Origin: Spartobacteria bacterium | GTDB taxonomy: Bacteria; Verrucomicrobiota; Verrucomicrobiia; Chthoniobacterales; UBA6821 | Length of the DNA: 35,736 bases | Direction: 5' to 3' | Assembly (NCBI GenBank): GCA_947482345.1 | Contig: CANKJN010000011.1 | Coordinates: forward strand, 1-35,736 | Part shown: positions 1 through 35,736 of the stretch, in pieces | How the letters are laid out: every line of letters starts with the position of its first letter | Numbering within the stretch: position 1 is the first letter of the stretch | Notes under the pieces: model-generated | Told to the model about the DNA's origin: nothing | Seen by the model: only the letters and a program-made list of their open reading frames with translations | Database searches by the model: none | Translations under genes and position numbers: made by a program

Positions 1-304
1 CAAAACACCGCATTGAGGAACCTCCGATTATCCTCCGCTCGCCCTCCCCAAACACCTGCCCTGCCTGGCAAATGAGGCTCCAGTAACTTCCAAACTCGAT
101 CCGTTATGTCGTGACGATGAAGGGTGCTCTCTTTGTTCATCCGCTCCCTCTATCAACAATCCTATCTCGTGACGTCACTATTTAGGGAAACTGCCAAGCA
201 TCTTCCGCCCTGATCTCCTCCGCGGTTCGTGACTTTCCCCCTTTCCGTACTTCTTGAGTTCCTGAGCTCCTGATGAAAGAAACTCCTGATGCCTCCCGTT
301 CCAC
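1..304. other. Window edge, no gene recognised
   Basis: I see no convincing coding sequence here. The short reading frames on the minus strand run on into the far end of the esterase gene in a different frame and have no family resemblance. The stretch lies downstream of the stop of the minus-strand esterase, and I found no clear hairpin plus T-run that would serve as its terminator. Near its right end it holds a small word-like direct repeat, listed separately. Confidence 0.6.
267..291. repeat. Short direct repeat CTCCTGATG
   Basis: CTCCTGATG occurs at 267-275 and again at 283-291, a 16-base period, next to the similar words TTGAGTT and CCTGAGCTCC. A related string with CCTGATTTCCTGAGTTCC lies at about 28831-28848 in another spacer. 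It belongs to the class of degenerate, word-like intergenic repeats seen several times in this window. Confidence 0.5.
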
Positions 305-1660
305 CTACAAGCCGCTGGGGTAGGTTTCGTCGACTTCGCCGGCCTCCCAATCGACTGTCCGCTCGAGCGGTTCCACGGCGCGCGTCTCGTCATAGTGGAG
401 GATTGCGTCGAACTGATCGGGTAGCGACGACCGGAAGTAGTGGCTCTGAAGCTCCGTGTCCGGGCGGTAGATCACGCCAATTGCCCGCTCCATCCGCGTC
501 TGACGCAGAAGGGCGGTGATCTCCGGGTCGGAATGGCAATCGAGCCAGAAGTTGGGTACCCCGGTTTCGTGGAAGAGTCTTTCGTAACTCCCTTCCAGTC
601 CAGGTCGCACACGCTTCCGCTCGGCCGGGCCGTCCCAGTCCGAGGAGGCGGTGACCGTCCCGTGGTGCGTGGTGAATCCCACCGCGAGGGCCTTGCTTCC
701 GAAGTGTTCCCGCACCAGTTGGCCGATATTGAATTCCCCTCTGGCACCCATTGAGGTGGCCGCGGCATTTCCCAAATGGGAATTATGTGCCCAGACGACG
801 ATCCTGGCCGAGGAATGATTCCTGGTCAGATGCTCCCTGAGCAGGAGCAGCGTCTGCATCATGTGTTGGTCGCGCAGATTCCATGAGGAGACATCCTGGC
901 GGAACATGGTCCTGTAGTACTCCTCGGCGTTGCGGATGAGACGGGCATTCTGGTCGGCATCGAAGAATTCATCCGAAGCCTTGGCCCCATCCTTCCCGAG
1001 GATAGTGCTCTTTCTGCCGTGCAGTTCCACCAGTGCCGCGATCACCTCGCGCTGGCAGTCGCCTGACATCCCCGATCCGGCAAGCAGTCCGTAGCGGCGT
1101 GTGTCCCCGCCGAACTGTTCAAAACAGCCGTATCGTTCGGCGATCCGTTTTGCCGCCTCAGGGTCGTTCTCATGAAGGTAGTCGAGCACGGCCTCGATGG
1201 AGGCGTTGAGGCTGTAGAGGTCGAGTCCGTAAAATCCCGCGGCCGCTCCTTGGACCGGCATCCCCTTTCTTTCGTGATCGGCTACCGATTCGTTCCAGTT
1301 ACGGAGCCATCCCACGAAATCGAGCACATCCGTGTTTCTCCACATCCACTGCGGGAATCTTCGGAAGCCTGCCAGTGCCTCGATCGCCTCGGAATCGCGT
1401 CCCGTTCCCCGCACATAACGGTTGATGCGGTGGGCATCCGGCCAGTCGGCCTCGACCGCAACGGCATGGAAGCCCGACTCCCGGATCAGGCGCTTGGTGA
1501 TCTCCGCCCTGATCCTGTAAAACTCATGTGTTCCGTGCGATGCTTCCCCGAGCAGCACCACCTCCTTACCCTTTGCCCGGTCGATCAGGGCATCGAAGTC
1601 GGAAGGGCCGCCGGTGAGTGGCAGGATTACGTTCCTGAGAAGTGTGGCGTCAGAGTTCAT
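305..1660 (-). CDS. Erythromycin-esterase-like hydrolase
   Basis: A 451-residue protein of the erythromycin esterase (EreA/EreB-like) superfamily. The family hallmark GEASHGTHEF is at about 38-47. Counting from the chosen start, E39, H42, E70 (in VAVEADWPDAH) and H292 (in VVWAHNSHLG) line up with the EreB residues E43, H46, E74 and H285, so the active site looks complete. Most chromosomal members are not macrolide resistance enzymes and their substrate is unknown. I chose the ATG at 1660: a longer frame reaches 1744, but that extension overlaps the upstream gene by about 95 bases and is rich in Pro/Asn/Ser. With this start the gene overlaps the end of the phosphoribosyltransferase by 11 bases, which suggests translational coupling. 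It is the last gene of a three-gene unit with the phosphoribosyltransferase and the alpha/beta hydrolase. No antibiotic resistance should be assumed. Confidence 0.88.
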   Translation of the reverse strand: MNSDATLLRNVILPLTGGPSDFDALIDRAKGKEVVLLGEASHGTHEFYRIRAEITKRLIRESGFHAVAVEADWPDAHRINRYVRGTGRDSEAIEALAGFRRFPQWMWRNTDVLDFVGWLRNWNESVADHERKGMPVQGAAAGFYGLDLYSLNASIEAVLDYLHENDPEAAKRIAERYGCFEQFGGDTRRYGLLAGSGMSGDCQREVIAALVELHGRKSTILGKDGAKASDEFFDADQNARLIRNAEEYYRTMFRQDVSSWNLRDQHMMQTLLLLREHLTRNHSSARIVVWAHNSHLGNAAATSMGARGEFNIGQLVREHFGSKALAVGFTTHHGTVTASSDWDGPAERKRVRPGLEGSYERLFHETGVPNFWLDCHSDPEITALLRQTRMERAIGVIYRPDTELQSHYFRSSLPDQFDAILHYDETRAVEPLERTVDWEAGEVDETYPSGL

Positions 1661-2321
1661 AGTCGGAGGAGGCTGATTGTGGTTCGGATTCCAGGTTGAG
1701 GATGTGGTGGACCTCCTCATCACTGGTCTGGGAGAAATCCTCATACCACCACCCGACTCCGCCGAAATCCTTAGGTTTCAGGACGCAGACAATCTCTTCG
1801 GCGACATTGCTTAGTGAGATCACCACGGATTCCGGCGCCACGGGTGAGGCGACCACTATCTTGCGCGCACCACGTTGACGCAGGGAGGCGATCGCGGCGC
1901 GGATCGTCGCCCCTGTCGCGATCCCGTCATCCACAAGGATCACGGTCTTTTCACTCACCTCGAGAGGCGCCTTGTTGCCACGGTAGATCCGTTCACGACG
2001 CTCCATCTCGATGAGTTCACGGCGTTCGACCTCGGCGAGGGCTCCGGAACTGATTCCCAGCGCAGAGAGCGTGTGGGGATTGATGATCCGGATTCCCCCG
2101 GATGCGATCGCTCCCATGGCCAGTTCCTCATGACCTGGCACGCCGAGCTTCCTCACCACCAGAATATCGAGAGGGAGTCGCAGTGCTTGTGAGAGTTCAT
2201 GGGCCACAGGAACACCTCCACGAGGGAGGGCTAGGACGACGCAGTCCTTCCTGTCCGCGTAGTCAGCCAACTCCAGGGCCAGCAGTTGGCCGGCCTCCTG
2301 TCTGTTGCGGAAGCGTCTCAT
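1650..2321 (-). CDS. Type I phosphoribosyltransferase-domain protein
   Basis: A 223-residue PRTase-fold protein. The PRPP-binding loop VILVDDGIATGATI is at 127-140 and the conserved ALPRGGVPVA segment is at 31-40. This subgroup (COG1926-like) is found next to, or fused with, dienelactone-hydrolase-like and erythromycin-esterase-like domains; its substrate is not known. The frame can begin at GTG 2324 or ATG 2321. A perfect AGGAGGT lies 5 bases before the ATG but only 2 before the GTG, so ATG is preferred. That ATG overlaps the TGA stop of the upstream hydrolase by one base (TGATG), so the two are almost certainly co-translated. Confidence 0.9.
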   Translation of the reverse strand: MRRFRNRQEAGQLLALELADYADRKDCVVLALPRGGVPVAHELSQALRLPLDILVVRKLGVPGHEELAMGAIASGGIRIINPHTLSALGISSGALAEVERRELIEMERRERIYRGNKAPLEVSEKTVILVDDGIATGATIRAAIASLRQRGARKIVVASPVAPESVVISLSNVAEEIVCVLKPKDFGGVGWWYEDFSQTSDEEVHHILNLESEPQSASSDYEL

Positions 2322-3052
2322 CACAGACCTCCTTTCTTCAGCGCTCCTGAAGGCTTGAGACCCGGGTTTCCGTGGTGGTTGAAGTGATCTGCAAACCAGT
2401 CGGATGCATCCACCGCTACCTGATCCAATGTTCCCGGTTCTTCGAAGAGGTGTGTCGCCCCGGGAATGATCACCAGTTTTTTCTCGCAGCGCATCTGTGT
2501 CATCGCCTGCCTGTTGAGTTGCTCCACCTCGGTGTCATTCCCTCCGACCAGAAGGAGGGTGGGTGCCGTGACGAGTGACAGTGCACGGCCCGCCAGATCG
2601 GGACGACCGCCGCGGGAGACGACCGCCGAGATCGAGTGCTTCATTCCGGCCGCTGCGACCAAGGCTGCTGCAGATCCGGTGCTGGCTCCGAAATAGCCCA
2701 AGGAGAGACCGCGGGCTTCATACTGATCGCTGATCCAGCGGGTTGCCTCCACGAGACGCTTCCCGAGGACCGGAATGTTGAACCGAAGGTGTCGCGTGAC
2801 CGCATCGATCTGTTCCTCCCCGAGCGTGAGAAGGTCGAGGAGAAAAGTCCCGATGCCCCGTTCCACCAACTGACGGGCCACAGCCTTGTTGCGGGAACTA
2901 TGCCGACTGCTTCCGCTGCCGTGAGCAAAGAGGACGATGCCAAGGGGGTTCGGCGGCATGATCCAATCAGCCGTCAGATCCGCGCCATTCGCAACTATAT
3001 GGACGGTTTTTGCAAACCATTCGTGTCGTGTGATGGGTTCTTCCAATTTCAT
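2321..3052 (-). CDS. Dienelactone-hydrolase-like alpha/beta hydrolase
   Basis: A 243-residue alpha/beta hydrolase. The likely catalytic triad is visible: nucleophile S124 in FGASTGS, acid D173 in VGGNDTEV and H201 in PGATHLFEE. An oxyanion-type segment LFAHGSGSSRHS is at about 41-52. The nucleophile elbow is GASTG, which fits the G-x-S-x-G rule. The frame is open to 3163, but the extra 37 residues come from AT-rich, GAAAGATGAA-repeated DNA and look non-coding, so I start at ATG 3052. It is the first gene of the trio and its stop overlaps the PRTase start. A sister arrangement is known in mycobacteria, where a PRTase is fused to such a hydrolase. The substrate is unknown. Confidence 0.85.
   Translation of the reverse strand: MKLEEPITRHEWFAKTVHIVANGADLTADWIMPPNPLGIVLFAHGSGSSRHSSRNKAVARQLVERGIGTFLLDLLTLGEEQIDAVTRHLRFNIPVLGKRLVEATRWISDQYEARGLSLGYFGASTGSAAALVAAAGMKHSISAVVSRGGRPDLAGRALSLVTAPTLLLVGGNDTEVEQLNRQAMTQMRCEKKLVIIPGATHLFEEPGTLDQVAVDASDWFADHFNHHGNPGLKPSGALKKGGL
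2327..2333 (-). promoter_or_regulatory. Strong Shine-Dalgarno that fixes the PRTase start
   Basis: On the minus strand the sequence reads AGGAGGT, then 5 bases, then ATG. It is one of the few full Shine-Dalgarno matches in the window and lies inside the last codons of the upstream hydrolase gene. It decides between the GTG at 2324 and the ATG at 2321. Confidence 0.75.
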
Positions 3053-3120
3053 GACCCAAGGATCGCCCCTCCGGTAGCAATCCCTCAATTGGTCAAAACG
3101 CTTAAGAAGAAGGGGTGGGG

Positions 3121-3227
3121 AAAAAGATGAAAGATGAATTATGAAAGATGAAGAATCGGACACTTAAAACTGACCTCTGACTCCTGACCTACGCCTCAGT
3201 CCTTTTCAGCTTTCAGGTCTCAGCTTT
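3121..3227. repeat. Low-complexity, word-like intergenic repeats
   Basis: Three kinds of short repeated words follow each other in the spacer between the hydrolase and the diguanylate cyclase. GAAAGATGAA-like units occur at about 3123-3155, CTGACCTCTGACTCC-like units at 3170-3190, and TTTCAGCTTTCAGGTCTCAG at about 3204-3223. Each unit is repeated imperfectly two or three times. I see no gene in them; the hydrolase promoter must lie in or near this stretch. Confidence 0.6.
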
Positions 3228-3263
3228 GACGGCACTTGCCTCCCGGCAAGCCGTGCCACCCTT

Positions 3264-4868
3264 TTAGGGCTGTTCGCGGCGCTTTGCTTGCCCGGCCGTT
3301 GCTTCGCAGCCGTTACGGCAGTCTACCGCGCCTGTTCCCACAGGCTTGGTTAAGGTTTCAGGATTTCTCTTAGTCTCGGCTGCAACCACCGTGCGGTCGC
3401 GTCCCTCGGCCTTTGCCCTGAGCATCGCTTGGTCTGCCTGTCTGATAAGTTCGTCGGCTGTTGTCCGGTCTGCCCGATCCGAGGAGGCGATGCCGACGCT
3501 GAGGGTGATCTTGGGGATCAGGACACCGTTCACATTCAGCGTCATCTGACTGACCCGTTCCCTGATCCGCTCGGCGACGATTACGGCTTGTTCCTGCCTT
3601 GTGTCCGGGAGAATCGCCACGAACTCCTCACCTCCCCACCTGCAGCAGAGGTCCAGCGGGCGTTGAAGAGAGAGTTGGATGAACCTGGCCACGGCTTTGA
3701 GCGCGCGATCGCCCACCTCATGGCCATGAATGTCGTTGAAGTCCTTGAAATGATCGATGTCGATGAAGAGCAGGCTGATCGGGTTTCCGCTACGGGCTGC
3801 GTCGCGCCAGAGCCGCTCGGTCTCCGCTTCCATGGAGCGGCGGTTGCCGATGAGTGTCATGGGATCCAGATTTGCATCCTCCAGGGCATTCTCGAGTCGT
3901 GCGGCCTGCCTGTATAGGCCGAGGAAGAGGATGCCGATGGCCGCGATGGCCAGTAGGGAAGAGATGATCAGGATGTGGTTCCGGCTCAGGAAGAGACGGC
4001 ACATCCTTGCCTTGGTGACACTTGACCAGGAGCAGAAGCCGAAGAGTGGGTCTCGCTCGTATCCGACATAGACTGTCTTGGGAAATCCCGCCGTCCCCCC
4101 ACTGATGCGCATCGAGTCTCGGTGTGCAGGGGATTCCTTGATCAGTCGATCGAGTGTCATGTTCGCCGGATCATCCTTGGTGGGAGCTCTCTCGGGCGGA
4201 GGATAGAGGAGGATGGTCTGTCCGGATGGATCCTGGACGCGGATGGCGCTTTGCTCGCCGTTGAGTGTTTCCTTGATCGTGCCGGTAAGTTCGATTTCAT
4301 CGATCTGCACGGCCACCACCCCTGCAAAGCTCCCGTCGCGTTCGTGCAAAGGCATGGAAAGGTGGAAAACCATCTTGCCCGTCGTTGCCGCATTGCGGAG
4401 TTTGCCGATTGAGTATTTCCGCGAAGGGTCATCCCGGAGGCTTCGGTAGTAGTAGCGATCGGAGAGATCGATGGGTGTCGAGGGATACTCCCCGCTCCGG
4501 GCGATCAGTTTGCCGTTCTGGTTGAGCAAGAGCAGCAGTCCGAAGGAATCGGCCGAGTTGTAGATACTGAATGCCTCGACCACCGATCGGAGGATGTCAT
4601 GAGCCTGCTTCGGTTCGAGTGGAGCATCCCGGAGGGCCTCCTCAAGTCTGGTTCTGGCCGTATCGAGGATCTTGCTCGCATCGATGAGCGTTCCTCTCAC
4701 CAATGTGGAGGTCGTGCAGGCCTCCCTCTTGAGTTCTCCCGTGGTATTTCTGATAAGGGTCTGCCATGAGATGTAGAGTGCCACGGTAAAGCCCAGAAGG
4801 AGCGTCAGGAGCGACGCAGCCGATAGGATTCTGATCCTGGATCGCAGGTTGCGATGGCGACTGTTCAT
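3264..4868 (-). CDS. Membrane Cache-GGDEF diguanylate cyclase
   Basis: A 534-residue sensor enzyme that should make c-di-GMP. Layout: membrane segment 14-34, an extracytoplasmic region of about 260 residues with Cache-like features (LLLLNQNGKLIARSG, RYYYRSLRD), a second membrane segment at 298-319, then a GGDEF domain at about 328-490. The active-site signature is GGEEF (412-416), a catalytic variant. The product-inhibition I-site R403-x-x-D406 sits exactly five residues before it, so activity with feedback inhibition is expected. ATG 4868 is chosen because a longer frame to 4982 would overlap the upstream gene and adds no conserved sequence; an AAGGAG abuts this ATG, closer than usual. It follows the GGDEF-EAL gene by 25 bases and is probably in the same operon. 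About 35 C-terminal residues past the domain have no recognisable function. Confidence 0.9.
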   Translation of the reverse strand: MNSRHRNLRSRIRILSAASLLTLLLGFTVALYISWQTLIRNTTGELKREACTTSTLVRGTLIDASKILDTARTRLEEALRDAPLEPKQAHDILRSVVEAFSIYNSADSFGLLLLLNQNGKLIARSGEYPSTPIDLSDRYYYRSLRDDPSRKYSIGKLRNAATTGKMVFHLSMPLHERDGSFAGVVAVQIDEIELTGTIKETLNGEQSAIRVQDPSGQTILLYPPPERAPTKDDPANMTLDRLIKESPAHRDSMRISGGTAGFPKTVYVGYERDPLFGFCSWSSVTKARMCRLFLSRNHILIISSLLAIAAIGILFLGLYRQAARLENALEDANLDPMTLIGNRRSMEAETERLWRDAARSGNPISLLFIDIDHFKDFNDIHGHEVGDRALKAVARFIQLSLQRPLDLCCRWGGEEFVAILPDTRQEQAVIVAERIRERVSQMTLNVNGVLIPKITLSVGIASSDRADRTTADELIRQADQAMLRAKAEGRDRTVVAAETKRNPETLTKPVGTGAVDCRNGCEATAGQAKRREQP

Positions 4869-4893
4869 CTCCTTGATTCCACATCTCTCAGGA

Positions 4894-7545
4894 TCAGCAG
4901 TGCTCCTGATGGAGGAGTTCTCCCGGATGCCTCGTCGACTTTTTCGACGATCCACTTCCGACGGATGCCGTGACCGCATCATTGTCCGTAGGCACTTTGC
5001 GATCCTTGATCCATTCGGCGATCGGCATCGGTTTGCCGAAATAGTAACCCTGCGCGTAGTGACACCCGATCGACTTCAGATAGTCCGCCTCGGTCTTCTC
5101 CTCAACCCCCTCGGCGATGATCTCGTAGCCCAGGTTCTTGCCGATATCCATGATGGCTCCGAGGAGACTGTTTCTCGTGATGTCACCCTTGGCGATCCCG
5201 TGGATGAACTCCTTGTCGATCTTGATGATGTCGACGGGGAGTGTGGAGAGTTGCTGGAGGTTACTGTAGCCCGTCCCGAAGTCATCCAGGGCGATGGCGA
5301 CACCATGCTCACGCAGGGTCGTGAGATTGCTGATCACCGTGGGGCTTGGCTGCAGTAAGCTGCTCTCGATGATCTCGAGCATCAAGTTATGCGGGGAGAG
5401 GTTGTTCTTGCTGAGTTGTGAGAGGCAATTGGAGGCATACCCCTTGGAGGAGAGGATGGCGGGTCCGATATTCACCGAGAAACGGAATCCCTCGGTCTCA
5501 AGGAAATGCTTTGTTGAGTCGGATCGGAATGTCCTCAGTGTCTCCGCAAGGACGTAGTCGTCGAGTTGGGGAAGGTAGCGGGTTCTCTGGATCGTCGGCA
5601 TGAACTCCGAGGCCTCCATCACTTTCCCGTTCCTGTCCAGAATCCTCATCAGTGCCTCGAACCCCGAGATTCCATCGGTCCGCAGGTCAACGATCGGCTG
5701 AAACATGGCGAAGAACCTGTTGTTCTCGAAGGCATCCTTCACTTTCCGATCAAGGGCCCTCTTGATCGAGAAAATCCTGATCACCTCCTCGTCGGCGATG
5801 CAGAAGCCTTTTCGCTCCCCTGACTTGACCAGATACATCGCCTCTTCGGCGCGGCGCAGAAGTTCGTTTGCGGTCAGGTCGGGATCGGCGAGCACAGCGC
5901 AGCCGATGCTGGCGTTCACGTGGATCTCGAGTTCACCCATCATGAAGGATGTGGAGAGTGTCTTCTGGATCCGGTCGAGGAGTTGGCCGAGGCCATCCTC
6001 CACATCGATCCCGCGGGCCAGGAGTACAAACTCATCACCGCTCAGGCGGCCCAGCAGGTCGTTGCTCCTGCAGATCCCGTTCAAACGCTTCGTGATCTCG
6101 ATCAGGAGGCGGTCTCCGGTGTCATGACCGAAGTTGTCATTCACTTCCTTGAACCCGTCGATGTCAAAGAAGAGGAGGATCGAGTCGGGAGAGATCGATT
6201 CACTCTCCCTGATAGCCTTCTCCAGTCCCTTCATGATCACCGGCCTGTTGGCCGCTCCGGTAAGGTTGTCATGGGTGGCCTGATGCTGGAGATCGATGAG
6301 GACGAGTTCCCTCTCCGCGACGATCGCGAGATTCGAGGCCATCAGGTCGAAGATCTCCGAGATCCTCTTCTCCACCTTCCGGTGGTCCGGATAGATCAGC
6401 TCGATCAGGGCGACCAGACGGCCCCGGATACGGATCGGGACTGCCAGGTAGCTGTATTCCGGCCGGAGAGGCGCGGTGCTCACGAAGCGGGTATGACTGT
6501 GAATCTCAGCAGCTGCCTGCGGATCGCTGTCGAGCTTCTGCCAGATAATGGGTAGCTCGGGATCGATGGGTAATGATTTGTTATAGGAGATCCCTGTGGT
6601 TCCTCCCGTCTGCATGTTCCGGATCCTGGCGGTGAGCCATCCGAGATTCTCATCCAGGTGACTCATCAGGAAGTTCAGTGCCTCGTCGAAGGTCGGTGCC
6701 GTCGTGACGAGGTCGGCCGAGGATCGTAGCAGCCTGCCGTAGACCTCCTTCTCGAGGTGCAGGAGGCGTGAGAGTTTGGTATTCGACCGGTGGACATCGA
6801 TCATATCCATCGCGATCTCTGAAAGCTTCTGAAGTGCTTCCAGTTGATGATCGGTCAGGTGCTTCGGTTTGTAGTCAACGACGCAGAAGGTCCCGATCGG
6901 TATCCTGTCCTCGGTGACCAAGGGTGCACCCGCATAGAAGCGGATGTATGGGGATTCCGTGACGAGCGGGTTCGTGGCGAAGCGGGGATCCTTGGTTGTA
7001 TCGGGCACAACGAAGATCCTGTCGGGATCGATGATGGCATGGGCGCAGAAGGAAATGTCCCTGGGGGTCTCGCGGATGGGAAGTCCGTAGACCGACTTGA
7101 ACCACTGACGGTTGCGATCGACCAGTGAGATCATTGCGGCGGGAACATCGCAGATGATGGAAGCCAATCTGGTCAGTCGGTCGAGCTTGGGGTCATTCCC
7201 CGTGTCGAGAATCTCGAATCCCAGTAACCGGGCGATTCGCTGCTCCTCTGATGGAGGGATCGGCATGGGGACGAATGGATTTCCATTCGAGGTGTGCTTC
7301 TCCTGACTCACGAATAACGCAGTCGGGTGGCATACCATCTCCTCTGCCGGGGAACTTCCCTTGCCCTCCAATGCCGTCCCGGCGGGAAGAGGTGCCATAG
7401 GTTCTTTCATCGCGGATTTCGAATCGGTCGATGCATTCAATGCAGGGTCATTCTTGGGAGGTGATCCGGGAACGGCTACTGACGATGATGTTGATGGTGG
7501 AGGATTATCTTTTGGGGGATTCACGGACCGATCTTCTGACTTCAT
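4894..7545 (-). CDS. GAF-GAF-GGDEF-EAL c-di-GMP signalling protein
   Basis: A soluble 883-residue protein. Residues 1-95 are Pro/Ser-rich and probably disordered. A first GAF domain is at about 105-250 (with the common DISFCAHAI segment at 163-171), a second, more divergent GAF-like domain at 265-415, GGDEF at 420-585 and EAL at 600-850. The cyclase signature is SGDEF (502-506), with an intact I-site RSND at 493-496; SGDEF variants may or may not be active. The EAL domain looks complete: EAL 630-632, N692, EIIES 724-728, DDFGTGYSN 754-762, K775 and AEGVE 811-815. Phosphodiesterase activity is therefore likely and cyclase activity possible. It heads a two-gene operon with the Cache-GGDEF cyclase. 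The start is uncertain because no good Shine-Dalgarno precedes the ATG at 7545. Confidence 0.92.
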   Translation of the reverse strand: MKSEDRSVNPPKDNPPPSTSSSVAVPGSPPKNDPALNASTDSKSAMKEPMAPLPAGTALEGKGSSPAEEMVCHPTALFVSQEKHTSNGNPFVPMPIPPSEEQRIARLLGFEILDTGNDPKLDRLTRLASIICDVPAAMISLVDRNRQWFKSVYGLPIRETPRDISFCAHAIIDPDRIFVVPDTTKDPRFATNPLVTESPYIRFYAGAPLVTEDRIPIGTFCVVDYKPKHLTDHQLEALQKLSEIAMDMIDVHRSNTKLSRLLHLEKEVYGRLLRSSADLVTTAPTFDEALNFLMSHLDENLGWLTARIRNMQTGGTTGISYNKSLPIDPELPIIWQKLDSDPQAAAEIHSHTRFVSTAPLRPEYSYLAVPIRIRGRLVALIELIYPDHRKVEKRISEIFDLMASNLAIVAERELVLIDLQHQATHDNLTGAANRPVIMKGLEKAIRESESISPDSILLFFDIDGFKEVNDNFGHDTGDRLLIEITKRLNGICRSNDLLGRLSGDEFVLLARGIDVEDGLGQLLDRIQKTLSTSFMMGELEIHVNASIGCAVLADPDLTANELLRRAEEAMYLVKSGERKGFCIADEEVIRIFSIKRALDRKVKDAFENNRFFAMFQPIVDLRTDGISGFEALMRILDRNGKVMEASEFMPTIQRTRYLPQLDDYVLAETLRTFRSDSTKHFLETEGFRFSVNIGPAILSSKGYASNCLSQLSKNNLSPHNLMLEIIESSLLQPSPTVISNLTTLREHGVAIALDDFGTGYSNLQQLSTLPVDIIKIDKEFIHGIAKGDITRNSLLGAIMDIGKNLGYEIIAEGVEEKTEADYLKSIGCHYAQGYYFGKPMPIAEWIKDRKVPTDNDAVTASVGSGSSKKSTRHPGELLHQEHC

Positions 7546-7877
7546 GAGCTCACGTTAAGCTCCGCACACGCTCCGAGAAAGATCCTGCCGATAATGAATC
7601 TGCTTAGATCGGGTGGAGAGGGGGGGGAGAGGGCTGGGGAGAATGAAAAAGGCGCCTCGCTGTTTGAAGTGGGTTGATTGAAAGATGAAGTTTTCACGCA
7701 ACGGGCGCAAAGGTCGCCAAGGTAGGATCAAAGAGTAGTGCCCGATGAAACAGAAAAGAGAAACAACTCTGTTTTTCTGCAAGTTCTTGAAAAGCGATCC
7801 TTGAAAAACTCAGCGACGTGGAAGCCCTCTTTGCGATCGTTGCGTCCTTTGCGTGAAATACGCAGGGTTTAATCACC
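7546..7877. other. Spacer with inverted repeat element, no gene
   Basis: A 332-base spacer between two minus-strand genes. Short frames here have no family resemblance. It contains a G-run-rich segment at about 7615-7645, a GAAAGATGAAG word at 7680-7690, and an inverted-repeat unit at 7691-7858 that is listed separately. Confidence 0.6.
7691..7858. repeat. Inverted repeat unit with TTTCACGCAA ends
   Basis: TTTCACGCAA at 7692-7701 is matched by its complement TTGCGTGAAA at 7849-7858, about 170 bases overall. Just inside both ends are degenerate copies of words such as GGGCGCAAAGG and, on the other strand, AGGACGCAACG. A further hairpin lies in the middle, CAGAAAAGAG at 7751-7760 against CTCT plus TTTTCTG at 7767-7779. 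No open frame inside has recognisable similarity. It could be a small non-autonomous element or a remnant. The right end lies 19 bases from the stop of the GH16 gene. Confidence 0.5.
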
Positions 7878-8738
7878 TCACTGCACACCACGTGCAGTCA
7901 GTGGCTCGATGTCGACCCAGTCGATCAGCATGGTCTGGGATCCGGTCCAGTCGGGAGTTCCGGCCCAGGGCATCCGTCTCATGCCGATGATGACCTGAGA
8001 CGGGTAGTCGGGAACAACATCATCGATGACCTTCTGCAGTACCCCGTCGATCAGGAATCGCACCGACTTCGGCCTCCACTCGATCGTGTAGGTATGGAAG
8101 CAGCCGTCGCGGTGAGAGACCTTCCTTCCCTTGGCATCGAGGATCGGTGTGCGGATGCTCCTTGAGGGTGAGAGTCTCCCCGGTGAATCTCCGGATCGAT
8201 CCGTTGCATTGGCCCATGTATTGAGTCTCACGTCGGTCCATCCGCCATCGGTGCCGGTCGCATGGCCGGCTTCAGGTGACTGGGTGTCATGCGCGACGAT
8301 CTCAATGTCGATCTCATCGACATGCGATTTCTCCCGATAGGTGAAGAGGAGGCAGGCGACACCAGGGATGGCGGCATTCCTGGCACGGATGCCGATCCGG
8401 TGATTGCTTCCGACAGGCCCAAGGGAGAGTGTCTGGAAGGGCCATGGGTTGTTCTTTCCAGGAGGTTTCTGCAGTGCGCGTGATGTGACGGTGAGATGGG
8501 CGTATCCGTCACCGGGAATGATGTTCTTCCATCCCTCGACCGGGGTGAGCTCGTCGGTATATCCCCATCTGATCCCGTCGCGTGTGGGAGGCTTTCCCGG
8601 TAATTCAAACCCCTCGAAGTATTCCCCTGCCATGAGTGATGTGGAACTCATAAGGAGAAGGATAAGTGCCTGCGTAAAAAAATCTCCCGCAGAGGCGCAG
8701 AGGCGCGGAGGGTTGAGGAAATTATTCTTCAAGTCCAT
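7878..8738 (-). CDS. Secreted GH16 family glycoside hydrolase
   Basis: A 286-residue concanavalin-like glucanase. The GH16 catalytic signature EIDIE is at 142-146 (nucleophile E142, D144, acid/base E146). The typical FHTYTIEWRPKSVRFLIDG segment follows nearer the C-terminus, as in beta-glucanases and related enzymes. The exact polysaccharide cannot be read from sequence. A hydrophobic stretch at 23-37 ending SLMAGEY looks like the core of a signal peptide. The N-terminal 22 residues are unusual: about 11 of them (around 9-19) are encoded by a copy of the intergenic repeat at 8684-8710. The ATG at 8738 lies inside the end of the GxxExxY gene (17-base overlap), so coupling is possible. The alternative start at M30 would destroy the signal peptide, so I keep 8738 with caution. 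Confidence 0.82.
   Translation of the reverse strand: MDLKNNFLNPPRLCASAGDFFTQALILLLMSSTSLMAGEYFEGFELPGKPPTRDGIRWGYTDELTPVEGWKNIIPGDGYAHLTVTSRALQKPPGKNNPWPFQTLSLGPVGSNHRIGIRARNAAIPGVACLLFTYREKSHVDEIDIEIVAHDTQSPEAGHATGTDGGWTDVRLNTWANATDRSGDSPGRLSPSRSIRTPILDAKGRKVSHRDGCFHTYTIEWRPKSVRFLIDGVLQKVIDDVVPDYPSQVIIGMRRMPWAGTPDWTGSQTMLIDWVDIEPLTARGVQ
8684..8710 (+). repeat. GCAGAGGCGC-type repeat, copy 1
   Basis: A 27-base unit beginning CTCCCGCAGAGGCGCAGAG and ending GCGCGGAG. It shares its first 19 bases with the copy at 9141 and is nearly identical to the reverse complement of 9246-9272. It lies inside the reading frame of the GH16 gene, encoding part of its N-terminus, and directly downstream of the GxxExxY stop. 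Confidence 0.8.
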
Positions 8739-9105
8739 TCACATATCGGGTGATGCCGCTCTTCAGAACGTCTTCCCCGAAGTTCAGGAGGTATCCAAGC
8801 TTTAATCCCGTCAACTTCAGGTAGGTCTGTACTTGCTTCTTATGGGCGGGGGCGATCCTTTCGACTGACTTGAGTTCTAGGAGAACCTTTTGCTCCACGA
8901 TGATGTCGGCTCGAAACCCTTCATCAAAGGTGACCCCTTTGAAGATGATCTGAACAGGGACCTGCCTTTCCACCTTTAAGCCTAGATTGAGTAACTCACG
9001 GGCTAGGACGACTTCGTAAACAGTTTCCAGAAGTCCCGGGCCGAGTTCTCGATGAACGCCAATCGCTGATTCAATAATTTTTGTCCCAATCTCATTTTCT
9101 TTCAT
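8722..9105 (-). CDS. GxxExxY protein (PD-(D/E)XK-like fold)
   Basis: A 127-residue protein with the name-giving motif G24-L-L-E27-T-V-Y30. A nuclease-like core follows: FRADIIV (D67), then LLELKS (E77-x-K79), consistent with the PD-(D/E)XK superfamily to which this family is assigned. The length is typical. Its function is not established. Members are scattered, highly variable in copy number, and often sit in intergenic-like locations with the repeats seen here. No good Shine-Dalgarno precedes the ATG. Repeat copies lie on both sides: 12 bases after its stop, and about 35 and 140 bases before its start. The setting suggests a mobile or duplicated unit rather than a stable operon member. Confidence 0.88.
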   Translation of the reverse strand: MKENEIGTKIIESAIGVHRELGPGLLETVYEVVLARELLNLGLKVERQVPVQIIFKGVTFDEGFRADIIVEQKVLLELKSVERIAPAHKKQVQTYLKLTGLKLGYLLNFGEDVLKSGITRYVNGLEE

Positions 9106-9140
9106 AGTTCTTTGAGTTGTCCGGTGAAATGAAAGTTAAA

Positions 9141-9160
9141 CTCCCGCAGAGGCGCAGAGA
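9141..9160 (+). repeat. GCAGAGGCGC-type repeat, copy 2
   Basis: Matches the first 19 bases of copy 1 (CTCCCGCAGAGGCGCAGAG) in the same orientation, then diverges. It lies 36 bases upstream of the GxxExxY start codon. Confidence 0.75.
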
Positions 9161-9193
9161 TGGGTAAGGAATGCATGGTTATGAAGAGGGAGA

Positions 9194-9213
9194 TATATTC
9201 TAAATAGAATATA
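9194..9213. repeat. AT-rich inverted repeat TATATTCT/AGAATATA
   Basis: A perfect 8-base inverted repeat with a 4-base AAAT spacer, between repeat copies 2 and 3 and upstream of the GxxExxY gene. It could be a protein-binding site or part of the repeat unit. There is no T-run typical of a terminator. Confidence 0.4.
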
Positions 9214-9245
9214 CCCGCCATTATCAGGCTTGCTCATAATATCTT

Positions 9246-9272
9246 CTCCGCGCCTCAGCGCCTCTGCGGGAG
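9246..9272 (-). repeat. GCAGAGGCGC-type repeat, copy 3 (inverted)
   Basis: The reverse complement of this 27-base segment matches copy 1 with one difference (GCTGAGG for GCAGAGG). It is therefore inverted relative to copies 1 and 2, so the GxxExxY gene is bracketed by oppositely oriented copies. It lies 21 bases downstream of the stop of the dehydrogenase gene. Confidence 0.8.
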
Positions 9273-9293
9273 TGTTTCTCTCTATTTCTTGGA

Positions 9294-10601
9294 TTAGGCG
9301 GGGATGACGCGGGCTATCCGATCCTTGGGGACGATGTTGCAGGAATCGATGATCAGGGGGATAAGTTCTGCGAGTTGCCCGTAGTTGATTCCGTGGTGAG
9401 GGGTGCATACCACGGCGGCGTCATAGAGCGAGAGGCTCTCGGGTGACCATGGAATGGATTGATGCCCTGCCCAAGCTTTTCCCCCGCCGTGTTCCGTGAT
9501 CTCCGGAACAAAGGGATCGTGGTAGTCGACGATGCCACCTTTCTCGCGAAGCAGGTCCATGATCTCGTAGGAAGGGGACTCCCTGTCGTCGGGAATACCC
9601 GTCTTGTAGGCGACACCAACCACGAGGATCCTGCTTCCCTGGATTGACTTTCCCTCGGAATTCATCGCCTCCATCAATCGGTTAACCACGTAGTAGGGCA
9701 TGCCACGGTTGATCTGTCCCGCCAACTCAATGAACTTGGTGTCGAGGTTGTACTCCCGGGCCTTCCAAGTCAGGTAGTAAGGGTCGATCGGGATACAGTG
9801 ACCGCCTACGCCCGCGCCCGGGTAAAATGGCATGAAGCCGAAGGGTTTTGTCTTGGCGGCGTCGATGACCTCCCAGATGTCGATCCCCATGGGGGTGTAG
9901 ATCCGCTTGAGTTCGTTGACGAGAGCGATGTTGATGAAGCGGAAAATGTTCTCCGTGAGCTTCACCGCTTCCGCGGTGTCGCAACTGCTGACGGGAACCA
10001 CTTGGCGAACGGCGCGTGAGTACAACTCGACGGCACGTTCCCTGCAGGCTGGGGTAATTCCCCCGATCACCTTTGGCATCTCCTTGAACACGCTTTTTTC
10101 GTTTCCGGGATCCTCGCGCTCGGGGGAGAAGGCCAATGCGAAGTCGACCCCTGCCTTGAGTCCCGATCCTTTCTCGAGAACCTTTTTAAGGTCGACCCTT
10201 GTCGTACCCGGGTAGGTGCTTGATTCGAGAGAGACAAGCATGCCTGGTCGTAACGAGGGAGCGATCTCCTCTCCTGCACGGATGATGAAGCCGAGGTCGG
10301 GATCAAGGTGTCTCCGGAGCGGCGTCGGAACGCAGATGATGATTGACTCGCTCTTGCTGAGAAGGTTCCTGTCCGTGGTGAAATCCAGACGGTTTCTTCC
10401 CATTGCACGGGCAATCCTTTCTGAGGAAACCGTCGTGATCGGCGAGCGACCGTCCTGAAGGACATCGATCCGTTCCTGATCGAGATCGAACCCGAGCGTC
10501 CTGCATCCGGCTTCGGCAAATCCCACGGCCAGCGGAATGCCGACGTAGCCCAGGCCGACGACGGCCACTTCGTAAAGAGAGTTGGTGGGTTTTGTGATCA
10601 T
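9294..10601 (-). CDS. UDP-sugar 6-dehydrogenase (WbpA-like)
   Basis: A 435-residue NAD-dependent nucleotide-sugar dehydrogenase that oxidises C6 of a UDP-sugar to the uronate in two steps. The Rossmann motif VGLGYVG is at 15-21, the segments ESSTYPGTT and FSPEREDPGN are typical of the UDP-N-acetylhexosamine branch, and the catalytic cysteine is C269 in GGHCIPIDP. By these motifs it resembles WbpA-type UDP-GlcNAc dehydrogenases more than UDP-glucose dehydrogenases, but substrate calls within this family are soft. Its ATG overlaps the stop of the glycosyltransferase by four bases (ATGA). It is the last gene of the exopolysaccharide operon and would supply acidic sugar precursors. Confidence 0.92.
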   Translation of the reverse strand: MITKPTNSLYEVAVVGLGYVGIPLAVGFAEAGCRTLGFDLDQERIDVLQDGRSPITTVSSERIARAMGRNRLDFTTDRNLLSKSESIIICVPTPLRRHLDPDLGFIIRAGEEIAPSLRPGMLVSLESSTYPGTTRVDLKKVLEKGSGLKAGVDFALAFSPEREDPGNEKSVFKEMPKVIGGITPACRERAVELYSRAVRQVVPVSSCDTAEAVKLTENIFRFINIALVNELKRIYTPMGIDIWEVIDAAKTKPFGFMPFYPGAGVGGHCIPIDPYYLTWKAREYNLDTKFIELAGQINRGMPYYVVNRLMEAMNSEGKSIQGSRILVVGVAYKTGIPDDRESPSYEIMDLLREKGGIVDYHDPFVPEITEHGGGKAWAGHQSIPWSPESLSLYDAAVVCTPHHGINYGQLAELIPLIIDSCNIVPKDRIARVIPA

Positions 10602-12007
10602 GCGGGAGTGGGGTGATGGTTCATTCGTTCCATGGCACGTCCGAGGTCCCTACGACCGAGAACATACTGGAACGTGCCGATGACACGGATCAGGAGGTGA
10701 AACTGGTGAAAGCCGAGATTGTCCACGAAGATGGCGAGCAGAAGCCTCCAGAAATCCCTCCAGCATGCGCAGCGAAGGCGCCCTGACTCGGTGAGCAGGA
10801 CTGCGGAGAGGGAAAGAAAGACCCCCAGAATGTAAGCTAGGTAGATCATGAGAAGAATCTCGAATCCCGTCGCGATTCCTAGAACCAGGCAGACAACCAT
10901 CAGGATCCAGGCCGAGAGTTCGACGATCGCGGCCAATCCCTCGAAGACCAGGAAGAAGGGCATGCCGAAGAGCCCCGTCATGCCGTAACGGGGATTGAAG
11001 ATCATGCCCCGGTTCCGCATCAGCGCCTGCAGGGTCCCGCGCTGCCATCGGTTCCTCTGGGAGGCGTATTGCCCAAGTTTCTCCGGGATCTCCGTGTAGC
11101 AGACGGCGTCCGGGGCAAAGACGAGCTTCTGGTCCTCCTTGTTCCTGCGGTCATGCAGATGGCGGTTGATCCTCATGGTGAACTCGATGTCATCGGTCAT
11201 GGCTCCGGGCCAAGGACCGCCAAGTTTCTCGAAGATTGTCTTCCTGATCAGGATGAGCGCCCCTGAGATGCAGAGCATGCTTCGAAGTCGTGATAGGCCT
11301 ATCCTCGCCCACTGGAAGCTGCGTGCATATTCCACCTCCTGGTTCATCCCGAGGAGTGTCTTTGGGAACCCTTTCGCGACGATCCTGCCATCGACCATCG
11401 TCAGGCCGTTGGAGGGTCGGACCACCCCGGCCACTGCCGCCACGCGGGTGTCGCGCAGGAAGGGACGGGCCATGTGAAGCAGCGCATCCTCCTCGAGGAA
11501 AGTATCGGCATCGATGACGCAGAGGAGGGGATATCGGGCCATCGAGACGGCCGCGTTGATCGCATCGGCCCTTCGACCGTTCTCCTTCTCGACGACGACA
11601 AGGTTGGGATGCGAGGAGGAGGCGTAAACGCCGAGAATCTCACGAGTCTCGAGCAGACGTCTGCCGAACCGGTCTATCTTGTTGAGTTGAAAGCTTTCCG
11701 TCAGCACCTTCATGGTGTCATCCGTGGAGCCGTCGCTCACCACGATGATCTCGAATTGCGGGTAATTCAGCCGCATCGCGCTCCTGACGGAGTAACCGAT
11801 GATCGCCGCCTCGTTGAAGCAAGGGATGATCAGGCTCACGGGCATCGAGAGGTGCGACTCGGCGATCCTGCGGAATTCCGCAAAGGTGATCGCCTGCTTG
11901 TAGCGCCTGATCTGTATCGATCCGATCAGCAGAAGCAGCAGATAGATGCCATGCAGCGCGATGTAGTAGACAAGGATGAGCCAGAGAAGGATGCGGATGA
12001 TTGTCAT
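10598..12007 (-). CDS. Processive family 2 glycosyltransferase
   Basis: A 469-residue inner-membrane polysaccharide synthase of the BcsA/PgaC/HasA type. An N-terminal membrane segment is at about 5-29. The GT-A domain has SLIIPCFNE (58-66), VSDGSTDD (90-97), the DxD motif D166-A-D168, TDD at 271-273 as the acceptor-site acidic motif, and Q317-x-x-R320-W321, the marker of processive synthases. Several C-terminal membrane segments follow from about 345. No PilZ domain is seen. ATG 12007 is chosen because it overlaps the upstream stop as ATGA; a longer frame to 12175 lies wholly inside the HEAT gene and is Arg/Cys-rich. The polymer cannot be named. The neighbouring dehydrogenase and epimerase suggest uronate or amino-sugar content. 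Confidence 0.92.
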   Translation of the reverse strand: MTIIRILLWLILVYYIALHGIYLLLLLIGSIQIRRYKQAITFAEFRRIAESHLSMPVSLIIPCFNEAAIIGYSVRSAMRLNYPQFEIIVVSDGSTDDTMKVLTESFQLNKIDRFGRRLLETREILGVYASSSHPNLVVVEKENGRRADAINAAVSMARYPLLCVIDADTFLEEDALLHMARPFLRDTRVAAVAGVVRPSNGLTMVDGRIVAKGFPKTLLGMNQEVEYARSFQWARIGLSRLRSMLCISGALILIRKTIFEKLGGPWPGAMTDDIEFTMRINRHLHDRRNKEDQKLVFAPDAVCYTEIPEKLGQYASQRNRWQRGTLQALMRNRGMIFNPRYGMTGLFGMPFFLVFEGLAAIVELSAWILMVVCLVLGIATGFEILLMIYLAYILGVFLSLSAVLLTESGRLRCACWRDFWRLLLAIFVDNLGFHQFHLLIRVIGTFQYVLGRRDLGRAMERMNHHPTPA

Positions 12008-13086
12008 GGGTGTGTCTCGGTGCGGGGTTGAAGAATGAAGTGCTGCTGGAGGATCTGTCGGCTCATGTCTCGCCCGTAGCCGTCGACATGGTGCTCGGCG
12101 GCATTCCTCAGTTCGGCAATGCCGGTCTCGCCGAGTCCGTGGAGAGCCTCGGCAGCAGAGTGGCGGACCCACCATTCCTGATCGGAGAGTCCCTGGAGGA
12201 GGAGGGGAACATGCTCCGACGCGCCCAGTTTACCCAGGGCCTGCATGACGGCGTTGCGGACTTCCCATGAGGGATCCTCGGCGATCGCGGATATTGCGGA
12301 TATCGTCGAATGGTCTCCATGGGGTGCAATGGAGGCGATGGAGCGGACGGCATTCAGTCGGACATTCGGAGAGGGGTGGGTGAGCAGGAGGCATAGAGGG
12401 GTGAGCCCTCTCTGAATCTTCAGCGATCCGACAACTCGCGCCGCAATCGCCAGGGCTGTCTCATTGATCGTGGGGTGCGAGAGGAGTGCGATCATCGGGT
12501 CGGTGACCCGGGGGCCGAGGATCATCAGCACCTCGGCAACCCTTCTCTGCGAGACTTCCCCCGGAACATCGAGGGCCCGCAGGATCGGCTCCGCGGCATC
12601 CTGGCATCCGAGTCGTGCGAGTGATTGAGCGGCGGCGAATCGGACCGAGAGCACATCGTCGCGGAGAGCGTTCATCAGTCCGGGCAGGGCGGTGTCGTTC
12701 CCCAGATATCCGAGCGCCTCCACCGCCCTGAGACGTTTCTCCCAGCTTCTGCTCCGCAGGTTGGAGAGTTCGGATCCCACGAAGGGAAAGGTTCCCGTGA
12801 GGGGGGCGAGTTTCTCCCTGCCTCCCTCGCCGAGCGAGTCCGCCTGCTCCATCAGGATCTCTCTCGCAAGTCGGGGGCTCTTCCCAAGGACCGCGGCGGC
12901 AACCTCGACGGTGACATCACCTGCAAGGAAGGATCGGAGAAGCGGTTCCGCCCTGCTTCGGAATTCAGATTCCCGACGAATATTCCTGTCGGTCATCAGG
13001 CGCAGGCCGATGATGACAAGAAGAAGAACAAGGCTGAGAACAGTGAGCGTTGCAGCCGTGTAGAAGACGATGGTGAGAAGGTTCAT
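12004..13086 (-). CDS. Membrane-anchored HEAT-repeat protein
   Basis: A 360-residue protein with one N-terminal membrane segment (about 6-30) and a long alpha-helical repeat region. At least five HEAT/armadillo-like units are recognisable, for example EKRLRAVEALGYLGND, VRFAAAQSLARLG, VRLNAVRSIASIA, WEVRNAVMQALGKLG and WWVRHSAAEALHGLG. Such proteins act as scaffolds. Its place between the barrel protein and the synthase suggests it links the two in a secretion complex, which is inference. It begins two bases after the barrel gene's stop (TGACCATG) and its own stop overlaps the synthase start. Confidence 0.85.
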   Translation of the reverse strand: MNLLTIVFYTAATLTVLSLVLLLVIIGLRLMTDRNIRRESEFRSRAEPLLRSFLAGDVTVEVAAAVLGKSPRLAREILMEQADSLGEGGREKLAPLTGTFPFVGSELSNLRSRSWEKRLRAVEALGYLGNDTALPGLMNALRDDVLSVRFAAAQSLARLGCQDAAEPILRALDVPGEVSQRRVAEVLMILGPRVTDPMIALLSHPTINETALAIAARVVGSLKIQRGLTPLCLLLTHPSPNVRLNAVRSIASIAPHGDHSTISAISAIAEDPSWEVRNAVMQALGKLGASEHVPLLLQGLSDQEWWVRHSAAEALHGLGETGIAELRNAAEHHVDGYGRDMSRQILQQHFILQPRTETHP

Positions 13087-13088
13087 GG

Positions 13089-14414
13089 TCAGAATCTCAG
13101 CGAACAGCCGAGGGTTGGTGTTAACTGCTGATAGAGGGGATTGTTATTCTCCGTCAGGCGGTAGCAGTACTGGATCCCCGCAAAGAGATTGAGATCCCGG
13201 GTGATCGGCTGGGTGAAGAAGACGGAATAGGTGTAGGCGGGGCTGAGGGTTGTCACATTGCTGCCATCCGCGCCGATCTGCGCATCGGGATCGGTACCGT
13301 AGGCGAAGGCAAGACTCAGCCGGCGCTTACCGGGAAGCGAGAGGTTCAGCGCCGCGGAATAGTAGTTGTACTCGAGATCGTAGAAGGCCCAACCCCTGAC
13401 GTACCGAAGGACGATCGAGTTGTCGTCATTGATGTTGAAGACGATCCCCGGATTGAGCTGATCGAGCGGTCCCTGGATGAAATTGTAGCGTTGATAGTCC
13501 ATCAACAGTCCGAGTCGCGGCATCGCCTGATAGATCACTCCCGCTGAATAGACCTGTGTCGCCGCAAAGGTGGGGGCGGGGCAGATGGAGATCTTCCCGT
13601 GGACCTCGAGATACTTCCAGAGGTAGTAGGAGGCGAGGGCGCTGTAGTAGATATTGGTACCCGATGGGGGGCGATCCAGGATATCGATCTCACCTCCGAC
13701 GGTGAGTTTCTTGTTCACCCTATAATAGAGCTGCACATCCTCCTCCATCCATCCCTGTCGCCCTTCGTTGAAGAAGCTGTAGCTGTAGCTCGGAATGAGA
13801 AGCCAGCGCTTGAAACTCTCCACGGGTTCCTCAGAGGTGATGACCTCCTTGTCACGATCAGGTGACTTTCTTCCCTTGGCAACATGGGCAGGGTGTGTGG
13901 CCGCTCCCTTCTTGGGAGCCTTCCGGACGAAGCCGGGTGGCTTTTTCAGGGGAGTTGCTGGAAGTCCGAGCTCGTCACGAACCTCAACGATGGCATTGAA
14001 ACAAGAAACAGGATCGGAGGTCGCTCCGCTCTGGAGGCTCTTCTCAAGAAGACGGAGGCATTCCTTGTCGTGGAATCCGTTGGAATAGAGAAACCATGCG
14101 TATTTGGCCCTGAGCACCGAATCCTCGGGATTCTGTTGCAGTGCCGCCCTGTATTCCTCGCGTGCCTTGACCAACTGGACTTGCGATTCCGAGAGCTGTG
14201 CCATCTGAAAGAGTCTCAGGGGAGGGGAGGAGATGGTCTGCTCGACCATCGGTTCCAGGGTGGCGGTTTCTTCGGTCTGTTCCATCTGGATGCCCTGCGG
14301 CTCCGGAGTTGCGGCATTGGCATCCTCCGCCTTCATCCATGAGGGCGCCATGAGGGTTAGTGTGAGGAGAAGCAGAAGGGTATGGAAGAAGGGGAGGGGG
14401 GGAGTTTTTTTCAT
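13089..14414 (-). CDS. TPR and outer-membrane beta-barrel protein (YaiO-like)
   Basis: A 441-residue exported protein. Residues 1-29 are a signal peptide with a Lys-Lys start and a Leu-rich core. A TPR-like helical part covers about 65-150 (VKAREEYRAALQQNPEDS), a basic linker lies at 155-195, and 205-441 consists of alternating aromatic beta-strands ending in phenylalanine (LGCSLRF), the usual outer-membrane barrel signature. The layout resembles the YaiO family and the TPR-plus-porin exporters of synthase-dependent polysaccharides such as PgaA, but it is shorter than PgaA. It is the likely export pore or periplasmic guide for the polymer made by the downstream synthase. Its ATG overlaps the epimerase stop by four bases. 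Confidence 0.8.
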   Translation of the reverse strand: MKKTPPLPFFHTLLLLLTLTLMAPSWMKAEDANAATPEPQGIQMEQTEETATLEPMVEQTISSPPLRLFQMAQLSESQVQLVKAREEYRAALQQNPEDSVLRAKYAWFLYSNGFHDKECLRLLEKSLQSGATSDPVSCFNAIVEVRDELGLPATPLKKPPGFVRKAPKKGAATHPAHVAKGRKSPDRDKEVITSEEPVESFKRWLLIPSYSYSFFNEGRQGWMEEDVQLYYRVNKKLTVGGEIDILDRPPSGTNIYYSALASYYLWKYLEVHGKISICPAPTFAATQVYSAGVIYQAMPRLGLLMDYQRYNFIQGPLDQLNPGIVFNINDDNSIVLRYVRGWAFYDLEYNYYSAALNLSLPGKRRLSLAFAYGTDPDAQIGADGSNVTTLSPAYTYSVFFTQPITRDLNLFAGIQYCYRLTENNNPLYQQLTPTLGCSLRF

Positions 14415-15400
14415 AGAAGTCTGCCTTGGGGGACGATTCGGTCGCTGTTGCGACGGATCAGGTCATCGATTGTCTGTTCGAGCGACCAGGAGTGACGGAA
14501 GTCGGTGAGCTCCTGCAGTCGTTCGATGGATGGGCGACGCTGTGTCGTTTGACGAAACTCGCTTCCATAGCCCCTGGCGTAGGTGATGAACTCGATCGGG
14601 GAGGAACTCCCGGAGCGTTCAATGACTAGCCGCGCCAGATCGAGGATCGTGATCTCACGGGCATTTCCGACATTGACCGGTTGTCCCCAGGCCTTCGGAT
14701 TCTCGGCAAGAAGGGCGAGGGCCCGGACCGTATCACGCACATCGCAGAAGGATCGTGTTTGGGTGCCGTCGCCGTAGACGGTCAGCGGGATTCCCGAGAG
14801 AGCCTGCTTGATGAAGCGGGGAAGGACGAAGCCGTAGTTGCCGGACTGCCTGGGCCCCACGGCATTGAAGAGTCTTGGAATGGTGATGGGAAGGCCATGG
14901 ATATGACGGTAAGCCATGGCCTGGATCTCATTGGTGAGTTTGCTGATCGCATAGCCCGTGAGCCCCCCCTGTTCCGGGCGGAAGATGAATTCGCTCTCCT
15001 CACCAAGAAGTTCCTGCTTGGTGTGTCCGTACACGGAGGAACTCGATGCGATGACCAGTTCAGGAAGATGATGGGAACGGACGACCGATTCCAGAAGTCG
15101 TTCCGTTCCGAGGACATTCACCCGTGTGACCTCGACCGGCTCCCGGAGGACCCGGACGATACCGACCACGGCGGCCATGTGATAGATCCTGTCGGCCCGC
15201 TTCACTTCTCGGTCAAGATCCTTCCATGTGAGGATGTCTCCCTCCACGAATGTGAAGCGGTCTGGCTTGAATCCCTTGAAGACATCCTTCGAACCCGTGC
15301 TCAGGTCATCGACAGCGGTCACTGTATCGCCCTTTGCGAGATGATACTCGGCAAGATGCGATCCGATGAAGCCTGCGCCGCCCGTGATGAGGACCTTCAT
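14411..15400 (-). CDS. NAD-dependent sugar epimerase/dehydratase
   Basis: A 329-residue extended short-chain dehydrogenase. The NAD-binding motif TGGAGFIGSH is at 6-15, the catalytic Ser lies in IASSSSVYG (118-125), and the pair Y150/K154 is in YAISK. NAVGPRQSG and the sugar-binding segments match the UDP-glucose 4-epimerase / UDP-GlcNAc epimerase / UDP-glucuronate decarboxylase group. These three cannot be separated safely from sequence. It probably converts a UDP-hexose or UDP-uronate for the polymer. No Shine-Dalgarno is seen, but a small upstream frame ends with ATGA over its start, so re-initiation is plausible. Confidence 0.9.
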   Translation of the reverse strand: MKVLITGGAGFIGSHLAEYHLAKGDTVTAVDDLSTGSKDVFKGFKPDRFTFVEGDILTWKDLDREVKRADRIYHMAAVVGIVRVLREPVEVTRVNVLGTERLLESVVRSHHLPELVIASSSSVYGHTKQELLGEESEFIFRPEQGGLTGYAISKLTNEIQAMAYRHIHGLPITIPRLFNAVGPRQSGNYGFVLPRFIKQALSGIPLTVYGDGTQTRSFCDVRDTVRALALLAENPKAWGQPVNVGNAREITILDLARLVIERSGSSSPIEFITYARGYGSEFRQTTQRRPSIERLQELTDFRHSWSLEQTIDDLIRRNSDRIVPQGRLL

Positions 15401-15630
15401 GGTGTGTGGAGGGGTTGTTCGTTACATGCCGCCGAATGAGGGATTGATGGGTCGGAATGCCTGACCGGGGTTGGAAAGAGACGTGAGACACGGGTTGCAA
15501 GCCTTTGCTGGATCCTTGATCCGATCTTGAGGGGCCAGGGATTGGGATCAGGTATCCGCAGAAAGACCTGCTCACGCAGGCTTGAGAATTCTTTCGTCGG
15601 ATCGGGATGGGATGTCGTTGGCTTATTCAC
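15397..15630 (-). CDS. Possible small protein bridging two operon genes
   Basis: A 77-codon frame beginning GTG at 15630 and ending at 15397. I do not recognise it. The argument for reality is positional: it overlaps the end of the unknown upstream gene by 8 bases and its stop overlaps the epimerase ATG as ATGA, exactly filling an otherwise 222-base hole in a run of overlapping genes. Against it: codon third positions are only about 55 percent G/C, the composition is Pro/Ser/Arg-rich, and no domain, signal or membrane segment is visible. It may be a leader or chance frame. Confidence 0.35.
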   Translation of the reverse strand: MNKPTTSHPDPTKEFSSLREQVFLRIPDPNPWPLKIGSRIQQRLATRVSRLFPTPVRHSDPSIPHSAACNEQPLHTP

Positions 15631-16225
15631 GGTATTTTCTCGTCTTGAGGAGATGAAGAGGCTGACGGAAACAGCTGATGGGAGTTCCGTTCCCGTTCAT
15701 GGCGCTGAGTTCGCATTGATTCTGACGGGTAAGGGCGGAGACGTAGTCGAGGAGGACCCGCGTGTTGAGTGTCGGCTCCGGTTCCAGATCCCGGAAGATC
15801 ACCATCGGCTTCGAGGAGCCGTTCGAGTTGGAAAAGAGTTTCCTCAGGGAGTTCCTGAGCCCTGAGCTCAAGGTGTGATTCCCGTCCCCGACCATGAGGA
15901 TGACGTCCGGCCTGATCCTCTCAATGACATGCTCCCAGCTGATGCCGTCATGGCTCAGGACGGAGTAATTGAAATACTCGATGCAGGTGCAGGCATTTGG
16001 AGTCATCGAATGCACCGCTTTCTCGATCCACTCCCGGGCAAGTTTTCCGGCTATGACCGAGGGATAAAGGCAAATGACACGGAGTTCGGAACCGAGTATG
16101 TTCCCATCCGATTGCTGGCTTCCGTCGGTCGTTGTGCTGTTTGGCGCGGCTTCCGAGGTTCTGTTTCTCCGGAGTCGCGCGATCTTCCGAAGTACAGTTT
16201 TCTGGGGCGAGGAAAGCTCGTTCAT
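15623..16225 (-). CDS. Unknown Rossmann-like protein at the head of the operon
   Basis: A 200-residue protein I do not recognise. The first 45 residues are basic and Ser/Thr-rich. Then come alternating strand and helix segments: RVICLYPSVIAGKLAREW, a strand in RPDVILMVGDGNH, and another in KPMVIFRDLEPEP. This pattern suits a small alpha/beta (Rossmann or receiver-like) fold, with a possible acidic site in VGDGNH. There is no signal peptide or membrane segment, so it is likely cytoplasmic. Codon use is less biased than in the downstream genes. It is the first gene after an AT-rich promoter-like stretch and may be a regulator of the polysaccharide operon, which is inference only. Confidence 0.6.
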   Translation of the reverse strand: MNELSSPQKTVLRKIARLRRNRTSEAAPNSTTTDGSQQSDGNILGSELRVICLYPSVIAGKLAREWIEKAVHSMTPNACTCIEYFNYSVLSHDGISWEHVIERIRPDVILMVGDGNHTLSSGLRNSLRKLFSNSNGSSKPMVIFRDLEPEPTLNTRVLLDYVSALTRQNQCELSAMNGNGTPISCFRQPLHLLKTRKYRE

Positions 16226-16244
16226 CGCCGACCATCATAGGTTT

Positions 16245-16250
16245 ATTATA
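16245..16250 (-). promoter_or_regulatory. Candidate -10 box (TATAAT) for the polysaccharide operon
   Basis: A perfect TATAAT on the minus strand, in an AT-rich patch about 20 bases before the ATG of the first operon gene. No convincing -35 hexamer is found 16-18 bases further upstream, so this is a partial match. The downstream genes overlap one another, so this would serve the whole unit. Confidence 0.35.
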
Positions 16251-16302
16251 TAACTCTTGTAGCTGTAGGATCGCTTATCGACTTCTAATCAAAACGCTTA
16301 GA

Positions 16303-16412
16303 GACTTTCTGAAAACTGGGGAATGACGCGCGAGAGCAAGGGGGGCTGGATGGTCAGGCACCTGCGTGGGAGAATCGCTGCCAACGCTGCTTTCCCGAGT
16401 TTTCAGACAGTC
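16303..16412. mobile_element. MITE-like element with imperfect terminal inverted repeats
   Basis: GACTTTCTGAAAACT at 16303-16317 faces AGTTTTCAGACAGTC at 16398-16412, a 14 of 15 match as inverted repeats. The match extends a few bases on both sides (CTTA...GGGGAA against TTCCCG...TTAAG) with one indel. The 110-base interval has no gene. The size and structure resemble a miniature inverted-repeat element, but I see no clear target-site duplication. It could alternatively be a structured terminator shared by the flanking minus-strand gene end and the operon upstream region. Confidence 0.45.
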
Positions 16413-16427
16413 TTTTAAGTCCGATTC

Positions 16428-17225
16428 CTATTGGGACTTGGTATAAGGATCGCTGTAGCGATTCACCTTGTAGGTGCCGGAGGATCGTGAGTGAGACGAG
16501 GGTGATCCTGAGCGGGAATGGGATGAACCCTTGGTTTTCCCCCGTTCCTTGGAACTCCTGCCCTTCCGGTGGAAGGTCCAGGGATGATCGGGTGATGGAA
16601 GAAGGAAGTTGGCTGCGGGGGTGGGGACGTTACGACCGCCTCCCGCGAGGTGTCGTCGCGCCATGATGAATTCCGTCGGCAGCCAGTAACTGCCCAGATC
16701 GCGGGTGCCCCCGGCATGGTTCACCCCGATGGTCAGATCCTTGTGGATCTCGAAATGAAGGTGGGCGGGGTACATTCCATGGTTGTTCCCGATGGTGCCG
16801 ATGAGTTGTCCGCGCGAGACCTGCTGTCCTTCACGCACTTGGATCCTGTCGAGATGGGCGTAGAGTGAGTCGGCGAACCTAAGCTGTCTGTTCTCGATCC
16901 AGGAATGCCTGATCACGACGACATTGCCCCATGCGACAAGGATGTCGCGGGCCAGCACGACCAGGCCGTTTCCGATGGCATGGACTGGCTTCCCAAGGCT
17001 GCGGGCGCTGCTCCCGTCCGTCACAAGCCAGTCCTCGCCTAGGTGTCCGCCTGCCCGGAAGCCCCGGGACTTGTAGTACCCCTCTCCGTTGGGGGGGGCC
17101 ACGGGGAGGTCGAAGCCCTCGGCTGTTTTGGAAATGCTTTGGGCCAGGGCAGGGCAGAGCAACCCCGTCAGAAGGATGAGGAAGGCGGCCAGCAGAGTCT
17201 GGGGATTCCGTAAGTGCACGAACAA
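16428..17225 (-). CDS. Exported M23 (LytM-type) metallopeptidase
   Basis: A 265-residue periplasmic peptidase of the M23 family, which cleaves or binds peptidoglycan peptides. A signal peptide covers about 1-29 (ending CPALAQS). Zinc ligands are visible: H61 and D65 in HLGEDW, and H157 in H155-L-H157-F-E. A GQLIGTIGNN segment and the AHLHFEIH motif are typical. The C-terminal 50 or so residues are Ser/Arg/Lys-rich and low-complexity, perhaps for envelope binding. It diverges from carA across about 100 bases and is separated from the polysaccharide operon by the MITE-like element. Confidence 0.88.
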   Translation of the reverse strand: MFVHLRNPQTLLAAFLILLTGLLCPALAQSISKTAEGFDLPVAPPNGEGYYKSRGFRAGGHLGEDWLVTDGSSARSLGKPVHAIGNGLVVLARDILVAWGNVVVIRHSWIENRQLRFADSLYAHLDRIQVREGQQVSRGQLIGTIGNNHGMYPAHLHFEIHKDLTIGVNHAGGTRDLGSYWLPTEFIMARRHLAGGGRNVPTPAANFLLPSPDHPWTFHRKGRSSKERGKTKGSSHSRSGSPSSHSRSSGTYKVNRYSDPYTKSQ

Positions 17226-17329
17226 CCAAGTCTAGAAAACCCGTTCGACAGGTGCAATAGCCGGATGGATTCAGTTCAGTAATGGTTGCACCCGAGAGGT
17301 GTGCATGGTGAAGTATCGGGCACAATTTC

Positions 17330-18478
17330 ATGGCTGCTTCTCAGAACACAACCAATCCCGCCATCCTCGCACTGGAGGATGGACGCGTCTTTCACGGAAT
17401 CTCCATCGGGGCACTCGGCAACTCCGTCGGGGAGATTTGTTTCAATACCTCGATGAGCGGTTATCAGGAGGTGCTCACCGATCCCTCCTACCGTGGGCAG
17501 ATCGTCACAATGACCTATCCGCTCATCGGCAACTACGGGACAGGGGTCGAGGATGGTGAGAGTGACCGACCGCAGGTCAGCGGTTTTGTGATCGAGGAGT
17601 TGTCGCGCCTGGAGAGCAACTGGCGATCGGATGAGTCCCTGCCTGATTATCTCCGGAAGCACTCCATCCCCGCGATCGGCGGCATCGACACCAGGTCTTT
17701 GACCCGTCACCTCAGGACGCAGGGTGCGATGCGCGCCTGCATCTCCACGGATGGAAGCGACGAGGCGGCCGCCATTGCGAGGGCCAAGGGGGCTCCGAAG
17801 CTCGAGGAACTCGATCTGGTCGGGGAGGTCTCCACCAAGAGCGTCTATGAGTGGGATCCCAAGGGAAAGGAGAGCTTCCCGTTCGGTGCAGAGCGTCTGG
17901 AGCGTCCCTCCAAGGAACCTCTGGTCGTTCTTTATGATTTCGGGGTGAAGCGCAATATCCTCCGCCTGCTCCGCGCGCATGGAGTGAGGGTGATGGTGGT
18001 GCCTTCGGATACGCCGGCAGAGAAGGCCTTGGAATTCAATCCTGACGGCATCTTCCTCTCCAACGGCCCCGGAGATCCCGCGGTTCTCACGGCGGCCCAT
18101 GAGACGGCCCGGCGTCTGGCAGAGGTGAAGCCCGTGTTCGGCATCTGCCTGGGCCATCAGATTCTCTCGCTGGCATTCGGAGCCTCGACCTTCAAACTGA
18201 AATTCGGACATCGCGGCGCCAACCAACCTGTCCAGGATCTCCGCTCGGGCCGCGTCCTGATCACTTCGCAAAACCATGGTTATGCGGTGAAGGAGGAGGG
18301 ATTGCCACAGGATCTGGAAATCACCCATCGCCATCTCAACGATGGAACCGTTGCCGGGATCAGCCATCGCACCAAGATGGTGAGGGCGGTCCAATTCCAT
18401 CCCGAAGCCTCGCCGGGACCTCGCGACTCTGCTCCTTTTTTCCAGGAGTTCGTGGAGGTCCTGAAGGGCCAGGGCTGA
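17330..18478 (+). CDS. carA: Carbamoyl-phosphate synthase small subunit
   Basis: A 382-residue glutaminase subunit that hydrolyses glutamine and passes ammonia to CarB for carbamoyl phosphate (arginine and pyrimidine synthesis). The N-terminal CPSase domain carries NTSMSGYQEVLTDPSY and NYG. The class I glutamine amidotransferase domain has LSNGPGDP, the nucleophile C273 in GICLGHQ, and H357/E359 in QFHPEASPGP, matching E. coli C269, H353 and E355. Length is normal. No Shine-Dalgarno precedes the ATG. carB is not in the window; the next gene, 17 bases downstream, encodes a NUDIX-type protein. Confidence 0.97.
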   Translation: MAASQNTTNPAILALEDGRVFHGISIGALGNSVGEICFNTSMSGYQEVLTDPSYRGQIVTMTYPLIGNYGTGVEDGESDRPQVSGFVIEELSRLESNWRSDESLPDYLRKHSIPAIGGIDTRSLTRHLRTQGAMRACISTDGSDEAAAIARAKGAPKLEELDLVGEVSTKSVYEWDPKGKESFPFGAERLERPSKEPLVVLYDFGVKRNILRLLRAHGVRVMVVPSDTPAEKALEFNPDGIFLSNGPGDPAVLTAAHETARRLAEVKPVFGICLGHQILSLAFGASTFKLKFGHRGANQPVQDLRSGRVLITSQNHGYAVKEEGLPQDLEITHRHLNDGTVAGISHRTKMVRAVQFHPEASPGPRDSAPFFQEFVEVLKGQG

Positions 18479-18495
18479 TACTGATAGCGAATCTT

Positions 18496-19116
18496 ATGTC
18501 CGAACAAGTCCTCGTCGTCCGCCGTTCTCTCTTTGATGAACTTGGTTCCTTCCATGGCCTCAATGCCGAGGTTTCCCGGTATTTGCCTGTATTTCTGGAG
18601 TCCGGGAATCACTTTTTTGTTCCACGCGCTGAGGCGGAGGAGGATCCCTCTCTCAAGCAACTCATTCCCTATGTGGTGGTCACCGCCGGTGACAGGATCC
18701 TCCATTACCGCCGCGGGAGTGGCTCTGGTGAGAAGCGTCTTCTCAAGAAAGGCTCTGTAGGGATCGGCGGGCACATCAACGACGGGGACGGGTTGGGGGA
18801 GGCCTTTGACGCCGCCGCCTACCAGCGCGCCTTGATGCGCGAGCTTCAGGAGGAGCTCTCCATCGAGAGCTGTTTCATCGAGCGCCCGCTTGCCGTGCTC
18901 AATGACGATACGAATCCCGTCGGTGCCGTCCATCTCGGGATCGTCCACCAGTGCCAGCTCGCGGAACCATCGGTGAAGGCCAATGAAGAGGCGATCGCCG
19001 AACTGGGATTCCTCACCCTCGAGGAACTGGCCTCCCGTCACAATGAGCTCGAGAGCTGGTCACAGCTTGTGGTCGGCGGGTGGAAGGGTTTGAGGACGGT
19101 GGGCAGCCCTTCGTAA
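18496..19116 (+). CDS. NUDIX-type predicted phosphoesterase (COG4112-like)
   Basis: A 206-residue MutT-related protein. A NUDIX-like box is seen around residues 92-125: GIGGHIN, then ALMRELQEELSIE, which retains the R-E-x-x-E-E core. The segment between the leading glycines and the helix is longer than the standard NUDIX spacing. This fits the predicted phosphoesterase group of the family, whose substrate is unknown. It lies 17 bases after carA on the same strand, so co-transcription is likely, though a functional link is not obvious. It converges with the pseudopilin gene with only 11 bases between stops. Confidence 0.8.
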   Translation: MSEQVLVVRRSLFDELGSFHGLNAEVSRYLPVFLESGNHFFVPRAEAEEDPSLKQLIPYVVVTAGDRILHYRRGSGSGEKRLLKKGSVGIGGHINDGDGLGEAFDAAAYQRALMRELQEELSIESCFIERPLAVLNDDTNPVGAVHLGIVHQCQLAEPSVKANEEAIAELGFLTLEELASRHNELESWSQLVVGGWKGLRTVGSPS

Positions 19117-19127
19117 ATTCAAATTCT

Positions 19128-19553
19128 CTACCAGTTCTTGATCCAGGTGTTGGGGGCTCCGCCACCGGCGGTAGACCAAAGATCATAGTTGTTGGCACCG
19201 TTGTTGGGCGATCCGTTGGTGTAGATATACCCGTAGGTGTTACCGTAGGGATCCAACCAACCCGATGAATTGGTAAATCTTGATTTGAACTCATGGTAGA
19301 CCTTGCCACTGCCTGGCATGAGGCTTGTGATGAGAACCGATGAACCTGTTCCTGCGGGATAATCCCCATTGTCAGCCTTGTAGCTTTCAAGGGCCGCACC
19401 GACAGCAGCGATCTCGGCCTCGGCCCGCGAGCGTGCACCTTTTTTCTGGGCATATCCGGCGGCTGAGAGAATAAGGCCGGCAAGAATCGCGATGATGGTG
19501 ATGACGATCAGTAATTCGATAAGGGTAAAACCTTCATGCCTTGTGCTTTTCAT
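19128..19553 (-). CDS. Type II secretion major pseudopilin, GspG-like
   Basis: A 141-residue prepilin-like protein. The short basic leader MKSTRHEG is followed by the cleavage/methylation motif FTLIELL, with the conserved glutamate at the fifth mature position and a hydrophobic helix to about 32. The C-terminal part has DNGDYPAG, LDPYGNTYGY and a YDLWSTAGG segment, which are GspG features around the calcium-binding loop. Prepilin peptidase would process it and it would form the periplasmic pseudopilus. It is encoded 17 bases after the GspF-like gene. The other secretion genes are not in the window. Confidence 0.87.
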   Translation of the reverse strand: MKSTRHEGFTLIELLIVITIIAILAGLILSAAGYAQKKGARSRAEAEIAAVGAALESYKADNGDYPAGTGSSVLITSLMPGSGKVYHEFKSRFTNSSGWLDPYGNTYGYIYTNGSPNNGANNYDLWSTAGGGAPNTWIKNW

Positions 19554-19570
19554 AAGAGGCTCCCGGATGA

Positions 19571-20848
19571 TTACTGCTGCATGCCGCTGATGATGCCGAT
19601 GAGCGGCAGGAAGAGCGCGATAACGATCGAACCGACCACCACGGCAAGGAAGACGATCATGATCGGTTCCATGAGGGAGGTGAGGCCGGCGACGGCACTG
19701 TCCACCTCGTCGTCGTAGAGATCGGCGACCTTCAGCAGCATCTCCGGGAGTTGTCCGGTCTCTTCACCCACATCGACCATGCTGATGACCATCGCGGGGA
19801 AGACTCCGCTGGCTTCCATGGGGCGGACGATCGATTCCCCCTCCTTGACGGCGTCGTGGATCTTGGCGATCGCAGTGGAGATGACGGCGTTCCCGGCGGT
19901 CTCCTTGGTGATATTGAGCGCTTGGAGGATCGGTACGCCGCTGGTCACGAGGGTCCCGAGGGTGCGTGTGAAGCGGGAAATTGCGTTCTTGCGGGTCAGG
20001 TCGCCAAAGAGGGGGGCCTTGAGCATGAACTGGTCGAAGAGGCCGGCACCCTTGGGGGTGGAAATCGCATATTTCAGGCCGAAGACCAGACCCACGACGC
20101 CTCCGATGATGAGGAGGATGTTCTGTTGGATTCCACGGCTTGCACCGACAACGATCTGGGTAAGGAGGGGTAGGGGTTTGCCTCCGAGCATGTCGGCGAA
20201 TATCTGCTCGAACTTCGGCACGATGAAGACCAGCAGGAATCCCATGATGATGATGGCGATGACCATGACGATCGCGGGATACATCATGGCCGACTGGACC
20301 TTCCCTTTAACCTTTTGGGCCTTCTCCTGGAACTCGGCGAGACGGTTGAGCACGACCTCAAGGACGCCGCCCAGTTCGCCGGCCTTCACCATGTTGACGT
20401 AGAGCTTGTTGAAGATCCGCGGATGCGACGTCAGTCCGTCGCTGAAGGTTCCGCCGCCCTGTACTGCCTCGGCCAGTTGGTTGATTGTTTTTTTGAGAAC
20501 CGGATCAGGCTCCTGCTTGCCCAGAACCGAGAGGCCGCGCAGCAGTGGCAGGCCCGCATCAATGAGAGTGGCCAACTGACGGGTGAAGATCATGAGAGTC
20601 TTGCTCTTGATGGTCTTCTTTTCAAGGAAGGGGATGTTGATCTTGATCTCCTTGGATCCCGTCTTCCTGCCCCCCTTGCCGGGTGATGCCGACTTTGCTT
20701 TCGCGCTTCGTGCCTGCTCTTTCACGCTGGTGGGGAAGAGTCCCTGACTGCGGAGCGCTGCCACGGCTTCCGACTGCGATGCTGAATCGATGAAATCACT
20801 GATCTGCTGACCCTGGGCATCAAGTGCAATGTAGGCAAAGGAGGGCAT
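19571..20848 (-). CDS. Type II secretion / pilus inner-membrane protein GspF/PilC
   Basis: A 425-residue polytopic protein with the two duplicated GspF domains: about 88-210 (FTRQLATLIDAGLPLLRGL) and 290-415 (FTRTLGTLVTSGVPILQAL). Three membrane segments are seen near 194-215, 245-265 and 395-418. The N-terminus has the usual YIALDAQGQ opening. It anchors the assembly ATPase at the inner membrane. It is followed by the GspG-like pseudopilin gene, and the MBL gene ends 21 bases upstream, so all three are probably co-transcribed. The PilC versus GspF role is undecided, but GspG next door favours type II secretion. Confidence 0.92.
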   Translation of the reverse strand: MPSFAYIALDAQGQQISDFIDSASQSEAVAALRSQGLFPTSVKEQARSAKAKSASPGKGGRKTGSKEIKINIPFLEKKTIKSKTLMIFTRQLATLIDAGLPLLRGLSVLGKQEPDPVLKKTINQLAEAVQGGGTFSDGLTSHPRIFNKLYVNMVKAGELGGVLEVVLNRLAEFQEKAQKVKGKVQSAMMYPAIVMVIAIIIMGFLLVFIVPKFEQIFADMLGGKPLPLLTQIVVGASRGIQQNILLIIGGVVGLVFGLKYAISTPKGAGLFDQFMLKAPLFGDLTRKNAISRFTRTLGTLVTSGVPILQALNITKETAGNAVISTAIAKIHDAVKEGESIVRPMEASGVFPAMVISMVDVGEETGQLPEMLLKVADLYDDEVDSAVAGLTSLMEPIMIVFLAVVVGSIVIALFLPLIGIISGMQQ

Positions 20849-20869
20849 GTTCTGTTTCTAGTTGATGCG

Positions 20870-21511
20870 TCAGAAAGGTGTCGAGTCCTGAAGATAAGGG
20901 TTGTTTTGCGATTCCTCACCGATCGTCGTCGCCGGTCCGTGGCCAGGGTGGACGATTGTCGTTTCATGAAGGGGAAGCAGTTTCCGGCGGATTCCGGATA
21001 GTAAAAGTTCGCGATCTCCGCCCGGAAGATCCCAGCGGCCGACCCCGCCCGCGAAAAGGACATCCCCGCCGTAGAGTCTTCCGCTTGCGGGATCGTGGAG
21101 GCAGAGGCTCCCAGGGCAATGTCCCGGGACCTCGTACAGATCGAATTTTCTCCCCAGAAGGTCCACACCAGCCCCTTCGGAAAGTTTTTGGGAGGCGGCA
21201 ACCGGTTCCACTTCCAGATCCATCCCGAAGCGCCTGAGAAGCCCCCGGTCGGCAAGCATCTCTTCGGTGACGTGATGCATGGCCACAGGGCATCCATGGA
21301 GGCGTGCCAAGGCAGCCGCATCCCAGACATGGTCAAAATGACCATGGGTGAGCACCAGAAGGGAGATGGGAGTCTCCCGGAAAGCTTCGGCTGCACCCTC
21401 GGGGGCATCCACCAGAAGATTCCCTTCAGGGCATCTGATCAGATAAGAATTGGTCTCCAGTGCACCTCCGGTGAACATTTTTGGACCTTCGTTTGTCTCA
21501 TGAACGTGCAT
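20870..21511 (-). CDS. Metallo-beta-lactamase-fold hydrolase (glyoxalase II-like)
   Basis: A 213-residue MBL-fold hydrolase. Metal-binding motif T-H-G-H-F-D-H is intact, followed by GHCPGSLCL, the aspartate in GGDVLFAGGVGRWD, and the final histidine in VHPGHGPATTIG. The GVGRWDLPGGD and EESQNNPYL segments are typical of the YcbL-type group of small glyoxalase II-like enzymes, which act on thioesters; the substrate is not certain. ATG 21511 is preferred over 21547 because conserved sequence (MFTGGALETNSYL) starts 12 residues in. It diverges from the protease gene over about 50 bases. Confidence 0.88.
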   Translation of the reverse strand: MHVHETNEGPKMFTGGALETNSYLIRCPEGNLLVDAPEGAAEAFRETPISLLVLTHGHFDHVWDAAALARLHGCPVAMHHVTEEMLADRGLLRRFGMDLEVEPVAASQKLSEGAGVDLLGRKFDLYEVPGHCPGSLCLHDPASGRLYGGDVLFAGGVGRWDLPGGDRELLLSGIRRKLLPLHETTIVHPGHGPATTIGEESQNNPYLQDSTPF

Positions 21512-21559
21512 TTCATCAATGGTTGCTTTTTCCTGTCTCCCCTGCAACGGTTCTCTTTC

Positions 21560-23833
21560 ATGATTAATCTGTCGTTCAGGCTTTCAAAACTCCCTGCGAA
21601 GGTTCTTGGAGCCCTGTTGCTCCTGCTTATCCCGTCGGGGAACCCACTTCGTGCCGCCACCAACACTGTTTCCACGGACATGTCTCCCGTCGCGGTGACG
21701 GTTGCCAGGATGCTGGAACAGGGCCATTACCTCCACCCGCTTTCCCTCTCCGAGAAGAATCCTCCCCGCTTGGATTCGGAGCCCCAGCAGACGATGTCGG
21801 AGCGCGTCTTGAAGAATTACTTTCAGATGCTCGATTACTCGCATCTCTACTTCACACAGGGTGATGTCGACGAGTTCCTTCAGCGTTTTTCACCGACACT
21901 CTCCTCCGAGATTCTTCACGGTGACCTGAGCGCGCCACGTGAGATTTTCACCCGTTTCCGCCAGCGCCTCGAGGATCGTGTTGCCAAGAACAAAGCCCTG
22001 GCGGACGCCCCTCACGATTTCGCCACTGACAAGGCCGTCCAGATCGACCGCAAGAAGGCCTCCTGGCCGACAACCCTCGAGGAAGCCGACCAACTCTGGG
22101 CTGACCGGATCGAGGCGGAGCTCCTGCAGGAGAACCTGAACGAGCATCCGCTCAATCCCCCCGCCAAAGTGGTGACGAAACGTTACGATCAAATCCTCAA
22201 GAGTGTTAATGAGCAGAGCGACGAGGAGGTGATCGCCGGATTCCTCAAGTCGATGGCGATTAGTTACGATCCCCACTCAGAGTACATGAGTCCGTCTGAG
22301 AGGGAGCAATTCAACATCCAGATGAGGCTCTCCCTGGTCGGCATCGGTGCCGTCCTGCGAACCGATGATGGCTATGCGAAAATCGTTGATGTCATGCCCG
22401 GGGGGCCTGCCGACAAGGACGGGCGCCTCAAGCCCAACGACCGGATTGCCGCCGTGGCTCAGGGAAAGCAACCCTTCGAAGATGTGGTCGACATGAAGCT
22501 CGACAAGGTGATTGAGAAAATCCGCGGTGCCAAGGGATCGCAGGTACGTCTTCAGGTGATCCCTGCCAATGCCACCGATCCCTCCAAGAGGAAAGTCATC
22601 GAGATCACCCGTGAAGAGGTGAAGCTCAAGGAATCCGAGGCCAAGGGAGAGGTGATCGAACTCAATAACACCGACGCCAATAAGATGAAGTTCGGCTGGA
22701 TTATGCTCCCCTCTTTCTACGCGGACTTTGAAGGCAATGCAAAATCACTGGCCGGCAAGAATGCCCCATCGGAAGGTCCCAAAAGCACAACCAAGGATGT
22801 GCGCCGCATTCTGGAGCGCATGAAGAAGGAGGGAATCGAGGGGCTTGTGATCGATCTGCGCCGAGACGGGGGAGGTTCGCTTGAGGAGGCGATCAACTTG
22901 ACCGGCCTCTTCGTGGGCCCCGGGGCGGTTGTCCAGGCTAAGGATGCCAACGGCAAGGTGACGGTCGCCCGTGCTGATGACAAGGAGCCGTTCTACACCG
23001 GTCCGGTCGTCGTTCTTGTCAATAGGCTCAGTGCCTCGGCCAGCGAGATCTTCGCGGCCGCTCTGCAGGACTACGGCCGCGCGGTAGTGGTCGGTGACCA
23101 GCGAAGCTTCGGCAAGGGTACCGTGCAGCAAGTGCATGATGTGGGAAAGTTTATGCCGCTTTTTCAGGATCAGGGGGCGAAAGCCGGATCTCTCAAGCTG
23201 ACGATCCAGAAATTCTATCGTGTCTCGGGCGGTTCCACCCAGCATCGGGGGGTCCTTTCGGACATCGTGGTTCCGTCACCCACTGATACTCCCGAAATCG
23301 GTGAGAGTTCGCTTCCCAATCCTCTGGCCTATGACGAGGTAGACCCTCTGCCGGTGAACCGATTTTCCTCCACCGCCTCCCTCATTGATTCGCTCAAGAA
23401 CCGCTCCCAGGAACGCGTCGCCAAGGATGCCGAGTTCCGTTACATCAACGAAGACATGAAGCGCTTCCAGGAGAGACTCGAACTCAACAAGCTTTCCCTC
23501 AACGAGAAAGTCCGCAAGGAGGAGATCGCCCAGGAAAAGCAACGCAAGGAACAGCGCATGGCCGAGCGGAAGAAGAATCCCGTGCAGAATCCCCCCGCCC
23601 TGGAAGTCACTCTCGATACCTTGGACAAACCCGTTCTGCCCAAGGTTGTGGCAAAAAAGAAGCCTCTCCGCGACAAGGCGGCCAAACTCTCCGAGGATGG
23701 CGAGGACTCCGAAGAGGAGGGGAGTGCCGCCAATGTACCTGATCCCGTCAAGCGTGAGGCACTCAATATTCTCAAGGATCTCACTACCGAAATGCAAGGG
23801 GTGCGGACAGCCAGGGCGGCTCAGGGAAATTGA
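21560..23833 (+). CDS. Carboxy-terminal processing (tail-specific) protease
   Basis: A 757-residue periplasmic S41 protease of the Prc/Tsp type. A signal peptide is at 1-32 (Leu-rich core, ending NPLRAA). A long helical N-domain follows, then a PDZ domain around 253-340 (IGAVLRTDDG, PGGPADKDGRLKPNDRI). In the S41 core, nucleophile S493 lies in NRLSASASEIF and general base K519 in SFGKGTVQ. The C-terminal 150 residues are charged and helical with many Lys-Glu pairs, as in Prc. A frame open to 21095 would run across the divergent MBL gene, and only the ATG at 21560 gives a signal peptide. It probably trims or degrades envelope proteins. Confidence 0.95.
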   Translation: MINLSFRLSKLPAKVLGALLLLLIPSGNPLRAATNTVSTDMSPVAVTVARMLEQGHYLHPLSLSEKNPPRLDSEPQQTMSERVLKNYFQMLDYSHLYFTQGDVDEFLQRFSPTLSSEILHGDLSAPREIFTRFRQRLEDRVAKNKALADAPHDFATDKAVQIDRKKASWPTTLEEADQLWADRIEAELLQENLNEHPLNPPAKVVTKRYDQILKSVNEQSDEEVIAGFLKSMAISYDPHSEYMSPSEREQFNIQMRLSLVGIGAVLRTDDGYAKIVDVMPGGPADKDGRLKPNDRIAAVAQGKQPFEDVVDMKLDKVIEKIRGAKGSQVRLQVIPANATDPSKRKVIEITREEVKLKESEAKGEVIELNNTDANKMKFGWIMLPSFYADFEGNAKSLAGKNAPSEGPKSTTKDVRRILERMKKEGIEGLVIDLRRDGGGSLEEAINLTGLFVGPGAVVQAKDANGKVTVARADDKEPFYTGPVVVLVNRLSASASEIFAAALQDYGRAVVVGDQRSFGKGTVQQVHDVGKFMPLFQDQGAKAGSLKLTIQKFYRVSGGSTQHRGVLSDIVVPSPTDTPEIGESSLPNPLAYDEVDPLPVNRFSSTASLIDSLKNRSQERVAKDAEFRYINEDMKRFQERLELNKLSLNEKVRKEEIAQEKQRKEQRMAERKKNPVQNPPALEVTLDTLDKPVLPKVVAKKKPLRDKAAKLSEDGEDSEEEGSAANVPDPVKREALNILKDLTTEMQGVRTARAAQGN

Positions 23834-23856
23834 CCTCCCCATGCACTGATCCCGAC

Positions 23857-23883
23857 CCTAGGGAGTGTGATTGACACCCTAGG
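23857..23883. repeat. Inverted repeat CCTAGGG...CCCTAGG over a promoter
   Basis: CCTAGGGAGTGT (23857-23868) pairs with ACACCCTAGG (23874-23883), about ten pairs with a one-base bulge and a five-base loop. It covers the -35 box of the promoter that follows. There is no T-run after it, so it is a weak candidate for a terminator of the protease gene and a reasonable candidate for an operator. Confidence 0.5.
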
Positions 23884-23899
23884 AAGGTACCATTTTACT
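23871..23899 (+). promoter_or_regulatory. Sigma70-like promoter for the Pro/Ala-rich gene
   Basis: A perfect -35 TTGACA (23871-23876), a 17-base spacer, and a -10 TTTACT (23894-23899; 4 of 6 to TATAAT). Transcription would start near 23906, just ahead of the GTG at 23924, which supports that start over the GTG at 23867 lying inside the promoter. Confidence 0.6.
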
Positions 23900-23923
23900 T
23901 CCTATTCATTTTTTCCAACCATC

Positions 23924-24910
23924 GTGAGCGAAACTCCCTCCACTTCTCCCGCTTCCCCCAGTCCCTCCGGGACTCCTTCTCCAAATCCCGGTGCTCCGGT
24001 GAAACTTCCCCCCCTGAAGTTGCCGCCCAAGCCGGTTCCAGCAGCTGGTACAGCTGCAGGAACTTCATCGGGATCGCCTGCACCGCTCAAGCCATTCATG
24101 CCGCAGATGCCTTCTGGCACGTCGCCCGCCGTAGCTCCTGCAACCGCGGCTCCCAAGCCCCCCGGCGGACCTGCAGCGCCGTCCGCGCCTGCGCCACTGA
24201 AGTCACCGACTGTAGTGTCACCAAGCGGCTTGAAACCACCCGGCACGCCTCCGGTTTCCCCGGCATCCACTCCGGCTCCTCTCAAGCCCCCCGGAGCTGT
24301 TCCTGCCCCGGCCTCGGTTTCTGCACCTAAAGCCCCGGCGCCAGCTGGCGGCATGCCTCCGGTTTCCCCGGCATCCACTCCGGCTCCTCTCAAGCCCCTC
24401 GGAGCTGTTCCTGCCCCGGCCTCGGTTTTTGCACCTAAAGCCCCGGCACCAGCTGGCGGCATGCCTCCGGTTTCTCCGGCATCCACTCCGGCTCCTCTCA
24501 AGCCCCCCGGAGCTGTTCCTGCTCCGGCCTCGGTTTCTGCACCTAAAGCCCCGGTGCCAGCGGGCGGCACGCCTCCGGTTTCCCCGGCATCCACTCCGGC
24601 TCCTCTCAAGCCGCAACCGCTCGCCGAGAGTGCTCCGGCAAAGCCGATGCCTCAAGCCACCATCAAGCTTCAGCCCTCGCCTGCGCCTGCTGCTGCACGT
24701 AAGCCCGCCGTTGCGGCTACCGAGGCTTCCGCCGAAGGGAAAAAGGATTCCTCGGTGCCGGCCCCCAAGAATGTCGAATCCAAGCCTGCCAACTTGGGTG
24801 AGGTGGAGGAGGCCGTTCCAGCCGGGTCCGTTCCTCTTCCTTTCCTCATTGCCGCCGCAGTGCTCGCTATGATTGCCTTTGGTGTCCAGCTTTGGACATT
24901 CCTTTCCTGA
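23924..24910 (+). CDS. Pro/Ala-rich tail-anchored repeat protein
   Basis: A 328-residue protein with no recognised domain. Most of it is Pro, Ala, Ser and Lys, including three near-identical 36-residue repeats plus a partial fourth (PPVSPASTPAPLKPPGAVPA...APAGG). A single membrane segment lies at the very C-terminus (about 303-324), followed by three to four residues, so the protein would be anchored by its tail with a long extended arm, probably on the cytoplasmic side because no signal peptide is present. The start is GTG at 23924, preferred because of the promoter just before it. Codons differ little between repeats, consistent with recent duplication. It lies 30 bases before thioredoxin. 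Function unknown; a tether or spacer is a guess. Confidence 0.7.
   Translation: MSETPSTSPASPSPSGTPSPNPGAPVKLPPLKLPPKPVPAAGTAAGTSSGSPAPLKPFMPQMPSGTSPAVAPATAAPKPPGGPAAPSAPAPLKSPTVVSPSGLKPPGTPPVSPASTPAPLKPPGAVPAPASVSAPKAPAPAGGMPPVSPASTPAPLKPLGAVPAPASVFAPKAPAPAGGMPPVSPASTPAPLKPPGAVPAPASVSAPKAPVPAGGTPPVSPASTPAPLKPQPLAESAPAKPMPQATIKLQPSPAPAAARKPAVAATEASAEGKKDSSVPAPKNVESKPANLGEVEEAVPAGSVPLPFLIAAAVLAMIAFGVQLWTFLS
24248..24613 (+). repeat. 108-bp in-frame tandem repeats (3.4 copies)
   Basis: Units start at 24248, 24356 and 24464, with a partial unit of about 42 bases at 24572. The DNA is nearly identical between copies, with scattered single differences, and keeps the reading frame. It should be prone to copy-number change by slippage or recombination and may be collapsed in short-read assemblies. 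Confidence 0.85.
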
Positions 24911-24940
24911 TCAATAGAAACCACAAACCCATCCCATACC

Positions 24941-25264
24941 ATGGCCTCCGAGCACGTCCTTGAACTGAACGATTCCAATTTCGACTCCACCGTCGCCTCC
25001 TCGCCGGCCCTGCTGGTCGATTTCTGGGCGCCATGGTGTGGTCCCTGCCGCATGATCGCACCCGTGATCGAGGAGCTTGGCAAGGAACTGGCAGGCAAGG
25101 TCACCGTGGCCAAGGTGAATGTCGACGAGGCTCCCAACGTCTCGGGCGCCCAGCGCGTGACCGCGATTCCCACCCTGATGATTTTTAAGAACGGAGCGCT
25201 CGTGGAACGGATGACCGGCCTTGCCTCCAAGGCGGCTCTTCTCGAGAAACTCCAGGCGCTCTAA
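24941..25264 (+). CDS. trxA: Thioredoxin
   Basis: A 107-residue cytoplasmic thioredoxin with the full fold: VDFWAPWCGPC, redox cysteines C33 and C36, an Asp in the VDFWA strand, and the cis-proline in AIPTLMIF. No signal peptide. Length and motifs match classic TrxA. It sits 30 bases after the Pro/Ala-rich gene and 45 to 51 bases before agmatine deiminase, all on the plus strand. Confidence 0.96.
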   Translation: MASEHVLELNDSNFDSTVASSPALLVDFWAPWCGPCRMIAPVIEELGKELAGKVTVAKVNVDEAPNVSGAQRVTAIPTLMIFKNGALVERMTGLASKAALLEKLQAL

Positions 25265-25315
25265 GCAAGAGTTGCGCTTGCAGGGCGAGTCATCTTTCTA
25301 ATTGAGTCATTGGCT

Positions 25316-26365
25316 GTGACGGCTGCTGCCGAGACCCCTCGTGCCTTGGGCTATACCATGCCCGCGGAGTGGGAGAGGCATGAGGCGACATGGATTTCCT
25401 GGCCTCATGCGGGGGGACAGAGTTTTCCCGACAGCTATGACCGTGTCGTGCCGACGTTGGTCCGGATGGCGACTGCTCTTGCCGAGTCCGAGATTCTCAG
25501 GGTGAATATCTCCTCGCTTGATCAGGAGAGGGAAGTGAGGGGACTGCTCTCCAAGGCGGCTCCCATGGAGCGCGTCGAGTTTCACCACAATCCCACCAAC
25601 GAGCCATGGTGCCGCGACCATGGTCCGATTTTTGTGAAGAGAAGCGGGGCTCCCTCGCTGGCCGTGAATGACTTCGGCTACAATGCATGGGGAGGGAAGT
25701 ACCCTCCCTTTGACGACGATGATGTCGTCCCTACCAGGATAGCCCGCCATCTTGGTCTGCCGCTTTTCGAGCCTCCTTTCATCCTGGAGGGAGGATCCAT
25801 TGATCCCAACGGGGCAGGAACCCTCCTCACCACAGAGTCGTGCCTGCTTCATCCGAACCGCAACCCCTCCATGACCCGGGAGCGGATCGAGGAGGGGCTA
25901 CGCGATTATCTCGGAGTTGAGCAGATCCTCTGGTTGGGTGACGGCATCGAGGGCGATGACACGGATGGCCATGTCGATGACATCACGCGCTTCGTGTCGC
26001 GTGACACGGTGGTCACCGTGGTGGAACCCCATCAAGGCGACCCAAACCATGTCCCCCTTTCGGAGAATCTCGAGCGGCTCAGGGAGATGGGCCTTTCCGA
26101 CGGCACTCCCCTGAATGTTCTGGAGATGCCGATGCCTCCCCGGATCGAGCGTGAGGGAATGCGCCTTCCTGCCAGCCATGCGAATTTCTACATCGCCAAC
26201 GAATCCGTCCTGATGCCCGCCTTCGGGGGCGATTCCGACGCTGTTGCCGCGGATCTTCTGGCCGGGTTATTCCCCTCCCGGATGATCCGTCCCATCGATT
26301 GCAGGGAGCTGATCTGGGGCCTCGGGGCCTTCCATTGCCTGACGCAGCAGCAACCGGTTCCCTGA
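25316..26365 (+). CDS. aguA: Agmatine deiminase
   Basis: About 349 residues of the peptidylarginine/agmatine deiminase family, which turns agmatine into N-carbamoylputrescine and ammonia. Visible motifs in order: MPAEWERHEATWISWP, NEPWCRDHGPIF, LEGGSID, GDDTDGHVDD with the catalytic histidine, LPASHANFYIAN, and the catalytic cysteine in FHCLTQQQP nine residues from the end. The usual GGGNIHC context is altered to GLGAFHC, but key residues remain. No ATG fits the N-terminus: TTG 25310 and GTG 25316 are both possible, and ATG 25358 would cut at the first conserved motif. I use the GTG. A carbamoylputrescine amidase gene is not adjacent. Confidence 0.92.
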   Translation: MTAAAETPRALGYTMPAEWERHEATWISWPHAGGQSFPDSYDRVVPTLVRMATALAESEILRVNISSLDQEREVRGLLSKAAPMERVEFHHNPTNEPWCRDHGPIFVKRSGAPSLAVNDFGYNAWGGKYPPFDDDDVVPTRIARHLGLPLFEPPFILEGGSIDPNGAGTLLTTESCLLHPNRNPSMTRERIEEGLRDYLGVEQILWLGDGIEGDDTDGHVDDITRFVSRDTVVTVVEPHQGDPNHVPLSENLERLREMGLSDGTPLNVLEMPMPPRIEREGMRLPASHANFYIANESVLMPAFGGDSDAVAADLLAGLFPSRMIRPIDCRELIWGLGAFHCLTQQQPVP

Positions 26366-26469
26366 ATCTTGCTGAACGCGTCGTGCCATGCCGGCTTCCG
26401 CGTCGTTTTTGAAACCTCTGCAGGCTTGCCAAAGAGACCTCCGGAAGGTGTGCTGTTGAGCTGAATTTT

Positions 26470-28443
26470 ATGAACACCCAAATCCTCCAACTAGCTGCCC
26501 GCGATGCTCGCGGTCTGGCCATTGACGCCGTCACCGCCTGCAAGTCGGGCCATCTTGGTCTTCCGCTCGGATCCGCTGACATTGGCGCCGTCCTCTTCGG
26601 TGAGGTTCTTCAAATCGATCCGGCCAACCCCCGCTGGATCAACCGCGACCGCTTCATTCTCTCCGCCGGTCACGGGAGCATGTTCCTCTATTCATGGCTC
26701 CATCTGGCCGGCTTTGATCTACCGCTCGACCAGCTCAAGAAGTTCCGTCAGCTCCACAGCATCACTCCGGGTCATCCCGAGTTCCACGAGACTCCCGGGG
26801 TCGAGGCAACGACCGGCCCCCTTGGCCAGGGCGTGGCCAACGGCGTCGGTATCGCCATGTCTCAGAAGATGGCGGCCGCGCGCTTCAACACTCCCAAGCA
26901 CACCATCTTCAACAACCATGTCGTCGTCCTCTGCGGAGATGGTTGCCTTCAGGAAGGTGTTTCCGGCGAGGCCTCCTCGCTTGCCGGTCACCTCGGTCTG
27001 GACAACCTGATCCTTTTCTTCGACGCGAACAACGTCACCCTCGACGCCATGCTCAATGTGAGCCAGAGCGAGGATGTGGCCGCCCGCTACAAGGCATACG
27101 GCTGGGACGTCCAGGAGATCGACGGCCACGACATGGGCTCCATCCTCGCCGCCTACAACCATGCCAAGACCACCAAGGGTAAGCCGCACATGATCATGTG
27201 CCGCACCATGATCGGCAAGGGCATCCCTCAGGTCGAGGGCACCAACAAGGCACACGGCGAGGCGGGCGTGAAGTTCTCCGACGAGGCCCGCAAGGGACTC
27301 GGTCTTCCCGAGGAGAAGTTCTTCATTTCCCCCGAAGTCACCGCCTACTTTGCCGACCTCAAGGTGAAGCGCGCCACGGCCCACGCTTCATGGCAAAAGG
27401 AGTATGCCGCATGGCGTTCCGCCAATGAGGAGTTGGCGGCCCTCCTCGACACCGGTGTCGAGCAGAAGGTTCCCGATCTCCTGGCCGCAATCCCTCACTT
27501 CAAGCCCGAGGATGTCATCGCCACCCGCAAGGCCGGAAGCATCGCCCTCCAACCGATCGCCAAGGCAATGCCACTGCTCGTTAGCGGAAGCGCCGACCTC
27601 TTCGGTTCCACTCTCAACTACATCGAGGGGGGAGGTGACTTCACCCGGGAGAACAACGAGGGCAGGAACGTCCACTTCGGCATCCGCGAGCACGCCATGT
27701 GCGCGATCATGAACGGCTACGCCTATGACGGAATCTTCCGCATTGCCGGCGCCACCTTCCTGGTCTTCAGCGACTATGGCCGACCCTCCATCCGCGTCGC
27801 GTCTCTCTCGAAGCTCCCGACACTCTATATCTTCACCCATGACTCCGTCGCAGTCGGCGAGGATGGTCCGACCCACGAGCCTGTGGAGACCGTTGCCGCC
27901 CTCCGCGCGATTCCCGGTCTGGACGTCATCCGCCCCGCCGACCCCGAGGAGACCGCCGGTGCATTCGCCGCGGGTCTCGAGCGTACCGACGGGCCCACAC
28001 TGCTCTCCCTCTGCCGCCAGAATGTCCCGAATCTTAGCGAGATTCCCGTGGATGTCCGCCGCAAGGGTGTCTTCAAGGGTGCTTACATCGCCCGCAAGGA
28101 GACCTCGGCTCTCGAGTTCATCATTCTGGCCAGCGGGAGCGAGTTGAGCGTCGCTTTGGATGCAGCCAAGCAGCTTGGTGCCGGAGCCCGTGTGGTTTCC
28201 GTCCCCTGCATGGAGCGTTTTGACCGTCAGGATGCCGCCTACCGCGAGGAGGTTCTTCCCTCCAAGTGCCGCAAGCGCGTTTCCATTGAGGCCGGAATCT
28301 CCGAGCCTTGGTTCCGCTTTGTCGGACTGGATGGCAAGACCGTTGCGATCGACCGCTTCGGTCTTAGCGCCCCTGGTGCCACTGTCCTCAAGGAACTCGG
28401 CATGACTGCCGAGAACGTGCTTTCCGCCGCCAAGTCGCTCTAA
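26470..28443 (+). CDS. tkt: Transketolase
   Basis: A 657-residue thiamine-diphosphate enzyme of the pentose phosphate pathway that moves two-carbon units between sugar phosphates. The ThDP/metal motif [13 protein letters not shown]...FFDANN is present, with the early [10 protein letters not shown] segment (SGHPG in most members), [18 protein letters not shown] and the pyrimidine-domain FGIREHAM. Length is normal. Codon use is strongly biased to C-ending codons, which suggests high expression and explains long spurious frames on the opposite strand. A strong terminator follows 17 bases after the stop. Confidence 0.97.
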
Positions 28444-28460
28444 TCCAGCACCATACTTCC

Positions 28461-28494
28461 AAAAGCCCCCATGGAGCGATCCATGGGGGCTTTT
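28461..28494 (+). terminator. Rho-independent terminator after transketolase
   Basis: A perfect 14-base stem (AAAAGCCCCCATGG against CCATGGGGGCTTTT) with a six-base loop AGCGAT and a run of T's through 28496. It is the only textbook terminator I find in the window. Confidence 0.95.
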
Positions 28495-28597
28495 TTGTGA
28501 ATGGGAAAAATGACAATAATCAGGAACCAAGCCGTAACGGATGCTAAGCAACGGCCGGGCACCCAAGACAGGAATGGAGACGAATGGAATATTTTTA

Positions 28598-28751
28598 ACA
28601 GGGATGAAGGGGGTAAAGGGGATTCTCAACACCAAGTCCTTGTTCGCATGGATGACCCGAGTGAGTCCAAAGCCGTCCGCACCAAGGTTCTGCCCGGCGC
28701 AAACTTCTGCCATGCCATGCATTCCATCTCCTTCATCCCTTTCATCCCTGT
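28598..28751. repeat. Inverted ACAGGGATGAAGG word repeats
   Basis: ACAGGGATGAAGGGGGTAAA at 28598-28617 is matched in inverted orientation by 28732-28751, whose complement begins ACAGGGATGAAAGGGATGAA. Each arm is itself a two-fold repeat of a GGGATGAA-like word. The interior has no recognisable gene. Confidence 0.55.
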
Positions 28752-28764
28752 GCCTAATCTTTTA

Positions 28765-28789
28765 TCTGCGTCTTGGCGCTCTGCGGGAC
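28765..28789 (-). repeat. Degenerate GCAGAGGCGC-type repeat, copy 4
   Basis: On the minus strand it begins TCCCGCAGAGCGCC and continues AAGACGCAGA, clearly related to the three copies around the GxxExxY gene but with a deletion and substitutions. No GxxExxY gene is present here. Confidence 0.55.
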
Positions 28790-28879
28790 AAATCTCATAT
28801 CCACCCATTGAAAAAAGCGAAGAACCCATTCCTGATTTCCTGAGTTCCACATTAATCAATCAGGCATTACTCTTCCCCT

Positions 28880-29818
28880 GTGTTATCATCCGATTGGTTT
28901 CAGTTCAGCTTGCCTGATTTCCAGTATGCCTTCCTGAGCATCCTGCTGGAGGGGATTCCCTTCCTGCTTGGTGGAGCCATCCTCTCGGGGATTCTCGAGG
29001 AGTATCTCCCGCAGTCGCTCATGACGCGTCTTCTGCCCCGTAATCCCCGCACGGCCGTTCTGGTAAGCGGCCTTCTCGGGGTGATCTTTCCAGTCTGCGA
29101 GTGCGGCATTGTTCCCGTGGTGCGGCGCCTTCTCCGCAAGGGGCTCCCGGTTTCCTGCGGTGTCACCTATATGCTGGCGGCCCCGATCGTGAATCCGTTG
29201 GTGATTCTGAGCACACTGGCGGCCTTTCGCGGTCAGGGTGCGGTCGAGATGACGCTATTCCGTTTTGGCTTGGGCCTCTCGATTGCCGTCTTGGCCGGAT
29301 GGGTTGTTGGTTTTTTCGCCCCTTTCTCGATCCTGCGTCCCGGGCTTCTCGGACCCCATGGGAGTGGTGCGGATCATCCTCATCATCATGCCCCGTCCCG
29401 CGGTCTCATGGACCGTCTCGGGAATGTCGCGACGGTTGCCTCCCGTGATTTTCTCGATGTCTCCGTCTACTTTGTCATCGGTGCCGCCGCCGCATCGCTC
29501 TTCAGCACGGCCGTCAATCAGGAGATCATCCTTCCCCTTGCGGCCAATCCCCCTCTCGCCATCGCCTCACTGATGGCACTTGCCTCGGTCCTTTCGGTCT
29601 GCAGCACGACAGATGCCTTCATTGCCGCGACCCTGACCACCTTTCCGATGGCTGCCAAACTGGCCTTCCTGGTCTTTGGTCCCATGTTTGATTTCAAACT
29701 TCTCTTCCTTTACGGGGCGGCCTTCTCGAAGCGGTTCATTCTCCTGCTCGGTGCGGGCCTCTTCTTGGTGATCGGTCTTCTCTGCTGGCGCCTTGCCGCG
29801 CTGAACCTTGCCTGGTGA
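28880..29818 (+). CDS. YcgR/YraQ-family permease (DUF318, COG0701)
   Basis: A 312-residue polytopic inner-membrane protein with about eight membrane segments. The family signatures are present: FPVCECGIVPVVRRLLRKGLP near 70-90, MLAAPIVNP near 98-106 and VCSTTDAFIAA near 243-253. A cytoplasmic or periplasmic loop near 160-170 carries GADHPHHHAPS, a small metal-binding-like cluster. Family members are linked to export or handling of metal/metalloid species (ArsP is a relative), but the substrate here is unknown. The start is a GTG; no internal ATG suits. The stop overlaps the next gene's ATG by one base (TGATG). Confidence 0.87.
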   Translation: MLSSDWFQFSLPDFQYAFLSILLEGIPFLLGGAILSGILEEYLPQSLMTRLLPRNPRTAVLVSGLLGVIFPVCECGIVPVVRRLLRKGLPVSCGVTYMLAAPIVNPLVILSTLAAFRGQGAVEMTLFRFGLGLSIAVLAGWVVGFFAPFSILRPGLLGPHGSGADHPHHHAPSRGLMDRLGNVATVASRDFLDVSVYFVIGAAAASLFSTAVNQEIILPLAANPPLAIASLMALASVLSVCSTTDAFIAATLTTFPMAAKLAFLVFGPMFDFKLLFLYGAAFSKRFILLLGAGLFLVIGLLCWRLAALNLAW

Positions 29819-30660
29819 TGAAGCTATCCTCCTCTCTCTCGTCATTCAGGGATGCTTTCCTCCTGATGCTTTGGGGAATCTTCCTCCTCTGGCTTTCCTG
29901 GAAGGGGCAACTCACCATCTACCTCCATCCCTCGCTCCAGCCCTACACGACGGCTTCCGGAGTTCTTCTTCTGATTCTTGCACTTTTTGTCTTCCGGGAT
30001 GCCTTCCTTCGTTCGGGTGATCATCACGTCTGCTGCCATGATCATTCCCATGAAAATGGTCACGATCACCATCCTGTTCACGAGGATCATCACCATGATG
30101 GGGAGAAGCCCTCCGCTGCCCTCCTTCTCTTCAAGACGATCCTGCTCCTTCTGCCGCTCGGGATGATCGTGACAGGTCAGGGAACCGCCTTCACGATGAC
30201 GACTGTTCTGAACCGTGGAGTTGTCGATGACCTGCGGAAGCTTCCCTCGGCGAATGTTTCGGAAGCGCCGACTCTCGCCGAAACCGCCCCCTCTTCCTCC
30301 TCCGGACCGATGCCGGTCCAGATCATCGACATGCTCTATGCGATCCAGATGCCATCTTACAGGGAAGAGTTCGAGGGGAAAGAAGTCGAATTGACCGGTC
30401 AGGTGGTTCCGATGACCACCGGAAATCCCAAGGGAGACCGTTTTCAGGTGATCCGGATGTTCATCACCTGCTGCGCCGCCGATGCCAAGCCCGTGGGCGT
30501 CACCGTGCAGTATCCCAAACCGCTCAAGGTGCCCGAGATGAGCTGGGTGAAGATCATTGGCAAGCCGACATTCCCCATGGAGGGAGGACGCCATACCGCG
30601 GTGCTGGAAGCCTCCGCTGTCGAACCATGCGAAGCCCCATCAGAACCCTTTGTCTACTAG
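29818..30660 (+). CDS. YcgQ-like (TIGR03943/DUF1980) membrane protein, His-rich
   Basis: A 280-residue protein with membrane segments near 14-30, 45-60 and 100-120. Between the second and third lies a remarkable His-rich stretch (about 67-96) with 12 or so histidines plus a Cys pair, such as HHVCCHDHSHENGHDHH, a likely metal-binding site. The C-terminal domain (about 170-270) carries GKEVELTGQV and RMFITCCAADAKPVGV, which are family features. In Bacillus the homologues YcgQ and YcgR are encoded together, and here the permease gene overlaps this one by one base (TGATG), so they are presumably partners. The transported species is not known. Confidence 0.85.
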   Translation: MKLSSSLSSFRDAFLLMLWGIFLLWLSWKGQLTIYLHPSLQPYTTASGVLLLILALFVFRDAFLRSGDHHVCCHDHSHENGHDHHPVHEDHHHDGEKPSAALLLFKTILLLLPLGMIVTGQGTAFTMTTVLNRGVVDDLRKLPSANVSEAPTLAETAPSSSSGPMPVQIIDMLYAIQMPSYREEFEGKEVELTGQVVPMTTGNPKGDRFQVIRMFITCCAADAKPVGVTVQYPKPLKVPEMSWVKIIGKPTFPMEGGRHTAVLEASAVEPCEAPSEPFVY

Positions 30661-31748
30661 CACTGCTTCTCCCCGGTAGCCTTGTCGCCGCAGAGAGTCC
30701 TCATGCCATGGAATGGCGTGCCGCGGAACCGGGTTGGAAGTACGTTTTTCCCCGAGATCATGGACCGCACCGGGAGTTCAAGACGGAGTGGTGGTATGCC
30801 ACGGGAACCCTTGCTGACGATCAGGGAAGGGAGTTTGGATTCCAACTCACGTTTTTCCGTCAGGGGATCCGTCCGGGGGAAAAGAGCCAGGGATCCTCAC
30901 GCTTCCGGGTGACGGAACTCCCCTTCGCTCACTTTGCATTCACGGATTGCTCCGCCAAAACATTCCGCCATTTCCAACGCTCCTCCCGCGGATCCTTCGG
31001 TGAAGCCGGATTTTCGATTCCAACCGGGAAAGAGTCCCGGATGGCATGGATGGAGGATTGGGAGATCATGAGGATCGGGCCGGATCGTTATCGCCTCAAG
31101 GCATCCGATGCAGGTCGCGCGGTTGATCTGACGCTGGTGCAGGAGAGGGAACCGATGGTTCATGGCGAGAAGGGCATCAGTCCCAAGTCCTCCAAGCCGG
31201 GACACGCCTCCCACTACTATTCCCTGACCCGCCTCAAGGCATCCGGTACGGTAACGATCGATGGGAAAAGCCGGTCGGTCAGCGGTCTTGTTTGGTTTGA
31301 TCACGAGTGGGCCACCAACTCCCTTGACCCCGGGGAGGCAGGATGGGATTGGTCCGGGCTACATCTTTCCAACGGGGAGGATCTCATGCTCTTCCGGATC
31401 AGGGACAAGCAGGGCAAGCAGGTCTTTCTTTCAGGATCGATCCGTGATGCGAAGGGATCCGTTTCCGCGATCAAGGATCTCGTCATGACACCCGGTGGAA
31501 CCTGGAAAAGCCCACACACCGGAGGTCTCTATCCGGCAGGATTCGAGATCGCGGTTCCCTCCAGGGCGCTGACCTTGACTATCACACCTCAGCTTGCCGA
31601 TCAGGAGCTTCTTCTTCCCCCGTTCGCTTACTGGGAGGGTGCCGTGAAGGGAGAGGGACGGGTCAACGGCTCTCCCGTCACGTCTTCCGGGTATCTGGAA
31701 CTCACAGGGTATGGAGGAAAGATCCTCGGCCTGAGTCAGGAGAAATAG
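30627..31748 (+). CDS. AttH/CrtC-like lipocalin-fold exported protein
   Basis: A 373-residue protein of the carotenoid 1,2-hydratase / AttH lipocalin-like family (COG5621). A signal peptide covers 1-21 (LLALLLPGSLVAAES). Signatures: FKTEWWYATGTL, SHYYSLTRLKASG, GLVWFDHEWATN and the end motif YWEGAV...GYLELTGYGG. No carotenoid genes are nearby, so CrtC activity should not be assumed; AttH proteins usually accompany an ABC transporter, which is also absent. The ATG overlaps the upstream gene by 34 bases, a sign of tight coupling with the permease pair. The stop lies three bases from the convergent hpt stop. Confidence 0.88.
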   Translation: MRSPIRTLCLLALLLPGSLVAAESPHAMEWRAAEPGWKYVFPRDHGPHREFKTEWWYATGTLADDQGREFGFQLTFFRQGIRPGEKSQGSSRFRVTELPFAHFAFTDCSAKTFRHFQRSSRGSFGEAGFSIPTGKESRMAWMEDWEIMRIGPDRYRLKASDAGRAVDLTLVQEREPMVHGEKGISPKSSKPGHASHYYSLTRLKASGTVTIDGKSRSVSGLVWFDHEWATNSLDPGEAGWDWSGLHLSNGEDLMLFRIRDKQGKQVFLSGSIRDAKGSVSAIKDLVMTPGGTWKSPHTGGLYPAGFEIAVPSRALTLTITPQLADQELLLPPFAYWEGAVKGEGRVNGSPVTSSGYLELTGYGGKILGLSQEK

Positions 31749-31751
31749 GGA

Positions 31752-32276
31752 TCAGTCTTCTTTCAGAACGCGGATATCCGGAAGATTCCTATGCACTCCG
31801 GCAAGATCCAATCCGTAGCCGATGACAAACCTATCCGGAATCTCGAACCCGATGTAGTCGGCGAGAAGGTGTCCGGCTGATTCCTTCCGAAGAAGCACGC
31901 AGGTGCGGACGCTGTCAGCCCCCGCGTCCATCACGATTTTTCGCAGGGTTTCGAGGGTCTTTCCCGTGTCGAGGATGTCATCGATGATCAGGATGCTGCA
32001 GCCCCTGATATCCCCGGGTATCCCCCCGGGGAGTTTCACCGTTCCCGAACTGGTCGTGCCATCTCCGTAGCTGGAGGCCTTGATCGGAATGACCCGCAGG
32101 GGGAGGGGGATCTCACGCATCAGATCGGCCGCGAAGATCATTCCTCCGTCCATGACGGGAACTAGGCAGAGTGAATCGCTTTCCTTGAAATCCGCAGTGA
32201 TCCGGAGACCAAGTTCCCGGATGCGTTCGGCAATGGTTTTCCGACTGAGCAGGATGTCGGATGATGGATCTGTCAT
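31752..32276 (-). CDS. hpt: Hypoxanthine phosphoribosyltransferase
   Basis: A 174-residue purine-salvage enzyme that joins hypoxanthine or guanine to PRPP. The PRPP loop ILIIDDILDTGKTL is at about 95-108, LVPVMDGGMIFAADL lies near the N-terminus, IKASSYGDGT is the flexible loop, and FVIGYGLD is near the C-terminus. Length is normal. It may be transcribed with the unknown upstream gene (46 bases away). It converges with the lipocalin gene with three bases between stops, so no separate terminators fit there. Confidence 0.95.
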   Translation of the reverse strand: MTDPSSDILLSRKTIAERIRELGLRITADFKESDSLCLVPVMDGGMIFAADLMREIPLPLRVIPIKASSYGDGTTSSGTVKLPGGIPGDIRGCSILIIDDILDTGKTLETLRKIVMDAGADSVRTCVLLRKESAGHLLADYIGFEIPDRFVIGYGLDLAGVHRNLPDIRVLKED

Positions 32277-32322
32277 TGCTGGAAATGCGTCACGGACTGA
32301 ATTGAAAATGAAAGCTCCTCAT

Positions 32323-32967
32323 TCATTCGTTCGGGTCAATGTCTCCGACTGCCCGGATCCCCTTTTTCGAGATTTCGAACAACTCCGTGGAAACAGGCAT
32401 TGGCGAGATGAGGTAGTCGTCCGTGATGGTCCGGGAGATGTCGGGCAAGCGGTTTGCCAGTTTGGGGAAGATGTAGATCTTGTTCCGTGCGGGAATGGCC
32501 ACGATTAACTCGGGACCGAAGATCGAGCTGAAGCGCTGGAGAAAGCCGGGGGCCAGGATACAGGAAGCGGTCATGGGGTCATCCTGACTGATGACCGCCA
32601 TTTGAATCACTCCGCGGGCATCCCTGATCATGCGCGGATCCATGGTTGCCAACAAGAGTCCGGCACGCTCCCTCGATTCCTTGAGGAACCGGTCCCATGA
32701 GGCCTCGGTGAGGGCTTCATTTCCCTGAAGGGGGGTGATTTCGCCGTGCCGTCCTGTTCTGGCCGGGAAGAGAATGGTCCTCTTGGAGGCGGGCAGGTAG
32801 CGTTGCACCGGCATTCTCTCGAAGGAGCCACCCAGAAGAAGTCCCGGGGTACTTTCTTTGTCTTGGGAGGCGATGGCCGGAGCGCAGGTAATCAAAAGGC
32901 CCTTCATCAGGAGTCGTGACAACCGCTGGTCTTTCCGGCCCAACATGCGTAGAAGGAATGTCGTCAT
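32323..32967 (-). CDS. Unknown protein divergent from ruvA
   Basis: About 214 residues; I do not recognise a family with confidence. The region around residues 125-190 (LLLATMDPRMI, FGPELIVAIPARNKIYIFPK) has a regular alpha/beta pattern, faintly like DUF1444 proteins. A signal-like stretch MKGLLITCAPAIAS lies near residue 21, so the true start may be ATG 32967, 32946 or 32907; the shorter two would give an exported protein. The longest start overlaps the ruvA start codon on the opposite strand (CATG). Codon use is like the neighbours, and the gene is followed 46 bases later by hpt on the same strand. Confidence 0.65.
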   Translation of the reverse strand: MTTFLLRMLGRKDQRLSRLLMKGLLITCAPAIASQDKESTPGLLLGGSFERMPVQRYLPASKRTILFPARTGRHGEITPLQGNEALTEASWDRFLKESRERAGLLLATMDPRMIRDARGVIQMAVISQDDPMTASCILAPGFLQRFSSIFGPELIVAIPARNKIYIFPKLANRLPDISRTITDDYLISPMPVSTELFEISKKGIRAVGDIDPNE

Positions 32968-33574
32968 GATCACTTTTGTCGAAGGTATCCTGGAAGAAGT
33001 CTTGCCGAACCAGATCGTCGTCAATGCCGGCGGCATCGGCTACCAGATTCTCATTCCTCTCTCCAGTTACAACAAGCTCTCCTCAACCGGGCAGAAGGTC
33101 AGGGTTCTGACCCATCACCATGTCCGCGAGGATGCCCAGGTTCTCTACGGCTTCTCCTCCACGGAGGAAAGGGATCTCTTCCGGTTGCTCATGGCCCATG
33201 TCTCTGGTGTCGGTCCGAAGTTGGCCCTTGCGATCCTGAGCGGCATGGAGGTCGGGCAGTTCAAGTCGGCGGTGGTGACCTCCGATATCGCCGCGATTTC
33301 CAAGATCTCGGGAGTCGGCAAGAAGACCGCGGAGAGAGTCGTTCTGGAACTCAAGGACAAGCTTGGTGTCGCCGCGGAGTGGGAGGCCGCTAGCAGGGAA
33401 AACGCTCCTTCCGGGGTCGAACGTCACCTCCATGACGCGGTTCTGGCGCTGATTTCGCTCGGCTACAAGCAGGTCGATGCCCACAAGGCGGTGAAGGCCG
33501 TCCTGACCAGACTCTCAGCCGACTCCTCTGCGGAGGATGTGGTGAGGGAGTCTCTCAAGCATCTCCTTTCGTGA
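32966..33574 (+). CDS. ruvA: Holliday junction DNA helicase subunit RuvA
   Basis: A 202-residue subunit that binds four-way junctions and loads RuvB. An OB-fold domain covers 1-63 (ITFVEGILEEV, GGIGYQI), two helix-hairpin-helix motifs are at about 72-92 (VSGVGPKLALAIL) and 107-127 (ISGVGKKTAERVV), and the RuvB-contact domain III is at 155-202. ATG 32966 is chosen over longer frames because RuvA proteins begin here, and a GAAGGA lies nine bases upstream. ruvB and ruvC are not next to it. Its stop overlaps the next gene's GTG (GTGA). Confidence 0.96.
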   Translation: MITFVEGILEEVLPNQIVVNAGGIGYQILIPLSSYNKLSSTGQKVRVLTHHHVREDAQVLYGFSSTEERDLFRLLMAHVSGVGPKLALAILSGMEVGQFKSAVVTSDIAAISKISGVGKKTAERVVLELKDKLGVAAEWEAASRENAPSGVERHLHDAVLALISLGYKQVDAHKAVKAVLTRLSADSSAEDVVRESLKHLLS

Positions 33575-34917
33575 GCACCGCGGATCCCGTCGCCGAACCT
33601 ACCCTCTCCCTGGAGGAGCTTCGTGGCCGGGTGCCCGAAGGAGAGCTCTTTGCTGGGAAGGAGTGGAGATGGGCCCCCCGCCCCTATCGCTTGGATGCCA
33701 AGCTGTCCAAGGAACTCGAATCCATGGGACATCGCCTGCTTCAGTTTGCCGATGCCTGCGACCTGCTCTACCGCCAGAGCGTCGAGGGACGCCAACCCGA
33801 ATGGATCGCCCGCCTGCTCGACCGGGGAAAGCCACCCGGTGTCGTGGCACTGGGACGGGAGGCCGCATTCCGTGGCCAGATCGCCCGGGTGATCAGGCCG
33901 GATCTTGTGCTGACGGAGGAGGGGTTCACGATCTGCGAACTGGATCAGATTCCCGGGGGCATCGGTCTCACCGCATGGCTCAACGAGACCTATGCCTCGC
34001 TTGGTGCCCGGGTCATCGGTGGTCCCGACGGGATGCTTGCGGGGTTTACCTCCGTTCTTCCCGGAGGTGAGATCCTCATCTCCGAAGAGGCTTCGACCTA
34101 TCGTCCGGAGATGGAGTGGCTGGCCTCCCGTCTTTCCAAATGGAGCAGGGAGCAAGGCGGGAGTGCATCCTGGAAGGTTGGCGATGAGTCTAACCGGGAC
34201 TCCTGGAACGGGAATGTCTACCGCTTCTTCGAGATGTTCGACATTCCACAAATCCCCTGCGCGGAGGGGCTCTTTCGTGACGCCCTGGCCGGAAAGGTGA
34301 CCGTCACGCCTCCTCCGAAGGCCCAACTGGAGGAGAAACTCTGGATGGGTCTCTTCTGGATGGCTCCCCTGCGGGAGTTCTGGATGCGTCAACTTGGAGA
34401 GCGTGGCATGCAGGCATTGCAACGCTGGATCCCCTACACCTGGATCCTGGACCCGGCCCCGCTTCCTCCGAATGCCGTCTACCCGCGCCTTGATATTCAG
34501 GATTGGAAGGAACTGGGAGCCTTCAGCCAGAAGGAGCGAGATCTCATCATCAAAATCAGCGGATTCGACGGCCGTGCCTGGGGGGCGAGGGGAGTGTCAG
34601 TGGGGGCCGATCTCCCCCGGGTCGAGTGGGAGGCGGCGATTGGGAATGCGTTGCGGGAGTTTCCGGAGCATCCCCATATCATGCAGGTCTTCCGTCACTC
34701 CGTTCTCACCGACCAACCGTTTTTCGACGATGACGGATCGGTCCGCATGATGAAGGGACGTGCCCGCCTGAGTCCCTACTTTTTCGTGAGTGGCGGGAAA
34801 GCCAACCTTGGTGGGGTTCTTGCGACGGTCTGTCCCGCGGACAAGAAGATCCTTCACGGGATGAGTGACGCCGTGATGGTGCCTGTGACAGTTGGAGACT
34901 CGCGGGGCAAGGTTTAG
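33571..34917 (+). CDS. Uncharacterised protein coupled to ruvA, possibly ATP-grasp-like
   Basis: A 448-residue soluble protein I cannot assign. It has segments reminiscent of ATP-grasp ligases of the glutathionylspermidine-synthase type: RPDLVLTEEGFTICELDQIPGG near 108-130, GEILISEEASTYRPEMEWL near 165-185, and a C-terminal MMKGRARLSPYFFVSGG near 390-407. This is pattern likeness, not a firm match. No signal peptide or membrane segment is seen. The GTG start overlaps the ruvA stop by four bases, so it is translated from the same message, though a role in recombination is not implied. Codon use matches the neighbours, so it is surely real. Confidence 0.75.
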   Translation: MSTADPVAEPTLSLEELRGRVPEGELFAGKEWRWAPRPYRLDAKLSKELESMGHRLLQFADACDLLYRQSVEGRQPEWIARLLDRGKPPGVVALGREAAFRGQIARVIRPDLVLTEEGFTICELDQIPGGIGLTAWLNETYASLGARVIGGPDGMLAGFTSVLPGGEILISEEASTYRPEMEWLASRLSKWSREQGGSASWKVGDESNRDSWNGNVYRFFEMFDIPQIPCAEGLFRDALAGKVTVTPPPKAQLEEKLWMGLFWMAPLREFWMRQLGERGMQALQRWIPYTWILDPAPLPPNAVYPRLDIQDWKELGAFSQKERDLIIKISGFDGRAWGARGVSVGADLPRVEWEAAIGNALREFPEHPHIMQVFRHSVLTDQPFFDDDGSVRMMKGRARLSPYFFVSGGKANLGGVLATVCPADKKILHGMSDAVMVPVTVGDSRGKV

Positions 34918-35308
34918 TGGTTCATCCGCAGAAAGTGTATTTATCCCAGAATTTGCATTGGGAATTGCTGAGATCATGGGAGGCGTTAAAGGGGTTAAAA
35001 AGTGAAAATGTTACAACGTGGATCCGGGAGAAACCTGACCCGAGATTCGGGAGGGGAATGTCAGAGCAAGCGCCTTCAAAAGATGCCTGCATGAGTTGCA
35101 ATCGGCCTCGGAGTTCAGCCCATTGTAACCTTTTAACGGTGTAACGCTTTTAACCTATTCAAAATAGCGAAGAGCCTCCTCTATTGCGCTAACTCATAAC
35201 AGTTAAGGACCCTATCCACACTCCTTGCGGAAGATCCGGTTTAGTCCCCACCGAATCTAGTCCTTCCGCTTATGGACTGGATTCAGCGAGTCTTGCGATG
35301 GTCGCCGC
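34918..35308. other. Spacer with inverted word repeats, no gene
   Basis: No credible gene in 390 bases. The main structure is the pair of GTTAAAA/GTTACAA-rich repeats listed separately. A promoter for the following gene may lie at 35160-35280, where the sequence is more AT-rich, but I cannot point to a clear -35/-10 pair. Confidence 0.55.
34983..35155. repeat. Inverted GTTAAAA/GTTACAA word repeats
   Basis: The left arm (34983-35018) contains GCGTTAAAGGGGTTAAAA and GTTACAACG. The right arm (35123-35155) contains, as complement, GGTTAAAAGCGTTACA and CGTTAAAAGGTTACAA. The arms are degenerate but share the same words in inverted orientation, enclosing about 100 bases without a gene. Confidence 0.45.
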
Positions 35309-35736
35309 ATGCAAACGTTGAAGCGTGCGCGCAATGCGGGGTTCATTTCCCGGAACGGTGAATTCACCAATTCCTTCCAGGAGTCGGCATTCCTTCGGAA
35401 TCGCGGTCCCCTCGATCCGATTCTTCGGAATCTGATCACCCACGGATCGCTCCGTGTCATCGATTGGCACGGTGCGTCACAAACCTACGGCGACGGTCAA
35501 GGGGACAGGATCACCATACGCATCCATGATCAGGCGACGGCGTGGAGACTTCTCCTGAACCCGCAGTACGAGGCGGGAGAGTCCTATATGGAGGGTCGGT
35601 TGTCGATCGAGGAGGGAAGCCTCCACGGGTTTCTTGATCTGCTCTTCCGTTCGATTGGCCTGAAGCCCCTTACTTACCCGTTCTCCGGTGTCACCGAGAC
35701 TCTTCGGGGCATGTTGCGACGGATTCACCAGTTCAA
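35309..35736 (+). CDS. Cyclopropane-fatty-acyl-phospholipid synthase-like, 5' part
   Basis: The window ends inside this gene; 142 codons are present and the frame stays open. The N-terminal domain is recognisable: HGSLRVIDWHGASQTYGDGQ, then ITIRIHDQATAWRLLLNP and YEAGESYMEGRLSIEEG, which match the N-terminal region of CFA synthases and related SAM-dependent methyltransferases that modify membrane lipids. The methyltransferase domain itself would lie beyond the window, so catalytic residues cannot be checked. ATG 35309 is the first good start; no Shine-Dalgarno is seen. An ATG at 35272 is in another frame. Confidence 0.8.
   Translation, partial: MQTLKRARNAGFISRNGEFTNSFQESAFLRNRGPLDPILRNLITHGSLRVIDWHGASQTYGDGQGDRITIRIHDQATAWRLLLNPQYEAGESYMEGRLSIEEGSLHGFLDLLFRSIGLKPLTYPFSGVTETLRGMLRRIHQF

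Follow-up and report, generated by a model that had tools for sequence, protein, structure and literature searches.

The general feature of GxxExxY loci is an inverted pair of short arms, each built of iterated words, whose letters differ between clades of the protein. The arms usually bracket the gene, and the word differs from one nuclease lineage to the next, so that the two in combination resemble a tiny mobile element. Our preferred reading, to which we assign a probability of about 0.6, is that each GxxExxY gene is the only gene of a mobile element and that its product, a PD-(D/E)XK nuclease, recognises the arms on either side. Of the two halves of this reading, mobility as a unit with the arms as its bounds is better supported than the idea that the protein recognises and cuts them.

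The locus from which the analysis started lies in a stretch of 35,736 nucleotides, here called the window, which is the entire contig C11 of a 2.36 Mb Spartobacteria genome in 125 contigs (the home genome). The window contains the following features.

8679..8710, + strand: left arm, with the words CGCAGAGG-CGCAGAGG-CGCGGAG and AAAATCTCC ahead of them; identified as an inverted pair with 9246-9277.
8722..9105, - strand: GxxExxY / PDDEXK_3 gene of 384 bases (127 aa), with the GPGLLETVYE motif and the D-ELK active-site residues.
9138..9159, + strand: additional arm of two words, oriented as the left arm and also found in congeners G011 and G019.
9195..9212, no strand assigned: AT-rich palindrome with 8-bp arms around a 2-bp centre, lying in the spacer that separates the second arm from the third.
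9246..9277, - strand: right arm, an inverted copy of the left arm at 8679-8710.
28601..28623, + strand: left arm of a gene-less pair of the GGGATGAAG family.
28726..28748, - strand: right arm of the gene-less GGGATGAAG-family pair.
28766..28789 (about), - strand: degenerate CGCAGAG arm, the distant fourth copy.
28829..28853, - strand: lone arm of a third word family (AATCAGGAA).

The outer arms are 32 nt long and 91% complementary, and exact copies of the 10-mer GCAGAGGCGC lie at 8689, 8697 and 9146 on the + strand and at 9258 on the - strand. A first-pass annotation had described two direct and one inverted repeat around a 384-base gene, an AT-rich 8-bp palindrome between two of the copies, and a degenerate fourth copy 19 kb off. 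The three repeats were recovered at their positions and in their orientations, as was the palindrome, whose spacer is also recognisable in congener G011; the fourth copy was found at a distance of about 20 kb, where two other word families also have arms. With one mismatch or fewer allowed, GCAGAGGCGC has 8 matches in the window against a mean of 4.08 in shuffled sequence, where 8 or more occurred in 6 of 100 shuffles, and its count in the window alone is therefore weak evidence.

The assignment of the gene to the GxxExxY family is secure. In profile searches its product scored 139.3 bits against TIGR04256 (cut-off 35) and 137.2 bits against PF13366, PDDEXK_3 (cut-off 22). The nuclease-like fold that had been proposed for it agrees with the PD-(D/E)XK residues kept across the family: in 26 diverse sequences D67, K79, Y95, N108 and F109 never vary and E77 and Q91 hardly do, and a closer set of 47 shows no variation at D67, E77, K79 and Q91. 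An AlphaFold2 model of the window protein has a mean pLDDT of 95.6. The nearest solved folds retrieved with Foldseek are Cas4 and phage-type exonucleases (4ic1, 4r5q; TM by query up to about 0.5), with nothing in the PDB at E 0.001 or better. Cas4 profiles match the protein weakly, and a sequence search of solved structures gave no credible match (best E 0.42). These nearest folds and weak profile matches are what GxxExxY proteins have in common with Cas4/RecB-like PD-(D/E)XK nucleases, from which they differ in being small and stand-alone, in having their gene between arms, and in the lack of a fold match at E 0.001. A Pfam scan of the window protein returned PDDEXK_3 only, with no match to DDE, HUH, serine or tyrosine transposases.

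To score arms, the 250 bp left of each GxxExxY match were compared with the reverse complement of the 250 bp to its right, and a score of at least 18 was counted as an inverted pair. By this test inverted arms flank 162 of 193 GxxExxY loci in total, a count that is not fully independent because some loci are orthologous copies of one site, and the remaining 31 fail. The successes were 46/58 in a first set, 48/59 in a second, and 68/76 in a named set comprising the best 80 of 580 loci found by alignment of the A2 subfamily. Off-centre windows of the same loci scored in 517/5,098 cases (47/795, 29/349 and 441/3,954, respectively), and mixed flank pairs from the first set gave an inverted match in 51/685. 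Among control genes the corresponding figures were 0/25 for ParE toxins and 1/29 for ribosomal protein S20. Loci dropped before scoring numbered 5 of 63 in the first set, 1 of 60 in the second, 4 of 80 in the named set and 1 of 30 for S20; for ParE, 26 of 30 loci were used, four short partial matches being left out, and 1 was then dropped at an edge. A stricter requirement for three-word arms on both sides was satisfied by 40/60, 44/59 and 59/76 (named, best 80 of 580) loci, the denominators reflecting a shorter-match filter that differed from that of the main test, against 16/855, 16/352 and 241/4,082 off-centre windows. The word of the window itself is a poor probe for this architecture: a search for GCAGAGGCGC within 200 bp (at most one mismatch), the enrichment check proposed with the first-pass annotation, found it at 13/63, 4/60 and 14/80 (best 80 of 580) GxxExxY loci and at 2/30 S20 loci, the literal word being too narrow.

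Arms in the flanks measure about 25-35 bp, usually carry three words spaced 8-10 bp apart, and are oriented inward with their purine-rich strand. Word recurrence was assessed in 165 of 203 loci (173 with arms, from which five loci that were duplicates or shared a site and three whose frames were poor had been removed). Three similar 6-mers, at a score of at least 14 of 18, were present in 130/165 arms and in 36/825 random stretches, a comparison somewhat favourable to the arms, since the random stretches were limited to 40 bp and the arms were unlimited; spacings of 8, 9 and 10 dominate. In the C-R-C-N-R-A-G class the outer side is T-rich and is followed by AAC or ACC. Measured between their outer ends, elements have a median length of 471 bp (interquartile range 451-509, n=102), and the distance between an arm and the profile match is about 15-23 bp.

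The identity of the word follows the protein. Arms were sorted into seven word classes by patterns that we set ourselves, and these were mapped onto an 84-protein tree built from the family searches, leaving out the named set and 13 unclassed arms (over all sets). The word class changes 11 times on this tree; free shuffles required a mean of 47.8 changes and a minimum of 43, and the minima were 32 for shuffles within host genus and 37 within host family. Word class tracks the protein tree, not the host, and gene and arms have therefore been inherited together. The window's genus holds five word classes at its different GxxExxY genes. Arm similarity was also correlated with protein identity (Mantel r 0.324; largest of 500 permutations 0.120). 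In the A2-type subfamily the C-R-C-N-R-A-G word was found in 66/73 usable named loci (best 80 of 580) across bacterial phyla, one of them on a contig named as an archaeon; as this set was drawn from an A2 alignment, the uniformity of its word describes A2 only. Among these named loci, again the best 80 of 580, the architecture is spread over many phyla. The correlation of word and protein would fit recognition of the arms by the protein, and joint descent alone could give the same correlation.

Words of the same kind are dispersed through the home genome. The 15-mer CGCAGAGGCGCAGAG has 59 matches there with at most one mismatch, against 7 for a reversed-pattern control, and these merge into 42 arms. 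Neighbouring arms within 600 bp of each other form 8 convergent pairs, one direct pair and no divergent pair. CGCAGAG arms occur at only two of the six GxxExxY matches in the genome; when flanks were read, the remaining four showed the same layout in other words, CACGAAG at L004, GGGATGAAG at both L002 and L005, and, on one side of L006 at least, an AGGAA phrase. At a score of 18 L006 failed the arm test, and L003 reached no more than 14, its CGCAGAG arms being visible all the same. CGCAGAGGCGCAGAG is present in each of the 16 genomes searched from the window's genus, with 3-168 matches, those of G008 and G013 being near control levels; six of six genomes of the sister genus have 0 matches, and only one of these has any GxxExxY match. 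Copy number of CGCAGAGGCGCAGAG was modestly higher in genomes with an intact gene of that word class (6 vs 10 genomes, one-sided p 0.028, hand classification). G010 is an exception, with the highest count (168) and the gene only as a fragment. Outside chromosomes, GxxExxY was found in 8 of 72,556 plasmid records, and tblastn gave no match in phage records.

Several other repeats touch the word arrays. The intergenic stretch 28601-28853 of the window crowds the gene-less GGGATGAAG pair, the degenerate CGCAGAG arm and the lone AATCAGGAA arm into one spot. A palindromic REP-like insert, short and of the CCGTAACG..GGCCGGGC type, lies within a CGCAGAG arm of G010 (L327), and one of the same type interrupts another arm, in G019 (L326), at a site orthologous to that in G010; similar sequence occurs near the 28.6 kb arms at about 28524-28565 of the window. 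The REP-like insert may target word repeats. At 7651-7858 the window carries a shortened copy of a high-copy repeat with IS-like outer ends (at least 13 genome copies, this one included), which encloses an inverted CGCAAAG/CGCAACG word pair. Homology of this copy ends at the outer end of its right word arm. The repeat was considered as a candidate word-arm MITE; other copies reach the outer IS-like ends, and we regard it as a separate repeat containing a word pair.

Comparisons among congeners show gene and arms acting as a unit that is present, absent or replaced at particular sites, and the earlier proposal of a small mobile unit is supported to that extent, while the word on which it had been built, GCAGAGGCGC, proved to be one of many. 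At the focal site, where a comparison of close strains had been suggested, the outcome was mixed: the gene and its three arms are common to G000, G011 and G019, the copy in G010 is decayed, and G021 and G009 have neither. Gene and three arms are alike in G011 and G019, so the focal copy has been inherited there, which counts against recent movement at this site. In G020 the focal gene has simple arms and a different left neighbour. L068 (G053) and L073 (G050), from one genus, share a stretch of 500 bp, 88% identical, that runs from the end of one arm to the end of the other; sequence outside the arms is unlike, and the two elements lie at different places.

Two further sites were genotyped. 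Between flanks 77-92% identical, the L038 site holds an element with CATGAAG arms in G010, elements with GGGATGAAG arms in G011 and G000, a gene-less CACAAAG pair in G001, two putative toxin-antitoxin-like frames beside a leftover arm in G017, and a few bases between two neighbouring frames in G012, G009 and G005. The L016 site holds a gene-less arm pair of 216-231 bp in G000, G011, G019 and G010, a remnant in G008 and G015, 9 bp in G020 and 11 bp in G009. Its interior in G010 (L375) matches that in G019 (L377) only when reversed (z 59.7, vs 2.3 forward), and the segment between the arms has therefore been inverted, or the unit has re-entered the other way round. Occupied sites thus have near-empty counterparts with precise ends, as expected of insertion sequences, in G020, G009 and G012, at a resolution coarser than a single base; these near-empty sites represent either the ancestral state or the result of loss. 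Inspection by eye of the compared sites revealed no target-site duplication; short ones could be missed, since the flanks there are 70-92% identical. A family-level search gave 41 places, 5 of them with in-frame stops and 10 with fewer than 90 profile positions covered, as expected of a decaying mobile family. Within one genome the interiors of gene-less pairs are mostly unlike, which counts against a simple copy-and-paste MITE. L387, L392 and L399 do share interiors, and were considered as a gene-less MITE; their flanks are shared too, which marks them as duplicated regions, uninformative about transposition.

A second family has the same layout with an unrelated protein. Four-helix-bundle genes (TIGR02436), a family known from rRNA intervening sequences (PMC11270868, PMC3936711), have inverted arms at 18/26 loci, compared with 39/408 off-centre windows (27 of 30 loci used, 1 dropped). 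Three iterated words were present in 17 of the 20 arms examined, with a spacing of exactly 7 in 15/20. The 7-bp period at these genes, against 8-10 bp at GxxExxY, was seen across loci L001-L006 and L094-L123. The shared layout suggests a common way of moving or of being maintained, and it makes it harder to argue that the encoded protein must in every case act as a nuclease.

In the mechanism we propose, an element of about 470 bp would carry GxxExxY as its sole gene and end in mutually inverted arms of about three iterated 8-11 bp words. The protein would bind the word arrays, those at the two ends of the element as well as gene-less ones in other parts of the genome, and may cut or nick DNA there; host repair could then move, swap, invert or lose the segment between the arms. 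Arm pairs that enclose no gene would be relics or non-autonomous copies, in which the arms stay alike and the interiors drift. That the protein recognises or cuts the arms is, on the sequence evidence presented here, a prediction.

Three other explanations were weighed against this one. The arms might belong to the host or to another system, as dispersed extragenic repeats serving as terminators, mRNA-end structures or nucleoid sites, between which GxxExxY genes merely settle. Arms in the home genome are indeed mostly gene-less (42 against six genes), a neighbouring open frame stops inside an arm at two sites, and arms persist while interiors diverge. Host ownership does not sit well with a word class that tracks the GxxExxY tree even when shuffled within genus (11 vs at least 32 changes), with up to five classes in one genus at different genes, with ParE and S20 genes in the same phylum sample lacking arms, or with one A2-type word recurring across phyla at 66/73 usable named loci (best 80 of 580), and we consider it unlikely. 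A homing-like selfish nuclease is, in our estimate, equally unlikely. It would cut gene-less word arrays and be copied in by repair, making the dispersed words targets instead of transposon ends; gene-less arms with the same word as resident genes, unlike elements at one identical site, alike arms around unlike interiors and conserved active-site residues would all be expected of it. The near-empty sites of G012, G020 and G009, however, have no word array that could have been a target, and the 500-bp L068/L073 element stops at its arms with no common flank, like a transposed unit.

The least probable of the three, and in our view a very doubtful one, is an RNA-level element resembling 23S rRNA intervening sequences, in which the arms pair in the transcript, the stem is processed, and insertion proceeds through an RNA intermediate. 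The inverted arms at 18/26 loci of the intervening-sequence protein family speak for it. Pairing in RNA would predict an excess of G-U-keeping mismatches, and a bias of this kind was sought and rejected: on the gene's strand, 338 arm mismatches keep G-U pairing and 412 are of the A-C type. Three iterated words are, moreover, superfluous for a plain stem, and both genotyped insertion sites lie between protein genes, not in rRNA.

The preferred reading, mobile single-gene elements with protein-recognised arms, can be set beside known systems. Insertion sequences have one small open frame between terminal inverted repeats, presence or absence at sites, and decayed copies. GxxExxY elements resemble them in the inverted ends around a coding region, in presence and absence, and in decayed copies; they differ in that no known transposase is matched, no target duplication was seen, and the ends diverge greatly within one genome. 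The main facts that a plain insertion-sequence model leaves unexplained are that no target duplication was recognised and that the interiors of gene-less pairs are mostly unlike. The arms of REPs are hairpins with a GTAG-type tag, and those of GxxExxY loci are iterated words, with gene-less pair interiors that are mostly not shared. RAYTs (REP-associated tyrosine transposases) are HUH/Y1 transposases, whereas GxxExxY proteins have the PD-(D/E)XK fold, and neither the Pfam scan nor the fold search identified the window protein as a Y1 HUH transposase. The parallels with REP/REPIN-RAYT systems, the subject of PMC3116915 and PMC3733652, are a single gene between inverted short repeats, the same repeats dispersed genome-wide as singles and inverted pairs, and a repeat type tied to the protein type; dispersed repeats matching those around the gene were found in the home genome and its congeners. 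Intervening sequences of 23S rRNA with an IVP/four-helix-bundle gene are likewise small single-gene inserts, and their protein family has inverted word arms at 18/26 loci. There the protein is unrelated and the word period is 7, not 8-10; GxxExxY elements, at the focal and the compared sites, stand between protein-coding frames and not in rRNA genes. In the accessible text of the open-licence PMC literature, including PMC8934634, PMC12085832, PMC3090145, PMC9756366, PMC3936711 and PMC11270868, we found no description of repeats around GxxExxY genes. A published primer upstream of a Bacteroides fragilis capsule locus, given in PMC3090145, includes a CTCTGTG word array.

If this reading is correct, a protein family annotated by no more than a motif name would supply the central gene of a mobile element that many phyla carry, and short dispersed repeats of this class would gain an owner. 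Because each nuclease clade carries its own word, hundreds of protein-target pairs would be at hand for the study of DNA reading by a compact PD-(D/E)XK protein. The parallel with the four-helix-bundle genes of 23S intervening sequences would make the long-standing question of how those genes spread testable. More tentatively, at what we would call slightly worse than even odds, the two families are examples of a wider, undescribed class of single-gene elements with iterated-word ends, in which the encoded protein reads both the word letters and their period (7 bp with the four-helix bundle, 8-10 bp with the nuclease), and these alter along with its evolution. Such a class would amount to a large natural set of proteins and their targets.
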